The translations under genes and the position numbers were made by a program. A stretch of DNA of 64,000 nt from an uncultured Collinsella sp. GTDB taxonomy: Bacteria; Actinomycetota; Coriobacteriia; Coriobacteriales; Coriobacteriaceae. Shown here piece after piece: positions 1 to 64,000 of this stretch (positions within the stretch are counted from its first letter, which is position 1; every line of letters starts with the position of its first letter). The stretch spans positions 1 to 64,000 of the forward strand of contig CAKUBM010000007.1 of assembly GCA_934643145.1 (NCBI GenBank), in the 5' to 3' direction. The notes below the pieces were generated by a model. That model did not search any database and had not been told where the DNA came from. It saw only the letters and a program-made list of their open reading frames with translations.

Positions 1-4
1 TTAA

Positions 5-32
5 AGCTCCCGGCAACGGGGGCTTTTCTTTT
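5..32 (+). terminator. Rho-independent terminator in repeat copy 1
   Basis: Stem AGCTCCCG / CGGGGGCT (one G-U pair) closes a GCAA tetraloop and is followed by TTTTCTTTT. It presumably ends a transcript from upstream of the window. Confidence 0.7.
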
Positions 33-194
33 ACGTAAACACCGCATTGATTCGAACCTCGGTCGAGGCGCGGGCGTAAAGAAAACGCGGAGCGTTTTTA
101 GCCCGCGGGCGAGCGCGCCGGCAGGCGGGCGAAGCCGGTGCGGATCCGCGCAGCGGATGCGCGGAATCCTATACGCCGCACCATTTGAGATTAA

Positions 195-222
195 AGCTCC
201 CGGCAACGGGGGCTTTTCTTTT
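195..222 (+). terminator. Rho-independent terminator in repeat copy 2
   Basis: Identical to the hairpin at 5-32: an 8-bp stem, GCAA loop and T-rich tail. It lies 150 bp upstream of the next coding region. Confidence 0.7.
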
Positions 223-369
223 ACGTAAACACCGCATTGATTCGAACCTCGGTCGAGGCGCGGGCGTGAAGCGGACGATTTCTTATCGACTCGTGTAAGA
301 TTTCGAGTAAGCGTCTCGGTGCATCTGGGGCGCGCCCTTTCTCTAGACGACCGATCAGGGTGATATTTC

Positions 370-2811
370 GTGGCAGAGCGTCCGACCTACAAGCTCAAGT
401 TTCTCGATCCCAAGAAGCGCTTTCCGGCGATGCCCGAGCAGCCCGCGGGACGCTCGTATGGCGTTGTCTGGAAACTCTTTGGCGACGATCCGCGTGAATC
501 ATGCTACGCCGTTGAATTCGTCGGTAAGAGCCATGTGTCACTTTTAGGCTACGTGAGCGTTTCGGGCGAAGTGTACAAGGTGGACCGTCCCGTTAGCGAG
601 GCGCCGTTGCCCGATGATCCCGATATGCAACTGGTTCTTGATGAGTCCGACTTCAGCATTGGCGAGATTGCGGTAAGGGGCACCGATGGGACGATGCGTC
701 CCCGGGCGCGGGTCATCGGCTCTCCAAAAGGCCCCATGCGCGAGCAGTCCGATCGCGAGACATGGAATTCGTCCCGCAGCCTCCCTTACGGTGAGTTCAT
801 GGCATCTATGTTCTTGCGCTACGTGATATTCGCCGACTCCGAAAATGCTATCGCGAGCACGTCAAACACCGACAGGCTCGACGAGAGCACGCACAATGTC
901 GTCGACAAGATTAAGCTCGTCAAGCTGCCCGAGCCGGTCGAAGTGTTTCTGGGCTTTGATTCGACGCCACTTCCCGATGCCATCGAGACGCTGCTCTACC
1001 GCATTGACCATAAGGACAATCCGAGCGGCATCGAGCGTTATGCCGCGGTCCTGATGGGTGAAGTCAATCTGCCTCGCCTGCGCACCATAGCGGCAAAGAC
1101 TGAAATGAACTTGGCCCGCATCGATCGCTCGAAGCTTTTCTATCTAAATTTCGATCGCAGCCTGTTAGATCAAGATGAGATCGACACCTTGCTTGCCATT
1201 GAGTGTCGCCTGAACCGCCTCTCCGGCATCCTTGAGCGCATCGGGGCCGGATTGGTCCCCGCAGCCTCGTCGCCGAGCCTTGAGGGCTGTGCACTCTTTG
1301 ATTCGTGGCATATCGCTAAAACGACCAACGATGTCCCCCGGTTGCTCGCAACGCTGTCGAGCGACAACCCGTGGGCCAAGCCGGGGACGGTTGCGTGCCA
1401 GCCTGGTGGCGAGTGGGACGTGCGCACCCGCTTTGCGCGAATTGTCGAGGCGCTTAACGTGGTCACACGGCTTGACTATACCTATCGAGTGAACGTTGCC
1501 GAGGGGATTATGCTCGTCCAGTTTGGGCGCTCTGTCGTTGATGCCATGCCGCAACGTGAATATGACGCTCAGGATGACGCCTGGCGCGAGCTGGACGAGG
1601 GTGTGCGCGAGATCTGGGCCGCGGAGCACGACGCGCGCGTAGCGCTCACGCTTGCGGCGGCTTGCTTTGCCGCGGGTGCCTGCATCACGCGCTGCTACGT
1701 GCAGATTGAGGCTCCCGACGATGAGCAGGATGTGCACATCGTCGCAACATATTCCTTTGCCCGTGCCGAGTATCTTGCCGATTGTGTTCCCGTCGCCAAG
1801 GATCTTGAGAGCATGGATATGGACGGTATGCCTTGCAAGCGCATGCTTGAGGCATATGAGGCGACCACGCCGGATATGATTGAGCCAGCGGAGGTTCACG
1901 CTCGCCCGCGTGACGACCATCGTCCGCTGCCGCCGGCGTTGCGCGACCTGCTGCTTGCCGATACAGCTGACGAGTTGGAAGTCATGGAAGAGGACGACGA
2001 CCCGTATGTGGCGCGCGTCGTTGAATTGCGCGAGCAGTCTAAAACTGACCGTGCAGGTGCATTCGAGGGCTTTTCTCGTTTGGCCGAGGAGCTGGAGGCC
2101 AAATGCGCCGTTGCCGAGCTCTTGGCAACGGGGCCGGTCCAAACGCAGTTCTGCGACAACCAGTTGGTACGCATGGTGCTGCCGGTGATGGAGGAGGATC
2201 GCTCCGTGCGCATTCTGCGCGCGCCCGATGCGCTGTACTTTGCCCAGCACGAAATTTGCAGCTTTTACGCCGAGCAGGAAGATTTTGAGCGCGCTCTGCC
2301 CGAGGTGCGTCGCCTTTACGATTTGGCGCGCTCGTCTATGCAATCGCATTTTGCGTTGATTAACGTGCTGGCGCGTTTGGAGCGGTTTGACGAGGTTATC
2401 GAGGTGGCCCGTCACGGTTTGCGCATCGCGAGCGATCGTCCCTCGATTGGCTACCTGTTTTACCGTTTGGCATTTGCGTACTGGAACTGCGATCAGCTCG
2501 AGCTGGCGTTGGCGTGCTACCGTCTGGTGCCGCGTGGCGAGGAGTCGGGCGGCAGCGCGCTGGAGGAAATGCAGGGCCTCATGAACGAGATGGGCGTCAA
2601 TGAGCCGCCGACGTTCGAGGAAGCGGTCGAGACCATCCGCAAGGCGGGGCTCGAGTTGCCGCCGGTGCCCGCCGTGACCAATCAGCTGGCAGATGCCGCC
2701 GTGCAACTGGTCGACAACGGCTTCTTTTTCCTGGCACGCGGCTGCATTTTCCAAATGTGGCGCACCATGGGCAACGATGAGCTCGGCTCCCTCAACCGCT
2801 CACTGGGGTAG
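370..2811 (+). CDS. Uncharacterised protein with C-terminal TPR-like repeats
   Basis: An 813-residue protein that I do not recognise. It starts at GTG with only a weak upstream purine run (CAGGGTG). The first roughly 500 residues show no motif I can name; they are acidic and soluble-looking, with no signal peptide or membrane segment. Residues about 620-750 contain helix-turn-helix pairs of TPR type (for example ALPEVRRLYDLARSSMQSHF and YRLAFAYWNCDQLELALACY), suggesting a protein-interaction scaffold. No operon partner is evident: the next gene begins 160 bp later behind its own repeat-rich leader. An antisense frame of over 500 codons overlaps it but is a GC-driven shadow. That the frame is coding is fairly sure; the function is unknown. 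Confidence 0.75.
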   Translation: MAERPTYKLKFLDPKKRFPAMPEQPAGRSYGVVWKLFGDDPRESCYAVEFVGKSHVSLLGYVSVSGEVYKVDRPVSEAPLPDDPDMQLVLDESDFSIGEIAVRGTDGTMRPRARVIGSPKGPMREQSDRETWNSSRSLPYGEFMASMFLRYVIFADSENAIASTSNTDRLDESTHNVVDKIKLVKLPEPVEVFLGFDSTPLPDAIETLLYRIDHKDNPSGIERYAAVLMGEVNLPRLRTIAAKTEMNLARIDRSKLFYLNFDRSLLDQDEIDTLLAIECRLNRLSGILERIGAGLVPAASSPSLEGCALFDSWHIAKTTNDVPRLLATLSSDNPWAKPGTVACQPGGEWDVRTRFARIVEALNVVTRLDYTYRVNVAEGIMLVQFGRSVVDAMPQREYDAQDDAWRELDEGVREIWAAEHDARVALTLAAACFAAGACITRCYVQIEAPDDEQDVHIVATYSFARAEYLADCVPVAKDLESMDMDGMPCKRMLEAYEATTPDMIEPAEVHARPRDDHRPLPPALRDLLLADTADELEVMEEDDDPYVARVVELREQSKTDRAGAFEGFSRLAEELEAKCAVAELLATGPVQTQFCDNQLVRMVLPVMEEDRSVRILRAPDALYFAQHEICSFYAEQEDFERALPEVRRLYDLARSSMQSHFALINVLARLERFDEVIEVARHGLRIASDRPSIGYLFYRLAFAYWNCDQLELALACYRLVPRGEESGGSALEEMQGLMNEMGVNEPPTFEEAVETIRKAGLELPPVPAVTNQLADAAVQLVDNGFFFLARGCIFQMWRTMGNDELGSLNRSLG

Positions 2812-2902
2812 GGGCGGTATAGAGGGGGCTGCGCCGTGCTATTTGTATCGGCGCGGGCGAGAGGACCCGACAGGGTCGGTAAGGCATAAAGCCACCGAGC
2901 CT

Positions 2903-2958
2903 GCTAAAACTGTTAAACTCTGCTAAAGTTGCTAAACTTTGTTAAAATTGTTAAAACT
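2903..2958 (+). repeat. Six phased GYTAAA repeats upstream of the ATPase gene
   Basis: Units of the form G(C/T)TAAA start at 2903, 2912, 2922, 2931, 2941 and 2950, so spacings alternate 9 and 10 bp. The A-tracts are nearly in helical phase, which would favour curved DNA or cooperative binding of a small repeat-binding protein. The block ends just before the ribosome binding site of the ATPase gene. Confidence 0.65.
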
Positions 2959-2974
2959 AGCAGAGGAGGGCCGA

Positions 2975-4057
2975 ATGTCTAAAGCTATTAATCCTTTTAA
3001 GCCAACGGCGGGAATGAATCCGCCTGAGCTTATCGGACGCGACGCTGTTTTGGATGACTTTGCCGAGGCTCTGGAGAACGGTCCCGGCGCCCCCGATCGG
3101 CTCATGCGTATCTCTGGTGTTCGCGGCACGGGTAAAACGGTGCTCCTTAACGCATTGGGTGATCTTGCGCGCAAAAAAGGATTCGAAGTCGTTGACGTCG
3201 CCTCAAATACCGGTTTTTGCAATAGAATTCTCGAGGCTCTGCAGCGAAATGTTCGTCTTGAATCAATGTCGATTTCTCCGTCGATTCTAGGAGTCAGCCT
3301 TGGCTCCGTGGAGGTGTCGAAGTCGGCGTCCCATCTGGGCGAGGCGATGTACGAAGCCGCGAAGCGCGGCGGCTTGCTCATTACGCTCGATGAGATTCAG
3401 GACGCCTCAACTGAGGAAATGCGAGAGCTGGGCAATGAAATGCAGCTCTTGATTCGCCAAGGGGCGAATGTCGCCTTTGCATTCGCTGGTTTGCCAACGT
3501 CGGTGGATGGCGTGGTGGTGGATGATACGTTGACGTTCCTTCAGAGGGCGAAGCATATTGAACTCACGCGGCTTTCCGATTTTGAAGTCGGCGGATCGTT
3601 TGAGGATACGATGAGGCGTGCGGGCAAGGAACTCGACGAAGGCGTTGCTGAGCTTTTGACAAAGGCTTCGGCGGGCTATCCCTTTATGGTCCAGTTGGTC
3701 GGATATTACGCTTGGCAGGTTGCTGCGCGCAGCGGGGCAGAGAGCGTGGACGAAGAGGCAGCTCGCAAGGGTATCCAGACGGCTCTTGATAGTTTTAATG
3801 CTATGGTGATTGCCCCTGCGTTGCGCAGGGTGTCGGAGCGGCAGTTTCAGTATCTCGCGGCGATGGCGCAATGTGAGGGCGATGAGATTGCGAACGGCGA
3901 TATCGCCAAAAAGATGGGCTTGCCGGCAAACAAAGTCGGGTCGTATCGCAAGCGCCTGATCGATGCGGGACTGATTGAACCTGCGGGCTACGGCTGTGTT
4001 TCGTTCGCAATTCCGTACATGCGCGATTATCTGTTGGAAACCGTTCGAAAGGGCTAA
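2975..4057 (+). CDS. AAA+ ATP-binding protein (AAA_16/ORC-Cdc6-like)
   Basis: A 360-residue soluble P-loop ATPase. The ATG at 2975 is preferred over an in-frame TTG at 2939 because GAGGAGGG lies 4 bp upstream of it. Walker A is GVRGTGKT, about residue 44. Walker B with its acidic pair is LLITLDEIQDA, about residue 132. A sensor-like region follows (FAFAGLP). The last 80 residues look like a winged helix (NGDIAKKMGLPANKVGSYRK). This layout fits AAA_16/ORC-like ATPases found beside mobile or stress functions; the cellular role is not known. The gene stands alone between the phased repeats and two large hairpins. Confidence 0.8.
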   Translation: MSKAINPFKPTAGMNPPELIGRDAVLDDFAEALENGPGAPDRLMRISGVRGTGKTVLLNALGDLARKKGFEVVDVASNTGFCNRILEALQRNVRLESMSISPSILGVSLGSVEVSKSASHLGEAMYEAAKRGGLLITLDEIQDASTEEMRELGNEMQLLIRQGANVAFAFAGLPTSVDGVVVDDTLTFLQRAKHIELTRLSDFEVGGSFEDTMRRAGKELDEGVAELLTKASAGYPFMVQLVGYYAWQVAARSGAESVDEEAARKGIQTALDSFNAMVIAPALRRVSERQFQYLAAMAQCEGDEIANGDIAKKMGLPANKVGSYRKRLIDAGLIEPAGYGCVSFAIPYMRDYLLETVRKG

Positions 4058-4092
4058 TAAAGACTGGGAGCATCGGTGCCGCCGCTGGGGCA

Positions 4093-4179
4093 GCCCTCGT
4101 ATTTTTGTCTCGATCTGTAACATCTGGAGGAGATTACGGCCTGTAGATGTTACAGATTGAGACGTTATGTTTCGAGGGC
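4093..4179. repeat. Large hairpin, copy 1 of a tandem pair
   Basis: Arms 4107-4125 and 4145-4163 pair over 19 bp with one G-U (GTCTCGATCTGTAACATCT on the left). An outer GCCCTCG / CGAGGGC stem (4093-4099, 4173-4179) extends it. The loop is 19 nt. There is no T-run, so it is not an ordinary terminator. Confidence 0.8.
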
Positions 4180-4186
4180 CTGGTTT

Positions 4187-4242
4187 GTCTCGATCTGTAA
4201 CATTTACGGGCCGATTTGGTCGATAACTGTTACAGATTGAGA
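4187..4242. repeat. Large hairpin, copy 2 of a tandem pair
   Basis: Carries the same stem as the hairpin 80 bp upstream (CTCGATCTGTAACA on the left, TGTTACAGATTGAG on the right) around a different 25-nt loop. The shared stem and unrelated loops suggest a repeated protein-binding or mobile inverted repeat. Confidence 0.8.
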
Positions 4243-4336
4243 TGCTTGGCTGAGGCGTTTGCTGACAAAATGGAATCGCCTCAAAATTTCCCCTTGCCCA
4301 TAATCGACTGTTTGGTTACTATAGAACGGCTGTTAC

Positions 4337-4427
4337 GGAGAGCTGACCGAGAGGCCGAAGGTGCTCGCCTGCTAAGCGAGTATGCCCCAAAAGGGCATCT
4401 GGGGTTCGAATCCCCAGCTCTCCGCCA
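4337..4427 (+). tRNA. tRNA-Ser (GCT anticodon)
   Basis: The acceptor stem GGAGAGC (4337-4343) pairs with GCTCTCC (4417-4423); the discriminator is G4424 and CCA is encoded at 4425-4427. The anticodon stem CTCGC/GCGAG encloses loop CTGCTAA, with anticodon GCT at 4371-4373. A long variable arm (CCCC/GGGG region, 4384-4394) marks it as serine type, and the T-arm has GGTTCGAATCC. It reads AGC/AGT serine codons. Confidence 0.95.
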
Positions 4428-4443
4428 GTATGAATTTGAAGAA

Positions 4444-4467
4444 GGGTTCCGAAAGGGGCCCTTTTTT
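4444..4467 (+). terminator. Terminator of tRNA-Ser
   Basis: Stem GGGTTCC / GGGGCCC with a GAAA tetraloop, followed by six T, 16 bp after the tRNA CCA end. Confidence 0.8.
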
Positions 4468-4483
4468 AGTGCGAAGAATGGGG

Positions 4484-4500
4484 GCTGGGGATTCGAACCC
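4484..4500 (-). repeat. Inverted 17-bp copy of the tRNA-Ser T-arm end
   Basis: Read on the minus strand, this 17-mer is identical to tRNA positions 4402-4418 (T-loop plus 3' T-stem and start of the acceptor). It sits between two convergent terminators. It may be a tRNA fragment or the scar of an integration event, but the T-arm motif is common to many tRNAs. Confidence 0.5.
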
Positions 4501-4502
4501 TC

Positions 4503-4530
4503 AAAAAAGAGGCGCCCTTTCGGACACCTC
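4503..4530 (-). terminator. Terminator of the D,D-carboxypeptidase gene
   Basis: On the minus strand GAGGTGTCC / GGGCGCCTC (9 bp with G-U pairs) closes a GAAA tetraloop and is followed by six T. It lies 31 bp past the stop codon of the minus-strand gene. Confidence 0.85.
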
Positions 4531-4560
4531 CTTTCAGCGAGCGTTTTGTTTCTCTAGCCC

Positions 4561-5901
4561 CTATACCTCGGGCGCCTTGGCCACGGTTTCGCTTTCGGCC
4601 GTGAGCGGGCGATTGTCGATGCGGCGGCCCAGGCGGTCAAGCTTCACAAGCAACCACTCAATGGGATTCGGCCCTGCGCCTTCCTCGTCGGCAACCAAAT
4701 CCATGACGGCGATCTTGGTGCCGTCCTGCTTGAGCGTAACGCTACCCACTTTGTCGCCCACGTGCACCGTGCCCGAAAGGTCGTCGTAGGTAACCTTCTC
4801 GGTCACCTCTCCGGCAAGTGAAAAGACGGTCGCCTGCGCCGTGGGGTCGGCAAGCGTGGCGTCGATTGTCTTATCCGTCCAGTCGGTCTGGCCAATGCGC
4901 GCCATGAGCGGGTTGCCGTTGGCGGTCTTTTCCTGCGTGTTAGCGATCGCGACCGTCACCTTGTGCCCGTAGTACCAGTTGGCAAGGGTGGCGGTATCGG
5001 TAAAGCGCTGGTCGGTGGTGGTGGAGTTTAAAACGACAGTGTAGACTTCATCGCCATCGCGGTTGTAGGCTCCCGCAAAGCAATAGCCGGCATCGTCGGT
5101 CGTGCCGGTCTTGCCGCCGATGTTGCCATCCTGACCCAGTAGATAGTTATGCGTATCCATGGAATGCGAATGGTCGGAGCCGTCGGCACCTGTGACCTCA
5201 ATCCAAGAATCCTCGCTCGCCACGACCTCGCGGATTGTGTCGTTCTTCATGGCTTCCTGCATCATCAGCGCCACGTCGTGTGCAGTCGAGTGCATGTCGC
5301 CGGCCCATTCATCAAAGTCCAGACCATGCGGGTTCTCAAAGACCGTGCCGGTGCAGCCGAGCTTCTTGGCGCGCTCATTCATAGCCTTAACGAACGTCGC
5401 CTCGGCGTCCTTGGTCTTGGGGTCGATCTTTTTGCCCACATATTCGGCGAGCACGATGGCAGCGTCGTTGCCCGAGGGAATCATCAAGCCACGCAGTGCC
5501 TGCTCCACGGTGAGCTCGTCGCCTTCGAGCAGGCCGGCAGTCGAGTTGCCCACGGTGGCCGCGGCGTTGCTCACCGTCACCTTCTCGTCCATCTTGCAGT
5601 TCTCGACAGTCAGAATTGCGGTCATTACCTTGGTGATCGAGGCAATCTTGACTTGCTCATCGGCGCCGCGTCCATAGTAGACGGTACCGTCTTTGCCCAT
5701 GACGAGGGCATTGGTCGCATCGATATCGGGCAGGTTCTCAGCCGTGATGCCGCGTGCATCGGCGGTTTTGCCACACACGTTGTCGGTCGTGAGCACCTGG
5801 GCGCCGGCAACGGTGGGTACGCCAAGAGCAAGGGCAACGGCACAGGCAAAGCCAGCGGCAAGCTGGGTAGAGCGCTTTGCAAAAGAGGTGAGGGACTTCA
5901 C
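4561..5901 (-). CDS. dacA: D-alanyl-D-alanine carboxypeptidase (peptidase S11)
   Basis: A penicillin-binding serine D,D-carboxypeptidase that trims the terminal D-Ala from peptidoglycan pentapeptide outside the membrane. The 446 residues start at GTG with an N-terminal signal peptide (hydrophobic stretch about 13-34, AGA cleavage-like site). All three catalytic motifs are present: SITK with nucleophile Ser88 and Lys91, SGN at 143-145, and KTG at 264-266. A C-terminal beta domain follows, and the tail helix (IEWLLVKLDRLGRR) could anchor it to the membrane, as in DacA/PBP5. It is transcribed away from a VanR/VanS-like pair 197 bp off, which suggests, but does not prove, cell-wall-responsive control. 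Its own terminator is at 4503-4530. Confidence 0.92.
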   Translation of the reverse strand: MKSLTSFAKRSTQLAAGFACAVALALGVPTVAGAQVLTTDNVCGKTADARGITAENLPDIDATNALVMGKDGTVYYGRGADEQVKIASITKVMTAILTVENCKMDEKVTVSNAAATVGNSTAGLLEGDELTVEQALRGLMIPSGNDAAIVLAEYVGKKIDPKTKDAEATFVKAMNERAKKLGCTGTVFENPHGLDFDEWAGDMHSTAHDVALMMQEAMKNDTIREVVASEDSWIEVTGADGSDHSHSMDTHNYLLGQDGNIGGKTGTTDDAGYCFAGAYNRDGDEVYTVVLNSTTTDQRFTDTATLANWYYGHKVTVAIANTQEKTANGNPLMARIGQTDWTDKTIDATLADPTAQATVFSLAGEVTEKVTYDDLSGTVHVGDKVGSVTLKQDGTKIAVMDLVADEEGAGPNPIEWLLVKLDRLGRRIDNRPLTAESETVAKAPEV

Positions 5902-6098
5902 AGATTTCGCTTTCGACGGGACGGTCTCTTCTGGCTCTAGAGTATATCGTTTGGCGGTGATGACGGTCGTCGCGTGCGTGCGCGGGCTGCGTCTGCGCCC
6001 GAACGGGCATGGCGGTGCTTAAGGTCGACTTAATCGCCCGCGCTTGTTGTGTGTGCCGGGCGTCCCCTCGGGCATAATGGAGCGCGAGAGGAGCACGC

Positions 6099-6794
6099 AT
6101 GAACGAGCGCATTTTGGTGGTTGACGATGAGAAGGCCATCGCCGACCTGGTTGGCATCTACCTTACAAAAGAGGGCTTTGATGTTCAGATCGCCTACAGC
6201 GGAGCCGATGCGGCCAAGGCGATCTTGGAGCAAGAGTTCGATCTGGCGCTGTTAGATGTCATGCTGCCCGATATCGATGGCTTTGAGCTGTTGCGCACGA
6301 TTCGCACCAGCCGTACCTATCCCGTGATTATGCTGACGGCACGCGATGCCCAACAAGACAAGATTGAGGGACTTTCGCTCGGCGCGGACGATTACGTTGT
6401 CAAACCGTTTCGCCCGCTGGAGCTCATCGCGCGCGTGCGTGCCCAGCTGCGCCGTTACACCAGCTACGGCAGCCGCGCGCAAGCGACCGAGTCCCCGCTC
6501 ATTCAGCTCGACGGCCTCGAGATCAACCGTGACGCCCGCGCCGTGGCGGTGGACGGCGGGCAGGTGCGCCTGACGCCCATCGAGTATTCCATCCTGCTGT
6601 ATCTGGTCGAGCATCGCGGCAGCGTAGTGCCCGTGGAGGACCTGTTCCGCGCGGTATGGAACGAGGACTTTATGCCCGGCTCCAACAACACAGTGATGGT
6701 GCACATTCGCCATCTGCGCGAAAAGATCGGCGACGATGCCCAAAAGCCGCGCTTTATCAAGAACGTCTGGGGTGTCGGCTACATCATCGAATAA
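6099..6794 (+). CDS. VanR-like response regulator (OmpR family)
   Basis: A 231-residue response regulator: receiver domain (residues 1-120) with the acidic pair Asp9/Asp10, phospho-acceptor Asp53 (LLDVMLPD) and Lys in VVKPF, then an OmpR-type winged helix ending in VWGVGYIIE. The stretches KPFRPLELIARV and NNTVMVHIRHLREK closely match the VanR type I know. GAGGAG precedes the ATG. The sensor kinase follows after 26 bp, making a two-gene operon. It is divergent from the D,D-carboxypeptidase gene, a plausible target. No vanH, vanA/B or vanX genes are in the window, so this alone is not a resistance operon. Confidence 0.9.
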   Translation: MNERILVVDDEKAIADLVGIYLTKEGFDVQIAYSGADAAKAILEQEFDLALLDVMLPDIDGFELLRTIRTSRTYPVIMLTARDAQQDKIEGLSLGADDYVVKPFRPLELIARVRAQLRRYTSYGSRAQATESPLIQLDGLEINRDARAVAVDGGQVRLTPIEYSILLYLVEHRGSVVPVEDLFRAVWNEDFMPGSNNTVMVHIRHLREKIGDDAQKPRFIKNVWGVGYIIE

Positions 6795-6820
6795 AGCCTT
6801 TGTTTGTGAGGAAAACGGAT

Positions 6821-8059
6821 ATGACAAATAGCAACGGGCAGGCGTTTGAGGTACCCGATCGACTTTTTGAGCATGTAAGGTCAGTTGTCGACAATCGCGC
6901 GCTCGCGACGGTGCTGCTCTTTTTACTGAGCCTGCTGCTGATCGGCATTGACAACATCGTCGGCATCCTGGTGGTGCTGCTCGTCGGTTTTTTGCTGATC
7001 GATCGCTTTGAAATCGTACGTCGTTGCGTGGTGATTGGCGGTGCCGCGTGGGCTATCACGCTGGCGATTGGCGCCATGGCGCTCGGTGGCATCGAGGGGC
7101 CGGTGCTGTTCGATGCCGGCTTTGTGTTCAATATGCTCGGCTTTGTCTTGGCGCTTGCCGTGTGCGTTCTGTTCTTCTGCGGCCGCACCCTGTACTACCA
7201 GGGCTATGAACAGGGGGAACAGCATGCCGACCGCGTGCTCGCCGCCCGTATCCAGGATCGCCTGATCGATCACCCCGACGCGTGGGACAACATCGACGGT
7301 GACTTTCTTGAGGTCGAGGGCGCACTCAATAGCGTGCGCGATAGCGAGCGCAAGGTCCAGCAGGCTCTGCGCGACGAGTCGCATCGCAAGGACGATCTTG
7401 TTACTTACCTTGCCCATGACTTGCGCACGCCGCTCGCCAGCGTGGTGGGCTATCTTTCGCTCTTGCAGGAGGCCCCTGATCTACCGCTCGAGCAGCGCGC
7501 GCACTTTACAGGCGTGGCGCTTGACAAGGCACACCGCCTCGATGCGCTCATCGAGGAGTTCTTCGACATCACGCGCTTCGACTTCCACGACATCGTGCTC
7601 ACGCGCGGCTACGTCGACTTGGGGTTGTTGCTGGCACAGGTTGCCGACGAGTTCTATCCCATCCTCAACGAGCAGCGCAAGGAGGCTTACGTCGATATCT
7701 GCGAGGACCTGACGGTGCTCGTGGATGGCGACAAGATGGCCCGCGTTTTCAATAACATTATGAAAAACGCCGTCGCCTATAGCTATGAAGGTTCGACGAT
7801 CACGATTGAGGCGAGGCGCACGGATGATGGCGGCGTGCGCGTGCGCTTTATCAACCAGGGCGATCCTATTCCTGCGGCAAAGCTCAAAGTGATCTTTGAG
7901 AAGTTCTATCGCTTGGATGCGGCGCGTGCGACCAACCGCGGCGGCGCTGGACTGGGGCTTGCCATCGCCAAGGAGATTGTTACAGCGCACGGCGGCAGTA
8001 TCGCATGCGAATCGACGCCCGAGCATACGATGTTCACCATCGAGCTGCCCGCTGCATAG
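6821..8059 (+). CDS. VanS-like sensor histidine kinase
   Basis: A 412-residue membrane kinase. The ATG at 6821 is chosen over an upstream in-frame start that would overlap the regulator, because GAGGAAAA precedes it and the N-terminus then matches the family. Four hydrophobic segments (about 28-42, 47-61, 68-90, 99-120) precede a linker and a HisKA domain with His199 in YLAHDLRTPL. The N box is NNIMKNAVAYS and the G boxes include GGAGLGLAIAKEI. The segment RVFNNIMKNA and the ending FTIELPA resemble VanS of enterococci, but the sensor part differs: four helices and almost no extracellular domain. The ligand is unknown. It presumably phosphorylates the adjacent regulator. Confidence 0.9.
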   Translation: MTNSNGQAFEVPDRLFEHVRSVVDNRALATVLLFLLSLLLIGIDNIVGILVVLLVGFLLIDRFEIVRRCVVIGGAAWAITLAIGAMALGGIEGPVLFDAGFVFNMLGFVLALAVCVLFFCGRTLYYQGYEQGEQHADRVLAARIQDRLIDHPDAWDNIDGDFLEVEGALNSVRDSERKVQQALRDESHRKDDLVTYLAHDLRTPLASVVGYLSLLQEAPDLPLEQRAHFTGVALDKAHRLDALIEEFFDITRFDFHDIVLTRGYVDLGLLLAQVADEFYPILNEQRKEAYVDICEDLTVLVDGDKMARVFNNIMKNAVAYSYEGSTITIEARRTDDGGVRVRFINQGDPIPAAKLKVIFEKFYRLDAARATNRGGAGLGLAIAKEIVTAHGGSIACESTPEHTMFTIELPAA

Positions 8060-8162
8060 CTAAGGTGCCCTTACAAACACTTGACAATGCGCTCACGTGC
8101 GTATGAGCCGCGATTCCTACTATCGATACTGCTGAATTGATATCGATATGGAGGTATGCGGT

Positions 8163-9038
8163 ATGACGGCTGCTGCGGCTATGGAGCCCACGGAGCTTGA
8201 GGAACTCATGGAGGCGCAGGCCGAGGCCGCGCACGAGCGCGAAGTTGGGGATGCGACTCGCCCCACGGCAGAGGACCTTGCGGCCTCTCCGACGCGCATC
8301 GATGTGGAGGGCCTCGACCTGTTCTATGGCGACCACCATGCGCTCAAGGACGTGAACATCAAAATCCGCGACAAGCAGATTACCTCGTTTATCGGGCCTT
8401 CTGGTTGTGGCAAGTCGACGCTGCTGCGCTGCTTTAACCGCATGAACGATAGCATCAAGGATTGCCGTATCGAGGGCAAGATCGCGCTCGACGGCCAGGA
8501 TATCCTGGGCGATTACGATATCTGCCGCCTGCGTCAGCGCGTGGGCATGGTGTTCCAGCGCCCCAATCCGTTTCCCATGAGCATCTACGACAACGTTGCC
8601 TATGGCCCTCGCGGCATGGGCGTGCGCGATCGCGTTGTGCTTGACGAGCTGGTCGAGGACTCCCTGCGCCGCGCCGCATTGTGGGACGAGGTCAAGGACA
8701 AGCTCAAGGAGTCGGGCCTGGGCCTTTCGGGCGGACAGCAGCAGCGTCTGTGCATCGCTCGTGCGCTTGCTGTGCAGCCCGACATCCTGCTGATGGATGA
8801 GCCCACGAGCGCCCTCGATCCCGTGTCGACGCTGGTGGTTGAGCAGCTGGCCTGCGAGCTCAAGGAGACCTGCACGCTGGTGGTCGTGACGCACAACATG
8901 CAGCAGGCTGCGCGCATTTCCGACTCGGTCGCGTTCTTTTTGCTGGGCGAGCTGGTGGAGCATGCGCCCACCGCTCAGCTCTTTAAGAATCCGTCCGATT
9001 CGCGCACGGCGGATTATTTGACGGGACGTTTTGGCTGA
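8163..9038 (+). CDS. pstB: Phosphate ABC transporter ATP-binding protein PstB
   Basis: An ABC ATPase of 291 residues. The ATG at 8163 is preferred over that at 8148 because GGAGG overlaps the earlier one and lies 8 bp before the later. A roughly 40-residue acidic extension precedes the PstB core. Walker A is GPSGCGKST, the signature LSGGQQQRL, Walker [13 protein letters not shown] and the switch His [22 protein letters not shown] and [14 protein letters not shown] are hallmarks of PstB. Its usual partners PstS, PstC, PstA and PhoU are absent here; it is instead followed after 63 bp by a PhoB/PhoR-like pair, consistent with a phosphate-sensing role. A TTGACA at 8081 is a possible -35. Confidence 0.9.
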
Positions 9039-9101
9039 TACCATCTGGCACAGGTGCCTTTGGGTTAAGATGCGGTCATACCGGCCGCAAAGGGGTTCAA
9101 C

Positions 9102-9830
9102 ATGATCTACTACGTCGAGGATGACGACAACATCAGGGATTTGACGGTCTACGCGCTGCGCAAGCAGGGAATCGAGGCCGAGGGCTTTTCGTGTGATGGC
9201 GAGTTTAAAGCTGCCGTGGCGCGACGGGTGCCCGATGCTGTGTTGCTCGACATCATGCTGCCCGACACCGACGGCTTGGCGATTATGCGTCGCCTGCGCG
9301 CCGACCGTCTGACGGCGACGGTGCCCATCATGATGCTTACCGCCAAGGACACCGAGCTCGACAAGGTCATGGCGCTCGATGGCGGCGCCGACGACTACCT
9401 GACCAAGCCGTTCTCGCTCATGGAGCTTGCCAGCCGTTGCCGCGCGCTGCTGCGTCGCGGCGGCATGGTCAAACAGGCGAGTGATGTGCTCAACGTGGGC
9501 GATATCGTGCTTTCGCCCAGTCACCGTGAGGTGACTGTTGCCGGTGAGCCGCTCAAGCTCACGCTACGCGAGTTCGACCTGCTCGAGTACCTTATGCGCA
9601 AGCCCGGTGTGGTCTTTACCCGCGAGTCGCTGCTGCAGAGTGTGTGGGGCTGGGACTTCGACGGCGGTTCGCGTACCGTCGACGTACATGTGCAGACGCT
9701 TCGCCAAAAACTGGGCGAGCATGCCAGCGCCATCGAGACCGTGCGCGGCGTGGGTTACCGCTTGGCCGAGCCTTCTGCCGGTGATGGTGCCGAAGGCGAC
9801 GACACCGCGGCCACCGCATCGGAGGAGTAA
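9102..9830 (+). CDS. PhoB/RegX3-like response regulator
   Basis: A 242-residue OmpR-family regulator with a receiver domain (acidic cluster Glu6-Asp9, phospho-acceptor Asp50 in LLDIMLPD, Lys in LTKPF) and a C-terminal winged helix ending VRGVGYRLAE, then a 15-residue acidic tail. Its stop codon lies 3 bp before the kinase start, so the two are co-transcribed. Position after pstB suggests control of phosphate starvation genes (PhoB/PhoP type). That assignment is inferred from context; the fold itself is certain. Confidence 0.85.
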   Translation: MIYYVEDDDNIRDLTVYALRKQGIEAEGFSCDGEFKAAVARRVPDAVLLDIMLPDTDGLAIMRRLRADRLTATVPIMMLTAKDTELDKVMALDGGADDYLTKPFSLMELASRCRALLRRGGMVKQASDVLNVGDIVLSPSHREVTVAGEPLKLTLREFDLLEYLMRKPGVVFTRESLLQSVWGWDFDGGSRTVDVHVQTLRQKLGEHASAIETVRGVGYRLAEPSAGDGAEGDDTAATASEE

Positions 9831-9833
9831 CCC

Positions 9834-11258
9834 GTGGTCTTCACCCCCCAGGGAAAACATACGCTGTCGCACCGCGTTTTTGTGACGATCTTTGTCTGCG
9901 CCATGGCGGTTATCGTGGCGTTTACGGTGCTGGGTGCGTTCTTTGTGCAAAACACCTTGGCGGATGCCACGAGTGCCAATCTGGCGCAGGAAACCGAGCT
10001 CATTGCTGCCGCCCTCGACGAGCAGCAGGAGCCCATTCCGTTCTTGCGAAGCCTCGATCGCGAGGATCTTCGTATCACGCTGATCAATAAGGACGGATCT
10101 GTTGCCTACGACAACGAGGCGTCGCCTTCCACACTGCCCAACCATGGCGATCGCCCCGAGGTCATCGAGGCCTTTGAGAGTGGTTCGGGTTCCGCGGAGC
10201 GCGCAAGCTCTACACTCGACGAGATTATGCTGTATCGCGCCGTTACCCTTGATAACGGCCAGGTCGTTCGCTTGGCGCAGGCCCAGCCTGGTGTTGCGGC
10301 GATTTTGCTGTCGATGCTGGCGCCGATGCTGCTTATCGCAGCAGCGGGTGCGGTGCTCTCGTTTTTTATGGCGCGCCGTGAGTCCCGTGCCATCATCGCG
10401 CCGTTGCAAGAGGTGGATTTGGATCACCCACGCCGTAGCTATGAGCACGCCTATGCCGAGATGGTCCCCATGCTTGAGCGTATCGAGTCGCAGCGCCAGG
10501 AACTCAAGCGCCAAATGGCGGTGCTAGCGGACAACGACCGTATGCGCCGTGAGTTCACGGCGAATATCACTCATGAGCTCAAGACGCCGCTTACGGCGAT
10601 TTCGGGCTATGCCGAGCTCATCGCAAACGGCATGGTCGAGGGCGAGGACGATCTGCGCACCTTTGGCGGCCGCATCTACCGTGAGGCAGGCCGTTTGGCA
10701 GCGCTTGTCAACGACATCCTCACGCTTTCCAACTTGGATGAGGCCGAGCGCGCAACCGAAGGCGAGGCGGTGCCTATTGGCTCCACGGAGCCCATTGAGC
10801 TTTCGCGTGCTATCTATGCGGTTGAGCAGCGTCTTGAACAGGTCGCCCGTCAGGCGAATGTGACGATAAGTCATGAGACCAAGCCTGTGGTCATCGAAGG
10901 CGTGTCGCGCTTGATCGACGAGCTCATCTATAATCTGGCAAGCAACGCCATCCGCTACAACCGACCCGGCGGTACGGTTACGCTGCAGTGCGGTATCAAC
11001 GACGAGGGTCATCCGTTCCTCGCGGTCGCCGACACGGGAATCGGTATCGCGCCCGAAGAACAGGGCAAGGTGTTCGAGCGTTTCTACCGCGTGGACAAGA
11101 GTCGATCAAAGGCACGCGGTGGAACGGGTCTGGGCCTGGCGATCGTTAAACATGCCGCCTTGTACCATCACGCCGATATCGACCTGGAGAGCGAACCGGG
11201 CGTGGGAACCACCATTACGGTGACGTTTCCCATACAGCCGGACGAGCCATTCGCATAG
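9834..11258 (+). CDS. PhoR-like sensor histidine kinase
   Basis: A 474-residue kinase with a GTG start preceded by GGAGGAG at 9821. Transmembrane segments lie at about 16-38 and 153-179, flanking an extracytoplasmic domain of about 115 residues. The HisKA motif NITHELKTPLTAISGY places His247, the N box is LIYNLASNAIRYN, and the G boxes DTGIGIAPEE and GGTGLGLAIVKH follow. This matches the PhoR/WalK-type architecture. It forms an operon with the preceding regulator and probably pstB. The terminator-like hairpin at 11284 ends the unit. Confidence 0.88.
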   Translation: MVFTPQGKHTLSHRVFVTIFVCAMAVIVAFTVLGAFFVQNTLADATSANLAQETELIAAALDEQQEPIPFLRSLDREDLRITLINKDGSVAYDNEASPSTLPNHGDRPEVIEAFESGSGSAERASSTLDEIMLYRAVTLDNGQVVRLAQAQPGVAAILLSMLAPMLLIAAAGAVLSFFMARRESRAIIAPLQEVDLDHPRRSYEHAYAEMVPMLERIESQRQELKRQMAVLADNDRMRREFTANITHELKTPLTAISGYAELIANGMVEGEDDLRTFGGRIYREAGRLAALVNDILTLSNLDEAERATEGEAVPIGSTEPIELSRAIYAVEQRLEQVARQANVTISHETKPVVIEGVSRLIDELIYNLASNAIRYNRPGGTVTLQCGINDEGHPFLAVADTGIGIAPEEQGKVFERFYRVDKSRSKARGGTGLGLAIVKHAALYHHADIDLESEPGVGTTITVTFPIQPDEPFA

Positions 11259-11283
11259 CGATACAACATAGTTATTCGCGCAG

Positions 11284-11319
11284 ACGCCGCATCTGTCTTT
11301 CGGGTGCGGCGTTGTTGTT
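11284..11319 (+). terminator. Terminator after the PhoR-like kinase gene
   Basis: ACGCCGCA / TGCGGCGT (8 bp) with a 13-nt loop, followed by TGTTGTTG. It is a weak U-tract, so confidence is moderate. Confidence 0.55.
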
Positions 11320-11456
11320 GCGCAATTTTACGGACGCTTCCGGCATTTTTACAGTAGAGGCTGTTTCTTATGTATAGAGTTTGGTCTCGGTAAAAAGATG
11401 CGATAACATACGGACAGTTTTGTCAATACGAACTGGGGAACTGAAAGGCAAGCTGC

Positions 11457-12113
11457 ATGACCCTTCTCGAATTGTTCCAGCTGCTGAAAAAGCACCTTAA
11501 GCTGGTCATCACCCTTCCGGTGGTCTGCGCGATCGCCATGGGCATCGTGTCCTTCGTTGCGATGGACAACACCTATACCGCGACGACGAGCATGTACATT
11601 CTCGCCAAGACCGACGATAGCGGTCAGATGAGCTACAACGATCTCTCGGCGAGCCAGATGCTTTCCAATGATATCGCCACACTGCTGGATAGCGATAGCG
11701 TTAAGAGCGGCGCCGCCAAAGAACTGGGCCTCACCGATCTGGATGACTACAAGGTGTCTGTTTCCTCCGAGACCACCACGCGTGTCATTACGCTTTCGGT
11801 TACCGGCACCGATGCCAAGGAGACGGCTGAGGTCGCAAAGGCCATTGCCAGCTCGGTGAGTACGGTCGCTCAGAACGTCGGCGCTGCCCAGAGCATCAAC
11901 GTTATCGACGAGGCTAAGACCCCCGAAGCCCCCAGCGGCCCCAAGCGCACGCTGTATATTGCCGTCGCGTTCCTCGCCGGTATCTTTATCGCAGTTGCCT
12001 ATGTCGTTTTGGCAGACATGCTCAATACCCGCATCCGCGGTGCCGAAGAGGCAGAAGAGCTCCTGGGTATTCCCGTTGTTGGCCGAATTCCGGCTATGAA
12101 AGGTGGTAAATAG
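11457..12113 (+). CDS. Wzz/YveK-type polysaccharide chain-length protein
   Basis: A 218-residue membrane protein with two transmembrane segments (about 17-38 and 170-192) flanking an extracytoplasmic domain, and a Pro-rich KTPEAPSGPKRT stretch before the second helix, as in Wzz and the activator of Gram-positive BY-kinases (CapA/YveK type). It is known in the family to set polysaccharide chain length and stimulate the kinase. Its stop is 2 bp before the kinase start. AAAGG precedes the ATG. Confidence 0.85.
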   Translation: MTLLELFQLLKKHLKLVITLPVVCAIAMGIVSFVAMDNTYTATTSMYILAKTDDSGQMSYNDLSASQMLSNDIATLLDSDSVKSGAAKELGLTDLDDYKVSVSSETTTRVITLSVTGTDAKETAEVAKAIASSVSTVAQNVGAAQSINVIDEAKTPEAPSGPKRTLYIAVAFLAGIFIAVAYVVLADMLNTRIRGAEEAEELLGIPVVGRIPAMKGGK

Positions 12114-12115
12114 GC

Positions 12116-12853
12116 ATGGCTAAGGCAAAGAACACCGATAAGCTCGTTGTACAGAATGCCGCCAAGACCCTTCTGGCCAACATCCGCTTTGCGAGCGTGG
12201 ACGACCCCATTCGCACCATCACCGTTACGTCCTCGATTCCCAACGAGGGCAAGTCTACGGTTTCCATCAACCTTGCTCAGGCAATCGCCACGAGCGGCAA
12301 GTCCGTGCTCCTGGTCGAGGCCGATATGCGCCGCAGGTCCCTTTCCGATATGCTCGGCGTTCGTTCGCGCGGCGGACTCTATGCGGTCCTTTCCGAGCAG
12401 ATCTCCATTGACCAGGCAATTGTCGAGACGGGTCAGAAGAACTTCTACTTCCTCGATGCCGAGCCGCACATTCCCAATCCTGCCGACATCATCGTCTCTC
12501 ACCGCTTTGCCAAGCTGGTAAAGGCGCTGTCTGCTAAGTTCCAGTACGTTATCTTCGACGCTCCTCCGGTCGGCACCTTCATCGATGCTGCCGAGATCGC
12601 CAGCCTGACTGACGGTACGCTGTTCGTGGTGCGCGAGGACTTTACCAAGCGCGAGGAAGCACTCAACGCTATCGGCCAGCTTAAGAAGTCCGAGAGGGTC
12701 AAGCTTATCGGTACCGTTATGAACTACTGCGAGACCGAGACCAGCGAGTACTACTATTCTTACTACACCAAGGATGGTAAGAAGGTAAAGAAGGGCTCTG
12801 ACGATCAGGGTGCTTCCAAAAAGGGCATCTTCACCAACCGAGCAAACGTTTAG
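12116..12853 (+). CDS. Bacterial tyrosine (BY) kinase, CpsD/CapB type
   Basis: A 245-residue cytoplasmic P-loop kinase. Walker A is SSIPNEGKST (about 39-48), Walker A' LLVEADMRR (about 66-75) and Walker B YVIFDAPPVG (about 144). The C-terminal Tyr cluster SEYYYSYY is the usual autophosphorylation site. It works with the preceding membrane activator and the following PHP phosphatase to control polysaccharide assembly. No glycosyltransferase or Wzx/Wzy gene follows, which is unusual. Confidence 0.88.
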   Translation: MAKAKNTDKLVVQNAAKTLLANIRFASVDDPIRTITVTSSIPNEGKSTVSINLAQAIATSGKSVLLVEADMRRRSLSDMLGVRSRGGLYAVLSEQISIDQAIVETGQKNFYFLDAEPHIPNPADIIVSHRFAKLVKALSAKFQYVIFDAPPVGTFIDAAEIASLTDGTLFVVREDFTKREEALNAIGQLKKSERVKLIGTVMNYCETETSEYYYSYYTKDGKKVKKGSDDQGASKKGIFTNRANV

Positions 12854-12870
12854 CTGATTAAGGCCGATCT

Positions 12871-13521
12871 ATGCGTGACATTCATTGCCATATCTTGCCG
12901 GGTGTAGACGACGGCGCCGCCGATCTCGATGAGAGCCTGGCGATGCTCGAGGCTGCCAAGCGGGCCGGTGTTACCAGAATCGTTTGCACTCCGCACTGTC
13001 GTGACCCTTATTTTGATTACGACAAAATGTGGGATGCCTATGAGCTGCTGCGTGATAACGCCGATGGTTTTCCGCTCCAGATGGGCTTTGAGGTCAACCA
13101 TCGTAAGCTTGTCGAGCTTGGTATTGATGCCGCGGAGCACTTGCATTTCGATGGGACCAATGAGTTTCTGCTCGAGCTTTCGACGCATGCCGATGCGTAT
13201 GCGTTTAGAGAGTACGAGAACACGATTTACGATTTGCAGTGCCTTGGCTACCAGGTGATCATTGCCCACCCTGAGCGTTATCGCGCGGTCCAAAAGGATG
13301 TGAGCGTGGCGGAGCGCCTGGTCGATATGGGTTGTAAGCTGCAGGCTTCGGCGGACTTTATTGCCGGCGGTCGTTTCGGTCGCGAGAAAAAACCCGCGCA
13401 GCGCCTGTTCGATCAGAACCTGTACAGCTTTATCGCGAGCGATGCCCATAACGTGGGTCATTACGACTGCCTGGCAAAGGCTCGCGCGAAGTTCAGCGTG
13501 CGCGGAGCTCATTTTCGCTAA
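12871..13521 (+). CDS. PHP-family tyrosine phosphatase, CpsB/CapC type
   Basis: A 216-residue metal-dependent phosphatase of the PHP family. The N-terminal metal motif HCHILPGVDDG (residues 5-15), the central CTPH, IIAHPERY and the C-terminal ASDAHN are the conserved metal ligands. In the family it dephosphorylates the Tyr cluster of the BY-kinase. It lies 17 bp after the kinase gene, completing a three-gene operon. Confidence 0.88.
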   Translation: MRDIHCHILPGVDDGAADLDESLAMLEAAKRAGVTRIVCTPHCRDPYFDYDKMWDAYELLRDNADGFPLQMGFEVNHRKLVELGIDAAEHLHFDGTNEFLLELSTHADAYAFREYENTIYDLQCLGYQVIIAHPERYRAVQKDVSVAERLVDMGCKLQASADFIAGGRFGREKKPAQRLFDQNLYSFIASDAHNVGHYDCLAKARAKFSVRGAHFR

Positions 13522-13560
13522 AATCTGTCCCTAACGTTCGCATTGAATGAAGGGGCAGCC

Positions 13561-14061
13561 ATGGATATCCAACTTAAGACGGGATGCTTTGAAGACGCGG
13601 CGCTGGTGCGCCGCGTCGTTTTTATGGATGAGCAGGGCTACGAGAATGAGTTTGACGCTATCGACGAGGCTCCGAGCTGCATCCATGTGACGCTGTACGT
13701 GGACGGCGAGCTCGCCGGTTGTTCGCGCGTGTTTCCCGAGGAGCTGGAGCGCGTAGCCGACGCGGAGGCACCGGTGTCGCCGGCGTGCGAGATGGACGAA
13801 GGCGTTGCGGCAGGGGAGACCTTCATTATGGGACGCGTCGCGGTGTTGCCCTCGATGCGCCGTCGTGGTCTGGCAAGCAAAATTGTGGAGGCGAGTGATG
13901 CCGCCGCGCGCGATGCCGGTGCCAAGCTTATTAAGCTGCACGCGCAGGAATACGTGCTGCCGCTCTACGCCAAGGCTGGCTACACGCAGATCGCGCCGGT
14001 GGACTATGAGGACGAAGGCCAGCCCCATGCCTGGATGGCCAAACGCGTGAGCGACAGATAG
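13561..14061 (+). CDS. GNAT-family N-acetyltransferase
   Basis: A 166-residue GNAT enzyme that would transfer an acetyl group from acetyl-CoA to an unknown substrate. The ATG at 13561 is preferred over an in-frame TTG at 13543 because AAGGGG lies 5 bp before it. The acetyl-CoA motif is VLPSMRRRGLASKIVEA, and the C-terminal LYAKAGYTQIA plus the N-terminal VRRVVFMDEQGY resemble ElaA/YjcF-like members. It probably has its own transcript, ended by the hairpin at 14198. Confidence 0.8.
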   Translation: MDIQLKTGCFEDAALVRRVVFMDEQGYENEFDAIDEAPSCIHVTLYVDGELAGCSRVFPEELERVADAEAPVSPACEMDEGVAAGETFIMGRVAVLPSMRRRGLASKIVEASDAAARDAGAKLIKLHAQEYVLPLYAKAGYTQIAPVDYEDEGQPHAWMAKRVSDR

Positions 14062-14197
14062 GGACGTTCCTTTTCGGCCGGCAGCTCCTCGGCAATCGAT
14101 GCATGGGCGTTCCGACATACAGTTTTTCGATTCCGTATGTATATATGCGCGCTAATGGGTTATAAAATCTAAGTCTGAACATAGCAGGTCTGCAATG

Positions 14198-14222
14198 CGG
14201 CTCGGGCAACCGAGCCGTTTTT
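14198..14222 (+). terminator. Terminator upstream of htpG
   Basis: Perfect 8-bp stem CGGCTCGG / CCGAGCCG with a GCAA tetraloop and five T. It lies between the acetyltransferase stop and the htpG start and may attenuate read-through into htpG. Confidence 0.85.
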
Positions 14223-14252
14223 GCGGGCAGGGGTAGCGCGAAAGGACTGCAC

Positions 14253-16277
14253 ATGCGTCAATTTAAGACCGAGAGCAAAAAACTGCTCGACCTCATGATC
14301 AACTCCATCTATACCAACAAGGAAATCTTCCTGCGCGAGCTTATCTCCAACGCGAGCGATGCCGTCGACAAGCTCAACTTTAAGAGCCTGCAGGATTCGA
14401 ACGTCAAGCTCGACCAGGGCGACCTAGCCATCCGCGTCTTCTTTGATAAGGATGCACGTACCATCACGATCTCGGATAACGGTATTGGTATGACCGCTGA
14501 GGAGCTCGAGCGCAACCTGGGTACCATCGCACACTCCGGTTCCGAGGAGTTTAAGACCGAGAACGCCGAGCAGCAGGGCTCAGATGTCGACATCATCGGC
14601 CAGTTTGGCGTGGGCTTCTACTCTGCCTTTATGGTCGCCAGCCACGTGAAGGTCGTCAGCCGCGCCTATGGCGAGGACACGGCGCACGTGTGGGAGTCCG
14701 ACGGCCTTGAGGGCTACACCATCGAGGACGGTGAGCGTGCTGAGCACGGTACCGATGTCATCCTGACGCTGCGTGAGAACGAGAAGCTCGACGCCGACGG
14801 TGAGGCCGAGACCTATGACCGCTTCCTGACCGAGTGGGGCCTTAAGAGCCTGATTCAGCAGTACAGCAACTATGTGCGCTACCCGATTCAGATGATGGTT
14901 TCCAAGAGCCGTCAGAAGCCCAAGCCCGAGGACGCTGGCGATGATTACACGCCCGAGTACGAGGACTACCAGGAGCTCGAGACCATCAACTCCATGACGC
15001 CGATCTGGAAAAAGCGCAGCTCCGACGTGGAGCAGAAGGACTACAACGAGTTCTATAAGTCCACGTTCCACGACTTTGACGATCCCGCCCGCACCATTAG
15101 CTTCCATGCCGAGGGCACGCTCGAGTACGACGCTCTGCTGTTTGTTCCGGGTCGCGCACCGTTCGATCTGTACAGCAAGGATTACGAGAAGGGCCTGTCG
15201 CTTTACAGCTCCAACGTGCTGATTATGGAGAAGTGCGACGATCTGCTGCCCGACTACTACAACTTTGTGCGCGGCGTCGTGGACTCTGCCGACGTGACGC
15301 TCAATATTTCACGTGAGACGCTGCAGCAGAACCGTCAGCTCAAGGCTATCGCCAAGCGCGTTGAGAAGAAGATCACCGCCGACCTCGAGGATATGCGTGA
15401 CAACGACCGCGAGGCCTATGAGAAGTTCTTTGAGAACTTTGGCCGCGGCCTTAAGTACGGCATCTACTCGAGCTATGGCATGAAGGCTGACGAGCTCGCC
15501 GACCTGCTGCTATTCTGGTCCGCCAAGGAGCAGAAGATGATTACCCTGGCCGAGTATGCCAAGGGCATGCCCGAGGACCAGAAGGCCATCTACTACGCCG
15601 CCGGCGACTCACGTGAGCGCCTGGCCAAGATGCCCGTGGTAAAGGGCGTGCTCGACCGCGGCTACGACGTGCTGCTGCTGACGCAGGACGTGGACGAGTT
15701 TACCTTCCAGGCCATGCGCGAGTACGTGGCCGCCGATATGCCCAAGGTCTACGAGGACGATGCTGCTCGCGAGGCTGCCGAGAAGGCCGTGGCCGATGGT
15801 GCCGAGCCCGAGGTCGAGGATCGTCATCTGGAGCTCAAGAACGTCGCGACTGGCGATCTTGATCTGGCGACCGAGGACGAGAAGAAGGAGGCCGAGGACG
15901 CCACCAAGGAGAACGAGGACCTCTTTAGCGCCATGAAGGAGGCGCTCGGCGACAAGGTCGAGAAAGTTGCCGTCTCCGCGCGCCTGACCGATGCCCCCGC
16001 TTGCATCACCACCGAGGGCCCGCTTTCGCTTGAGATGGAGAAGGTGCTCCAGAAGGGACCCGAGGGCGCGCCCGACGGCATGCCCAAGAGCCAGCGCGTG
16101 CTCGAGCTCAACGCCAAGCACCCGGTCTTCGACAAGCTTGTCGCTGCCCAGAAGGCAGGCGACGCCGACAAGATCAAGCAGTACTCCGGTCTGCTCTATG
16201 ACCAGGCTCTGCTGGTCGAGGGCATCCTCCCCGAGGACCCCGTTGCCTTCGCGGCGGCTGTCTGCGAACTTATGTAG
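14253..16277 (+). CDS. htpG: Molecular chaperone HtpG (Hsp90)
   Basis: A 674-residue Hsp90-type ATP-dependent chaperone that acts as a cytoplasmic homodimer. The N-terminal GHKL ATPase shows ELISNASDAVDKL, DNGIGM and GQFGVGFYSAF. The middle domain has LYSSNVLIMEKCDDLLPDY and SRETLQQNR. The C-terminal dimerisation domain ends the protein. At 674 residues it is somewhat longer than the 624 of E. coli, mainly because of acidic insertions (about 520-560). GAAAGG precedes the ATG, and a strong terminator lies at 16399-16440. Confidence 0.95.
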   Translation: MRQFKTESKKLLDLMINSIYTNKEIFLRELISNASDAVDKLNFKSLQDSNVKLDQGDLAIRVFFDKDARTITISDNGIGMTAEELERNLGTIAHSGSEEFKTENAEQQGSDVDIIGQFGVGFYSAFMVASHVKVVSRAYGEDTAHVWESDGLEGYTIEDGERAEHGTDVILTLRENEKLDADGEAETYDRFLTEWGLKSLIQQYSNYVRYPIQMMVSKSRQKPKPEDAGDDYTPEYEDYQELETINSMTPIWKKRSSDVEQKDYNEFYKSTFHDFDDPARTISFHAEGTLEYDALLFVPGRAPFDLYSKDYEKGLSLYSSNVLIMEKCDDLLPDYYNFVRGVVDSADVTLNISRETLQQNRQLKAIAKRVEKKITADLEDMRDNDREAYEKFFENFGRGLKYGIYSSYGMKADELADLLLFWSAKEQKMITLAEYAKGMPEDQKAIYYAAGDSRERLAKMPVVKGVLDRGYDVLLLTQDVDEFTFQAMREYVAADMPKVYEDDAAREAAEKAVADGAEPEVEDRHLELKNVATGDLDLATEDEKKEAEDATKENEDLFSAMKEALGDKVEKVAVSARLTDAPACITTEGPLSLEMEKVLQKGPEGAPDGMPKSQRVLELNAKHPVFDKLVAAQKAGDADKIKQYSGLLYDQALLVEGILPEDPVAFAAAVCELM

Positions 16278-16281
16278 TTTG

Positions 16282-16314
16282 GTAGTTACGCGGTTCTACG
16301 AACCGCGTAACTAC
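16282..16314. repeat. Perfect 15-bp hairpin after htpG
   Basis: GTAGTTACGCGGTTC pairs with its exact complement around a 3-nt loop (TAC), 5 bp after the htpG stop. No T-run follows, so it may protect the 3' end rather than terminate. Confidence 0.75.
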
Positions 16315-16329
16315 TCGACGCTGCCCTTC

Positions 16330-16481
16330 GTTCCGCCGTTCTAACGAACGGCGGACCAGCCGACGCTGCGCGGGCACCAGAGCGACAACTTGTCATTCAA
16401 AGAGGACGGCATGACCAGAAGGTCTATGCCGTCCTCTTTTCATGCCAATTTGTTCGCTCTGGTGACCGCTCGCTGGCATTA
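16330..16481 (+). repeat. 152-bp structured intergenic repeat, copy A
   Basis: Begins with hairpin CCGCCGTTC / GAACGGCGG (16333-16354), then a conserved GCCGACGCTGCGCG string, then nested hairpins around the core GACC-AGAA-GGTC, and ends CGCTCGCTGGCATTA. A second copy of exactly the same length lies inverted at 23193-23344. The nested arms differ between copies but still pair: CACCAGAGCGA with TCGCTCTGGTG here, GCATTCACGCCAA with TTGGCGCAAATGC there. Confidence 0.8.
16399..16440 (+). terminator. Terminator of htpG inside repeat copy A
   Basis: AAAGAGGACGGCAT...ATGCCGTCCTCTTT with the inner GACC-AGAA-GGTC stem, followed by TTTT. It is strong and partly symmetrical, so it could work in both directions. 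Confidence 0.8.
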
Positions 16482-16569
16482 CCAAAACATCGACGGTCCA
16501 ATAATGATCCCTTGGGGACGGAGAAAAAGTGGTCGTTGGGTGTTCCTATAGTTTTGTCAACCGTCGGGG

Positions 16570-17703
16570 CTACTCCCGGTAGGGCACCCGGTCGCGCATC
16601 ACGGCGTATATCGCCCTGAGCCGCTTCCTCGCGACGGCCTTGAGCGCCCGCCCGTGCCCCATGCCCCGCGCCCTGCAGGCCCGGTAGTACTCGCCGTAGC
16701 GCCCCGAGGACCTCACCAGGCTGTTGCACGAGAAGATCAGCAGGGACTTGAGCCTCGCGTCGCCGCGCCTGGACGCCCTGACCGACCTCACCGACGTTCC
16801 GGAGCTCCTCACCCTCGGGGCTATGCCGCAGTACGAGGCCAGGTGGTCGTGGTCCGGGAACCTGGCGATGTCGACCGACACCGCGAGCTGCGCCGCCGTC
16901 CTCGGGCCGATGCCGGGCACGGTGAGCAGGCACGCGTAGGTCTCGTCGCCCTCGAGCAGCGCCGCCGTCTCGGCCTCGAGGGCCCCGGCCTCGTCGAGGG
17001 CCTCCGATATCCGGGCGGCCAGGAACCTGACCTGCCTGTTCTCGGCCTCGACGAGCGCCGGCGGGGGCGCGGTGGAGGCGGCCGCGGCCTCCCCGGCGGC
17101 CTCGGCCCGCGGGCCCCCGGCCCCGGAGCGGGCGATCCCCCACGCCCCGCCGAACCCGGCGAGCAGCTCCAGCCACCGCCGGTCCGACAGGTCGACGGCG
17201 GCCTCGAGGGCCGGGCAGGACTCGAGCAGCACCGCGCGCAGGCGGTTCTTGTCCCTGGTCGCGCAGGCGACGACGTGGTCGCGCTGCGACGAGAGCGCGC
17301 GGGCGGCCTCGAGGGCCTCGCCGCGGCCCGGGACCCCCGACAGGGAGCCCGGCACGCCCAGGGCGGTCCGCGCGATCACCGCGGCGTCGCGCTCGTCGGT
17401 CTTGGCCTCGCCGGCGAACAGGCCCGCGGCGCGGCTGGCGGCGAGCCCGGGCAGGTGGGCGACCCCGAGCCCCGCGGCGCGGGCCCGCCTCACGGCGAGG
17501 GACCCTATGTTGCGGAACTGGTCGACGACGACGAGCGTGCCGGCGGGCGCGGAGGCGAACAGCGCGTCGAGCTCGGCCTCCCTGTTGCGGACGGGGGCGC
17601 TGGCCAGCACCTCCCCGTCGCGGTCGATCAGGCAGGCCCAGTGCGATGACTTGCCGACGTCGAGGCCGAGCACGGCGGCGGGCCTGGTGGACGGCGCTTT
17701 CAC
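16570..17703 (-). CDS. IS110-family transposase (DEDD recombinase)
   Basis: A 377-residue recombinase if started at the GTG at 17703, which has GGAAGG about 10 bp upstream; an ATG at 17757 would give 395. The N-terminal RuvC-like DEDD domain shows LGLDVGKSSHWACLID, VVVDQFRN and TDERDAAVIAR. The C-terminal Tnp2 domain shows LLTVPGIGPRTAAQLAVSVD, YCGIAPRVRSSGTS and the serine region FSCNSLVRS. In this family the enzyme works with a bridge RNA made from the element's non-coding end. The frame is intact, so the element may be active or recently arrived. Confidence 0.93.
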   Translation of the reverse strand: MKAPSTRPAAVLGLDVGKSSHWACLIDRDGEVLASAPVRNREAELDALFASAPAGTLVVVDQFRNIGSLAVRRARAAGLGVAHLPGLAASRAAGLFAGEAKTDERDAAVIARTALGVPGSLSGVPGRGEALEAARALSSQRDHVVACATRDKNRLRAVLLESCPALEAAVDLSDRRWLELLAGFGGAWGIARSGAGGPRAEAAGEAAAASTAPPPALVEAENRQVRFLAARISEALDEAGALEAETAALLEGDETYACLLTVPGIGPRTAAQLAVSVDIARFPDHDHLASYCGIAPRVRSSGTSVRSVRASRRGDARLKSLLIFSCNSLVRSSGRYGEYYRACRARGMGHGRALKAVARKRLRAIYAVMRDRVPYRE

Positions 17704-17945
17704 GGTGGTATCCTTCCGGTAGTCGTTCGACCGGATGGCCTCCCCCTCGGCACTCACATTACCAGCCGCGGCACCTGCCCGGCACTTTCCTATCAGCCGT
17801 CGGGGGCGGCGCGTCCCGCGCCGGCAGCACCCAACGGGCCCTCTCGGGGGCAGGGACGTTCGGCCGTGCGCGGGCGCCCGGTCGGCGGCCCGTTCTGGGC
17901 GCGCCTCAATCGTAGCCCGAGACGGTCCCGGGCTGACAATTTCGA
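17704..17945 (-). ncRNA. Candidate IS110 bridge RNA region
   Basis: This 240-bp GC-rich leader lies upstream of the transposase start, where IS110-group elements encode the bridge RNA. On the minus strand it can form several stems, including AACGGGCC with GGCCCGTT (about 60 nt apart) and smaller GC hairpins. The guide loops cannot be assigned without the element ends. The call rests on position, family knowledge and visible hairpins. Confidence 0.4.
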
Positions 17946-18184
17946 CTGTAATGGACGTTCTTGTTTGACTGGTAGTTTAAGAACGCCCCCGATGACTATT
18001 CGGATTGCTAATTTGTGCGGGTTGTGGTTTTGTGACCTGCTGAAATTTGAGATACTGTACAACTGTACGTTAACTAATCTTCGTAGTATATTGCTACCCG
18101 CAAAACTCAATACCATTGTGCTTCGAGACGCTAAAGCGCCTACGTACAATGGTTTTTGATAGTACGATTTGATTCAACGACAGG
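17946..18184 (+). other. AT-rich leader upstream of the YhgE pair, with an inverted repeat
   Basis: A 239-bp stretch with no gene, unusually AT-rich. ACCATTGT (18112-18119) pairs with ACAATGGT (18146-18153) and TTTTT follows, so it can form a long-loop terminator-like hairpin just before the yhgE-type start, or serve as an operator. It probably holds the promoter of that operon; no convincing -35/-10 pair was picked. Confidence 0.4.
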
Positions 18185-20974
18185 ATGGATGGTCCAAGCG
18201 TGAGTCTCGGCAGCAAACTATCCGATGCAAAGGTCTCCTTTGCGATATTCAAGCGCGACATTAAGCGACTGCTTGTGAACCCCGTCGCCTTGGTGGTTAC
18301 CCTGGGCGTGTGCGTTATCCCCTCGCTGTATGCCTGGTACAACATCGTGGCCAACTGGGATCCGTATGGAAACACCCAGGGCATTAAAATCGCTATCGCC
18401 AACAACGATCAGGGCACCCAGAACGACCTAGTGGGCGAGCTTAATGCGGGCGATAAGGTGGTCGATCAGCTCAAGGAAAACGATCAGCTGGGCTGGACCT
18501 TCGTCGATTCGGCCGCCGATGCCAAAGAGGGCGTCGAGAGCGGGGAATACTACGCGGCGATCGTAATCCCCAAGAACTTCTCCGACAATCTGGTCTCGAT
18601 GCTCGACGGCAACTACCATCAGCCGAAGCTCACCTATTACGTCAACGAGAAAAAGAGCGCCATTGCGCCCAAGGTCACCGATACCGGTGCCAACACCATC
18701 GAGGAGCAGATCAACTCGGAGTTTGTCTCCACGGTGGGCGAGACTGTTGCCAGTATCGCCAAGGATGCCGGTGTCGATTTAAAGGACAAGGCAACCCAGA
18801 CTCAGGACTCGCTGACAAGTTCGGTGTCCGAGGCATCCGACACCTTGGGTGAGGTGCGCGATTCGATTGGCGATATGAATGCCGCCATCGATAAGACGAG
18901 TGGCGCTATCGCCTCGGCTGATGCGGCGCTTGCCGGCTTGCAAGGTCAGGCACCGTCGCTGACGCAGGCAATCTCCCAGGGCAACGACCTGCTGGGCGAG
19001 GCTCGCGCCACGGCGGGCAACTCTATCACCTCGCTCTCCAAGGCACTCTCGGAAGGTAGCCTTGCACTCACCAAGACGTCAGCCTCCGCGAACGCTGCGA
19101 TTGGCAAGCTAACGGGTACGGTCACATCTACGACCACCCGCATCGACAACTCGCTCGAGTCTCTCCAAGCGACGATCGATCACAATAAGGCCGTTATCGG
19201 GCACTTGGAGATTCTCGTTAATGACACGTCGACAGGTTCCGAGGAAATTGACGCGCGCATTGTATCGACCATCGATTCGCTTCGCGAGCAAAACCAGAAG
19301 CTGCAGAGCATCAAGGATGGCCTTTCTGCACAGTCGAGCGCCATGGCAAACGACGCTACGGCAATCTCGAACGCGAGCAACGCACTCAACGCGGCAATTC
19401 AGACCGGTACGGCTAACCTCGGTCAGGCTCAGACCGATCTGGGTCAGAACGCACTTCCGAAGGCTTCGAGCGCGCTTGACTCCTTTGCCGCCGTTTCGGG
19501 CGATTTGACCGGCATTGTGTCGGGTATGACCCCCACGATAGCGAGCGCGCGCGGCACGCTGGCGCAGCTCGATGCCACGCTCAAGCAGGCAAAGACCACG
19601 CTGTCCCAAACCGACGCCTCCCTTGCCAAGGTTCAGGACAAGCTCGCGACCGCCGCCAATGACATTGCGGCGCTGCAGACCTCTGAGTCTATGGGCGAGT
19701 TAGCCGACCTCATGGACGTCGACGTCAATGACGTGGCAGATTTCATGGCATCTCCGGTTGAGCTGACGTCCAAGTCAATCTATCCGGTCAAGAGCTTTGG
19801 CTCGGGCATCGCGCCCTTCTACACCAATCTGGCGCTGTGGGTAGGCGGCTATGTGCTCATCGCTATCTATAAACTCGAGGTCGACCGCGAGGGCATCGGT
19901 AGCTTTACGGCGCGTCAGGGCTACTTTGGCCGCTGGCTGCTGCTGGTGATCCTGGGCGCGTTCCAGGCCATTATCGTTACGGTGGGCGACCTGGTCATTG
20001 GCGTTCAGTGCGTCAATCCGCTGCTCTTTGTACTGGGCGGCATCGCTATTTCGTTCACCTACGTCAACATCATCTATGCGCTGTCCACCACGTTTAAGCA
20101 TATCGGTAAAGCCATTGGCGTCATCCTCGTCATTGTGCAGATCCCCGGCTCGTCGGGCATGTATCCCATCGAGATGATGCCCGGCTTCTTCCAATGGCTG
20201 CATCCGCTGCTGCCCTTCACCTATGGCATCAACCTGCTGCGCGAGACCGTCGGTGGCATGTATTCGTTCAACTACCTGTTCAACCTGTGCATCCTGGGCG
20301 TGTTCCTTGCCATCGCACTCTTTATTGGCTTGCAGCTGCGTCCGCTGCTGCTCAACCTCAACCTGCTCTTTGACAAGCAGCTTTCCACGACGGGCCTCAT
20401 GATCTGCGAGTCCAACGACCTGCCGCGCCAGCGCTATTCGCTGCGCACGGCCATGCGCGTCATGCTCGATTCGGATTCGTACCGTCGCGAGCTGCTCGAT
20501 CATGCCGTGGCGTTTGAGCATCGCTACCCGTACTACATCAAGGGCGGTTTTGCCGCCGTGGTAGGCGTGCAGGTTCTGCTCTTTGTGCTTTCGACGGTGC
20601 TCGATATCGACAATAACGGCAAGATCATCCTGCTCGTTATCTGGATCATTTCGGTTATCGCCATCTGCGGCTGGCTCATCAACATCGAATACATCCGTGC
20701 GAGCCTCAATACCCAGATGCGTATCTCGGCGCTTTCGGACGAGGACCTTCGCCGCGAGATGCGCGAGCACACGGCTGCCATCCCTGCCGCCCGTCGCATG
20801 TTTGGTCTCAACGCCAGCGAGCGTGGCGCCAAGGGAGGCGAACAGCCTACGAGCCGTCTGTCGCATATCGGTGCGCATCGTAAGGCTCAAGATGCCGACG
20901 GCGCTGACAACGTAAACGGAAACGACGGGGACACCACCTCGCTTGGCAAGCACTCTAAAGGAGGTGAGGCATAA
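18185..20974 (+). CDS. YhgE/Pip-family membrane protein
   Basis: A 929-residue membrane protein of the YhgE/Pip family (ABC-2-like transporter fold). A first transmembrane helix (about 36-55) is followed by the family signature WDPYGN and IAIANNDQG. A long extracytoplasmic region (about 60-530) is rich in Ala, Ser, Thr and Asp and predicted to be coiled coil. Five to six membrane helices lie at about 540-730, with an extra helix pair near 785-835, and the tail is charged. Relatives include the phage infection protein Pip and EsaA of type VII secretion; no other type VII genes are here. Its stop codon directly abuts the next start. Confidence 0.85.
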   Translation: MDGPSVSLGSKLSDAKVSFAIFKRDIKRLLVNPVALVVTLGVCVIPSLYAWYNIVANWDPYGNTQGIKIAIANNDQGTQNDLVGELNAGDKVVDQLKENDQLGWTFVDSAADAKEGVESGEYYAAIVIPKNFSDNLVSMLDGNYHQPKLTYYVNEKKSAIAPKVTDTGANTIEEQINSEFVSTVGETVASIAKDAGVDLKDKATQTQDSLTSSVSEASDTLGEVRDSIGDMNAAIDKTSGAIASADAALAGLQGQAPSLTQAISQGNDLLGEARATAGNSITSLSKALSEGSLALTKTSASANAAIGKLTGTVTSTTTRIDNSLESLQATIDHNKAVIGHLEILVNDTSTGSEEIDARIVSTIDSLREQNQKLQSIKDGLSAQSSAMANDATAISNASNALNAAIQTGTANLGQAQTDLGQNALPKASSALDSFAAVSGDLTGIVSGMTPTIASARGTLAQLDATLKQAKTTLSQTDASLAKVQDKLATAANDIAALQTSESMGELADLMDVDVNDVADFMASPVELTSKSIYPVKSFGSGIAPFYTNLALWVGGYVLIAIYKLEVDREGIGSFTARQGYFGRWLLLVILGAFQAIIVTVGDLVIGVQCVNPLLFVLGGIAISFTYVNIIYALSTTFKHIGKAIGVILVIVQIPGSSGMYPIEMMPGFFQWLHPLLPFTYGINLLRETVGGMYSFNYLFNLCILGVFLAIALFIGLQLRPLLLNLNLLFDKQLSTTGLMICESNDLPRQRYSLRTAMRVMLDSDSYRRELLDHAVAFEHRYPYYIKGGFAAVVGVQVLLFVLSTVLDIDNNGKIILLVIWIISVIAICGWLINIEYIRASLNTQMRISALSDEDLRREMREHTAAIPAARRMFGLNASERGAKGGEQPTSRLSHIGAHRKAQDADGADNVNGNDGDTTSLGKHSKGGEA

Positions 20975-23164
20975 ATGAAAAACATCCTGCACCTGTTTAA
21001 GCGCGATGTCCAAAACGTGTCTCGCTCCGTGATCGGCATGGTCGTCGTGATGGGCCTGATCATCGTGCCATGTCTCTATGCATGGTTTAACATCGCCGGA
21101 AGCTGGGATCCCTACGGCAATACCGGCAACCTTAAGATTGCAGTGGTCAACACCGATGAGGGTTACGAGAGCGATCTGATTCCCGTCGAGGTCAACGTGG
21201 GCGAAAACGTAACCGCCACCCTGCGCGGCAACGAGAACTTCGACTGGGTCGTCCTCAACGACCGCGATAAGGCGATTGAGGGCGTTAAGTCGGGCGCGTA
21301 CTACGCTGCCGTCGTTATCCCTAAAACGTTTAGCGCTGACATGATGACGCTTTTCTCGACCGAGGTGAAGCACGCCGATATCGAGTTCTATGAGAACCAG
21401 AAGGCCAACGCCATCGCACAGATCGTGACTGAAAAGGGTTCGAGCGCCGTCCAGAGTCAGGTCAACGAGACCTTTACCAAGACCATCACGACCATCGGCC
21501 TTAAGACCGTGTCCAGCCTGCTCGACTATATGAGTACCGACCAGGTGAGCAACTTTATCGCCAATCTGTCCTCGACGCTGGGCGATTCGGTCGAGGACCT
21601 GCAGGACGTTCAGGCGAGTGCGACGTCGCTCGCGGGCATTTTGAGCTCCACGTCCGATTCACTGACATCGGCGGGCGGCATGCTCAAGCAGACGGGCACC
21701 GTTGATGAGTCGACGAAGCAGCTGATGGAGCACGCCAAGAGCGGCATCAATGATTCCAAGGAAGCGCTCAAGGCCGCCAACGATGCCGTTGACGCAGCGA
21801 TTGACGGAAGCGCGGGCTCGTTCGACAACGTGTCCGCCGAGCTTGCGAAGGCATTCGATGCCGCGAATCAGCATGTTGACCTTACGGTGTCTCAGCTCAA
21901 CGAAGCCGCAGCGGCGCTCAATACGCGTGCTGACGATATCGATGCGATGGCCGATCAGCTCCGCAACCTTGCCGACCAGGTGAGTGATGACAAGCTCAAA
22001 GACGGTCTCGAGTCCGCTGCGACGTCGCTGGGCAGAATTGCCGTGGAGTACCGCAACAATGCGAAGGACCTGACGGCGACCGCAAAGTCCCTTTCGGACG
22101 GCATGGCGGAGGTCAACAACTCGCGTGCCGAGGTCGACCAGGCCATCGCCGATGCCAAGGCGGGTATCTCGGGAGCCAAGTCCGACTACGATTCCACGTT
22201 CTCGGTTAAGGCCAAGGAGCTCAAGAAGACCATTTCGGGCGTTCTGGATTCCCTGAACGGTATCTCGGGTGACTTGGATAGCGCCGTGAGCGGTCTGACC
22301 GACGCCTCTGGTTCGCTCGCGAAGGGTCTCTCCAAGGCTGCAGGGCTCGTCAACAAGGCTTCTGACCAGCTGGGTGAGGCATCGGACAAGATCAGCGCGT
22401 TCAAGGACGAGCTCGACGGCGCCCTGATGTCGGGTGACCTGGCGACGATCAAGACGATGATCGGCAACGACCCCGAGGGTTTGGCCGTGTCGCTTTCCGG
22501 TCCCGTCGCGCTCGATCGTAAGCCGGTCTATCCAATCCGCAATTACGGTTCGGCCATGGCGCCGTTCTATACGATCCTGTCGCTGTGGGTGGGCTCGATC
22601 GTGCTGGCAGCCATGATGAAGGTCTCGGTTGACGACGAACTCATCAACGAGCTGATCCCCGTGCGCCTGCACGAGATCTACCTGGGCCGCTACCTGTTCT
22701 TTGGAGGTCTGGCCCTGCTGCAGGCGACACTCGTGTGCGCGGGCGACATCCTGTTCTTTGGCATCCAATGCGACAACCCGCTGCAGTTTGTACTTGCCGG
22801 CTGGGTCGCGAGCCTCGTGTTCTCCAATATCGTCTACACGCTCACCGTGTCGTTTGGTGATATCGGTAAGGCGCTCGCCGTCGTGCTGTTGGTTATGCAG
22901 GTCGGCGGTTCGGGCGGTACGTTCCCCATCGAGATGACCGGCCCTGTGTTCCAGGCGATCTATCCGTTCCTGCCGTTCACCCACGGCATCAACGCCATGC
23001 ATGCCGCCATGGCTGGCGCCTACCATATGGAGTACTGGGTTGAACTTGGCATTCTGGCGAGCTATCTGATTCCGTCGCTGGCACTGGGCGTCGTCTTCCG
23101 CCGCCCGGTCATCAAAGCCAACGACTGGATTATCGAAAAGCTGGAGTCAACAAAGCTTATTTAG
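20975..23164 (+). CDS. YhgE/Pip-family membrane protein (second copy)
   Basis: A 729-residue paralogue of the upstream protein with the same layout: an N-terminal helix with WDPYGN, an extracytoplasmic coiled-coil region (about 60-500), and C-terminal membrane helices with GSGGTFPIEM matching the partner's GSSGMYPIEM. It lacks the extra C-terminal helices and tail. The ATG follows the upstream stop without a gap, and AAAGGAGGTG sits inside the end of the first gene, so the two are translationally linked and probably form a heteromeric complex. The cargo is unknown. Confidence 0.85.
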   Translation: MKNILHLFKRDVQNVSRSVIGMVVVMGLIIVPCLYAWFNIAGSWDPYGNTGNLKIAVVNTDEGYESDLIPVEVNVGENVTATLRGNENFDWVVLNDRDKAIEGVKSGAYYAAVVIPKTFSADMMTLFSTEVKHADIEFYENQKANAIAQIVTEKGSSAVQSQVNETFTKTITTIGLKTVSSLLDYMSTDQVSNFIANLSSTLGDSVEDLQDVQASATSLAGILSSTSDSLTSAGGMLKQTGTVDESTKQLMEHAKSGINDSKEALKAANDAVDAAIDGSAGSFDNVSAELAKAFDAANQHVDLTVSQLNEAAAALNTRADDIDAMADQLRNLADQVSDDKLKDGLESAATSLGRIAVEYRNNAKDLTATAKSLSDGMAEVNNSRAEVDQAIADAKAGISGAKSDYDSTFSVKAKELKKTISGVLDSLNGISGDLDSAVSGLTDASGSLAKGLSKAAGLVNKASDQLGEASDKISAFKDELDGALMSGDLATIKTMIGNDPEGLAVSLSGPVALDRKPVYPIRNYGSAMAPFYTILSLWVGSIVLAAMMKVSVDDELINELIPVRLHEIYLGRYLFFGGLALLQATLVCAGDILFFGIQCDNPLQFVLAGWVASLVFSNIVYTLTVSFGDIGKALAVVLLVMQVGGSGGTFPIEMTGPVFQAIYPFLPFTHGINAMHAAMAGAYHMEYWVELGILASYLIPSLALGVVFRRPVIKANDWIIEKLESTKLI

Positions 23165-23192
23165 TACAGCAACGTTAACGCCGATGCAGCGC

Positions 23193-23344
23193 TAATGCCA
23201 GCGAGCGAGCCGCATTTGCGCCAAGGTGACGTGAAATGAAAGGGCGCTGACCTTCTGGTCGCGCCCTTGAAATTGAACGTCAGATTGGCGTGAATGCAGC
23301 TCGCGCAGCGTCGGCCGGTCCGCCGTTCGGTAGAACGGCGGAAC
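23193..23344 (-). repeat. 152-bp structured intergenic repeat, copy B
   Basis: Inverted copy of the element at 16330-16481, same length. Conserved parts are the CCGCCGTTC / GAACGGCGG hairpin, GCCGACGCTGCGCG, the GACC-AGAA-GGTC core and the end CGCTCGCTGGCATTA. Its core terminator stem is AAGGGCGC / GCGCCCTT, different from copy A but also paired. It lies after the second yhgE gene, where the core can end transcription from either side. Confidence 0.8.
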
Positions 23345-23503
23345 AAAACGCTTTAGTGCGGTGAATTGCACGGGCTGCTTGGTTGTTGCTACAGTAGCGG
23401 GGCGTGCCGGGGGTCCGGCGCGTCCCGTTTTTATTTGACCATGAGGCGGCACGCAGCCATACGCGTGCGGACACCACGCCCAGATTGAGTGCGAGGATGT
23501 TCC

Positions 23504-24487
23504 ATGGCCCAATACGCTGCCAACGAAATCGAAAACATGCCCGATAGCCCTGTAGCCCGTGAGGATTTGGGCGCGGGTGGTATTCCCCGGGGTGCCGGCG
23601 CACGCTCGCCGTTGTTCTGGAAAGTTCTACTGCTTTCGGTGGCGATTATCTGGGGCTACTCCTTTACCACTATGAAGGACGCACTCGACACCATTCCGGT
23701 GTTCGAGCTGGTCTATGTTCGCTTTCTCCCGGCATCACTGGTTATGTTTGCAATTTTCCATAAGCGCATCATCGCTCATTTCAATGCCCGCAACCTGATC
23801 GTCGGGCTTGGCATGGGCGCGCTCATGTGGGGTGCCTACGGTTTGCAGACGATCGGCCTGGCACAGACCACGGCGGGCAAGAGCGCTTTTTTGACCGGCA
23901 CGTATTGCATCCTTGTGCCGTTTGCAAGCTATGTCCTGAGCGGTGAAAAGCTTACCCGGTATAACCTGGGTGCAGCGTTGTTGTGCCTGGCGGGTATTGG
24001 CCTGGTAGCGCTCGATAGCGTCGAGTTCAATGCCGGCGATGTTATTACCTTGGGCGGCGCGATCTTCTTCGCCATCCAGATGGCGGTGACCGCCAAGTAT
24101 GGCCGCAAGATGGATATCAACGTCATCACGTTTTGGATGTTTGTGGGCAATGGCGTTTTGAGCTTAATCACGTCGCTACTATTCGAGACTCAGGCGCCTC
24201 TGTCCGTGTGGACGCCGAGTTTTATCGGCGTGATGGTCTTCCTCTCGGTGGGCTGCACGTGCGTGGCACTGCTCGTCCAAAACGTCGGTCTGGCGCACGT
24301 CCCGGCCTCGACGGGCTCGCTGCTTCTTTCGATGGAGTCGCCCTCGGGTGTGCTGTTCTCGGTGTTGTTGATGGGGGAGGCGCTCACCTCGCGCCTGCTT
24401 GCCGGCTTTGCGCTCATCTTCCTGTCGATTATCTTGAGCGAGACGCATTTCGATTTCTTGCGCCGAAAATCTCGCCCGCAATTGTAA
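23504..24487 (+). CDS. EamA/DMT-family transporter
   Basis: A 327-residue inner membrane transporter with ten predicted helices in two EamA repeats. The motif GYSFTTMKDAL in helix 1 and MESPSGVLFSVLLMGE near the second repeat are typical of the drug/metabolite family. The ATG at 23504, with GAGG 8 bp upstream, is preferred over a GTG at 23489. The substrate is unknown; relatives export amino acids or metabolites. It is followed by a strong terminator at 24500. Confidence 0.85.
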   Translation: MAQYAANEIENMPDSPVAREDLGAGGIPRGAGARSPLFWKVLLLSVAIIWGYSFTTMKDALDTIPVFELVYVRFLPASLVMFAIFHKRIIAHFNARNLIVGLGMGALMWGAYGLQTIGLAQTTAGKSAFLTGTYCILVPFASYVLSGEKLTRYNLGAALLCLAGIGLVALDSVEFNAGDVITLGGAIFFAIQMAVTAKYGRKMDINVITFWMFVGNGVLSLITSLLFETQAPLSVWTPSFIGVMVFLSVGCTCVALLVQNVGLAHVPASTGSLLLSMESPSGVLFSVLLMGEALTSRLLAGFALIFLSIILSETHFDFLRRKSRPQL

Positions 24488-24499
24488 ACAACTTGTTGC

Positions 24500-24524
24500 G
24501 CCGCCCTCCCAGGGCGGCATTTTC
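24500..24524 (+). terminator. Terminator after the DMT transporter gene
   Basis: GCCGCCCT / AGGGCGGC with a 3-nt loop, then ATTTTC. Confidence 0.75.
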
Positions 24525-24551
24525 TATGTTAAGCCCTTACAGTTGTGCCTT

Positions 24552-24573
24552 GCACTTTACGCTATCAAAGTGC
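24552..24573. promoter_or_regulatory. Palindromic site upstream of the M20 gene
   Basis: GCACTTT (24552-24558) and AAAGTGC (24567-24573) form a perfect 7-bp inverted repeat with an 8-bp spacer, 31 bp before the start codon. A transcription-factor site or a short leader hairpin are both possible. Confidence 0.4.
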
Positions 24574-24603
24574 GTGCTGCAAAAACGTTACTGGAGGGCA
24601 TCT

Positions 24604-25905
24604 ATGGCACCAGCTCTGTCCGATCTTCAACCGCAACCAGCGCCTCAGGCTACCACAGCGGCGCAGACCGCTATCGGCGATGGCCTGGTCAAAGAAGCCC
24701 AGGCATTTGCCGGTGAGCTTGCCGCATGGCGCCACGATCTCCATCAGACGCCCGAGCTCGGTAACAATCTTCCGCAGACGTCTGCCTATATCCAGGCACG
24801 TTTGGACGAGATGGACATTCCCTATACCACGCTTGTCGACGGTTCCTGTGTTGTTGGCCTGATCGGTGCCGGTGCGGCCGCGGCTGCTCAGGGCAATGGT
24901 GCGTGCGCGGACGAGCAGGCCGGTACGGTTATCATGCTTCGCGGCGACATGGATGCCCTGCCCGTTGTCGAGGAATCGGGTGAGCCTTTCGCTTCCACCA
25001 ACGGCTGCATGCACGCTTGTGGCCACGATATGCATGCGACGGCGCTGCTCGGCGCGGCCCGTTTGCTCAAGGCCCGCGAGGCCGAGCTTGTCGACGCTAA
25101 TGCCACCGTCAAACTGCTGTTCCAGCCGGGTGAGGAGACCTTTGAGGGGGCACGCGCTGCCATCGCCGATGGCCTGCTGCAGAACCCGCGCCCTCAGGCG
25201 GCTTTTGCCATGCACGTCAACAGCCAGTCGCCGCTTGGCCTGGTGCTCTACGGCAGTCCGGCGCTCTCGGGCGTGTACGGTTTCCGCATCACGCTGCAGG
25301 GCAAGGGTGGCCACGGTTCCAGCCCCGAGATTTGCATCGACCCCATCACGGCCGGCGTGCATGTGCACCTGGCGCTTCAGGAGCTTATCTCTCGCGAGGT
25401 GCCGGCGGCCAAGGAGGTCGCGCTTACCGTGGGTAAGTTCGCTGGCGGTTTGGCGGCCAACGTCATCCCCGACACCTGCGTGCTCGAGGGAACGTTGCGC
25501 GGCTTCGATGTCGAGCTCATGGCTCACCTTAAGACCCGCATCGCGGAGGTCGTCAACGGCGTTGCCGCAACATATCGTACGCCGGCAACCATCGAGACGC
25601 TCTCGGACGTTCCGCCGCTCGTGCTCGACAGCGATATGACTCAGGCCTCGCTTGGCTACGTGGGCGCAGTGCTGTCCAAGGCGGCTTTCTTGCCGCTTTT
25701 CCATGCCATGGCGAGTGAGGACTTCGCGCTTATCTCGAGCGAGATTCCGAGTGCGTACTTTACCGTGGGCGCGGCCGTGACCGATACGGACGAGCATTTT
25801 GCCCAGCATCATCCCAAGGCGCGCTTTAACGATGCCGAGCTTCCCCTCGGCGCCGCGGCTTATGCCGCCGTCGCTTTGGGCTATATCGCCGACCACAAGG
25901 AGTAA
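24604..25905 (+). CDS. M20-family amidohydrolase (aminoacylase/hippurate hydrolase-like)
   Basis: A 433-residue zinc peptidase-fold amidohydrolase, likely cleaving an N-acyl amino acid or similar amide in the cytoplasm. The true start is the ATG at 24604 (TGGAGGG upstream). Metal and catalytic motifs are GDMDALPV, MHACGHDMHAT, FQPGEE and the C-terminal HAMASEDFA. The dimerisation domain GKGGHGSSPE follows. The N-terminus has about 30 extra Ala/Gln/Thr-rich residues. It is 3 bp from a downstream MFS gene whose ribosome site lies inside this gene's end, so enzyme and transporter are co-expressed and may share a substrate. Confidence 0.88.
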   Translation: MAPALSDLQPQPAPQATTAAQTAIGDGLVKEAQAFAGELAAWRHDLHQTPELGNNLPQTSAYIQARLDEMDIPYTTLVDGSCVVGLIGAGAAAAAQGNGACADEQAGTVIMLRGDMDALPVVEESGEPFASTNGCMHACGHDMHATALLGAARLLKAREAELVDANATVKLLFQPGEETFEGARAAIADGLLQNPRPQAAFAMHVNSQSPLGLVLYGSPALSGVYGFRITLQGKGGHGSSPEICIDPITAGVHVHLALQELISREVPAAKEVALTVGKFAGGLAANVIPDTCVLEGTLRGFDVELMAHLKTRIAEVVNGVAATYRTPATIETLSDVPPLVLDSDMTQASLGYVGAVLSKAAFLPLFHAMASEDFALISSEIPSAYFTVGAAVTDTDEHFAQHHPKARFNDAELPLGAAAYAAVALGYIADHKE

Positions 25906-25908
25906 CCA

Positions 25909-27213
25909 ATGCCCCAGCAGCGTAAGTTCTTCCCCGGCTGGCTCGTGGTGGCCTCCGGCTTCGTGATCATGGCCACGTGCTACACGATTTTCGTCAACTG
26001 CATGAGCCTGTTCCAGCCGCTCATCGTCAGCGACCTCGGGATTACGCTTGCCCAGTACAACATCTCCAACGCTATCTCCACCGTGGTGAGCGTTATCGGC
26101 TCGCTTGTCATTGGCCATGTCGCCGATAAAGTAAGCGGCCGCGTTTTGGGCTCCCTCACTGTAATCGCCACCTCTGCCGTTCTTGCCGGCATGAGCTTTG
26201 TCGGTGAGCTGTGGCAGGTCTACGTGCTCTTTGCCGTCTCGGGCTGCTTTGCCGTCGCCTCGACCCGTCTGCTCATCAGCCTGGTGACCGCCAACTGGTT
26301 TACCGCCAAACGCGGCCTTGCCATTTCCATCGCACTTTCGGGTTCGGGCTTTGGCGGAGCCATTCTGTCTCCCATCGTGAGCTCGCTTATCGTGAGTGTG
26401 GGCTGGCGCTCTGCGTTTCTGGTGCTCGCTGCCGTCTGCATTGTGGCGGCGCTGCCCATCACGGCCTATTCCTTCCGCACCAAACCTTCCGAGATTGGCC
26501 TTAAGCCGCTCGGCGAGAACCCGGGCGATCCGTCTGTTTCCACCGCGGGCGATAAGGACGAGCATACGGCCCCCGAGGTCAGCGTCGGTTGGTCGCGCAT
26601 TAAGAAGAGCCCGGCATTCTGGCTGCTCGTCGTGGCATTCCTCTTTATGGGCCTTGTCAATGGCGCTATCCTGCCCAACCAGGTTACCAACATGACGAGC
26701 GTTACCGTCAACGGCGCCAAGATCGTCACGGGCGGCCACGATCCCATGTGGGCGGGTACCGTGCTTTCGGCCTATATGGTTACCGTCGTTATCGCCAAGA
26801 TTTCGCTCGGTGCGATCTATGATCGCTTTGGCCTGCGCTTTGGCAATATCCTTGGCTCCGTTGCGTGCATTATCGCCTGCGTGGCGCTGTGCTTCCCGAC
26901 GACGGACCTCGGTCCTATTGTCGCCGCTGTGAGCTTTGGTGTTGGAACGTGCATGGGCACCATCACGCCTACCATCGCCGCGTCCAAGCAGTTTGGCATG
27001 GCCGACCTCGGCAAGGTTACGGGCACCATCACCTCGCTCGAGATGGTCGGCGGCACCGTGGGCGCCATTGTCTCGGGCGTGCTGTTCGATGCCACGGGCT
27101 CCTTTGCGAGCACCTGGATCGTGTGCCTGGTGTGTTCTGTGGTCATGCTCGTATTCCTGCTGGCCTCGGAGCCCATCGCCGCCAAGCTGCGCGCAAGCGT
27201 GGCGGGGGAGTAG
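25909..27213 (+). CDS. MFS transporter, oxalate/formate antiporter-like (OFA)
   Basis: A 434-residue major facilitator with 12 predicted helices. The N-terminal FFPGWLVVASGFVIM, the helix 2-3 loop GHVADKVSGR and the helix 8-9 loop GAIYDRFGLRFG are typical of the OFA/monocarboxylate branch. AAGGAG lies in the end of the previous gene. The likely substrate is a small organic anion or the substrate or product of the amidohydrolase; this is inference from the operon. Confidence 0.8.
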   Translation: MPQQRKFFPGWLVVASGFVIMATCYTIFVNCMSLFQPLIVSDLGITLAQYNISNAISTVVSVIGSLVIGHVADKVSGRVLGSLTVIATSAVLAGMSFVGELWQVYVLFAVSGCFAVASTRLLISLVTANWFTAKRGLAISIALSGSGFGGAILSPIVSSLIVSVGWRSAFLVLAAVCIVAALPITAYSFRTKPSEIGLKPLGENPGDPSVSTAGDKDEHTAPEVSVGWSRIKKSPAFWLLVVAFLFMGLVNGAILPNQVTNMTSVTVNGAKIVTGGHDPMWAGTVLSAYMVTVVIAKISLGAIYDRFGLRFGNILGSVACIIACVALCFPTTDLGPIVAAVSFGVGTCMGTITPTIAASKQFGMADLGKVTGTITSLEMVGGTVGAIVSGVLFDATGSFASTWIVCLVCSVVMLVFLLASEPIAAKLRASVAGE

Positions 27214-27260
27214 ACGTCCGTCGCTCTTTTCTGTTCGCCCCGTTCTGTCCTTGGCCGCCT

Positions 27261-27452
27261 TGGAAGCCGAATGGATGCTCGTACCATCATTCGGTTTCCA
27301 GGGCAGCCACGGGCCTACGAAATGATCCCTTTCCCTCCGTTCCCAAGGGATCACGTGATCCGAAGGGGACGGAGGAAAAGGGATCACAAACAGCGGCGGC
27401 GCGTCTGACCGAACGAGTCCCCATACCCTCGTTCGGTCAGACGCGCCGCCGC
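27261..27452. repeat. Three consecutive large hairpins upstream of hisS
   Basis: Hairpin 1: 27261-27277 pairs with 27285-27300. Hairpin 2: 27323-27344 pairs with 27365-27386 (22 bp, two imperfect positions) and its loop contains the 14-bp palindrome GGATCACGTGATCC. Hairpin 3: 27393-27417 pairs perfectly with 27428-27452 (25 bp, 10-nt loop). This fills the gap between the MFS gene and hisS; no reading frame is supported here. Confidence 0.8.
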
Positions 27453-27517
27453 GTTGCTGCTTTGTGCCGTATAATGTCCACTACCTATGACGCGATACAA
27501 AAGAAAGGTGTTTGCCC

Positions 27518-28831
27518 ATGCAGGCACAGAAGGCGGAGGGAACCCGCGACCTTATCGGCGCCGAGATGCGCGCCTGGCAAAAGATGCAGCAGATTGCTGC
27601 CGGCGTGTTCGAGCCGTTTGGCTTTAAGCCCATCGAGACGCCCGCGATCGAGCAGGTGGACGTCTTTGTCCACGGCATCGGCCAGTCGACCGACGTCGTT
27701 CGCAAGGAGATGTTCCGCGTCTTTAGCGGCGCCAACCTGGAGCGCGTCTTTACCGAGGGCACCGACACCAAGCTCAAGCCCAAGCAGCGCCTGGCACTTC
27801 GCCCCGAGGGCACGGCTGGTGTGGTGCGCGCCGTCGTGGAGAACAATCTGGTGCCCCAGGGCTCCACGCCGTTTAAGGCGTACTACGCCGAGGCCATGTT
27901 CCGCGGCGAGCGTCCCCAGAAAGGCCGCCTGCGCCAGTTCCATCAGGTGGGCATCGAGTGGCTCGGCGCTCCCGATCCGGCGGCAGACGCCGAGTGCATC
28001 ATCATGCTCATGGAGTTCTACAAGCGCCTGGGCTTCGACCTTTCCAAGCTCCGTCTGCTCATTAACTCGATGGGCGACGCTCAGTGCCGTCCGGCTTACC
28101 GCGAGCAGGTCAAGCAGTTTATCCTCGATCACGCCGACGAGATGTGCGACGAGTGCCGCGAGCGCGCCGAGCTCAACCCGCTGCGTGCCTTCGACTGCAA
28201 GAACGACCACTGCCGCGAGATCATGGCCGACGCGCCGCTGATGGGCGACAACCTGTGCGACGAGTGCCGCGAGCACTACGAGCAGGTCAAGCGCTATCTG
28301 GATGCCGCCGGTATCGAGTATGTTGAGGATCCCACCCTGGTGCGTGGTCTGGACTACTACACCCGCACCGTCTTTGAGGTCGAGGCTCCCGGTGCCGGCG
28401 TCGGCTCCATCGGTGGCGGCGGCCGCTACGACGGCCTGGTCGAGCTCGAGGGTGGCAAGCCCACGGCGGGCGTCGGCTTTGCCGTCGGTTTTGAGCGCGC
28501 CCTGCTGGCCCTGCAGGCCTTTGGCAGCGATTTGGGTGCCGATGAGGCCCCGTGCGTCTATGTCGCCAACGCCGGCAAGGAGCTGCGCCAGAACGTCTTT
28601 GCCATTACGCAGGAGCTTCGCGCCGCAGGCATCGTGACCGAGGCCGACTATCAGGGCCGTTCGCTCAAGGCCCAGTTTAAGCAGGCCGATAAGGTGGGTG
28701 CCAAGCTCATCCTGGTCTTGGGCGGCGACGAGCTTGCCGCCGGCAAGGTCAAGGTGCGCGACATGGAGAGCCATGAAGAGGTCCTTGCCGATCTGGCCAA
28801 CGTCGTCGAGGCAGTTCGCGAGCGCCTGTAG
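27518..28831 (+). CDS. hisS: Histidyl-tRNA synthetase
   Basis: A 437-residue class II synthetase that charges tRNA-His. The ATG at 27518 (GAAAGG about 11 bp upstream) is preferred over a TTG at 27512. Motif 2 is MFRGERPQKGRLRQFHQVGIE-like, the histidine motif LVRGLDYYTRTVFE, and motif 3 GVGFAVGFERA. The insertion domain carries the Cys pairs CDEC...CKNDHC...CDEC common in bacterial HisRS, and an anticodon-binding domain ends the protein. Often paired with aspS, it is alone here, with aspS 9.5 kb away. Confidence 0.95.
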   Translation: MQAQKAEGTRDLIGAEMRAWQKMQQIAAGVFEPFGFKPIETPAIEQVDVFVHGIGQSTDVVRKEMFRVFSGANLERVFTEGTDTKLKPKQRLALRPEGTAGVVRAVVENNLVPQGSTPFKAYYAEAMFRGERPQKGRLRQFHQVGIEWLGAPDPAADAECIIMLMEFYKRLGFDLSKLRLLINSMGDAQCRPAYREQVKQFILDHADEMCDECRERAELNPLRAFDCKNDHCREIMADAPLMGDNLCDECREHYEQVKRYLDAAGIEYVEDPTLVRGLDYYTRTVFEVEAPGAGVGSIGGGGRYDGLVELEGGKPTAGVGFAVGFERALLALQAFGSDLGADEAPCVYVANAGKELRQNVFAITQELRAAGIVTEADYQGRSLKAQFKQADKVGAKLILVLGGDELAAGKVKVRDMESHEEVLADLANVVEAVRERL

Positions 28832-28888
28832 CGCATCTTTTTGAGCTGCGGACCCGCTTGAGTGTCTCGTCCATTGCGAGCGATTGTT

Positions 28889-28930
28889 ACGGGGGTGTTT
28901 CGCATTTATGCGGAATGCCCCCGTTTGTGT
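28889..28930 (+). terminator. Terminator of hisS
   Basis: A 16-bp stem from ACGGGGG...CGCA to TGCG...CCCCCGT (three G-U pairs) with a TTTA loop, followed by TTGTGT. Confidence 0.75.
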
Positions 28931-28984
28931 ATGCCGTCCACCGAGAAATACGACCATTTAGAGCAAAAACCCTTGCAATGCAGA

Positions 28985-29044
28985 AAATACTTTTGTGTGG
29001 TAAAGCGCAATCAGTGTCGAAAGTATTTCTCAAGCGCCTATAAT
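28985..29044 (+). promoter_or_regulatory. Promoter region of ppc with an inverted repeat
   Basis: A consensus -10 TATAAT lies at 29039-29044; the -35 is weak. The inverted repeat AAATACTTT (28985-28993) / AAAGTATTT (29020-29028) sits over the expected -35 and upstream region, as for an operator. Confidence 0.55.
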
Positions 29045-29088
29045 GAATACCGCATGTTACGTGCATAGAAGGAGGAATGGGAGGAAAC

Positions 29089-31902
29089 GTGGCTGAGAAC
29101 CTAAGCAACCAGTCTGTACCCGAAGCCGCGGCGCGCGTCGCTGCCGTGGTCAACCGCCTCGTTAACCGAATCGGCTCGAATGCCGAGTCCAGGGAGCGTC
29201 TCGCCGAGATCGAGATCCCTGAGGAGCTGCGCGACAATCTGGCGCTGTTCCTGCGCCTGGAGCGTCGTGTGCTTAGCGAGTATGATCCTGAGATCGCGGA
29301 CCTGTTCGACAAGATCCTGTCGGCCGAAATCGTGGCCAATGCCGGCAACCCCGGTACCCGCGCTGCCGACGAGGCCGTCGACGAGCAGGGCGTGCCCACC
29401 GCCGACGAGTCCACCGCCGTGGCATTCCGTGAGGTCGTCGATCTGATCGACAGCTTGCCGCTCGATAAGCAGCAGGTCATCGTTCGCGCCTTTACGAGCT
29501 TCTTCCACCTGGCAAACCTGTCGGAGGAGAACTACCGTGTGGCGCAGCTGCGCGAGCGCGAGGCCGGTGCGTCGACCGATACCGAGGTCGATCCCGCCAA
29601 CGAGCTCACCGTCGCTTATCACCAGCTGGTGAATGAGCTGGGCGTCGAGGGCGCCAACGAGCTGCTCGGCAAGCTTGAGTTCCATCCCGTCTTTACCGCG
29701 CATCCCACCGAGGCCCGTCGCAAGGCCGTCGAGGGCAAGATTCGCCGTATCTCCAACCTGCTGGAGGAGCGTCCGCGTCTGGGCGGCTCCGACCTGGTGG
29801 AGAACGAGCGCCATATGCTGCAGGAGATCGACGCCCTGGTGCGTACGAGCCCCATCGCGCTCAAGAAGCCCACGCCGGTCGAGGAAGCCGATACCATCAT
29901 CGACATCTTCGATAACACGCTGTTCGACGTCATCCCCGTTATCTATCGTCGCTTTGACGACTGGGTGCTGGGCGACAAGGCCGGCACCGTGCCGCCGCTG
30001 TGCCCGGCGTTCTTCCATCCCGGCAGCTGGATCGGTTCCGACCGCGACGGTAACCCCAACGTCACCGCCAAGGTGAGCCGTGAGGTCGCCGCCAAGTACT
30101 TCACCCACATGGTGCTCAAGCTCGAGGACAAGTGCCGCCGCATCGGCCGCAACCTCACGCTCGAGGCCACCTACAGCAAGCCGTCTGCCGAGCTCATCAA
30201 CCTGTGGAACCATCAGGTCGAGATGAGCACCCAGTACACTGCACGTGCTGAGCTGATCTCCGAGCACGAGCCGCATCGCGCCGTCATGCTCGTCATGGCC
30301 GACCGTCTGAACGCCACCGTGCGCCGTATCACCGACACCATGTACCACAGCGCCGATGAGTTCCTGGAGGACCTGCGCGTCGTCCAGCGCTCGCTGGCCG
30401 CCTGCGGTGCCGTCCGTGCTGCCTACGGCCCGGTCCAGACCATCATCTGGCAGGTCGAGTCCTTCGGCTTCCATATGGTCGAGATGGAGTTCCGTCAGCA
30501 CTCCGTGGTGCACGCCCGCGCCCTCAAGGATATCCACGAGAACGGTATCCATGGCGACCTGCAGCTCATGACGCGCGAGGTCATCGATACCTTCCGCGCT
30601 ATCGGCTCCATCCAAAAGCGCTACGGCAAGAAGATGGCGCACCGCTACATCATCTCGTTCACCAAGAGTGCCCAGCATGTGGCCGACGTCTTCGAGCTTG
30701 CCCACCTGTCCTTCGCACACGAGGAGGATGTCCCCGAGCTCGACGTGATCCCGCTGTTTGAGCAGCTCGAGGACCTCGAGGGCTGCGTCGACGTGCTCGA
30801 CCAGATGCTTACGCTGCCCGTGGTGCAGAAGCGCCTTGCCCAGACCAACCGCCGCATGGAGGTCATGCTGGGCTATTCCGACTCCTCCAAGGATGCCGGT
30901 CCTACCACGGCCATGCTCGCTCTGCACTCCGCGCAGGAGCGCATTGCCAAGTGGGCCGAGAAGAACGATATCGACCTGGTGCTCATGCACGGTCGCGGCG
31001 GTGCCGTGGGCCGTGGCGGCGGCCCGGCCAACAAGGCCGTGCTGGCGCAGCCCAAGGGTTCGGTCAACTGCTTCTTTAAGCTCACCGAGCAGGGCGAGGT
31101 CATCTTTGCCCGTTACGGCAACCGCACGCTGGCTCAGCGCCATGTTGAGTCCGTTGCCGCCGCAACGCTTTTGCAGTCGGCCCCGAGTGTCGAGAAGACC
31201 AACACCGAGACCACGCAGAAGTTCTGGGATATGGCCGAGAAGCTCAATGCCGCAAGCCACGAGCGCTATCTGGACCTGCTGAACACCGAGGACTTTACAC
31301 CGTGGTTCTCGACCGTGACGCCGCTGACCGAGGTCGGTCTGCTGCCGATCGGCTCGCGTCCCGCCAAGCGCGGTTTGGGTGCCAAGTCGCTCGACGACCT
31401 GCGTACCATTCCGTGGATCTTCAGCTGGAGCCAGGCGCGCATCAATCTGGCCGCCTGGTACGGCCTGGGTACCGCCTGCGAGCAGTTTGGCGATCTGGAC
31501 CAGCTTAAGGCTGCCTACCAGGAGTGGCCGTTCTTCCGCACCTTTATCGACAACATCGAGATGTCGATCGCCAAGACCGACCAGCGCATCGCCAAGATGT
31601 ATCTGCACCTGGGCGATCGCCAGGATCTGTCCGAGAAGGTCTTTACCGAGATGCAGCTCACCCGTAAGTGGGTCCTTGCCATCGTCGGTGATGAATGGCC
31701 GCTGCAGCGTCGTCGCGTGCTCGGCTGCGCCGTCCGCGTGCGTAACCCCTATGTCGATGCTCTATCCATCGCCCAGGTCCGCGCCCTTCGCGAGGTGCGT
31801 ATGAACCAGGACGAGATGGCGGAGGAGAAGAAGGCCGAGTACATGAGCCTGATTCTTTCGACTGTGACCGGCGTCTCGGCAGGATTGCAGAACACGGGGT
31901 AA
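29089..31902 (+). CDS. ppc: Phosphoenolpyruvate carboxylase
   Basis: A 937-residue enzyme converting PEP and bicarbonate to oxaloacetate, an anaplerotic step feeding succinate or aspartate formation. Catalytic motifs are VFTAHPTEARR, GSDRDGNPNVT, LGYSDSSKDAG and the glycine-rich MHGRGGAVGRGGGP. The GTG at 29089 with GGGAGG just upstream is chosen; an ATG at 29077 lies only 1 bp from AGGAGG. The C-terminus ends QNTG, as in the family. It is followed by a 127-bp palindromic element. Confidence 0.95.
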   Translation: MAENLSNQSVPEAAARVAAVVNRLVNRIGSNAESRERLAEIEIPEELRDNLALFLRLERRVLSEYDPEIADLFDKILSAEIVANAGNPGTRAADEAVDEQGVPTADESTAVAFREVVDLIDSLPLDKQQVIVRAFTSFFHLANLSEENYRVAQLREREAGASTDTEVDPANELTVAYHQLVNELGVEGANELLGKLEFHPVFTAHPTEARRKAVEGKIRRISNLLEERPRLGGSDLVENERHMLQEIDALVRTSPIALKKPTPVEEADTIIDIFDNTLFDVIPVIYRRFDDWVLGDKAGTVPPLCPAFFHPGSWIGSDRDGNPNVTAKVSREVAAKYFTHMVLKLEDKCRRIGRNLTLEATYSKPSAELINLWNHQVEMSTQYTARAELISEHEPHRAVMLVMADRLNATVRRITDTMYHSADEFLEDLRVVQRSLAACGAVRAAYGPVQTIIWQVESFGFHMVEMEFRQHSVVHARALKDIHENGIHGDLQLMTREVIDTFRAIGSIQKRYGKKMAHRYIISFTKSAQHVADVFELAHLSFAHEEDVPELDVIPLFEQLEDLEGCVDVLDQMLTLPVVQKRLAQTNRRMEVMLGYSDSSKDAGPTTAMLALHSAQERIAKWAEKNDIDLVLMHGRGGAVGRGGGPANKAVLAQPKGSVNCFFKLTEQGEVIFARYGNRTLAQRHVESVAAATLLQSAPSVEKTNTETTQKFWDMAEKLNAASHERYLDLLNTEDFTPWFSTVTPLTEVGLLPIGSRPAKRGLGAKSLDDLRTIPWIFSWSQARINLAAWYGLGTACEQFGDLDQLKAAYQEWPFFRTFIDNIEMSIAKTDQRIAKMYLHLGDRQDLSEKVFTEMQLTRKWVLAIVGDEWPLQRRRVLGCAVRVRNPYVDALSIAQVRALREVRMNQDEMAEEKKAEYMSLILSTVTGVSAGLQNTG

Positions 31903-31923
31903 TCGATAGCCCTGTAGTCGTCC

Positions 31924-32050
31924 GGGCCCGCCATCAGTTTACTTATAGGCACGTCCTCGGACATGCAAGAAGCCCTCGCTGCGCACTTCGTGCGGCGAGG
32001 GCTTCTTGCGTCCTGCGGAGTGTGCCTATAAGTAAACTGATGGCGGGCCC
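31924..32050. repeat. 127-bp palindromic element, copy 1
   Basis: Outer arms 31924-31952 and 32022-32050 pair perfectly over 29 bp. Inside are an asymmetric pair of 13-nt loops (GTCCTCGGACATG; CGTCCTGCGGAGT), a 14-bp stem (31966-31979 with 31995-32008) and a 15-nt apex TGCGCACTTCGTGCG. Copy 2 at 34738-34864 has the same segment lengths and the same loops and apex but different arms. It lies 21 bp after ppc. Confidence 0.9.
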
Positions 32051-32106
32051 TGCGATGTCCGGTCTTCAGCGGATTGGCCGCTGGGTGAGGGTGGTGCTTG
32101 GGGCGA

Positions 32107-32341
32107 CGTGCAAAAAACGGAGTTTTCAGCAGCCAAAGATTGATGCATAAGGCCATAGCCGGCTTTCGCTGCCTTTGTTGATGCTTTTGCACGACAATTG
32201 GGCCTTGGCGATGTTCATATATAGCTGGTTTCTCGCCGCATGCTATCCAGATGGGACGAGTCATGAGGACTATCTACCTTTTGAAAGACTTTTGACACCA
32301 AAATCTAATCTCGCGATGCTGAATACTCGCAAAAATGCACG
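32107..32341. repeat. Inverted-repeat-bounded element, family CGTGCA...TTCAGCA, copy 1
   Basis: The left end 32107-32131 begins CGTGCAAAAAACGGAG and ends TTCAGCA; the right end 32317-32341 is its imperfect complement (17 of 25 matches, the A/T tract being flipped). The same ends bound a 193-bp element at 52361-52553. The interior shows no supported gene. Confidence 0.55.
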
Positions 32342-32381
32342 CTCCGGAGGGTGCTACCCTGTTACGGCTAGAAATCTATGC

Positions 32382-32422
32382 GCCATTTTATGCAATTAAT
32401 TAACGCATTTATGCAAAATGGC
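32382..32422. promoter_or_regulatory. Candidate operator upstream of larA
   Basis: GCCATTTTATGCA (32382-32394) and TGCAAAATGGC (32412-32422) form an inverted repeat around an AT-rich spacer (ATTAATTAACGCATTTA). An AT-rich palindrome of this size in front of a lar gene fits a regulator site; the binding protein is unknown. Confidence 0.45.
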
Positions 32423-32474
32423 TTACGTGCGTACGTCTCGGGGTAGATGTTTGCCTCGGCGCTGCGTAAGTCAT

Positions 32475-32535
32475 CCTGTCTGTAGTGTCTTTGACAGGCG
32501 GCCGCGGTCCCGTTTGGGATCGCTGCCGTTTTGTT
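32475..32535 (+). terminator. Tandem leader hairpins, possible attenuator of larA
   Basis: CCTGTC / GACAGG (32475-32480, 32493-32498) is followed by GCGGTCCC-GTTT-GGGATCGC (32504-32523), then TTTTGTTG. It resembles an intrinsic terminator 120 nt upstream of the larA start, so transcript attenuation or a leader regulator is possible. I did not recognise a known riboswitch. Confidence 0.45.
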
Positions 32536-32654
32536 GTGGGTCAAATATGAACGTTGTGTTAATGAGTCGGTGGACGGTGGTGTTTTTCGGTGAGCGGCGT
32601 ATCCTTCCAACGGTTTATCTAGTGTGTCAGTTGAAAGGAAGAGGGCGCTCGTCA

Positions 32655-33932
32655 TTGTTTGAATGTGAACTGCCGTTTGACCACAAGACGTTGCATCTGG
32701 AGCTCGAGGATAAGAACTTCGCGGGTGTGATGGAAGGTCATCAAAACGAGTTTAAGACTACGAAATCACAGGAAGAGCTGGTAGAGGAGTCGCTTGCCAA
32801 CCCTTATGGCTCGCCTTCGCTCGAGGAGCTTTGTGCTGGCAAGAAGGATATCGTCATCATTAGCTCCGATCATACGCGTCCCGTTCCCTCGCGTGTGACG
32901 ATGCCTATTCTGCTGCATCACATCCACTCCGCTGCGCCTGAGGCGCGCGTTCGCATTCTGGTTGCTACGGGTATGCATCGTCCGTCGACGCACGAGGAGC
33001 TCGTCAACAAGTACGGCGAAGAGATCGTTGCCAACGAGGAAATCGTTATGCACGTCGCGACTGACGACAGCATGATGAAAAAGATCGGCACCCTGCCTTC
33101 TGGTGGCGAGTGCATCATCAACAAGATTGCTGCCGATTGCGATCTGCTGCTTGCCGAGGGCTTTATTGAGCCGCACTTCTTTGCCGGTTTCTCTGGCAGC
33201 CGCAAGTCCGTGCTGCCTGGCATCGCCAGCTACAAGACCATCATGTACAACCACAACGGTCAGTTTGTGAATGATTCCCACTCGCGTGCCGGCAACCTGT
33301 GCCACAACCACGTGAGCGAGGACATGTTTGCTGCCGCCGAGATGGCTCACCTTGCCTTTGTGCTTAACGTGGTGCTCAACGGCAAGCACGAGGTCATTGC
33401 CTCCTTTGCCGGCGACATCCACAAGGCGCATGAGGCTGGCTGCGAGTTCGTGAAGAGCCTTGCCGGCGTTGAGCCCGTCGAGTGCGAGATTGCCATCACC
33501 ACCAACGGCGGCTACCCGCTCGACCAGAACATCTACCAGGCCGTGAAGGGCATGTGCTCTGCCGAGGCCACGCTTCCCGAGGGCGGTGTGATCATCGACG
33601 TCGCCGGTTGTGCCGACGGTCACGGTGGCGAGGGCTTCTATCACAACATCGCCGACAACGATCCGGCGGAGTTTGAGCGCGCCTGCATCGACCGTCCCAA
33701 GGACGAGACCCTGCCCGACCAGTGGACGAGCCAGATCTTTGCCCGCATCCTGGCGCATCACCCTGTGATCATGGTTACCGACCTGTGCGATCACCAGATG
33801 ATCAAGGATATGCACATGACGCCGGTCAACACCCTCGATGAGGCGCTCAAGCTCGCCTTTGAGATGAAGGGTGCCGACGCCAAGGTTGCCGTCATTCCCG
33901 ACGGCCTGGGCGTTGTCGTCGCTCAGCACTAG
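32655..33932 (+). CDS. larA: Nickel-dependent lactate racemase LarA
   Basis: A 425-residue enzyme interconverting D- and L-lactate with the nickel pincer cofactor. Earlier in-frame starts add over 40 residues with no family similarity; the TTG at 32655 has GAGGG 9 bp upstream and gives the usual LarA length. Conserved parts are SSDHTRPVPSRV, ATGMHRPST, and EPHFFAGFSGSRKSVLPG, with the lysine that carries the cofactor in the family. It is followed after 49 bp by a MIP channel gene. The cofactor genes larB and larC lie 2.6 kb away on the other strand. Some LarA homologues act on other 2-hydroxyacids, so lactate is likely but not certain. Confidence 0.88.
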   Translation: MFECELPFDHKTLHLELEDKNFAGVMEGHQNEFKTTKSQEELVEESLANPYGSPSLEELCAGKKDIVIISSDHTRPVPSRVTMPILLHHIHSAAPEARVRILVATGMHRPSTHEELVNKYGEEIVANEEIVMHVATDDSMMKKIGTLPSGGECIINKIAADCDLLLAEGFIEPHFFAGFSGSRKSVLPGIASYKTIMYNHNGQFVNDSHSRAGNLCHNHVSEDMFAAAEMAHLAFVLNVVLNGKHEVIASFAGDIHKAHEAGCEFVKSLAGVEPVECEIAITTNGGYPLDQNIYQAVKGMCSAEATLPEGGVIIDVAGCADGHGGEGFYHNIADNDPAEFERACIDRPKDETLPDQWTSQIFARILAHHPVIMVTDLCDHQMIKDMHMTPVNTLDEALKLAFEMKGADAKVAVIPDGLGVVVAQH

Positions 33933-33981
33933 TACGCGGCCTAAACGAATCGTTTATAACCGACAAGAAAGATAAGGTTTT

Positions 33982-34713
33982 ATGCTTACCAAACTCCTCT
34001 GCGAATTCGGCGCAACGGCCCTCATGATCATCTTTGGCGTGGGCGTGCACTGCGATACCGTGCTCAAGGGCACCAAGTATCAGGGCTCCGGCCACATGTT
34101 TGCCATCACCACCTGGTCTTTTGGCATCTCGGTCTGCCTGTTTGTCTTTGGCGGCGCCGTGTGCATGAACCCCGCCATGGTGCTTGCCCAGTGCATCGTA
34201 GGCCTGGTGCCGTGGAGCAGCTGCATCCCCTTCATGATTGCCGATATGCTCGGCGGCTTTGTGGGTGCCGTAATCGCTTGGCTTATGTATGCCGATGAGT
34301 TCAAGGCTTCCGAGGGCGTCGTCGACCCCATTGCCCAGCGCAACATCTTCTCGACCAACCCCACCACCGAGGGTACGAACTACGCCCGCAACTTCTTCTG
34401 CGAGGCTATCTGCACCTTTGTGTTCATCAGCGCCATCCTTGCTGCCGCTAACCGCGCCGGCGAGAACGTTCTGATGCTCGCTATCTGCGTTGGCCTGATC
34501 GTTTGGGCTGTTGGCATGGGCATGGGCGGCATCACCGGCTTCGCCATGAACCAGGCTCGTGACCTTGGTCCTCGCATGGCCTATCAGGTGCTGCCGATTA
34601 AGAACAAGGCCGACAACAACTGGAAGTACGGCCTGCTTGTTCCTGGCATTGCGCCGTTTGTCGGTGCCGCTCTGGCTGCGCTGTTTGTGCATGGTTTCTT
34701 GGGCATGTTCTAG
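33982..34713 (+). CDS. MIP/aquaglyceroporin-family channel, LarD-like
   Basis: A 243-residue major intrinsic protein with six predicted helices. The first NPA box is intact (CMNPAMVLAQ), but the second reads NQA (GFAMNQARDLGPR) instead of NPA. In lactobacilli a MIP protein (LarD) next to larA carries lactic acid across the membrane, and the position here supports the same role. GATAAGG precedes the ATG. A 127-bp palindromic element follows 24 bp after the stop. Confidence 0.82.
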   Translation: MLTKLLCEFGATALMIIFGVGVHCDTVLKGTKYQGSGHMFAITTWSFGISVCLFVFGGAVCMNPAMVLAQCIVGLVPWSSCIPFMIADMLGGFVGAVIAWLMYADEFKASEGVVDPIAQRNIFSTNPTTEGTNYARNFFCEAICTFVFISAILAAANRAGENVLMLAICVGLIVWAVGMGMGGITGFAMNQARDLGPRMAYQVLPIKNKADNNWKYGLLVPGIAPFVGAALAALFVHGFLGMF

Positions 34714-34737
34714 TCCAAGACAATTGATAGAACGCCC

Positions 34738-34864
34738 GGGTCCGGCATAGGTTAACTTTCCGCCGCGTCCTCGGACATGCAAGAAGCTCCCGCTGCGCAC
34801 TTCGTGCGGCGGGAGCTTCTTGCGTCCTGTGGAGTGCGGCGGAAAGTTAACCTATGCCGGACCC
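34738..34864. repeat. 127-bp palindromic element, copy 2
   Basis: Outer arms 34738-34766 and 34836-34864 pair perfectly over 29 bp. The inner loops GTCCTCGGACATG and CGTCCTGTGGAGT and the apex match copy 1 at 31924-32050 (one base differs in a loop). The inner 14-bp stem differs at two positions from copy 1, each matched by the opposite change on the other arm. Confidence 0.9.
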
Positions 34865-35019
34865 TGCGGGAATCCAGTTGCGTTCGAACAAGCAACCAAC
34901 ATATATATCTGAATTTGGATGTGGTGGGCACTTTGTTGTTAGGCGCTTTGAGGTGCGAGTGACACTTTGGGATGCGTGGCGCCCTGGGTTGGGGCGATGC
35001 TTTGGGATGAGCTTCTTAC

Positions 35020-35559
35020 TTAGTTGAAGAGGGGTTTTATGGCTGATAGGTAGTCTTTGGCTACGTCCTCTTTTGGGGCTTGGAAGTTATGCCAGGCCCA
35101 CCATTGGACTGTTCCTACGAAGCTTGAGGCTATGTGGTGTAGTAGGAAGCTTCGGTCCATGGTGGCGGCGGGGCCGTTTGGGTCGGTAGGAACGGTTTCG
35201 GCTGCTCGTGACATGATGGTTTTGCGTAAGCAGTCGGCGAAGACGCGTGAGCCGGCTCCTGCTACCAGGGCTCGTACGCCTTGGCGACGCTCCCAGAGGT
35301 TGTTGAGGATGTGCTCGACTTGCACGAGCGGGTCGTCGAGGGGCGTGCCGTCATCGTCGAGGGCGTGGGCGCAGATGTCGCTCACGAGCTCGGCGAGTAG
35401 GTCGTCTTTGCTCTTGAAAAGGCCGTAGAACGTCGCGCGGCCCACGTTGGCACGCGCGATGATGTCGCCGACGGTGATCTTGCCGTAGTCTTCCTCGCGC
35501 AGGAGCTCGGAGAACGCCGCAACGATGGCAGCGCGGCTTTTTGCCTTGCGGGCATCCAT
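35020..35559 (-). CDS. TetR/AcrR-family transcriptional regulator
   Basis: A 179-residue repressor-type protein. The N-terminal helix-turn-helix is ITVGDIIARANVGRATFYGLFKSKDDL; the C-terminal ligand/dimer domain is variable. It starts 2 bp after the larC stop and is the last gene of the larB-larC-tetR unit, so it may sense a metabolite of this pathway and control its own operon. The inverted repeat at 37341-37374 upstream of larB is a candidate site. Confidence 0.85.
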   Translation of the reverse strand: MDARKAKSRAAIVAAFSELLREEDYGKITVGDIIARANVGRATFYGLFKSKDDLLAELVSDICAHALDDDGTPLDDPLVQVEHILNNLWERRQGVRALVAGAGSRVFADCLRKTIMSRAAETVPTDPNGPAATMDRSFLLHHIASSFVGTVQWWAWHNFQAPKEDVAKDYLSAIKPLFN

Positions 35560-35561
35560 GG

Positions 35562-36503
<942 letters not shown>

Positions 36504-36513
36504 GGAATGCTCC

Positions 36514-37296
36514 TTAACGGGCGCAGGGCGTGCCAGCGCTCAGATGATTGATAAGACTTGCCTGGTAGGCGGCACCAAAGCCGTTGTCGATATTGACGAC
36601 CGAAACGCCGCTGGCGCAGGAGTTGAGCATGGCGAGCAGTGCGGCCATGCCACCAAAGCTCGCGCCGTAGCCCACGCTGGTAGGAACGGCGATGACCGGA
36701 CAGCTCACCAGACCGCCGACAACGCTCGCCAACGCGCCCTCCATGCCGGCGATGGCGATGACCACCTGTGCCTGGGCAAGTTCCTCGGCATGTGCGAGCA
36801 GGCGGTGCAGGCCGGCGACGCCTACGTCGTAGAGGCGGTCGACCTCGTTGCCATAGAATTCGGCCGTCAACGCGGCTTCCTCGGCGACGGGCAGGTCGCT
36901 CGTGCCGGCGCAGGCGACGACGATGCGTCCGTTGCCGGTAGGGGAGGGCTTGCCGCCCACGAGGGCGAGCTGTGCGTCCGGGACATATCCCAGGTCGATG
37001 CCGTTGTCGAGGAGCTCCGAGGTACGGGCTGCCTTTTCGGCGTCCACGCGCGTGACCAGTATGCGCTCCTGGCCGGCATTGCGCAGCGCCTCGATAATGG
37101 CGGCAATCTGCTCGGCGGTTTTGCCGGCACCGTAGACAACCTCGCCGGCTCCCTGGCGCACTCCGCGCGAAAGATCGAGCTGCGCAAAACCCAGATCGGC
37201 GGTTGGCGCCGTCTGGATGCGTGTGAGGGCGACTGCCGGGGCGACTGCTCCGTCGGCAACATCGCTCAGCAATTGCTCAAGATCTCGCTTATCCAT
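36514..37296 (-). CDS. larB: Nickel pincer cofactor biosynthesis protein LarB
   Basis: A 260-residue protein of the AIR-carboxylase-like fold. In the lar pathway LarB carboxylates and hydrolyses nicotinic acid adenine dinucleotide as the first step to the pincer cofactor. Motifs are LDLSRGVRQGAGEVVYGAGKT, VACAGTSDLPVAEEA and VIAVPTSVGYGASFGG. The ATG at 37296 has AAGGGA 6 bp upstream. It is first of the larB-larC-tetR unit, with 10 bp between larB and larC. No larE (sulfur insertion) gene is in the window. Confidence 0.9.
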   Translation of the reverse strand: MDKRDLEQLLSDVADGAVAPAVALTRIQTAPTADLGFAQLDLSRGVRQGAGEVVYGAGKTAEQIAAIIEALRNAGQERILVTRVDAEKAARTSELLDNGIDLGYVPDAQLALVGGKPSPTGNGRIVVACAGTSDLPVAEEAALTAEFYGNEVDRLYDVGVAGLHRLLAHAEELAQAQVVIAIAGMEGALASVVGGLVSCPVIAVPTSVGYGASFGGMAALLAMLNSCASGVSVVNIDNGFGAAYQASLINHLSAGTPCAR

Positions 37297-37340
37297 ATAT
37301 GTTCCCTTCGACGGCGCAAAGTCTAGCACTCAAAGGGTAT

Positions 37341-37374
37341 GTTTCCGAACACAAAGACAAAATTGTTCGGAAAC
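37341..37374. promoter_or_regulatory. Inverted repeat in the larB promoter region, candidate TetR operator
   Basis: GTTTCCGAAC (37341-37350) and GTTCGGAAAC (37365-37374) form a perfect 10-bp inverted repeat with a 14-bp spacer, 45 bp upstream of the larB start. A palindrome here would suit autoregulation by the TetR protein encoded in the same operon. Confidence 0.5.
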
Positions 37375-37410
37375 TATAGGACAGACTGATTCAATTGTTA
37401 GACGGATCGA

Positions 37411-38046
37411 CTAGTCACGCAGGATGATGTCCATGGCGAGCATCAGGTTGCGTTCGTCGATGGTAAACGGGGCGGCTTCGCGTGTCTTGGGCTTGGCGCA
37501 AAACGCGATGCCCGTGCCCGCGGCCTGAATCATGGGGATATCGTTGGCGCCGTCGCCGATCGCGACCGTGTGTGCCATGTCGACGCCGCACTCAACCGCC
37601 CAATCCAGCAGCTGGATGAGCTTGGACTCCTTGGTCACAATGTCTGCCGCTAGCTTACCGGTGAGCTTGCCGTCCATGACCTCCAGGCGGTTAGCGAGGC
37701 AAAAGTCGATGCCCGCGGCAGCCACGATCTTGTCGGCGACCTCGTGGAAGCCACCGCTTACCACGCCGACCTTCCATCCCTTGCTGTGCGCCGAGCGCAC
37801 AAGCTCCAGCGCGCCGGGGGTAAACGTCACGCGCGCAAAGGTGCGCTCGAACACGCTCTCATCCAAGCCGGCAAGCAGCCCTACGCGTTCCTCGAGCGCC
37901 TGCTTAAAGTCAAGCTCGCCGCGCATGGCGCGCTCGGTGATCTGCGCAACTTGCTCGCCCACGCCGGCCTCCTCGCCCAACAGGTCGATGACCTCCTGGT
38001 TGATGAGCGTGGAGTCGATATCCATAACGATGAGGCGTGCAGTCAT
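37411..38046 (-). CDS. serB: Phosphoserine phosphatase (HAD family)
   Basis: A 211-residue HAD hydrolase for the last step of serine synthesis. The ATG at 38046 (GAAAGG 6 bp upstream) is preferred over an upstream start that adds 15 residues. HAD motif I is VMDIDSTLI with nucleophile Asp, motif II VVSGGF, motif III Lys in TKESKLIQL, and motif IV GDGANDIPMI. It is 114 bp upstream of larB on the same strand with no terminator seen between them, so some read-through is possible. Confidence 0.88.
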   Translation of the reverse strand: MTARLIVMDIDSTLINQEVIDLLGEEAGVGEQVAQITERAMRGELDFKQALEERVGLLAGLDESVFERTFARVTFTPGALELVRSAHSKGWKVGVVSGGFHEVADKIVAAAGIDFCLANRLEVMDGKLTGKLAADIVTKESKLIQLLDWAVECGVDMAHTVAIGDGANDIPMIQAAGTGIAFCAKPKTREAAPFTIDERNLMLAMDIILRD

Positions 38047-38302
38047 GGCGGGCCTTTCCGAGTGCAGTTGTATTGGGGCACATTGTCGCACGTGGCGCGC
38101 CTTGGCGACGGCCGCGGTGCGTCAATTGTTTCGTCTCCGTCAAGTCTTTGGGCAGGAGCCACTTTTACGCGGCACATCGGCACAGGTGCGATAAGATAGA
38201 ACGCCATGTCTGGCTGCGCGGTTTACGCAGGCTGGGCAAATCTGTACGACGCCGCCCGGAACGACACGGGGCGGCACAGATCCATAAAGGAGGATCACTG
38301 GT

Positions 38303-40090
38303 ATGAGCCAGACCCGTCCCATCGACGAGCATTCCATGCACACCCGTACCTGCGGCGAGCTTCGCCGCGAGAACGTGGGCGAAGAGGTCACCCTCACCGG
38401 TTGGGTGAGCCGTCGCCGCGACCACGGCGGCCTTATCTTCTGCGACCTTCGCGACCGTGAGGGCATCACGCAGCTCACCTTCGACCCCGAGCACTCCGAC
38501 GGCGATGCCTTTAAGATCGCCGAGACCATGCGTCCCGAGTGGCCTATCAAGATCCACGGCGTCGTGCGCGCCCGTGGCGAGGAGACCACCAACACCAAGC
38601 TCGCGACCGGCGAGATCGAGGTCCTGACCGATCATGCCGAGGTGCTCAACACGTCCGTCACCCCGCCGTTCCAGATCGAGGACGGCATCGAGACCAGCGA
38701 GGACACCCGCCTGCGCTATCGCTATCTGGACCTCCGCCGTCCCGAGATGATGGCCAACCTCAAGCTGCGCTCCGACTTTACCTTTGCCATTCGCGAGGCG
38801 CTACACAACCGTGAGTTCATGGAGGTCGAGACGCCCTCCCTGTTCAAGTCCACTCCCGAGGGCGCCCGCGACTTCATCGTCCCCAGCCGCATCCAGCCGG
38901 GCAACTTCTACGCCCTGCCGCAGTCCCCGCAGCTTCTGAAGCAGCTGCTCATGGTCGGTGGCGTCGAGCGCTACTACCAGGTTGCCAAGTGCTTCCGCGA
39001 CGAGGACCTGCGTGCCGACCGTCAGCCCGAGTTCACCCAGGTCGATATCGAGATGTCCTTCGTGGACCAGAATGATGTCATGAGCGCGCTCGAAGAGGTT
39101 CTTGCCGATGCCTTCGGTCGCATGGGTGTCGAGATGCCCACGCCGCTGCGTCGCATGAACTACTGGGAGGCCATGGACACCTATGGCTCCGACAAGCCCG
39201 ATACCCGCTATGGCATGCACTTGGTCGACCTGACCGACATCTTTGCCAACTCCAAGTTCAAGGTCTTTGCGACTGCCGCGAACGAGGAGGGTTCTGTCGT
39301 CAAGGCCATCAACGCCAAGGGCGCCGGTGCCTGGGCACGTGCCAAGATCGATAAGCTTGCCGGCGTGGCCTCCACGTTTGGCGCCAAGGGTCTGGCCTGG
39401 ATCGCTTTTCGCGAGGACGGCTCCATCAACAGCCCCATCGTCAAGTTCTTCTCGGACGAGGAGATGGCCGCTCTGCGCGAGCGCATGGACGTCGAGCCCG
39501 GCGACCTTGTGATGTTCGCCGCCGGCCCGCGCCTGCTTTCTGACGAGATTCTGGGCGGCATGCGTTCCCACATGGCCAACGCGCTCGAGATCAAGCGCGA
39601 GGGCCACGACTTCCTGTGGGTCGTCAACTTCCCGCTGTTCCACTGGGATGAGGACCGCAAGGCCTATGCAGCCGAGCATCAGCCCTTTACTCTGCCGACC
39701 GAGACCGACATCGCCAAGATCGAGGCCGACCCGTTGGCAGCCGGTTCGTGCACCTACGACTTTGTCATGGACGGCTTTGAGGCCGGCGGCGGCGGTATGC
39801 GTATCCACAACGCCGAGATGCAGATGTCCATGCTCAAGCTCCTGGGCTTTACCGAGGAGCGCGCCGAGTCGCAGTTCGGCTTCCTCATGGAGGCCCTCAA
39901 GTTTGGTGCGCCCCCGATGGGCGGTTTCGCTCTGGGCCTGGACCGCGTGTGCATGCTGCTCACCGGTTCCGACTCCATCCGCGACGTCATGGCGTTCCCC
40001 AAGACGGCCAGCGGCTCCGACCTTATGTCGGGTGCTCCGAGTGCCGTTAGTGGCGCCCAGCTCAAGGACGTCAGCCTGCGCCTGATGTAG
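38303..40090 (+). CDS. aspS: Aspartyl-tRNA synthetase
   Basis: A 595-residue class IIb synthetase. An OB-fold anticodon-binding domain comes first (GWVSRRRDHGGLIFCDLRDR), then motif 2 (CFRDEDLRADRQPEFTQVDIE), the bacterial GAD insertion (about 290-420) and motif 3 (GFALGLDRVCMLL). GGAGG lies 9 bp before the ATG. The His in RRDHGG is a feature I associate with non-discriminating AspRS, which also charges tRNA-Asn; that is a tentative reading. A terminator follows at 40115. Confidence 0.95.
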   Translation: MSQTRPIDEHSMHTRTCGELRRENVGEEVTLTGWVSRRRDHGGLIFCDLRDREGITQLTFDPEHSDGDAFKIAETMRPEWPIKIHGVVRARGEETTNTKLATGEIEVLTDHAEVLNTSVTPPFQIEDGIETSEDTRLRYRYLDLRRPEMMANLKLRSDFTFAIREALHNREFMEVETPSLFKSTPEGARDFIVPSRIQPGNFYALPQSPQLLKQLLMVGGVERYYQVAKCFRDEDLRADRQPEFTQVDIEMSFVDQNDVMSALEEVLADAFGRMGVEMPTPLRRMNYWEAMDTYGSDKPDTRYGMHLVDLTDIFANSKFKVFATAANEEGSVVKAINAKGAGAWARAKIDKLAGVASTFGAKGLAWIAFREDGSINSPIVKFFSDEEMAALRERMDVEPGDLVMFAAGPRLLSDEILGGMRSHMANALEIKREGHDFLWVVNFPLFHWDEDRKAYAAEHQPFTLPTETDIAKIEADPLAAGSCTYDFVMDGFEAGGGGMRIHNAEMQMSMLKLLGFTEERAESQFGFLMEALKFGAPPMGGFALGLDRVCMLLTGSDSIRDVMAFPKTASGSDLMSGAPSAVSGAQLKDVSLRLM

Positions 40091-40114
40091 GCGAGTGGCT
40101 GCATATTGCCTGTA

Positions 40115-40148
40115 ACGAGGGAAGGACGTGTGCCTTCCCTCGTTTTTT
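40115..40148 (+). terminator. Terminator of aspS
   Basis: Perfect 11-bp stem ACGAGGGAAGG / CCTTCCCTCGT with a 7-nt loop and six T. Confidence 0.9.
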
Positions 40149-40189
40149 ATGCGCCGAGGTTGCGAGGGCTTGGGATGACCGGGCGTCGC

Positions 40190-40388
40190 GGAAAGTGCGA
40201 CCCGGAATCTGCGTCCAGAACGGGTCGCGCTTTCCCAAAGGGGGTCCTCCGGGAAAGCGCGACCCAGAATTCGGCAAAATAATGGGGCACAGTTTCCGGT
40301 TGAGCTGTCTAACGGAAACTGTGCCCCAGAATGAGCGCTCAAAACGGGACAGGCTTTCCGCAACAACTGTCTGGCGGAAAGCCTGTCC
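40190..40388. repeat. Hairpin array with a 62-bp period
   Basis: Three perfect 15-bp hairpins begin at 40222, 40284 and 40347 (left arms 40222-40236, 40284-40298, 40347-40361; right arms 40251-40265, 40313-40327, 40374-40388). Stems differ in sequence but all end in TTTCC next to a 12-14-nt loop. Linkers share the pattern AGAAT then AAAA or AGAA. A lone right arm at 40190-40204 suggests a truncated fourth unit, and it can also pair with the next left arm. It fills the gap between aspS and lacI. Confidence 0.85.
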
Positions 40389-40395
40389 TAGTTTC

Positions 40396-41412
40396 TTATA
40401 GCGAGTCTCTCTGGATTAGTTGCATGTGCATCACGGAGGTGGTGGGCTCGGCACCCTTGATCATGTCGAGCGCAATGTTGGCGGCCATGTGGCCTTCTTC
40501 GCGCAGGGGCTGGCGGACGGTCGTGAGCGCGGGGACGCAGCGCGTCGCAATCTCGTGATCGTCGAAGCCGACGACAGAAACGTCCGCCGGAACGGATAGG
40601 CCTGCCTCGTTGAGTGCGGTGATGACGCCAGCCGCGATACGGTCCGATCCGCAGAGCACGCCATCGAAAGCAATCTCGCGCGCGAGGATCTGGCGCATGG
40701 CCTGATAGCCGTCTCCGCTGTTCCAGCCGGTATAGATAACGTTTGCGTCTGGGAGGTCTTCGCCCAAGACGGCGCGGTAGCCGCGCAGGCGGTCAACAAC
40801 AGCGGGGTTGTCTTGCGGTCCCAGCACGGCGACGATATCTTTGCGCTCGCGCTCCTTCATGGCGTGTGCCGCAAAGCGTCCGCCCTCTTCGTCGTCAGAG
40901 TAGACCGTCGAGAACACATCGCGATAGGGGTGGCCCTCGAGCTGGCCGCACAACACGGTGGGTACGCCCAGCTCGCGCAGCACCTCGAGCAGCTCGCTGC
41001 CCTTGTAGGGGGAGACGTCGATCACGGCGTCGAACGAGCGGCGCTCAAAGTGCTCGCGTGCGCGGTTGCGCTCATGCGTAGAAGACGCCTGCAAGATAAC
41101 GGGCAGATAGGATGACTCCGACAGTTCCTCGGTAATGCCGCTCAAAAACTCGCTATAGGTGGGGTCGCTGAAGAGTTCACTCAGGGGCTCGGTCACGAGC
41201 ACGGCGATGATTTCCGTGCGTCCGACAGCGAGCGCTCGGCCACGAGCGTTGGGGACAAAATTGACTTCCTTGGCCGCCGCGCGGACGCGCTTTTTGGTTT
41301 CCTCGCTAATGCGGGGCGAATCGTTGAGGGCGCGCGATGCCGTGGAGCGCGACACGCCGGCAGCTGCGGCAACCTCGGCAAGCGTAGGTGCGGTGCGAAC
41401 TGGTTGGGTCAT
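40396..41412 (-). CDS. LacI-family transcriptional regulator of the ebgAC operon
   Basis: A 338-residue repressor. The N-terminal LacI helix-turn-helix is PTLAEVAAAAGVSRSTASRAL, with hinge YVPNARGRAL-like residues, followed by a periplasmic-binding-type sensor domain (SDRIAAGVITALNEAG, FDDHEIA). AGGAG lies 5 bp before the ATG. It is divergent from the beta-galactosidase gene; three CAACCGGTTG palindromes in the shared 376-bp gap are its likely operators, with a beta-galactoside as the expected inducer. Confidence 0.88.
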   Translation of the reverse strand: MTQPVRTAPTLAEVAAAAGVSRSTASRALNDSPRISEETKKRVRAAAKEVNFVPNARGRALAVGRTEIIAVLVTEPLSELFSDPTYSEFLSGITEELSESSYLPVILQASSTHERNRAREHFERRSFDAVIDVSPYKGSELLEVLRELGVPTVLCGQLEGHPYRDVFSTVYSDDEEGGRFAAHAMKERERKDIVAVLGPQDNPAVVDRLRGYRAVLGEDLPDANVIYTGWNSGDGYQAMRQILAREIAFDGVLCGSDRIAAGVITALNEAGLSVPADVSVVGFDDHEIATRCVPALTTVRQPLREEGHMAANIALDMIKGAEPTTSVMHMQLIQRDSL

Positions 41413-41655
41413 GGCGTCTCCTGGAAAATGCGGTCGATGTTGTCACTGATACGGGCTGGTGCGGATACAGCTTACTATAGTGCACCTGAACAGCGTTCAT
41501 GATATCCGGTGACCGGTGTCGTTTTGCAACCATGCCGCAATCGAATACGTTTCGTGTGGGTGAGATATCAGCGGGCGTGGCGGTTGCCTACGGGCTTAAG
41601 AACGATGTTTTGCGCTGAGTTTCGATACTCAGGGTGACATAAGTGTCGCGGTTGT

Positions 41656-41669
41656 ACAACCGGTTGCAC
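41656..41669. promoter_or_regulatory. LacI-type operator O1 (ebg)
   Basis: ACAACCGGTTGCAC, containing the palindrome CAACCGGTTG. First of three identical 14-mers spaced 45 and 42 bp. Confidence 0.8.
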
Positions 41670-41700
41670 CGTTAATCCGGACAAATCGACCGTTCAGCGG
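41668..41700 (+). promoter_or_regulatory. Shared upstream element (ebg promoter copy)
   Basis: Begins ACCGTTAATCCGG and contains the core ATCGACCGTTC. The same element, alignable without gaps over 28 bp, lies at 52646 and 57571, each time just upstream of an operator-overlapped -35. The binding factor is unknown. Confidence 0.65.
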
Positions 41701-41714
41701 ACAACCGGTTGCAC
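41701..41714. promoter_or_regulatory. LacI-type operator O2 (ebg), overlaps -35
   Basis: The same 14-mer ACAACCGGTTGCAC; its TTGCAC half forms the -35 of the promoter at 41709-41738. Confidence 0.8.
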
Positions 41715-41738
41715 AGTTTTTTGCATCGCCCGTAAGAT
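41709..41738 (+). promoter_or_regulatory. Promoter of ebgA-ebgC
   Basis: -35 TTGCAC (41709-41714), 18-bp spacer, -10 TAAGAT (41733-41738). Operators cover the -35 and the expected start site. Confidence 0.6.
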
Positions 41739-41742
41739 AAGG

Positions 41743-41756
41743 ACAACCGGTTGCAC
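41743..41756. promoter_or_regulatory. LacI-type operator O3 (ebg), near +1
   Basis: The third ACAACCGGTTGCAC, 5 bp after the -10, in a classical repressing position. Confidence 0.8.
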
Positions 41757-41773
41757 AAGAATCACTACGATGA

Positions 41774-44797
<3,024 letters not shown>

Positions 44798-44800
44798 GCC

Positions 44801-45256
44801 ATGCATGTCTTTAACTCGCGCGCCGATTTCGACGCTCAGATGAAGTCCGTCAAGAAGTGGATGCGCACCGGCCAGGCGCTCGATGGTGTTGCCGACCTAC
44901 AGCACGACGTGGCTTACTCCATCGGCGACTCGTTGGTTTACTGGTGGGTCTATGCCCGCGAGGCCGCAACCGCCGACCTGGTCGGTCACCGTCGCTACCA
45001 TGCCGTGCTCGCTCCGCTCGACGGCGACCTGACCGTCGAGGTTGCCCCCAAGGCAGGCCTCACCTGCACCCGCGCTTACAGCGATATCGATGATCGCGAG
45101 CGCTTTGAGGGGGCGGGGGAGACCGTGACGATTCCCGCCGGCGGCGTTGCCGTCGTCGAAATTGACGAGGCCTACCGTGTCGTGGCCGATGCCGCGGATC
45201 CCCGCGTCGTGGTACTGCACGTGACGGTTGAAGGTTATTCCTTCCCCAACAAGTAG
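44801..45256 (+). CDS. ebgC: Beta-galactosidase small subunit (EbgC, YhcH/YjgK family)
   Basis: A 151-residue cupin-like protein of the YhcH/YjgK/EbgC family (DUF386). In E. coli EbgC is an essential partner of EbgA. VGHRRYHAVLAPLDG, a central Asp/Glu-rich part, and a final HVTVEGYSF fit the family. The ATG is 3 bp after the ebgA stop, with GGAGG inside the end of ebgA, so the subunits are translated together. Confidence 0.85.
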   Translation: MHVFNSRADFDAQMKSVKKWMRTGQALDGVADLQHDVAYSIGDSLVYWWVYAREAATADLVGHRRYHAVLAPLDGDLTVEVAPKAGLTCTRAYSDIDDRERFEGAGETVTIPAGGVAVVEIDEAYRVVADAADPRVVVLHVTVEGYSFPNK

Positions 45257-45283
45257 TATTCGTCCGTTTGGACGTTTGCTTCG

Positions 45284-45377
45284 CGCCGTTAAGGGGGATG
45301 GCTTTGTTGACTCCCTTTTCCCCATTCCCCTTAGCAGGTGCGCCGTCCGTGTTTGCACTTGCAGGTCGGACGGTTTT
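45284..45377 (+). terminator. Two hairpins ending the ebgAC operon
   Basis: TTAAGGGG (from 45290) pairs with CCCCTTA (45328-45334) inside GCGCC/GGTGCGC arms. Then CCGTCCG (45343-45349) pairs with CGGACGG (45367-45373) and is followed by TTTT. The second is a conventional terminator. Confidence 0.65.
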
Positions 45378-45397
45378 AGATGACATTTAATAGATGA

Positions 45398-46873
<1,476 letters not shown>

Positions 46874-46920
46874 CGGCTAGGATTAATCTACGGCTGTGGA
46901 ATAAATCGATTCCCTTTCCT

Positions 46921-46950
46921 AAGGAGGGGCCTTACGAGGCCCCTCCTTTT
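46921..46950 (+). terminator. Terminator of the permease gene
   Basis: Perfect AAGGAGGGGCC / GGCCCCTCCTT stem with a TTACGA loop, then TT. Confidence 0.85.
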
Positions 46951-46976
46951 GTGCTTTGGGACATGGTTTTGGACCC

Positions 46977-47198
46977 CGTGGTCAAAAAATGCCAAATATG
47001 AGTACTGTTGCAAAAGAGGTGTCATATTTTTCGGCCTGCTCTGAGCGAAAATGGGCTCAAAATCAATTTATCTAACCCCCTTTAAAGGGCGTTTGACGGC
47101 TTTCAACCTCTTCGAATCGCTCAAATTAGGCAATTTGCTCTCGATTTTGCTGCTACTAAATTGGTGACAGTACTCATATTTGCCACTTTTTGCCCACG
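46977..47198. repeat. 222-bp element bounded by 32-bp inverted repeats
   Basis: Ends 46977-47008 and 47167-47198 are complementary at 29 of 32 positions; the shared part reads CAAATATGAGTACTGT toward the inside. The interior is AT-rich compared with its surroundings and contains no supported frame. It has the size and form of a MITE or other non-autonomous repeat, but I could not identify target duplications. Confidence 0.7.
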
Positions 47199-47294
47199 AG
47201 GTGTTCAGAGGAGCTCTCGACAAGCATCTAACGCTACAATAGCTACCACGTGGCTGGGTTTGCCGGCCGAATGTGCGATGTCGTGGGAGGGGAC

Positions 47295-47543
47295 ATGGTC
47301 GAGTTTACAAAGACGATTAAAGATCCGTTGGGATTACATGCCCGCCCGGTTGCGCTGCTCTATGACATCATTGCCAAGCATCGTAGCGACGTGTCAGTCA
47401 GTATCGGCGATCGCCACACGGATGGCCGCGACGTTATAGGGCTCATGGCACTCTGCGGCGAATGTGGCGAAGACGTCGTGTTCCGCGTTTCGGGTGTGGA
47501 TGAGGCCTCCTGCGTCACGTCGATCAGAAACCTCTCGCTTTAA
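47295..47543 (+). CDS. HPr-family phosphocarrier protein
   Basis: An 82-residue HPr-like protein. The ATG at 47295 has GGGAGGGG 3 bp upstream; an in-frame start at 47250 would add 15 unrelated residues. The phosphorylatable His lies in GLHARPVAL, as in HPr of the PEP:sugar phosphotransferase system. The segment aligning to the HPr kinase site (usually KSIMGVM-like, Ser46) reads GRDVIGLMAL, with Asp in place of Ser. No EI or other pts genes are near. A terminator follows at 47598. Confidence 0.82.
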   Translation: MVEFTKTIKDPLGLHARPVALLYDIIAKHRSDVSVSIGDRHTDGRDVIGLMALCGECGEDVVFRVSGVDEASCVTSIRNLSL

Positions 47544-47597
47544 CCTCAACAATGTGACAAAGGGGCAGTCCCCTCTGTTGCATAAATTGGTATCAAT

Positions 47598-47637
47598 AGG
47601 CACTGCAAAGAGACGGTCTTTGCGGTGCCTTTGTTTC
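47598..47637 (+). terminator. Terminator of the HPr-like gene
   Basis: AGGCACTGCAAAGA / TCTTTGCGGTGCCT, 14 bp with one G-U mismatch position, loop GACGG, then TTGTTTCG. Confidence 0.8.
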
Positions 47638-47680
47638 GTATAGGAAACTTTTTCGAAATCTGAATGGGGACCCTTTCCAA

Positions 47681-47732
47681 AAAGTTAACCACGTGTTAGT
47701 TTACTAAAGCGAACATAGGCGTGGTTAACTTT
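47681..47732. promoter_or_regulatory. Inverted repeat upstream of feoA
   Basis: AAAGTTAACCACG (47681-47693) and CGTGGTTAACTTT (47720-47732) are exact complements with a 26-bp spacer that itself contains TTAGT-TT-ACTAA. It lies 44 bp before the first feoA start, a reasonable place for iron-dependent control. Confidence 0.5.
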
Positions 47733-47776
47733 TACTGCGTCGATGTTGAGGACGAACTGACGTAAGGAGCTCACTC

Positions 47777-48019
47777 ATGTCTTGCGGACCGCAGATGCCG
47801 GCTATGCCGCTTTCGATGGTAAAAGCGGGCGAAACCGTGCGCGTGTCTCGGGTAAAGGGCAATGAGGACATGAAGCACCACCTCAAGGACCTCGGCTTTG
47901 TCGAAGGCAGCGAGATCCACGTGGTGAGCTCGAGTGGCGCTAACATCATCGTCACCGTGCTGGGCGCACGCTTTGGCATCGATTCCAAGGTCGCCATGCA
48001 CATCATGACCGTCGGTTAG
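47777..48019 (+). CDS. feoA: FeoA-family ferrous iron transport protein (first)
   Basis: An 80-residue SH3-like FeoA domain protein. SMVKAGETVRVSRVKGNEDMKHHLKDLGFVEGSEI is the usual pattern (given here in part: HHLKDLGFVEGS). Cytoplasmic partner of FeoB. AAGGAG lies 8 bp before the ATG. It carries a short N-terminal extension with CGPQMPAMP. First gene of the feo operon. Confidence 0.88.
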   Translation: MSCGPQMPAMPLSMVKAGETVRVSRVKGNEDMKHHLKDLGFVEGSEIHVVSSSGANIIVTVLGARFGIDSKVAMHIMTVG

Positions 48020-48058
48020 TTCGCAGCATTTCATAAAAGCCGAAAGGGGGACGAGAAA

Positions 48059-48280
48059 ATGAAGACGTTGGGTGACGTTAAGGTGGGCGAGAGCTCCACC
48101 ATCGTCAAGCTTCACGGTGAGGGTGCGCTTCGCCGCCACCTTATGGACCTGGGGCTCATCAAGGGCACTTCGTTCAAGGTCGTGAAGGTTGCACCGCTCG
48201 GTGATCCGGTCGAGATCAACGTGCGCGGCTACGAGCTTTCCATCCGCAAGGAGGAGGCCGCCGTCGTCGAGGTTCAGTAA
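48059..48280 (+). CDS. feoA: FeoA-family ferrous iron transport protein (second)
   Basis: A 73-residue FeoA domain protein (RRHLMDLGLIKGTSFKV, then VEINVRGYELSIRKEEA). It is more canonical than the first copy and lies 39 bp after it. Two FeoA genes before feoB are known in several anaerobes; both probably bind the FeoB G-domain side. Confidence 0.9.
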   Translation: MKTLGDVKVGESSTIVKLHGEGALRRHLMDLGLIKGTSFKVVKVAPLGDPVEINVRGYELSIRKEEAAVVEVQ

Positions 48281-48311
48281 GGACTCGCGGCGCATATTTC
48301 TGCAGATAAAG

Positions 48312-48330
48312 TTAGGTTTTTCTAACTTAA
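48312..48330. promoter_or_regulatory. DtxR/IdeR-like box between feoA and feoB
   Basis: The 19-mer starting TTAGGTTT and ending CTAACTTAA matches the IdeR/DtxR consensus I know (TTAGGTTAG, then CTAACCTAA) at about 16 positions and contains the palindrome AAGTTAG / CTAACTT. It lies 74 bp before feoB, so iron may regulate feoB separately from the feoA genes. Confidence 0.5.
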
Positions 48331-48403
48331 TGCAGCAACTTTGAAGCACATTATCCAGCCTGCGCGGAGAAAGCAGCGCAGGCACACAAGGAAGAAGGAT
48401 TGA

Positions 48404-50731
48404 ATGGCGGATTCTCAGATCCATGTCGCGCTGGCGGGTAACCCCAACTGCGGCAAGACCACGCTTTTCAACCTGATCACCGGCGCCAACGGCTACGTTG
48501 GCAACTGGCCGGGCGTCACGGTTGAGAAAAAGGAAGCCAAGCTCCTGAGCGACAAGAGCGTCACGATTACGGACCTCCCCGGCATCTACTCGCTTTCCCC
48601 CTACAGCCCCGAGGAGCAGTGCTCGCGCGACTACCTCATGAGCGGCGAGCCCGATGTCGTTGTCCAGGTGGTCGATGCCACCAACCTCGAGCGCAACCTG
48701 TACCTGGCGCTTCAGGTTATCGAGACCGGCCTGCCCGTGGTCGTTGCCCTCAACATGGCCGACCTGGTCGAGAAGAACGGCGACAAGATTGACACGGACA
48801 AGCTTTCCAAGAAGCTCGGTTGTCCGGTCATGATGATCTCGGCCCTTAAGAACAAGGGCATCAAGGAGCTGTTCGAGCAGGTCAAGAAGTCCGCTGCTTC
48901 CAAGGGCCAGGTGCCGGAGCACAAGTTCGACTCTTCCATCGAGGACGTTCTGGACCACATCGAGAACAACCTGCCGGCGAGCGTCCCCGCCAACAAGCGC
49001 CGCTACTACGCCGTCAAGCTGTTCGAGCGCGATGCGGACGCCTGCAAGCTCATCAACCTTACCAAGGAGAAGGCTGCTCGCGTGGAGCAGCTGGTCGCCC
49101 AGTGTGAGCAGGACTGCGACGACGACGCCGAGTCCATCATCACCGGCGAGCGCTACGGCGTCATCGCCCATATCATCGACGAGTGCATGACCAAGGCTCC
49201 TGCCAAGATGAGCACCTCCGAGAAGATCGACCGCGTGGTTACCAACCGTATCCTGGGCCTGCCGATCTTTGTGGTCATCATGTTCTGCGTGTACTACATT
49301 GCCGTCTCCACCCTGGGCGGCACGGTGACCGACTTCACCAACGACCAGCTCTTCGGTACCGATGGCTGGTACGTGCTCGGTCAGGGTCGCGATGCCTACG
49401 ACGAGGCGGTCGAGGCCGCGGGCGACGACGCCGATTCAGTCGATCCGGCGCAGTATGGCCCCTATGTCCCCGGTATTACCACCATGGTGCACGATGCCCT
49501 CGTGGCGGGCGGCACCGAGGACGGCGGCCTGGTCGACTCGCTCGTCTGTGACGGTATCGTCGGCGGCCTGGGTGCCATCTTCGGCTTCGTGCCGCAGATG
49601 TTCCTGCTCTTTGTGATGCTGTCCTTCCTGGAGGACTGCGGCTACATGGCCCGCGTCGCCTTCATCATGGACCGCGTGTTCCGCCGCTTTGGCCTGTCCG
49701 GTAAGTCCTTCATCCCCATGCTCGTGTCCTCGGGCTGCGGCGTCCCCGGTGTCATGGCCACCAAGACCATCGAGAACGAGAAGGACCGCCGCATGACGGT
49801 CATGACCACCACGTTCATCCCCTGTGGCGCTAAGCTGCCGATCATCGCCCTGCTTATGGGTTCCATCATCGGCGACTCTTCCACCACCGCTGCGTGGATC
49901 AGCCCGCTCTTCTACTTCCTGGGCGTCTTTGCCGTCATCGGTTCGGGCCTGATGCTCAAGAAGACCAAGCTCTTTGCCGGCCGCCCCACGCCGTTTGTCA
50001 TGGAGCTGCCTGCCTACCATTTCCCGGCGATCCGTTCTTGGGCGCTGCATGTGTGGGAGCGTTGCTGGGCCTTTATCAAGAAGGCCGGCACGGTTATCTT
50101 CGCCTCTACCGTCGTGGTTTGGTTCCTGTCCAACTTCGGCAGCTACAACGGCGCCTTTGGCTTCCTGCCTGCCATGGAGGGTATCCCCGAGGAGTTTATG
50201 GACTACTCCGTGCTCGCCATGCTCGGCAACCTGGTCGCTTGGATCTTCGCGCCGCTCGGCTTTAGCACCTGGCAGGCAACCGCGCTGACCGTCTCGGGCC
50301 TCGTTGCCAAGGAGAACGTCGTCGCTACCGCCGGCTCGCTGTTGTCCGTTGCCGACGCCGCCGAGACCGACCCGAGCCTGTGGACCGCGTTCGCCGGCAT
50401 GTTCCCGACCATGGGCGCCTGCGTGGCCTTTGGCGCCTTCAACTTGCTGTGCGCTCCGTGCTTCGCCGCTATGGGCACCATCCGTAACCAGATGGACTCC
50501 GGCAAGTGGACTGCAATCGCTATTGGCTACGAGTGCGCCTTCGCTTGGGTGATCGGTCTGTTCATCAACCAGTTCTATAACCTGCTTGTTCTGGGTCAGT
50601 TTGGTATCTGGACGGTTGTCGCTATCGTGCTGCTGGTTGCGATGCTCTTCCAGATCTTCCGTCCCATGCCCAAGCATGCCTGGACCGATGAGGACGAGAC
50701 CAACACTGCTTCCGCCGCAGTTTCCGCTTAA
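48404..50731 (+). CDS. feoB: Ferrous iron transporter FeoB
   Basis: A 775-residue membrane protein moving Fe2+ into the cell. The N-terminal G domain has G1 GNPNCGKTT, G3 DLPG and G4 NMAD; a helical GDI domain follows (to about 265). Two Gate domains with GCGVPGVMATKT and CGAKLPIIALLM, and about eight helices, make up the rest. An extended loop (about 320-375) rich in Asp and Gly follows the first helix. Last large gene of the feo operon, with a terminator at 50759. Confidence 0.95.
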   Translation: MADSQIHVALAGNPNCGKTTLFNLITGANGYVGNWPGVTVEKKEAKLLSDKSVTITDLPGIYSLSPYSPEEQCSRDYLMSGEPDVVVQVVDATNLERNLYLALQVIETGLPVVVALNMADLVEKNGDKIDTDKLSKKLGCPVMMISALKNKGIKELFEQVKKSAASKGQVPEHKFDSSIEDVLDHIENNLPASVPANKRRYYAVKLFERDADACKLINLTKEKAARVEQLVAQCEQDCDDDAESIITGERYGVIAHIIDECMTKAPAKMSTSEKIDRVVTNRILGLPIFVVIMFCVYYIAVSTLGGTVTDFTNDQLFGTDGWYVLGQGRDAYDEAVEAAGDDADSVDPAQYGPYVPGITTMVHDALVAGGTEDGGLVDSLVCDGIVGGLGAIFGFVPQMFLLFVMLSFLEDCGYMARVAFIMDRVFRRFGLSGKSFIPMLVSSGCGVPGVMATKTIENEKDRRMTVMTTTFIPCGAKLPIIALLMGSIIGDSSTTAAWISPLFYFLGVFAVIGSGLMLKKTKLFAGRPTPFVMELPAYHFPAIRSWALHVWERCWAFIKKAGTVIFASTVVVWFLSNFGSYNGAFGFLPAMEGIPEEFMDYSVLAMLGNLVAWIFAPLGFSTWQATALTVSGLVAKENVVATAGSLLSVADAAETDPSLWTAFAGMFPTMGACVAFGAFNLLCAPCFAAMGTIRNQMDSGKWTAIAIGYECAFAWVIGLFINQFYNLLVLGQFGIWTVVAIVLLVAMLFQIFRPMPKHAWTDEDETNTASAAVSA

Positions 50732-50758
50732 GTCCGAATAAGGATCAACCCCTTTCCG

Positions 50759-50793
50759 AAAGCCCGGGTGTCCCAGCGACACTCGGGCTTTTT
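50759..50793 (+). terminator. Terminator of feoB
   Basis: AAAGCCCGGGTGTC / GACACTCGGGCTTT, 14 bp with one wobble, loop CCAGC, T-rich end. Confidence 0.9.
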
Positions 50794-50906
50794 GGTAGGG
50801 GAGATGTGGCGTTTCCGCAGATAAAACCGACCAAAATAAACCTGTCTCTTTTTGGCAGGCGGAGGATGGTGTAAAGTAAGTGATGGTTAACTAGAGGAGG
50901 CTTGCT

Positions 50907-51107
50907 ATGGCACCTATCGATATTGTTGTACTGGCTGTTATCGGTATTGCGTTTGTCGCCGTGTGCGTGCGCGTCTACCGCAAGGGCACCTGCGCCGACT
51001 GCGCTCAGGGTGGCGTTTGCACGGGGCATTGCTCCAACAAAAAGACGTGCGCCGCGCTTAAGGGCGTGGACAAAATCGCCGAAGACTTGGGCCGCGGCAT
51101 CAAATAA
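50907..51107 (+). CDS. FeoB-associated Cys-rich membrane protein
   Basis: A 66-residue protein with one N-terminal membrane helix (residues about 4-22) and a short cytoplasmic tail with five cysteines (CADCAQGGVCTGHCSNKKTC). Such small proteins regularly follow feoB and are named FeoB-associated Cys-rich proteins; the function is not established, with metal binding likely. GAGGAGG precedes the ATG. It has its own leader after the feoB terminator. Confidence 0.8.
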   Translation: MAPIDIVVLAVIGIAFVAVCVRVYRKGTCADCAQGGVCTGHCSNKKTCAALKGVDKIAEDLGRGIK

Positions 51108-51121
51108 AGGTCCAGGCACCC

Positions 51122-51156
51122 AAGCGCCTCGCGAGCATCCGTTCGCGGGGCGCTTT
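51122..51156 (+). terminator. Terminator after the Cys-rich gene
   Basis: AAGCGCCTCGCGA / TCGCGGGGCGCTT, 13 bp with one G-U, 8-nt loop; only a short T-run follows. Confidence 0.65.
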
Positions 51157-51252
51157 ACACATTTGGGGGAGAGCGCGGCGAGTTGAAGAGTGATTTTGGG
51201 GTATCGTTACCTGTACTGTTAATAGGCAACTTATCTCTAACGGAGTAACCCC

Positions 51253-52332
51253 ATGAGCGCTCGCGTAACCATGAAGGACATAGCCGCCGAGCTTGGCGTT
51301 TCCATCAATACCGTGCACAAGGCCCTGACGGGTAAGGCCGGCGTGAGCGAATCCGTGCGTGCCAAGGTGAATGCTAAGGCCGAGGCCATGGGTTACCATC
51401 GCAATACGAGTGCCTCGAGCCTGCGCCGCAAGGATATCAACCTGGTGTTTTGCCTGCCCCGCGCATCGCGCGAGGGGGCGTACTTTTTCCGTTACCTTTG
51501 GGAAGGCTGCAACCGCTTTGAGCAGGAGGTCATCGATCAGGGCATTACGGTTGAGCGCGTAGAATTTGGCGTGGGCGGCTACGCCGATGCGCTCGAGCAG
51601 ATTGATGAGCGTCTGCAGGTAGGCGAGAAGATTGACGGCCTGCTTGCCTATGTTCCGGGCGATGACCGCGCAACCGAGCTTTTGAGGCAGATTGCCGAGG
51701 CGGGTGTGGCGATTGAGCTCGTCGACGGCGACCGACCGCACCTCGATCGCCTGGGTGCCAGTCTGGCGGACTATTCCGCGGCGGGCAGTCTTATGGCAGA
51801 GCAGGCGGCTAACCTGGTCCACGCTTCTGGGGCTGACGCCCGCGTGCTCCTGTTGGCGGGCGACCCCTATACCGATTCACACTACCTGACCGCCCGCGCC
51901 TTTCATAATTACCTGCGCGAACACGATATTCCATGGCAAGTTGAGGACCTTGCCGGCGCCCATGCGCAAGTCAAACAGCTCGAGCGGGAGCTTGAGCAGC
52001 GCTTGAGTGCGCCGGATGCTCCCGAGCTCATCTGTAGCGTTTTTGCCGTTGGTTCCGAAGTGGTTGCTGACGCGCTTGTTTCGAGCGGCAAGGCCGGCAA
52101 GGTCATGGTGATCGGCAACGACCTGTTCCCCGAGAGCGCCCTGGCCTTACGCCGCGGCATTTTTACCAATATCGTCTATAAGGACCCGGTGAGCTTGGCC
52201 TACCGTGGTGCCAAGACCTTGGGCGAGTATCTGCTGTGGGGTAAAACTCCGGCGGAGCCCGTGCAGAAGGGTGCTGTGGAGATGGTGTTTGCCAGCAACG
52301 TCGACCGCTACTGCGAGCTTGCGGGAATTTAG
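51253..52332 (+). CDS. LacI-family regulator of the galacturonate genes
   Basis: A 359-residue regulator. The helix-turn-helix is VTMKDIAAELGVSINTVHKAL, with hinge GYHRNTSASSLRR. The sensor domain is of the periplasmic-binding type (LLAYVPGDD, VFAVGSEVVADAL, VIGNDLFPES) with the longer C-terminal part seen in LacI proteins of sugar-acid clusters. It lies immediately before the uxaC operon; palindromes GTGAACGTTCAC at both uxaC and the symporter promoter are its likely sites. The expected effector is a uronate or pathway intermediate. CGGAG precedes the ATG. Confidence 0.85.
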   Translation: MSARVTMKDIAAELGVSINTVHKALTGKAGVSESVRAKVNAKAEAMGYHRNTSASSLRRKDINLVFCLPRASREGAYFFRYLWEGCNRFEQEVIDQGITVERVEFGVGGYADALEQIDERLQVGEKIDGLLAYVPGDDRATELLRQIAEAGVAIELVDGDRPHLDRLGASLADYSAAGSLMAEQAANLVHASGADARVLLLAGDPYTDSHYLTARAFHNYLREHDIPWQVEDLAGAHAQVKQLERELEQRLSAPDAPELICSVFAVGSEVVADALVSSGKAGKVMVIGNDLFPESALALRRGIFTNIVYKDPVSLAYRGAKTLGEYLLWGKTPAEPVQKGAVEMVFASNVDRYCELAGI

Positions 52333-52360
52333 CCGTTTAGTCAGGTACCCCCTCTTGCGA

Positions 52361-52553
52361 CGTGCATTTTTTGGAGTATTCAGCAATGGCGTGTCCCGAA
52401 AGAGGCTAGGACGACTGTTTTAAGTGCCCCCGATGGCGTAATTCGCCATCGGGGTCACTAATTTATGCCGATTGGGCGCAATATGAGCATCAGATAGGGC
52501 TTCGAAGACGGTGCGCGGTGCGCTCCGATGCTGAATACTCCCAAAAATGCACG
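52361..52553. repeat. Inverted-repeat-bounded element, family CGTGCA...TTCAGCA, copy 2
   Basis: Ends 52361-52385 and 52529-52553 are complementary at 24 of 25 positions (CGTGCATTTTT, then GAGTATTCAGCA). The interior holds a 16-bp hairpin (52423-52438 with 52444-52459: AGTGCCCCCGATGGCG and its near complement). The same end sequences occur at 32107-32341. No supported gene lies in 52333-52791. Confidence 0.7.
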
Positions 52554-52645
52554 GCGGAACATGACCCACCTGGCCAAAGCGCTCAAGTTCGGTATTTGGG
52601 GACGCCTGCCAATTCGCAATACATACAAGTCACGGCTCCAGTAAC

Positions 52646-52678
52646 CGTTGAACGGGCAAAATCGACCGTTCACCCCAT
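52646..52678 (+). promoter_or_regulatory. Shared upstream element (uxaC promoter copy)
   Basis: ACCGTTGAACGGGC followed by AAATCGACCGTTC; the gapless match to the copies at 41668 and 57571 includes ATCGACCGTTC. It lies 21 bp upstream of the -35. Confidence 0.65.
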
Positions 52679-52685
52679 GGTGGTT

Positions 52686-52701
52686 AGGTGAACGTTCACC
52701 T
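52686..52701. promoter_or_regulatory. LacI-type operator, uxaC O1
   Basis: Perfect 16-bp palindrome AGGTGAACGTTCACCT overlapping the -35 (TTCACC). Confidence 0.8.
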
Positions 52702-52724
52702 TTTAAGTCGCAATGAATTAGTAT
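52695..52724 (+). promoter_or_regulatory. Promoter of uxaC-uxaB-uxaA
   Basis: -35 TTCACC (52695-52700), 18-bp spacer, -10 TAGTAT (52719-52724). Operators cover the -35 and the +1 area. Confidence 0.5.
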
Positions 52725-52739
52725 AGTGAACGTTCACCT
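52725..52739. promoter_or_regulatory. LacI-type operator, uxaC O2
   Basis: AGTGAACGTTCACCT, sharing the core GTGAACGTTCAC with O1, centred 38 bp downstream of it. Confidence 0.8.
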
Positions 52740-52791
52740 AGAGGATAACGGGCGCACGGTGCACCCGCTCCGCCAACAGAGGGGTTGTTTG

Positions 52792-54219
52792 ATGAAAAAC
52801 TTCATGGACGATCAGGATTTCCTGCTGAGCACCAAGACCGGCGAGGAGCTGTTCCACAACTTTGCCGAGGGCATGCCCATCGTCGACTACCACTGCCACA
52901 TCTCTCCCAAGGAGATCTGGGATGACAAGCGTTTTGAGAACATCACCGAGGTTTGGCTGGGCGGCGACCACTACAAGTGGCGCCTGATGCGTGCCAACGG
53001 CGTCGACGAGCGCTTCATCACCGGCGATGCCCCTGCTCGCGAGAAGTTCCAGAAGTGGGCCGAGACCCTGGGTCGTTGCGTGGGCAACCCCGTCTTTGAG
53101 TGGAGCCACCTGGAGCTCAAGCGTTTCTTTGGCTACGAGGGCGTCCTCAACGGCAATACCGCCCAGGAGGTCTGGGACCTCGCCAACGCTAAGCTCGCCG
53201 AGGCCAGCTTCACCTGCCGCAACTTGATCAAGCAGTCCAACGTCCGCATGATTTGCACCACCGACGACCCCGCCGACAGCTTTGAGTGGCACAAGAAGAT
53301 TGCCGCCGACGAGAGCTTCGACGTCCAGGTCGTCCCGGCCATGCGTCCCGACGCCGCCCTGCGCATCGAGCGTGGCCAGGAGTTCGCCGACTACTGCAAG
53401 CACCTCTCCGAGGTCGCTGGCGTCGAGGTCAACGACTTCGAGGACATGAAGGCTGCTATCTCCAAGCGCTACGACGTCGCCCACGAGCTGGGCTGCCGTG
53501 CCTCCGACCACGCGCTCGACTACGTTATGTATGTCCCGGCTACCGCCGAGGAGATCGAGGCCATCTTTGCCAAGGGCCTGGCCGCCGAGCCGCTCACCGA
53601 AGATGAGGTCCTTAAGTACAAGACCGCCTTTATGCAGTTTGTCGCCGGCGAGTATGTCCGCCTGGGCTGGGCCATGCAGCTGCACTTTGGCTGCAAGCGC
53701 GACAACAACCGCGCCATGTTCGCCAAGCTGGGTCCCGATACCGGTTACGACTGCATCTCCAACTACACGCCGTCTGACCAGCTCGCCGATTTCCTCAACT
53801 CCATCCAGGAGACCTGCGGCCTGCCCAAGACCATCCTGTACAGCCTGAACCCCATCGATAACACCATGATCGATACCGTCATGGGCTGCTTCCAGGAGGC
53901 CCCGACTGCCGGCAAGATCCAGAACGGTTCCGCTTGGTGGTTCAACGACAACGAGGTCGGCATGCGCGAGCAGCTCACGGCCCTTGCCAACGAGGGCGTT
54001 CTGGGCAACTTTGTCGGCATGCTCACCGACTCCCGTTCCTTCCTGTCCTATCCGCGTCACGAGTACTTCCGCCGCGTGCTGTGCAGCGTGATCGGCGAGT
54101 GGGTCGAGCAGGGCAAGTACCCCGCCGACATGGAGCTGCTGGGCACCATCGTGCGCGACATCAGCTACAACAACTCCGTCCGCTACTTCGGTTTTGACCT
54201 GGAGACCGTCGAGGCCTAA
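52792..54219 (+). CDS. uxaC: Uronate isomerase (glucuronate/galacturonate isomerase)
   Basis: A 475-residue amidohydrolase-fold enzyme converting D-galacturonate to D-tagaturonate (and glucuronate to fructuronate). The ATG at 52792 has GAGGGG 7 bp upstream; earlier in-frame starts overlap the operators. Motifs: metal site VDYHCHISPKEIWDD, MQLHFGCKRDNN and the C-terminal MLTDSRSFLSYPRHEYFRR (in parts: FLSYPRHEYFRR). First gene of a uxaC-uxaB-uxaA operon. Confidence 0.95.
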   Translation: MKNFMDDQDFLLSTKTGEELFHNFAEGMPIVDYHCHISPKEIWDDKRFENITEVWLGGDHYKWRLMRANGVDERFITGDAPAREKFQKWAETLGRCVGNPVFEWSHLELKRFFGYEGVLNGNTAQEVWDLANAKLAEASFTCRNLIKQSNVRMICTTDDPADSFEWHKKIAADESFDVQVVPAMRPDAALRIERGQEFADYCKHLSEVAGVEVNDFEDMKAAISKRYDVAHELGCRASDHALDYVMYVPATAEEIEAIFAKGLAAEPLTEDEVLKYKTAFMQFVAGEYVRLGWAMQLHFGCKRDNNRAMFAKLGPDTGYDCISNYTPSDQLADFLNSIQETCGLPKTILYSLNPIDNTMIDTVMGCFQEAPTAGKIQNGSAWWFNDNEVGMREQLTALANEGVLGNFVGMLTDSRSFLSYPRHEYFRRVLCSVIGEWVEQGKYPADMELLGTIVRDISYNNSVRYFGFDLETVEA

Positions 54220-54315
54220 GTCCGCACCGAGCCACACCGAACCCGGGAGCGCCGTCGCCACACGCGGCGCCTCCGGCAAGCTTTCACGCTAACAAACGCC
54301 TAAGGAGATACATAG

Positions 54316-55830
54316 ATGGAGAACATCAGCTACGAGACGCTCGAGAAGATCGGTTATAAGGGTTACGTGCTGCCCGAGGACGCCCCCGAGAAGGTCCTGC
54401 AGTTTGGCGAGGGCAACTTCCTGCGCGCTTTCGTGGACCGCTTCTTTGACATGGGCAACGAGGCTACCGGCTGGAACGGCAAGGTCGTCATGGTGCAGCC
54501 CATCAGCGGTGCCTTTGGCTTTGCCGACGGCATCAATGCCCAGGACGACCTGTACACCGTGCTGGTTCGCGGTAAGGAGAATGGCAACACGGTCGATGAG
54601 TCCCGCGTGATCAGCGCTTGCAGCCGCTGCCTCAACCCGTACCGCGAGGACGACTACCGCGCCATGATGGAGGTCGCCGTCTCCGATGACCTGGAGATCA
54701 TCGTCTCCAACACCACCGAGGCCGGCATCGCCTACGACCCGTCCTGCAAGGCCGACGACATGCCGCCCGCGAGCTTCCCTGCCAAGCTTGCCCAGGTACT
54801 CCACACCCGCTGGGCTGCCGGCAAGCCGGGCGTCATCGTGCTCGCCTGCGAGCTCATCGACCACAACGGCGAGGAGCTGCTGCGCATCATGAACCAGTAC
54901 GTGAGCGACTGGGGCTGGGAGGACGAGTTCTCGCAGTGGATGGCCAACGACTGCACCATCTGCACCACGCTCGTCGACACTATCGTTCCCGGCCGTATTC
55001 GCGATCCCAAGGAGGCCGCCGCGGTTGCCGAGCGTCTGGGCTACGAGGACCCCTTCCTGGCCGTGCGCGAGCCCTTCCAGATGTGGGGCATCCAGGGTGA
55101 TGAGTCGCTCAAGGAGCGTCTGCCCTTCGTGAAGGCCGGTCTGCCGGGCGTCTTTGTGACCCCCGACGTCACCCCGTACAAGAAGCGCAAGGTCCGCATC
55201 CTCAACGGTGCCCATACCGCCTTTGTCCCGGGCTCTTGGGTTGCCGGCTTTGACATCGTGCGCGACTGCATGCACGACGAGACTATCCGCGGCTTTATGA
55301 ACACCATGCTCTACGACGAGGTCATCCCGACGCTTGCCGCCGATCTTGATGTCGAGGACTGCAAGGCCTTTGCCGCCGCCGTCGAGAACCGCTTCGATAA
55401 CCCGTTTATCGACCACGCGCTGCTCTCCATCTGCCTCAACTCCACTGCCAAGTGGCGTGCCCGCGATCTGCCCACGCTCAAGGACTATGTTGCCGAGACC
55501 GGTAACCTGCCCAAGTGCCTGTCCACGAGCCTGGCCACGCTCATCGCGTTCTACACGCAGGAGCTCGTTGCCCGCGAGGGCGACGGCCTGCACCTGCGTC
55601 GCGCCGACGGCACCGAGTACACCGCTCAGGACGACGCCTTCGTGCTCGATTTCTATGCCGCCCACGCCGGCGCCGACGATGCCGAGTTGGTGCACGACGT
55701 GCTCACCAACGAGCAGATGTGGGGCGAGGACCTGACGCAGATTGCCGGCCTTGAGGAGTTTGTCGTCAACGCGCTCGCCGTCGTGCGTGCCGAGGGCGTC
55801 AAGCAGGCATTCGCCAACGCCCAGGCCTAA
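54316..55830 (+). CDS. uxaB: Tagaturonate reductase (mannitol dehydrogenase family)
   Basis: A 504-residue NAD-dependent reductase turning tagaturonate into altronate. The N-terminal QFGEGNFLRAFVDRFFD is the nucleotide-binding start typical of UxaB, followed by VMVQPISG; the second domain has KKRKVRILNGAHTAF and the C-terminal helical part of the mannitol dehydrogenase family. AAGGAG precedes the ATG. It lies between uxaC and uxaA, which favours UxaB over UxuB (fructuronate reductase). Confidence 0.92.
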   Translation: MENISYETLEKIGYKGYVLPEDAPEKVLQFGEGNFLRAFVDRFFDMGNEATGWNGKVVMVQPISGAFGFADGINAQDDLYTVLVRGKENGNTVDESRVISACSRCLNPYREDDYRAMMEVAVSDDLEIIVSNTTEAGIAYDPSCKADDMPPASFPAKLAQVLHTRWAAGKPGVIVLACELIDHNGEELLRIMNQYVSDWGWEDEFSQWMANDCTICTTLVDTIVPGRIRDPKEAAAVAERLGYEDPFLAVREPFQMWGIQGDESLKERLPFVKAGLPGVFVTPDVTPYKKRKVRILNGAHTAFVPGSWVAGFDIVRDCMHDETIRGFMNTMLYDEVIPTLAADLDVEDCKAFAAAVENRFDNPFIDHALLSICLNSTAKWRARDLPTLKDYVAETGNLPKCLSTSLATLIAFYTQELVAREGDGLHLRRADGTEYTAQDDAFVLDFYAAHAGADDAELVHDVLTNEQMWGEDLTQIAGLEEFVVNALAVVRAEGVKQAFANAQA

Positions 55831-55908
55831 ATCCTTTTGTGCGCCCGCCGGCCAACCGGTGGGCGCCACTCGATTTTTGCTCAACCTGTAGGGTTAGGAC
55901 TCTTTGTA

Positions 55909-57393
55909 ATGAACACTATCCAGATCAATCCGGCCGATAACGTGATTGTTGCGCTGTCGCCGCTCGCCAAGGGTGCCGCCGCCGCGGTCCCCGGTGTGGG
56001 CGAGGTCGTGGCCGTGGAGGATATCCCGCAGGGCCACAAGATGGCCGTGCGCGCGATTGCCGCGGGGGAGGACGTCATCAAGTACGGCCTGCCCATCGGA
56101 CACGTGACGAGCGACATCCAGCCCGGTCAGTGGCTCCACACGCACAATGTGAAGACCAACCTTTCGGGTGAGGTCGAGTACACCTACAACCCCACGCATC
56201 CGGTCGTGGATTCCGTTGAGCCCGAGACTTTTATGGGCTTCCGCCGCGCCGACGGCCGTGCCGCCACGCGCAACGAGCTGTGGATCATCCCCACGGTCGG
56301 CTGTGTCAACGAGGTCGCGCGCGCCATGTGCGAGCAGGCTCAGGATTTGGTCGAGGGTTCGCTCGAGGGCGTCTATTACTTCCCACATCCCTTCGGCTGC
56401 TCGCAGACCGGTGCCGACCACGCCCAGACGCGTCGTCTGCTGGTGGCGCTCTCGCGTCACCCCAATGCCGCCGGCGTGCTGTTCCTGTCGCTCGGTTGCG
56501 AAAACTGCACGCATCAGCAGGTGCTCGACGAGCTCGGTGACTTCGATCACGAGCGCGTCCGTTTCCTCACCTGCCAGGACGTTGCCGACGAGCAAGTCGA
56601 GGGCCACAAGATCCTGGCCGAGCTTGCCGACCTCGCCAAGCAGGCCAAGCGTGAGCCCATCCCGGCTTCAGAGCTGGTCATTGGCCTTAAGTGCGGCGGC
56701 TCCGATGGCCTTTCGGGCATTACCGCCAACCCCACGATCGGTCGCGTGAGCGATATGGTCGTCGCGCGCGGCGGCACGTCGGTACTGACCGAGGTGCCTG
56801 AGATGTTTGGCGCCGAGAGCATCCTGCTCGACCGCTGCGAGAACGAGCAGGTCTTTAACGCCGCCTCCGACATGCTCAACGGCTTTAAGGACTACTTCAT
56901 CAGCCACGGTGAGGTGGTCTACGAAAACCCGAGCCCCGGCAACAAGGACGGCGGCATCACCACGCTCGAGGACAAGAGCTGCGGCTGCGTGCAAAAGGGC
57001 GGCTCCGCGCCCATCGTCGACGTGCTGCCGTACGCCGGCCAGGCCACCAAGCATGGCCTGAACATGCTGTGCGGCCCGGGCAACGATATGGTGTCGACCA
57101 CGGCGCTCACCGCCGCCGGTTGCCATGTGATCCTGTTCTCGACCGGTCGCGGTACGCCGTTTGGCGCGCCGGCGCCCACCCTCAAGGTATTCACCAATCA
57201 GCGCCTGTGCGACCACAAGGCCAACTGGATGGACTTTAACGCCGGTGTGGTGGCTACGGGCGAGCGTACGCTCGATGAGGCTGCCGAGGACTTGTTCCAG
57301 CTGGTGCTTGAGACGGCGAGCGGCAAACTTACGAGTGCCGAGCGTCGCGGCTGCCACGAGATCAGCATCTGGAAGGACGGCGTCTGCCTGTAG
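55909..57393 (+). CDS. uxaA: Altronate dehydratase
   Basis: A 494-residue enzyme dehydrating D-altronate to 2-keto-3-deoxygluconate. The ATG at 55909 is chosen because upstream in-frame codons show no family similarity; the ribosome site is weak (GTTAGGA). The N-terminal SAF domain (to about 95, with GHKMAVRAI) precedes the dehydratase domain with HPFGCSQTGADHAQTRR, LGCENC, GLKCGGSDGLSGITANP and CGPGNDMVSTTAL. Last gene before a strong terminator at 57426. KDG kinase and aldolase genes are not in the window. Confidence 0.93.
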   Translation: MNTIQINPADNVIVALSPLAKGAAAAVPGVGEVVAVEDIPQGHKMAVRAIAAGEDVIKYGLPIGHVTSDIQPGQWLHTHNVKTNLSGEVEYTYNPTHPVVDSVEPETFMGFRRADGRAATRNELWIIPTVGCVNEVARAMCEQAQDLVEGSLEGVYYFPHPFGCSQTGADHAQTRRLLVALSRHPNAAGVLFLSLGCENCTHQQVLDELGDFDHERVRFLTCQDVADEQVEGHKILAELADLAKQAKREPIPASELVIGLKCGGSDGLSGITANPTIGRVSDMVVARGGTSVLTEVPEMFGAESILLDRCENEQVFNAASDMLNGFKDYFISHGEVVYENPSPGNKDGGITTLEDKSCGCVQKGGSAPIVDVLPYAGQATKHGLNMLCGPGNDMVSTTALTAAGCHVILFSTGRGTPFGAPAPTLKVFTNQRLCDHKANWMDFNAGVVATGERTLDEAAEDLFQLVLETASGKLTSAERRGCHEISIWKDGVCL

Positions 57394-57425
57394 GGGCAAG
57401 CGCATCCGAGCATAGTTCCTATATA

Positions 57426-57464
57426 ACGGTCCCGTCGGGAGTAGTCCCGGCGGGACCGTTTTGC
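57426..57464 (+). terminator. Terminator of the uxaCBA operon
   Basis: ACGGTCCCGTCGGGA / TCCCGGCGGGACCGT, 15 bp with one wobble, GTAG loop, then TTTTGCTT. Confidence 0.9.
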
Positions 57465-57493
57465 TTACGGTGTGCATGAAAAAGGAAATCATA

Positions 57494-57507
57494 ATAAACG
57501 TTCACCT
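57494..57507. promoter_or_regulatory. LacI-type operator, distal site of the symporter gene
   Basis: AATAAACGTTCACC: one perfect half (CGTTCACC) and one degenerate half of the GTGAACGTTCAC operator, 118 bp upstream of the main site. Confidence 0.45.
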
Positions 57508-57570
57508 TTTTCTATTTGTCCAATATGACACCTTTACCAGCAAAAAATAGGGCCATTGGCCTCAATTGTG

Positions 57571-57602
57571 TCCGTTCAGCGGTAAATATCGACCGTTCGG
57601 GG
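57571..57602 (+). promoter_or_regulatory. Shared upstream element (symporter promoter copy)
   Basis: TCCGTTCAGCGG followed by ATATCGACCGTTC; third copy of the element at 41668 and 52646, 22 bp upstream of the -35. Confidence 0.65.
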
Positions 57603-57611
57603 ATAATATGC

Positions 57612-57627
57612 AAGTGAACGTTCACCT
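57612..57627. promoter_or_regulatory. LacI-type operator, symporter O1
   Basis: AAGTGAACGTTCACCT, core GTGAACGTTCAC at 57614-57625, overlapping the -35. Confidence 0.8.
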
Positions 57628-57649
57628 CACGTAAGGAATCGCGCATAAT
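57621..57649 (+). promoter_or_regulatory. Promoter of the symporter gene
   Basis: -35 TTCACC (57621-57626), 17-bp spacer, -10 CATAAT (57644-57649). The next operator lies just past the -10. Confidence 0.6.
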
Positions 57650-57654
57650 CTAGC

Positions 57655-57666
57655 TAAACGTTCACC
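57655..57666. promoter_or_regulatory. LacI-type operator, symporter O2
   Basis: TAAACGTTCACC, a one-sided variant of the operator placed near +1. Confidence 0.6.
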
Positions 57667-57744
57667 CTGAACGACATGCAGACAGACGTCGGTGTGGACT
57701 TCAATGTCTTGTTCAAAGACAATCGAGAAGAGAGAGGGAGCTCG

Positions 57745-59304
57745 ATGACTAACAAGATCGGTAAAAAGCGCAAGATCACATTCTGGACGCGCCTGGGCTT
57801 TGGTATGGGCGGTATGCTCAACTCCGGTGCCCTGAGCTTTACGCACAGCTACATGGTGCTGTTCCTGTCCACGGAGTGCGGCCTGTCCGCAGGCGAGGCG
57901 GCGCTGATCAGCTCGTTCGCCATTTACCTTAACGCCATCCTTTGCCCGCTGATGGGTTTCGTGGCCGATAACTTCTACGCCACCAAGGTCGGCCGCATCT
58001 TCGGTCGTCGCCGTTTCTGGATTCTGCTGGCTATCCCGATGATGATCGCCGAGCCGCTCATCTTCGTCGCCACGCCGTTTGGCTTCCCGTACTACTTCGC
58101 GCTGTACCTGATCTACAACGTCGCGTACACGTTCTGCACCGCCAACCTGTCGCCGCTGACCATCGAGATGACCGACGACTTCAAGGAGCGTACGTACCTC
58201 ACCGGCTACAAGCACCTCTTTGGTAACGCCGCCGGCTTCCTGATGGCCGCACTCGTCGGCTTCGGCTTTGGTACCTTCGGCGAGACCAACCCGTTCAGCT
58301 ACTTCATCATCGCCTCGATCAACGCTTCGGTCATGGCAATCTCGCTGCTCTGCGTGTACCTGTCCACCTGGGAGCACACCCCCGAGGAGGTCGCTCAGGA
58401 GAAGATCGAGAGCGTCGGCGAGGGCATCAAGAAGTTCTTCATCGACGTCGTTTCCACCTTCCGCAACAAGTCCTTCCGCAAGGTTCTGTACGCACAGGTC
58501 TCCACGAAGCTCGCTGCTGCCTGCTGGTCCGCCTGCCTGTCCTTCTTCATCGTTTACTGTCTGCAGATTCCTAAGTCCTACGAGTCCGTGATGGAGATGC
58601 CCGGCAAGGTCGTCGCTATCGTCTGCACCGCTATCTGGGTTGCCCTCATGGCCAAGAAGGGCTTCCACAAGTCTTGGTACCTGGCCAACGTCGGTTGCGC
58701 TGCGTGCATCATCGCGTACAACTACTTCGCCTTTGGTCAGATCAACGGCACCTCCACGGTCGCCATCGCCATGATCGCCTACCCCATCATCTTCGCCATC
58801 TGGAAGTTCTTCTACGTTGGCTTCCAGTATCTGCCCGACGTCCTGCTCAACTACATCCCCGATGTCGATGAGCTCATCACCCTGCGTCGCCGCGAGGGCA
58901 TCTACAGCTCCGCTCAGCAGCTCTGCCAGCAGATCGCCCAGGCTGTCGCCGTCAACGCATGGGCTATCGTCCTCGCTGCCTCCGGCTTCATTCAGACCGC
59001 CGGCAACAGCGACGCTGTGACCCAGCCCGCAACCGTGCCTCTGTACATCTGCGGCTACATGCTCATCGGCTGCGCCGGCTTCTTCCTGCTCGCAGCTGTC
59101 CTTGCCCGCGGCATCAAGATCGACAAGGAGCAGTGCGACATCCTCTGCGACGAGATCAAGCGCGTCAAGGAGGGCGGCAAGATGGCCGACGTCCAGCCCG
59201 AGGTCAAGGCGCTCTGCGAGGAGCTCTCCGGCTTCAAGTATGAGGACTGCTTCGCTCACAACAACGTTGGCTTCCAGGACGGCAGCGTGACGCCCGCCGA
59301 GTAG
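57745..59304 (+). CDS. GPH-family sugar:cation symporter (oligogalacturonide or uronide uptake)
   Basis: A 519-residue MFS protein of the glycoside-pentoside-hexuronide group with about 12 helices. The N-terminal GFGMGGMLNSGALSF and PLMGFVADN, the loop GRIFGRRRFWILLAIP, and the conserved C-terminal-half RRREGIYSSAQQLCQQ fit MelB/UidB-like transporters. The ATG at 57745 has GAGGGAG 6 bp upstream; the apparent upstream extension overlaps operators. Its position between uronate catabolism and pectin enzymes, and the shared operators, point to uptake of galacturonides. An antisense frame of over 1000 codons across this and the next gene is a shadow. Confidence 0.85.
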   Translation: MTNKIGKKRKITFWTRLGFGMGGMLNSGALSFTHSYMVLFLSTECGLSAGEAALISSFAIYLNAILCPLMGFVADNFYATKVGRIFGRRRFWILLAIPMMIAEPLIFVATPFGFPYYFALYLIYNVAYTFCTANLSPLTIEMTDDFKERTYLTGYKHLFGNAAGFLMAALVGFGFGTFGETNPFSYFIIASINASVMAISLLCVYLSTWEHTPEEVAQEKIESVGEGIKKFFIDVVSTFRNKSFRKVLYAQVSTKLAAACWSACLSFFIVYCLQIPKSYESVMEMPGKVVAIVCTAIWVALMAKKGFHKSWYLANVGCAACIIAYNYFAFGQINGTSTVAIAMIAYPIIFAIWKFFYVGFQYLPDVLLNYIPDVDELITLRRREGIYSSAQQLCQQIAQAVAVNAWAIVLAASGFIQTAGNSDAVTQPATVPLYICGYMLIGCAGFFLLAAVLARGIKIDKEQCDILCDEIKRVKEGGKMADVQPEVKALCEELSGFKYEDCFAHNNVGFQDGSVTPAE

Positions 59305-59327
59305 GGCTAGCCTATCGTCCAAACCAC

Positions 59328-59372
59328 AGGGCCGTGCCACCGGATATCCGCCGGCAGGTACGGCCCTTTTTT
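59328..59372 (+). terminator. Terminator of the symporter gene
   Basis: AGGGCCGTGCC / GGTACGGCCCT with an inner CCGG/CCGG stem, then TTTTTT. Confidence 0.85.
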
Positions 59373-59421
59373 GCAACAGCGTACAATTAACTCTTAGAGA
59401 ATCTTTTTGAGGGAGAAATCC

Positions 59422-61017
59422 ATGGAGACGAACGTTATCTGGCGCAACGCCCGCGCGGCCGTGATCGAGCTCGACGACGGCGGCTACTTTACCTGCGCCG
59501 ATACGTGGGAGATCTTTGTCAACGACGAGCCCGCCGGCACCACGAACACGGTCGAGACCTATGTCGACGGCCTGGTTCCCGGCAAGCGCAACTTGGTCCA
59601 CTTTGTTTGCGGCGAGCGCGAGCTGAGCGTGGGCGTCACCACGCCGGCAGAGCCTTTTACCATTAACGTTCGCGACTGCGGCGCCAAGGGCGATGCTAAG
59701 CACGACGACACCACCAACATCCAGGCCGCCATCATGGCCTGCCCCAAGGGTGGTCGCGTGCTGATTCCCGCCGGTAACTACCGCATCAAGTCGCTCTTCC
59801 TCAAGAGCCATATCAACATCGAGCTTGCCGAGGGCGCCGTGCTGCTGGCCCGCCACGACCGCGCGGCGCTTGCCTACATCCCCGGTACGGTCAAGGGCGA
59901 CGAGGGCGCCGGTTACGCCGGTACCGACATGACCCCGCTGGGCCGTTGGGAGGGCGAGAGCTTTGCAACCTATTGCTCCACCTTTACCGGCCTGAGCGTG
60001 CACGACGTGTGCATCTATGGCCGCGGCGCAATTGACGGCCAGACCGATTTTGCCGAGGACAACTGGTGGAACAAGGACTTTAAGAACATCTTCCGTCCCG
60101 AGGAGGGCCGCGAGGTCGCCCGTCCGCGCATGATCTTCCTGTCCGAGTGCGAGAACGTGAGCCTGGCCGGCTTCACCGTCCGCAACAGCCCGGCGTGGAA
60201 CATCCACCCCATTCTGTGCGAGCACGTCGATGCGCTCTGCCTGTCCATCGAGGGCCCCAAGAACTCCCACAACACCGACGGCTTCGACCCTGAGAGCTGC
60301 GGCTTTGTTCGCATCTTGGGCTGCCAGTTCTCGGTGGGCGACGATTGCATCGCCATCAAGAGCGGCAAGCTGGGCATTGAGCCCGAGCTTCGCCCCGCAA
60401 CGCACGACGTACTGATCTCGCACTGCTACATGCACGATGGCCATGGCGCCGTGGTCCTGGGTTCCGAGGCCGCCGGCGGCATCAAGGACCTTACCGTGAG
60501 CAAGTGCCTGTTCGAGCGCACGGATCGCGGCCTGCGCGTCAAGACCCGTCGCGGTCGCGGCAAGGACGCCGTCAACGAGGGCATCACCTTCGAGCACATT
60601 CGTATGGACAAGGTGCTCACGCCCTTCGTGGTCAACTCGTTCTACTTCTGCGACAAGGACGGCAAGACCGACTACGTCCAGAACCGCGAGGCGCTGCCCG
60701 TCGACGACCGCACGCCCGGCTTTGGCGCCACGACGTTTCGCGATATCGAGGCCACCAACTGCCATGCCGCCGCGGCCTATATCACGGGCCTGCCCGAGAG
60801 CAAGGTGACGCGTCTGACGTTCCAGGACGTCCACGTGACCTTCGCGGAGGATGCCAAGCCCTTTGTCCCGGCTATGGCCTGCGGCGTTGAGCCCATGGTG
60901 CGCCAGGGCATCATCGCGCAAAACGTCAAGGTGCTCGATCTGCAAAATGTGAGCATCGAGGGCCAGGACGGCGAGGAGTTGCAGCTCCAAAACGTCGACA
61001 AGGTTGTGCGCGCGTAA
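59422..61017 (+). CDS. Polygalacturonase (GH28)
   Basis: A 531-residue right-handed beta-helix hydrolase cleaving galacturonide chains. A roughly 90-residue N-terminal domain precedes the GH28 helix. Catalytic motifs: HNTDGFDPE (NTD), SVGDDCIAIKSG (DD), DGHGAVVLGSE (GHG) and RVKTRRGRG (RxK). There is no signal peptide, so it should act in the cytoplasm on imported oligogalacturonides, probably as an exo-enzyme. The ATG at 59422 has GAGGGAG 6 bp upstream. It has its own promoter region after the symporter terminator. Confidence 0.9.
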   Translation: METNVIWRNARAAVIELDDGGYFTCADTWEIFVNDEPAGTTNTVETYVDGLVPGKRNLVHFVCGERELSVGVTTPAEPFTINVRDCGAKGDAKHDDTTNIQAAIMACPKGGRVLIPAGNYRIKSLFLKSHINIELAEGAVLLARHDRAALAYIPGTVKGDEGAGYAGTDMTPLGRWEGESFATYCSTFTGLSVHDVCIYGRGAIDGQTDFAEDNWWNKDFKNIFRPEEGREVARPRMIFLSECENVSLAGFTVRNSPAWNIHPILCEHVDALCLSIEGPKNSHNTDGFDPESCGFVRILGCQFSVGDDCIAIKSGKLGIEPELRPATHDVLISHCYMHDGHGAVVLGSEAAGGIKDLTVSKCLFERTDRGLRVKTRRGRGKDAVNEGITFEHIRMDKVLTPFVVNSFYFCDKDGKTDYVQNREALPVDDRTPGFGATTFRDIEATNCHAAAAYITGLPESKVTRLTFQDVHVTFAEDAKPFVPAMACGVEPMVRQGIIAQNVKVLDLQNVSIEGQDGEELQLQNVDKVVRA

Positions 61018-61040
61018 GCGTCTGCTCTTAAACAATCGAA

Positions 61041-61109
61041 TCCGGCATGTTGTGACGTGCGATGGACGGGGCCTTCCCGACCCATCGCACGCGCTCTTTA
61101 TATGCCGGA
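61041..61109. repeat. Nested hairpin between the GH28 and pectinesterase genes
   Basis: Outer TCCGGCAT / ATGCCGGA (61041-61048, 61102-61109), inner GTGCGATGG / CCATCGCAC (61057-61065, 61082-61090), and an innermost CGGG/CCCG. There is no clear T-run, so it may be a processing or stability structure rather than a terminator. Confidence 0.65.
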
Positions 61110-61151
61110 ACTGCAGCGTAGACGGTCCGCGACGAAAGGGCGTAGCGACTG

Positions 61152-63314
61152 ATGATGATTGAAGAACAAGTTTTTGAAGTATCGACCGAGCGTGAGGGGG
61201 CATACCGCAGCATCTCCGATGCCTTGGCGGCAGCCGATCAGCTCTATCCGAATGCTGAACAACCGGTGAGGATTCATGTCGATCCGGGCGAGTATCGCGA
61301 GCGGGTCGAGATTCATCGACCGCATGTGACGTTGGTGGGCGAGACGGCTGACAGCGTGCGCATTGTGGGCGGCCTGGGTGCCAAGATGCCCTCGAGTGAT
61401 GGCTCGGGTGTCGACGGCACGCTTGGCACGTTTAGGACCTATACCGTTTTGGTCGATGCCGACGACGTGCGGCTTGAGAACCTCACGATCGTCAACGATG
61501 CCGGCGACGGTCGCGAGGTGGGGCAGGCGATTGCCCTGTATGCCGACGGCGATCGTCTGGTGGTCGATGCCTGCTGCATTACGGGGCGCCAGGATACGCT
61601 GTTTTTGGGCCCACTGCCGCCGCGCGAAGTCAAACCGGGCGGGTTTATTGGCCCCAAACAGTTTGCGCCGCGCCGGGTGGGGCGCCAGTATTTCCGACGC
61701 TGTCGAATCGAGGGCGACGTCGACTTTATCTTTGGCGGCGCGCGTGCCTATTTTGAGGGGTGCGAGATCCGCTCGCTTAACCGAAATATGGACGTGAACG
61801 GCTACGTGACGGCGGCATCGACGCCCGAGGGGGAGCCGCACGGTTTTGTGTTCCACGGCTGCTCGTTTACGGCCGCGCAAGATGTGGCGCCGGATTCGGT
61901 TTACCTGGGACGTCCTTGGCGCGAGTGGGCGCAGACCGTGTTGATCGATTGCTGGCTGGGACAGCACATCAAGCGCGAGGGCTGGTGGGATTGGAATAAG
62001 CCGGCGGCGCACGAGAGGGCATGCTACGCCGGCGCAATCCTGCATGGCCCGGAGGGCGATACTGCCGGCTGGGTGCCATGGGCCCGCGAGCTCGATGCTG
62101 CAGCCACTGCCCGGTATGCCCGCGAGCAGGTGCTCTCCGGTGCGGACGGCTGGGACCCCGAGGGCGGCTCGGGCGACAACGTGGAGACCGCTGGCCTTTC
62201 CGATAACGGTCGCACGGTGCATATCGACACCTATTACGAAGATGAACCGGCGTTTCGCGACCGTCTTAAGCGTGAAGGCCGCTCTGCCGCGTTTAAGGGC
62301 GCGACGCCCGGTGACTTTGAAGCATGGCAGATCGCGACGAGGGCTCGGCTGTTTGACCTGTTGGGCTTATCGCTTATGGATCGCGTGCCGATTGAGGTAC
62401 GCGAGCTCGATCGGGCGCAGATTGCCGGCGGTATCGTGCGCACCCATGCGATGCTGCAGGTGGAGCACAACGTTTGGATGCCGTTCTACCTACTGGAGCC
62501 GCAGGCGCCCAAGCTCGATGCGCACGGCCGCAAGCGCTGCTATATCTGCCCGCATGGCCACCAGGGCGCCGGAGCCGCAAGTGTTGCGGGTGTGACGGGC
62601 GTGCCGGCGGTCGACGACGCCGTGCGTAAGTTCAACTACGACTACGGTCTGCGTCTGGCACGCATGGGCTATGTGACCGTCTGCCCCGACGCCCGCGGCT
62701 GGGGATACCGTCGCGACTGGAAGGGTCAGGGCGACGACGAGAACAGCTTCCTGCGCGGTACGTGTCTAAACCAGGCGCGCATGGCCGAGCCGCTGGGCCT
62801 TACCGTTGCGGGCCTCAACGCCTGGGACAACATGCGCCTGATCGATTACCTGGAGGCGCGCGGCGACATTGCCATGGACGACCTGGGCTGCTTTGGCTTT
62901 TCGGGCGGCGGATACATGACGCTGTACCTGGCGGCGCTCGACCCGCGCGTGCGCAAGGCGTTTGTCTCGGGCTATCTGTACGGCGTCGACGATTCGCTGC
63001 TGCACCTCAACGGCAACTGCAGTTGCAACTATGTGCCGGGGCTGTGGCGCCTGCTCGATATGGGTGACATCGCCTCGCTTATCGCTCCGCGCCCGCTGTT
63101 GGTGCAGAGCTGCGAAGGCGATCATCTTAACGGTGCCCGTGGGCTTGCGAATGTTGATGAGCAGCTCGATATCGTTCGGGGCGCCTATGAACTTGTGGGG
63201 CGTGCCGACGGCCTGTCGCACGAGGTTTGCCCGGGCGGGCACCATTTGGGCGTCGCGCACCTTGCCGAGGATATTGAGTGGCTTGACGAGCACGCTGCCG
63301 GGGTTTGCTCGTAG
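61152..63314 (+). CDS. Pectinesterase (CE8) fused to an alpha/beta-hydrolase esterase
   Basis: A 720-residue two-domain protein. Residues about 1-320 are a CE8 pectin methylesterase beta-helix: ITGRQDTLF (Gln/Asp), GDVDFIFGGARAYFEGCEI-type catalytic Asp segment, and YLGRPWREWAQ (Arg). Residues about 370-715 are an alpha/beta hydrolase like acetyl-xylan or dienelactone-type esterases, with HGHQGAG oxyanion region, nucleophile Ser in GFSGGG, Asp in CEGDH and His in GGHHLG. It would remove methyl and probably acetyl groups from pectic oligosaccharides. No signal peptide. GAAAGGG lies 12 bp upstream of the first ATG (a second ATG follows directly). Confidence 0.88.
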   Translation: MMIEEQVFEVSTEREGAYRSISDALAAADQLYPNAEQPVRIHVDPGEYRERVEIHRPHVTLVGETADSVRIVGGLGAKMPSSDGSGVDGTLGTFRTYTVLVDADDVRLENLTIVNDAGDGREVGQAIALYADGDRLVVDACCITGRQDTLFLGPLPPREVKPGGFIGPKQFAPRRVGRQYFRRCRIEGDVDFIFGGARAYFEGCEIRSLNRNMDVNGYVTAASTPEGEPHGFVFHGCSFTAAQDVAPDSVYLGRPWREWAQTVLIDCWLGQHIKREGWWDWNKPAAHERACYAGAILHGPEGDTAGWVPWARELDAAATARYAREQVLSGADGWDPEGGSGDNVETAGLSDNGRTVHIDTYYEDEPAFRDRLKREGRSAAFKGATPGDFEAWQIATRARLFDLLGLSLMDRVPIEVRELDRAQIAGGIVRTHAMLQVEHNVWMPFYLLEPQAPKLDAHGRKRCYICPHGHQGAGAASVAGVTGVPAVDDAVRKFNYDYGLRLARMGYVTVCPDARGWGYRRDWKGQGDDENSFLRGTCLNQARMAEPLGLTVAGLNAWDNMRLIDYLEARGDIAMDDLGCFGFSGGGYMTLYLAALDPRVRKAFVSGYLYGVDDSLLHLNGNCSCNYVPGLWRLLDMGDIASLIAPRPLLVQSCEGDHLNGARGLANVDEQLDIVRGAYELVGRADGLSHEVCPGGHHLGVAHLAEDIEWLDEHAAGVCS

Positions 63315-63391
63315 ACCATGGGCAATGCACGAGCAAACGGTAATGACTGATAAGACCAAAGACCGCCGCTTGGGCGGGGAGGAGTATAAAC

Positions 63392-64000
63392 ATGAAACCG
63401 ACGAAGACCTTGAGCGAATCGACCATCTGCTGCTTTGGCGATTCGACCACATGGGGTGACAACGGATGCGGCGGGGGCGGCAACGACATCTCCTGGACCA
63501 CGCATCTGGGTGCCCTGCTGGGCGGTGCGACCGTCGAGAACTTTGGCATCAAGGGCTCGCGCATCGCCATCAAGGCCGACCGTACCGATTCGTTTGTCGA
63601 GCGTCTGGACGGTATCGACGACGCAGCCGATGTCTATGTCGTCTTTGGCGGCGTCAACGACTTTAGCCGCAACGTGCCGCTCGGCGAGCTGGGCAGCACC
63701 GACGTGCATGAGTTCTATGGCGCGGTCGACTATCTGATCCGTACCATCACGGCACGCTCGCCCCAGGCAAAGCTCGTGTTTATGACGCCGTGCAAGACAA
63801 GTGGCAAGCACGAGAAGGATATTCCGGCGACCAATGAGCTCAACCATCTGGGCCTGACGCAGAGCGCGTACGTGCAGGCGATGCTCGAGGTCTGCGACCA
63901 CTACTCGGTGCCGGTGATCGACCTGTACGCTCAGAGCGGCATCAGCCCGTTTTTGCCGGAGCATCGCGAGCTCTATATGCCCGACGGCCTGCACTACAGC
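63392..64000 (+). CDS. SGNH/GDSL hydrolase, partial at window end
   Basis: The first 203 codons of a gene that runs off the window. Block I is CFGDSTTWG with nucleophile Ser, block III GGVND, and block V DGLHYS with the Asp-x-x-His pair at the very end, so the core domain is nearly complete. GGGGAGGAG lies 7 bp before the ATG. It follows the pectinesterase fusion by 77 bp, and an acetyl esterase acting on pectic oligosaccharides is the natural guess. The C-terminus is not visible. Confidence 0.85.
   Translation, partial: MKPTKTLSESTICCFGDSTTWGDNGCGGGGNDISWTTHLGALLGGATVENFGIKGSRIAIKADRTDSFVERLDGIDDAADVYVVFGGVNDFSRNVPLGELGSTDVHEFYGAVDYLIRTITARSPQAKLVFMTPCKTSGKHEKDIPATNELNHLGLTQSAYVQAMLEVCDHYSVPVIDLYAQSGISPFLPEHRELYMPDGLHYS

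Follow-up and report, generated by a model that had tools for sequence, protein, structure and literature searches.

We describe here a repeated family of long hairpins behind genes of Collinsella and its relatives, in which a constant asymmetric internal loop is held between two stems that vary freely in sequence and keep their arms matched. From sequence comparison we favour, with a probability of roughly 45%, the reading that these are gene-3'-end hairpins which would work in the sense direction as terminators or blockers, and whose arms are kept matching by a DNA-level copying process; both the termination and the copying are parts that we infer. Two members lie in the window, i.e. the whole analysed stretch of 64,000 nt from an uncultured Collinsella sp. 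(GCA_934643145.1, contig CAKUBM010000007.1, positions 1-64,000, forward strand), where an earlier note had drawn attention to two 127-bp palindromes at 31924-32050 and 34738-34864, each with segments of 29-13-14-15-14-13-29 and with arms that are exact reverse complements, all of which was borne out. Element 1, on the + strand like all features given here, is composed of a left outer arm of 29 nt (31924-31952), a left internal-loop strand GTCCTCGGACATG (31953-31965) with the constant GTCCTC, the covarying 4-nt mid-helix half GGAC and a bulged AT, an inner hairpin of 14-15-14 with exactly complementary arms (31966-32008), a right internal-loop strand CGTCCTGCGGAGT with the constant TGYGG (32009-32021), and the right outer arm of 29 nt (32022-32050) which pairs with the left. 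Element 2, read from the sequence in the same way, has its 29-nt outer arms at 34738-34766 and 34836-34864 (again exact reverse complements), the left loop strand GTCCTCGGACATG at 34767-34779, the 14-15-14 inner hairpin at 34780-34822 and the right loop strand CGTCCTGTGGAGT at 34823-34835.

In uniform random sequence about 2e-11 perfect 29-bp inverted repeats with a spacer of at most 100 nt would be expected by chance per 64 kb. Comparison of the two elements showed that the first loop and the apex are identical, as had been claimed; the second loop differs by one base (CGTCCTGCGGAGT against CGTCCTGTGGAGT) and so was not fully conserved. Each outer arm shows 10 differences and not about 13, each arm of the inner stem two as noted before, and every one of these changes is compensated on the opposite arm. 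The predicted fold continues outside the 127 bp, with an extra internal loop (TCC / TG) and then a weaker third stem, and CTGCG follows directly 3' of both elements. Element 1 lies at the 3' end of ppc (PEP carboxylase, 29077-31902, PF00311 at 1.8e-218), 21 nt after its TAA stop codon, and element 2 at the 3' end of a MIP-family channel gene (33982-34713, PF00230 at 2.6e-28), 24 nt after its TAG, in agreement with the distance of about 20 bp given earlier. The pair does bracket larA (lactate racemase, 32418-33932 with an approximate start codon, PF09861 and PF21113), although the MIP gene is inside the bracket as well; Pfam agrees with the gene identities (PEPcase, Lar_N/LarA_C and MIP).

Constant loops with compensated stems also occur elsewhere, and the family so far numbers 207 distinct elements, which fall into 39 site groups built on shared upstream words, so that distant orthologues (e.g., groEL) may be split between groups. 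Elements measure about 86-140 bp. Their constant part, CGTCCTC ... TGCGGAATG, forms an asymmetric internal loop between the two free stems, and the variable parts are the outer arms, about 27-29 bp long, and the inner hairpin, which differs in length. The core is constant in a 47-row alignment and in 116 distinct cores, an invariance which is partly built in since the finder demanded part of the core letters in both sets; two models without this rule, R1 and R2, also recovered family copies. The mid helix GGAC/GTCC is replaced elsewhere by GGGC/CCCC, GACC/GGTC, GCAC/GTGC, GCGC/GCGC or GCCG/CGGC. Sites are common to different species, yet the arm sequence and inner hairpin differ between them, and the 67-nt core of element 1 recurs in two other site groups. 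Matches to an over-loose early motif pattern were discarded except for the Collinsella aerofaciens loci L034, L044, L081 and L096, and one chance motif match (L269, among L231-L270) was excluded. Three aerofaciens-like Collinsella genomes carry 12-15 strong copies apiece; a second model found relatives in 39/43 genomes of the genus and, in the order Coriobacteriales, in 80/297 genomes belonging to 13/107 genera of several families. Carriage as phage or plasmid cargo was rejected: element 1 matches no phage record, and the one plasmid record that it matches is an 899,693-bp Collinsella replicon, "plasmid 6".

Matching of the arms is close to saturated. In the 47-row alignment all 27 pairs of the outer helix change on both sides, with two-sided changes in 478 cells and one-sided changes in 9, and most outer pairs show three or four Watson-Crick types; over the whole structure both sides are changed in 653 cells, where shuffles give 177. 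Further copies with uncompensated arms, which the earlier note had named as counting against a folded structure, are few: at least 22 of the 27 outer pairs are intact in 158/167 candidates, and of the nine below this value five were judged truncated or decayed (L280, L314, L332, L514 and L515) and four chance motif matches. In two known copies, L285 (= L010) and L304, one arm is wholly replaced; both lie outside this count because the finder of the 167 candidates required 12 pairs. Six arm pairs were set aside from a set of 75, including these two and L356, which has a one-base misregister.

The mismatches that do occur are rare and of all kinds. Among 121 distinct 27-bp arm pairs there are 3173 Watson-Crick pairs, 32 G.T, 34 A.C and 28 other, or 29, 31 and 25 when counted as events, which take no account of phylogeny; with other genera included (n = 149) the figures are 40 G.T, 41 A.C and 41 other. 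Control terminator hairpins from the same DNA, in 47 similarity groups, behaved differently, with 16 G.T, 4 A.C and 3 other (Fisher P = 0.019), as did a cruder ungrouped terminator control (n = 74; 27 G.T, 5 A.C and 1 other; P = 7.5e-4). Most mismatches look young, 69/77 events being confined to one arm pair in clusters of at least three arm pairs, and 103/112 in a looser count which includes one-member clusters. The earlier note had read conserved loops and covarying stems as an indication of selection for a folded RNA; given the lack of any preference for the wobble pair, and the contrast with the terminators, that step lacks support. These data suggest that matched changes need not imply selection on RNA, and a DNA-level copying process would explain the matched arms better than folded-RNA selection does.

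A structured RNA, be it an sRNA, a 3'-UTR regulatory RNA or an RNase III site, with stems that ordinary selection on pairing would maintain, nevertheless deserves consideration and is in our view rather unlikely. The sense orientation after stop codons, covariation far above shuffles and the constant asymmetric loop all speak for it; against these stand the G.T pairs, which are not favoured over A.C as they are in terminators, the near absence of one-sided changes in the outer helix, and the expectation that one mismatch within a 29-bp stem should hardly matter to an RNA. The symmetry of the mismatches is what would be expected of a feature of double-stranded DNA, such as a protein-recognised cruciform or a single-strand DNA site, attC-like or chromosome-organising, which works independently of transcription, and the constant bulges would confer strand polarity on the hairpin, as they do in attC. 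Such a site would have no need of the orientation which the elements actually have, as this tracks the upstream gene at 33/38 site groups, and we regard it as very unlikely.

The placement behind genes lends support to a role in RNA. At 33/38 site groups a sense-oriented ORF stops 8-44 nt upstream of the element, compared with 7/38 on the opposite side; no sense ORF end was seen at five (site groups 2, 5, 21, 22 and 38). Many metabolic genes carry an element behind them, among them pfkA, fba, pta, nifJ, ppc and thrB. At the oppF locus one element is in reversed orientation. A sense hairpin shortly after a stop codon is reminiscent of a Rho-independent terminator, but the elements are far longer, carry a constant internal-loop sequence and mostly have no T-rich tail: the tract corresponding to the U-tract directly after the stem is T-rich in only 2/204 elements, both of them truncated (L314 and L332, at the ilvE site). 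T-tract signals downstream are about as frequent at the elements (11/39 site representatives) as at other long ORF ends (68/362, a set which includes spurious frames), and the elements are thus not a general substitute for T-tract terminators. Behind pfkA the element occupies the position which a U-tract terminator has in other Collinsella species; a T-tract terminator-like signal is present at 8/9 pfkA loci without a hairpin, 4/14 with the element and 0/6 with another hairpin, in a comparison which spans different species and in which one of 30 loci (L414) was not parsed.

In the gene-3'-end reading that we favour, the 3' end of the mRNA would fold into the hairpin, which would end or block transcription, protect the message, or both, and the asymmetric loop would be bound or read by some putative factor. 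In the DNA, self-templating, either by intra-hairpin template switching at replication or by arm-to-arm conversion, would carry a mutation of either arm over into its partner, so that the arms could drift freely as matched pairs. Template switching has been proposed to create and maintain perfect stems (PMC8794818). At 6/14 distinct sites (represented by 19 elements) the coding 3' end is repeated in inverted form beyond the element, which is what outward self-copying would give; at 8/14 this was not significant. Self-copying of the arms should also erase asymmetric loops, whose persistence needs selection, and we assume that selection maintains them. Copying of the arms from the local flank at insertion was rejected as a general origin, since by eye a loose pattern is common to the arms of many sites. 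A bolder version, which we offer tentatively, is that the elements are a new Coriobacteriales class of 3' end: a giant hairpin whose single conserved asymmetric internal loop would be read by a lineage-specific factor as a transcript-end signal, with arms self-copied in DNA, inner hairpins exchanged between loci, and covariation arising from mutation and not from selection.

A repeated palindrome 3' of genes could also be a mobile hairpin, REP/RAYT-like or MITE-like, which a Y1 (HUH) transposase would process in single-stranded form. The left loop opens with CGTC, the tag of one REP superfamily according to PMC3733652, and identical cores of 65-67 nt are found in two to three separate site groups. 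Within the genus at most two elements were found in 6/6 genomes lacking PF01797, and at least five in 31/37 genomes with it (Fisher P = 1.5e-4, which ignores phylogeny; the top per-genome values mean at least 14), while in the order PF01797 is present in 68/80 element-bearing genomes against 107/217 others. In one case, L463, some 260 bp separate the element from an IS200/IS605-like tnpA. The associated RAYT-like gene which the earlier note had suggested looking for did not turn up: the core motif is absent from 14/14 RAYT-like loci of 5.2 kb each (10 in carriers and 4 in other species). G214, a genome that is 99% complete, has no PF01797 match and yet 20 R2 matches, and 8 distinct elements were verified from their core and arms among 15 loci retrieved; G214 is one of 12/80 element-bearing genomes without a PF01797 match, and a Y1/RAYT transposase as obligatory partner was rejected accordingly. 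The outer arms are moreover site-specific, an exact 20-nt arm being common to site groups just once (groups 5 and 21, seemingly one site), which led us to reject recent copy-and-paste spread; the terminal inverted repeats which MITE copies have in common were likewise not seen, the outer arms differing between site groups. Locus L401 is one possible empty site. Taken on both sides, we consider a mobile hairpin improbable.

Covariation is what normally serves as proof that an RNA is functional. In this family it is saturated without the G.U intermediates that selection on RNA would be expected to leave, and which the terminator control from the same DNA does have. The 207 elements form a large natural data set for testing the upkeep of hairpins by template switching, and their loop may offer a handle on transcript ending in abundant gut actinobacteria.

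No description of the family was found in the open-licence papers searched or in Rfam. Rfam, including Collinsella-1 (RF01700), gave no gathering-score match at the window elements or at the elements of 16 further loci, where the gathering matches were tRNAs only; a known RNA family was excluded on these grounds, and hits below threshold at the elements were mostly to microRNA hairpin models, with one sRNA model. Among known systems, integron attC sites likewise have variable arms and conserved unpaired bases, and differ from the elements in that the orientation of the latter follows the upstream gene. ERIC sequences, considered here by length, are also about 127 bp long. Like REP, BIME and REPIN sequences (for CGTC-tagged REPs see PMC3733652), the elements are extragenic palindromes, several per genome and mostly 3' of coding regions. 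REPs, however, are 20-40 bp with conserved arms and are tagged at one end by GTAG or CGTC, whereas the elements are longer (see above) with free arms, and their CGTC and constant part sit inside the hairpin between the two stems; the stems of GTAG REPs have frequent G.T pairs according to PMC3733652, and in the elements G.T equals A.C. A further likeness is to the palindromes of nematomorph (Nematomorpha) mitochondrial genes (PMC6649704) and to template-switch hairpins (PMC8794818), as these likewise have long near-perfect arms with matched changes. The elements resemble such self-maintained palindromes in their near-perfect arms and in mismatches that are rare, mostly young and of all kinds; what sets them apart is that their asymmetric core is constant and that their placement and direction with respect to genes are fixed, for which conversion alone would be insufficient.

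Direct checking of the two 127-bp palindromes, element 1 at 31924-32050 behind ppc and element 2 at 34738-34864 behind a MIP channel gene, confirmed the coordinates, segment lengths (29-13-14-15-14-13-29) and perfect arms described in the earlier note. Every arm difference between the two, ten per outer arm and two per inner arm, is matched on the opposite arm, and the elements do follow genes, at 21 nt from the stop codon of ppc and 24 nt from that of the MIP channel gene. The loops, said to be conserved, are so except for one difference in the right loop, and larA is indeed enclosed, the enclosed stretch comprising larA plus the MIP gene. The core pattern and both covariance models of the element family (R1 and R2) find only these two members in the window; outward of the 127 bp the fold is predicted to go on with a further internal loop and then a weaker third stem.

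The family is built on a constant core, CGTCCTC at the left and TGCGGAATG at the right, in which TCC/GGA is nearly invariant and is accompanied by a T.C mismatch with a bulged T and by a right-side two-base bulge (e.g., RT or AA). The 4-bp mid helix varies in matched sets (GGAC/GTCC, GGGC/CCCC with a mismatch as its fourth pair, GACC/GGTC, GCAC/GTGC, GCGC/GCGC and GCCG/CGGC), and the inner hairpin is, at its shortest, this helix with a small loop and, at its longest, has some twenty additional pairs. The outer arms, about 27-29 bp, are free in sequence and in some species contain one extra internal loop; in a 47-row alignment both-sided change was found at 27 of 27 outer pairs, with 98.6% of cells paired.

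With up to two mismatches allowed, the core was present in 13 of 39 related genomes, all of one genus, and its reversed control gave 0 matches in the same search. The genus is by inference Collinsella, because named C. aerofaciens records bear the same elements. Of the 43 genomes of the genus, 23 matched a gapped core pattern. R1, built from 47 copies, gave 12-15 strong distinct sites per genome in each of three genomes after removal of opposite-strand duplicates, and its weak matches in other species are true relatives, most of which have a shorter inner hairpin (86-102 nt). With R2, where at most 14 candidates per genome were scored, which caps the counts, and most matches were taken from model score, a minority being inspected one by one, the family was found in at least 39 of 43 genomes of the genus, in 21 of 22 genomes listed from other genera of the same family, in at least 17 genomes of family f5 and at least three of f2, and altogether in at least 80 of 297 genomes and 13 of 107 genera.

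Grouping by shared upstream sequence words sorts the 207 distinct elements with sufficient upstream sequence into 39 site groups. Taking one representative per group, 33 of the 38 groups whose flank was long enough have a sense ORF of 80 aa or more that stops 8-44 nt upstream of the stem, and five do not; on the far side an opposite-orientation ORF ends in 7 of 38. Family searches placed elements at ppc, MIP, ilvE, thrB, lactaldehyde reductase, an oppF-like ATPase, class II aldolase, pfkA, pta, grcA and pyruvate:ferredoxin oxidoreductase, with groEL identified from its C-terminus alone; judged from gene function, the set appears to lean to fermentation genes, usually well expressed. Behind the oppF-like gene (loci L325, L272 and L461) a pair of elements is arranged face to face across some 200-300 bp, the inverted one close to a tRNA gene. 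A C. aerofaciens record named plasmid 6 (NZ_OY725717.1, 899,693 bp), which may be a chromosomal piece bearing a plasmid label, carries class II aldolase and an element adjoined by a vsr mismatch endonuclease gene (L588).

Sites are common to several species while the arms differ: the 12 elements of the thrB group comprise six arm families, with cores of 23-70 nt. Outer arms are specific to the site and identical 65-67-nt cores occur in two to three different site groups, and inner hairpins therefore appear, from these sequences, to be exchanged between loci. Species whose PfkA proteins are 99-100% identical differ downstream of pfkA: some carry a family element, some have an unrelated hairpin between the same flanking sequences, and at L401 there is neither; in more distant Collinsella the terminators at this place are of the ordinary T-tract type. 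The unrelated hairpin (L390, L391, L394, L399, L405 and L407) is nested, GGGCCCTCCGACCCC... with core TATTTCGATT, and represents a second hairpin family at this site, where near-identical species hold the family element. Among the 29 of 30 pfkA loci that could be parsed, a T-tract signal was present in eight of nine without a hairpin, 4 of 14 with a family element and none of six with the other hairpin. Across all sites this contrast was not seen (11 of 39 elements, within 200 nt downstream, vs. 68 of 362 other long ORF ends). T-rich sequence immediately 3' of the arm was found in 2 of 204 elements, both shortened copies at the ilvE site (L314 and L332), as if converted to ordinary terminators.

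Selection on RNA pairing is expected to tolerate G.T above A.C. The 121 distinct intact 27-bp arm pairs contain 3173 Watson-Crick pairs, 32 G.T, 34 A.C and 28 other mismatches (29, 31 and 25 if each combination of cluster, position and state is counted a single time; 40, 41 and 41 with further genera included), vs. 16 G.T, 4 A.C and 3 other in 47 groups of control terminator hairpins (Fisher P = 0.019; 27, 5 and 1 ungrouped). The control hairpins come from the same loci, were picked by a rule that ignores mismatch type, and contribute one count for each group of similar hairpins. Of the 77 mismatch events in clusters with three or more arm pairs, 69 are confined to a single pair, the pattern that young mutations would leave if they are soon reverted or copied. 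Among the matched changes, 51 are transitions and 39 transversions. Of 14 sites tested, six show an inverted repeat of the coding-sequence end beyond the element, as outward self-copying would give, and the other eight do not; one arm is replaced in two copies. The mismatch symmetry relative to terminators, the young mismatches and the inverted coding ends together favour, at the level of sequence comparison, DNA-level copying between the arms as what keeps them matched. Self-copying should also erase asymmetric loops, yet these persist, and selection on the loop is therefore the simplest added assumption.

Genes of the Y1/RAYT-type transposase family PF01797 are associated with the elements within the genus (P = 1.5e-4) and are present in 68 of 80 element-bearing genomes of the order vs. 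107 of 217 others, both on at most 14 element candidates per genome. As a required partner this transposase is ruled out by one genome (G214), in which no profile match to PF01797 was found and which has 20 R2 matches, eight of them confirmed as distinct elements by core and arms. At one locus (L463) the inverted member of such a facing pair is separated by about 260 bp from a tnpA gene of IS200/IS605-like type. Some Collinsella RAYT-like loci carry different long palindromes of their own (L440 1915-2037, L448 4643-4720, L449 3183-3287), of types such as GGGACGGGGCTATTTTAGC, GGGGACAGGCACTTTTTTCCC and GGGGACGTGTTCC. The window itself contains, at 4107-4242, a cluster in which a GTCTCGATCTGTAACATCT-like sequence recurs in alternately inverted copies, possibly a separate palindromic repeat, long inverted repeats at 27323-27452 (32 nt at 84% and 25 nt perfect) and 46973-47202 (36 nt at 89%, 158-nt spacer), matched by neither R1 nor R2, and an aspS RNA (RF02930) at 38208-38291 on the forward strand (Rfam match, 76 bits).

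Most likely, the element is transcribed as a 3'-end signal, which would act as terminator or 3' blocker, with an internal loop read by some putative factor, and this signal would be carried on a self-renewing palindrome whose arms may be renewed via template switching. The sequence comparisons establish the family itself, its orientation, the sharing of sites and the mismatch symmetry. Counting against the proposed mechanism are the five site groups lacking a sense ORF end, the equal frequency of T-tract signals after elements and elsewhere, the eight sites lacking the coding-end repeat and the two replaced-arm copies. The family is absent from Rfam, and no description of it was found in the open-library literature. 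It may work like terminators or like REP-type 3' elements; rho-independent terminators are defined by a U-tract and REP by a short tagged repeat with a RAYT, and when tested the family showed neither feature. It is classed here as an extragenic palindrome of a new type.
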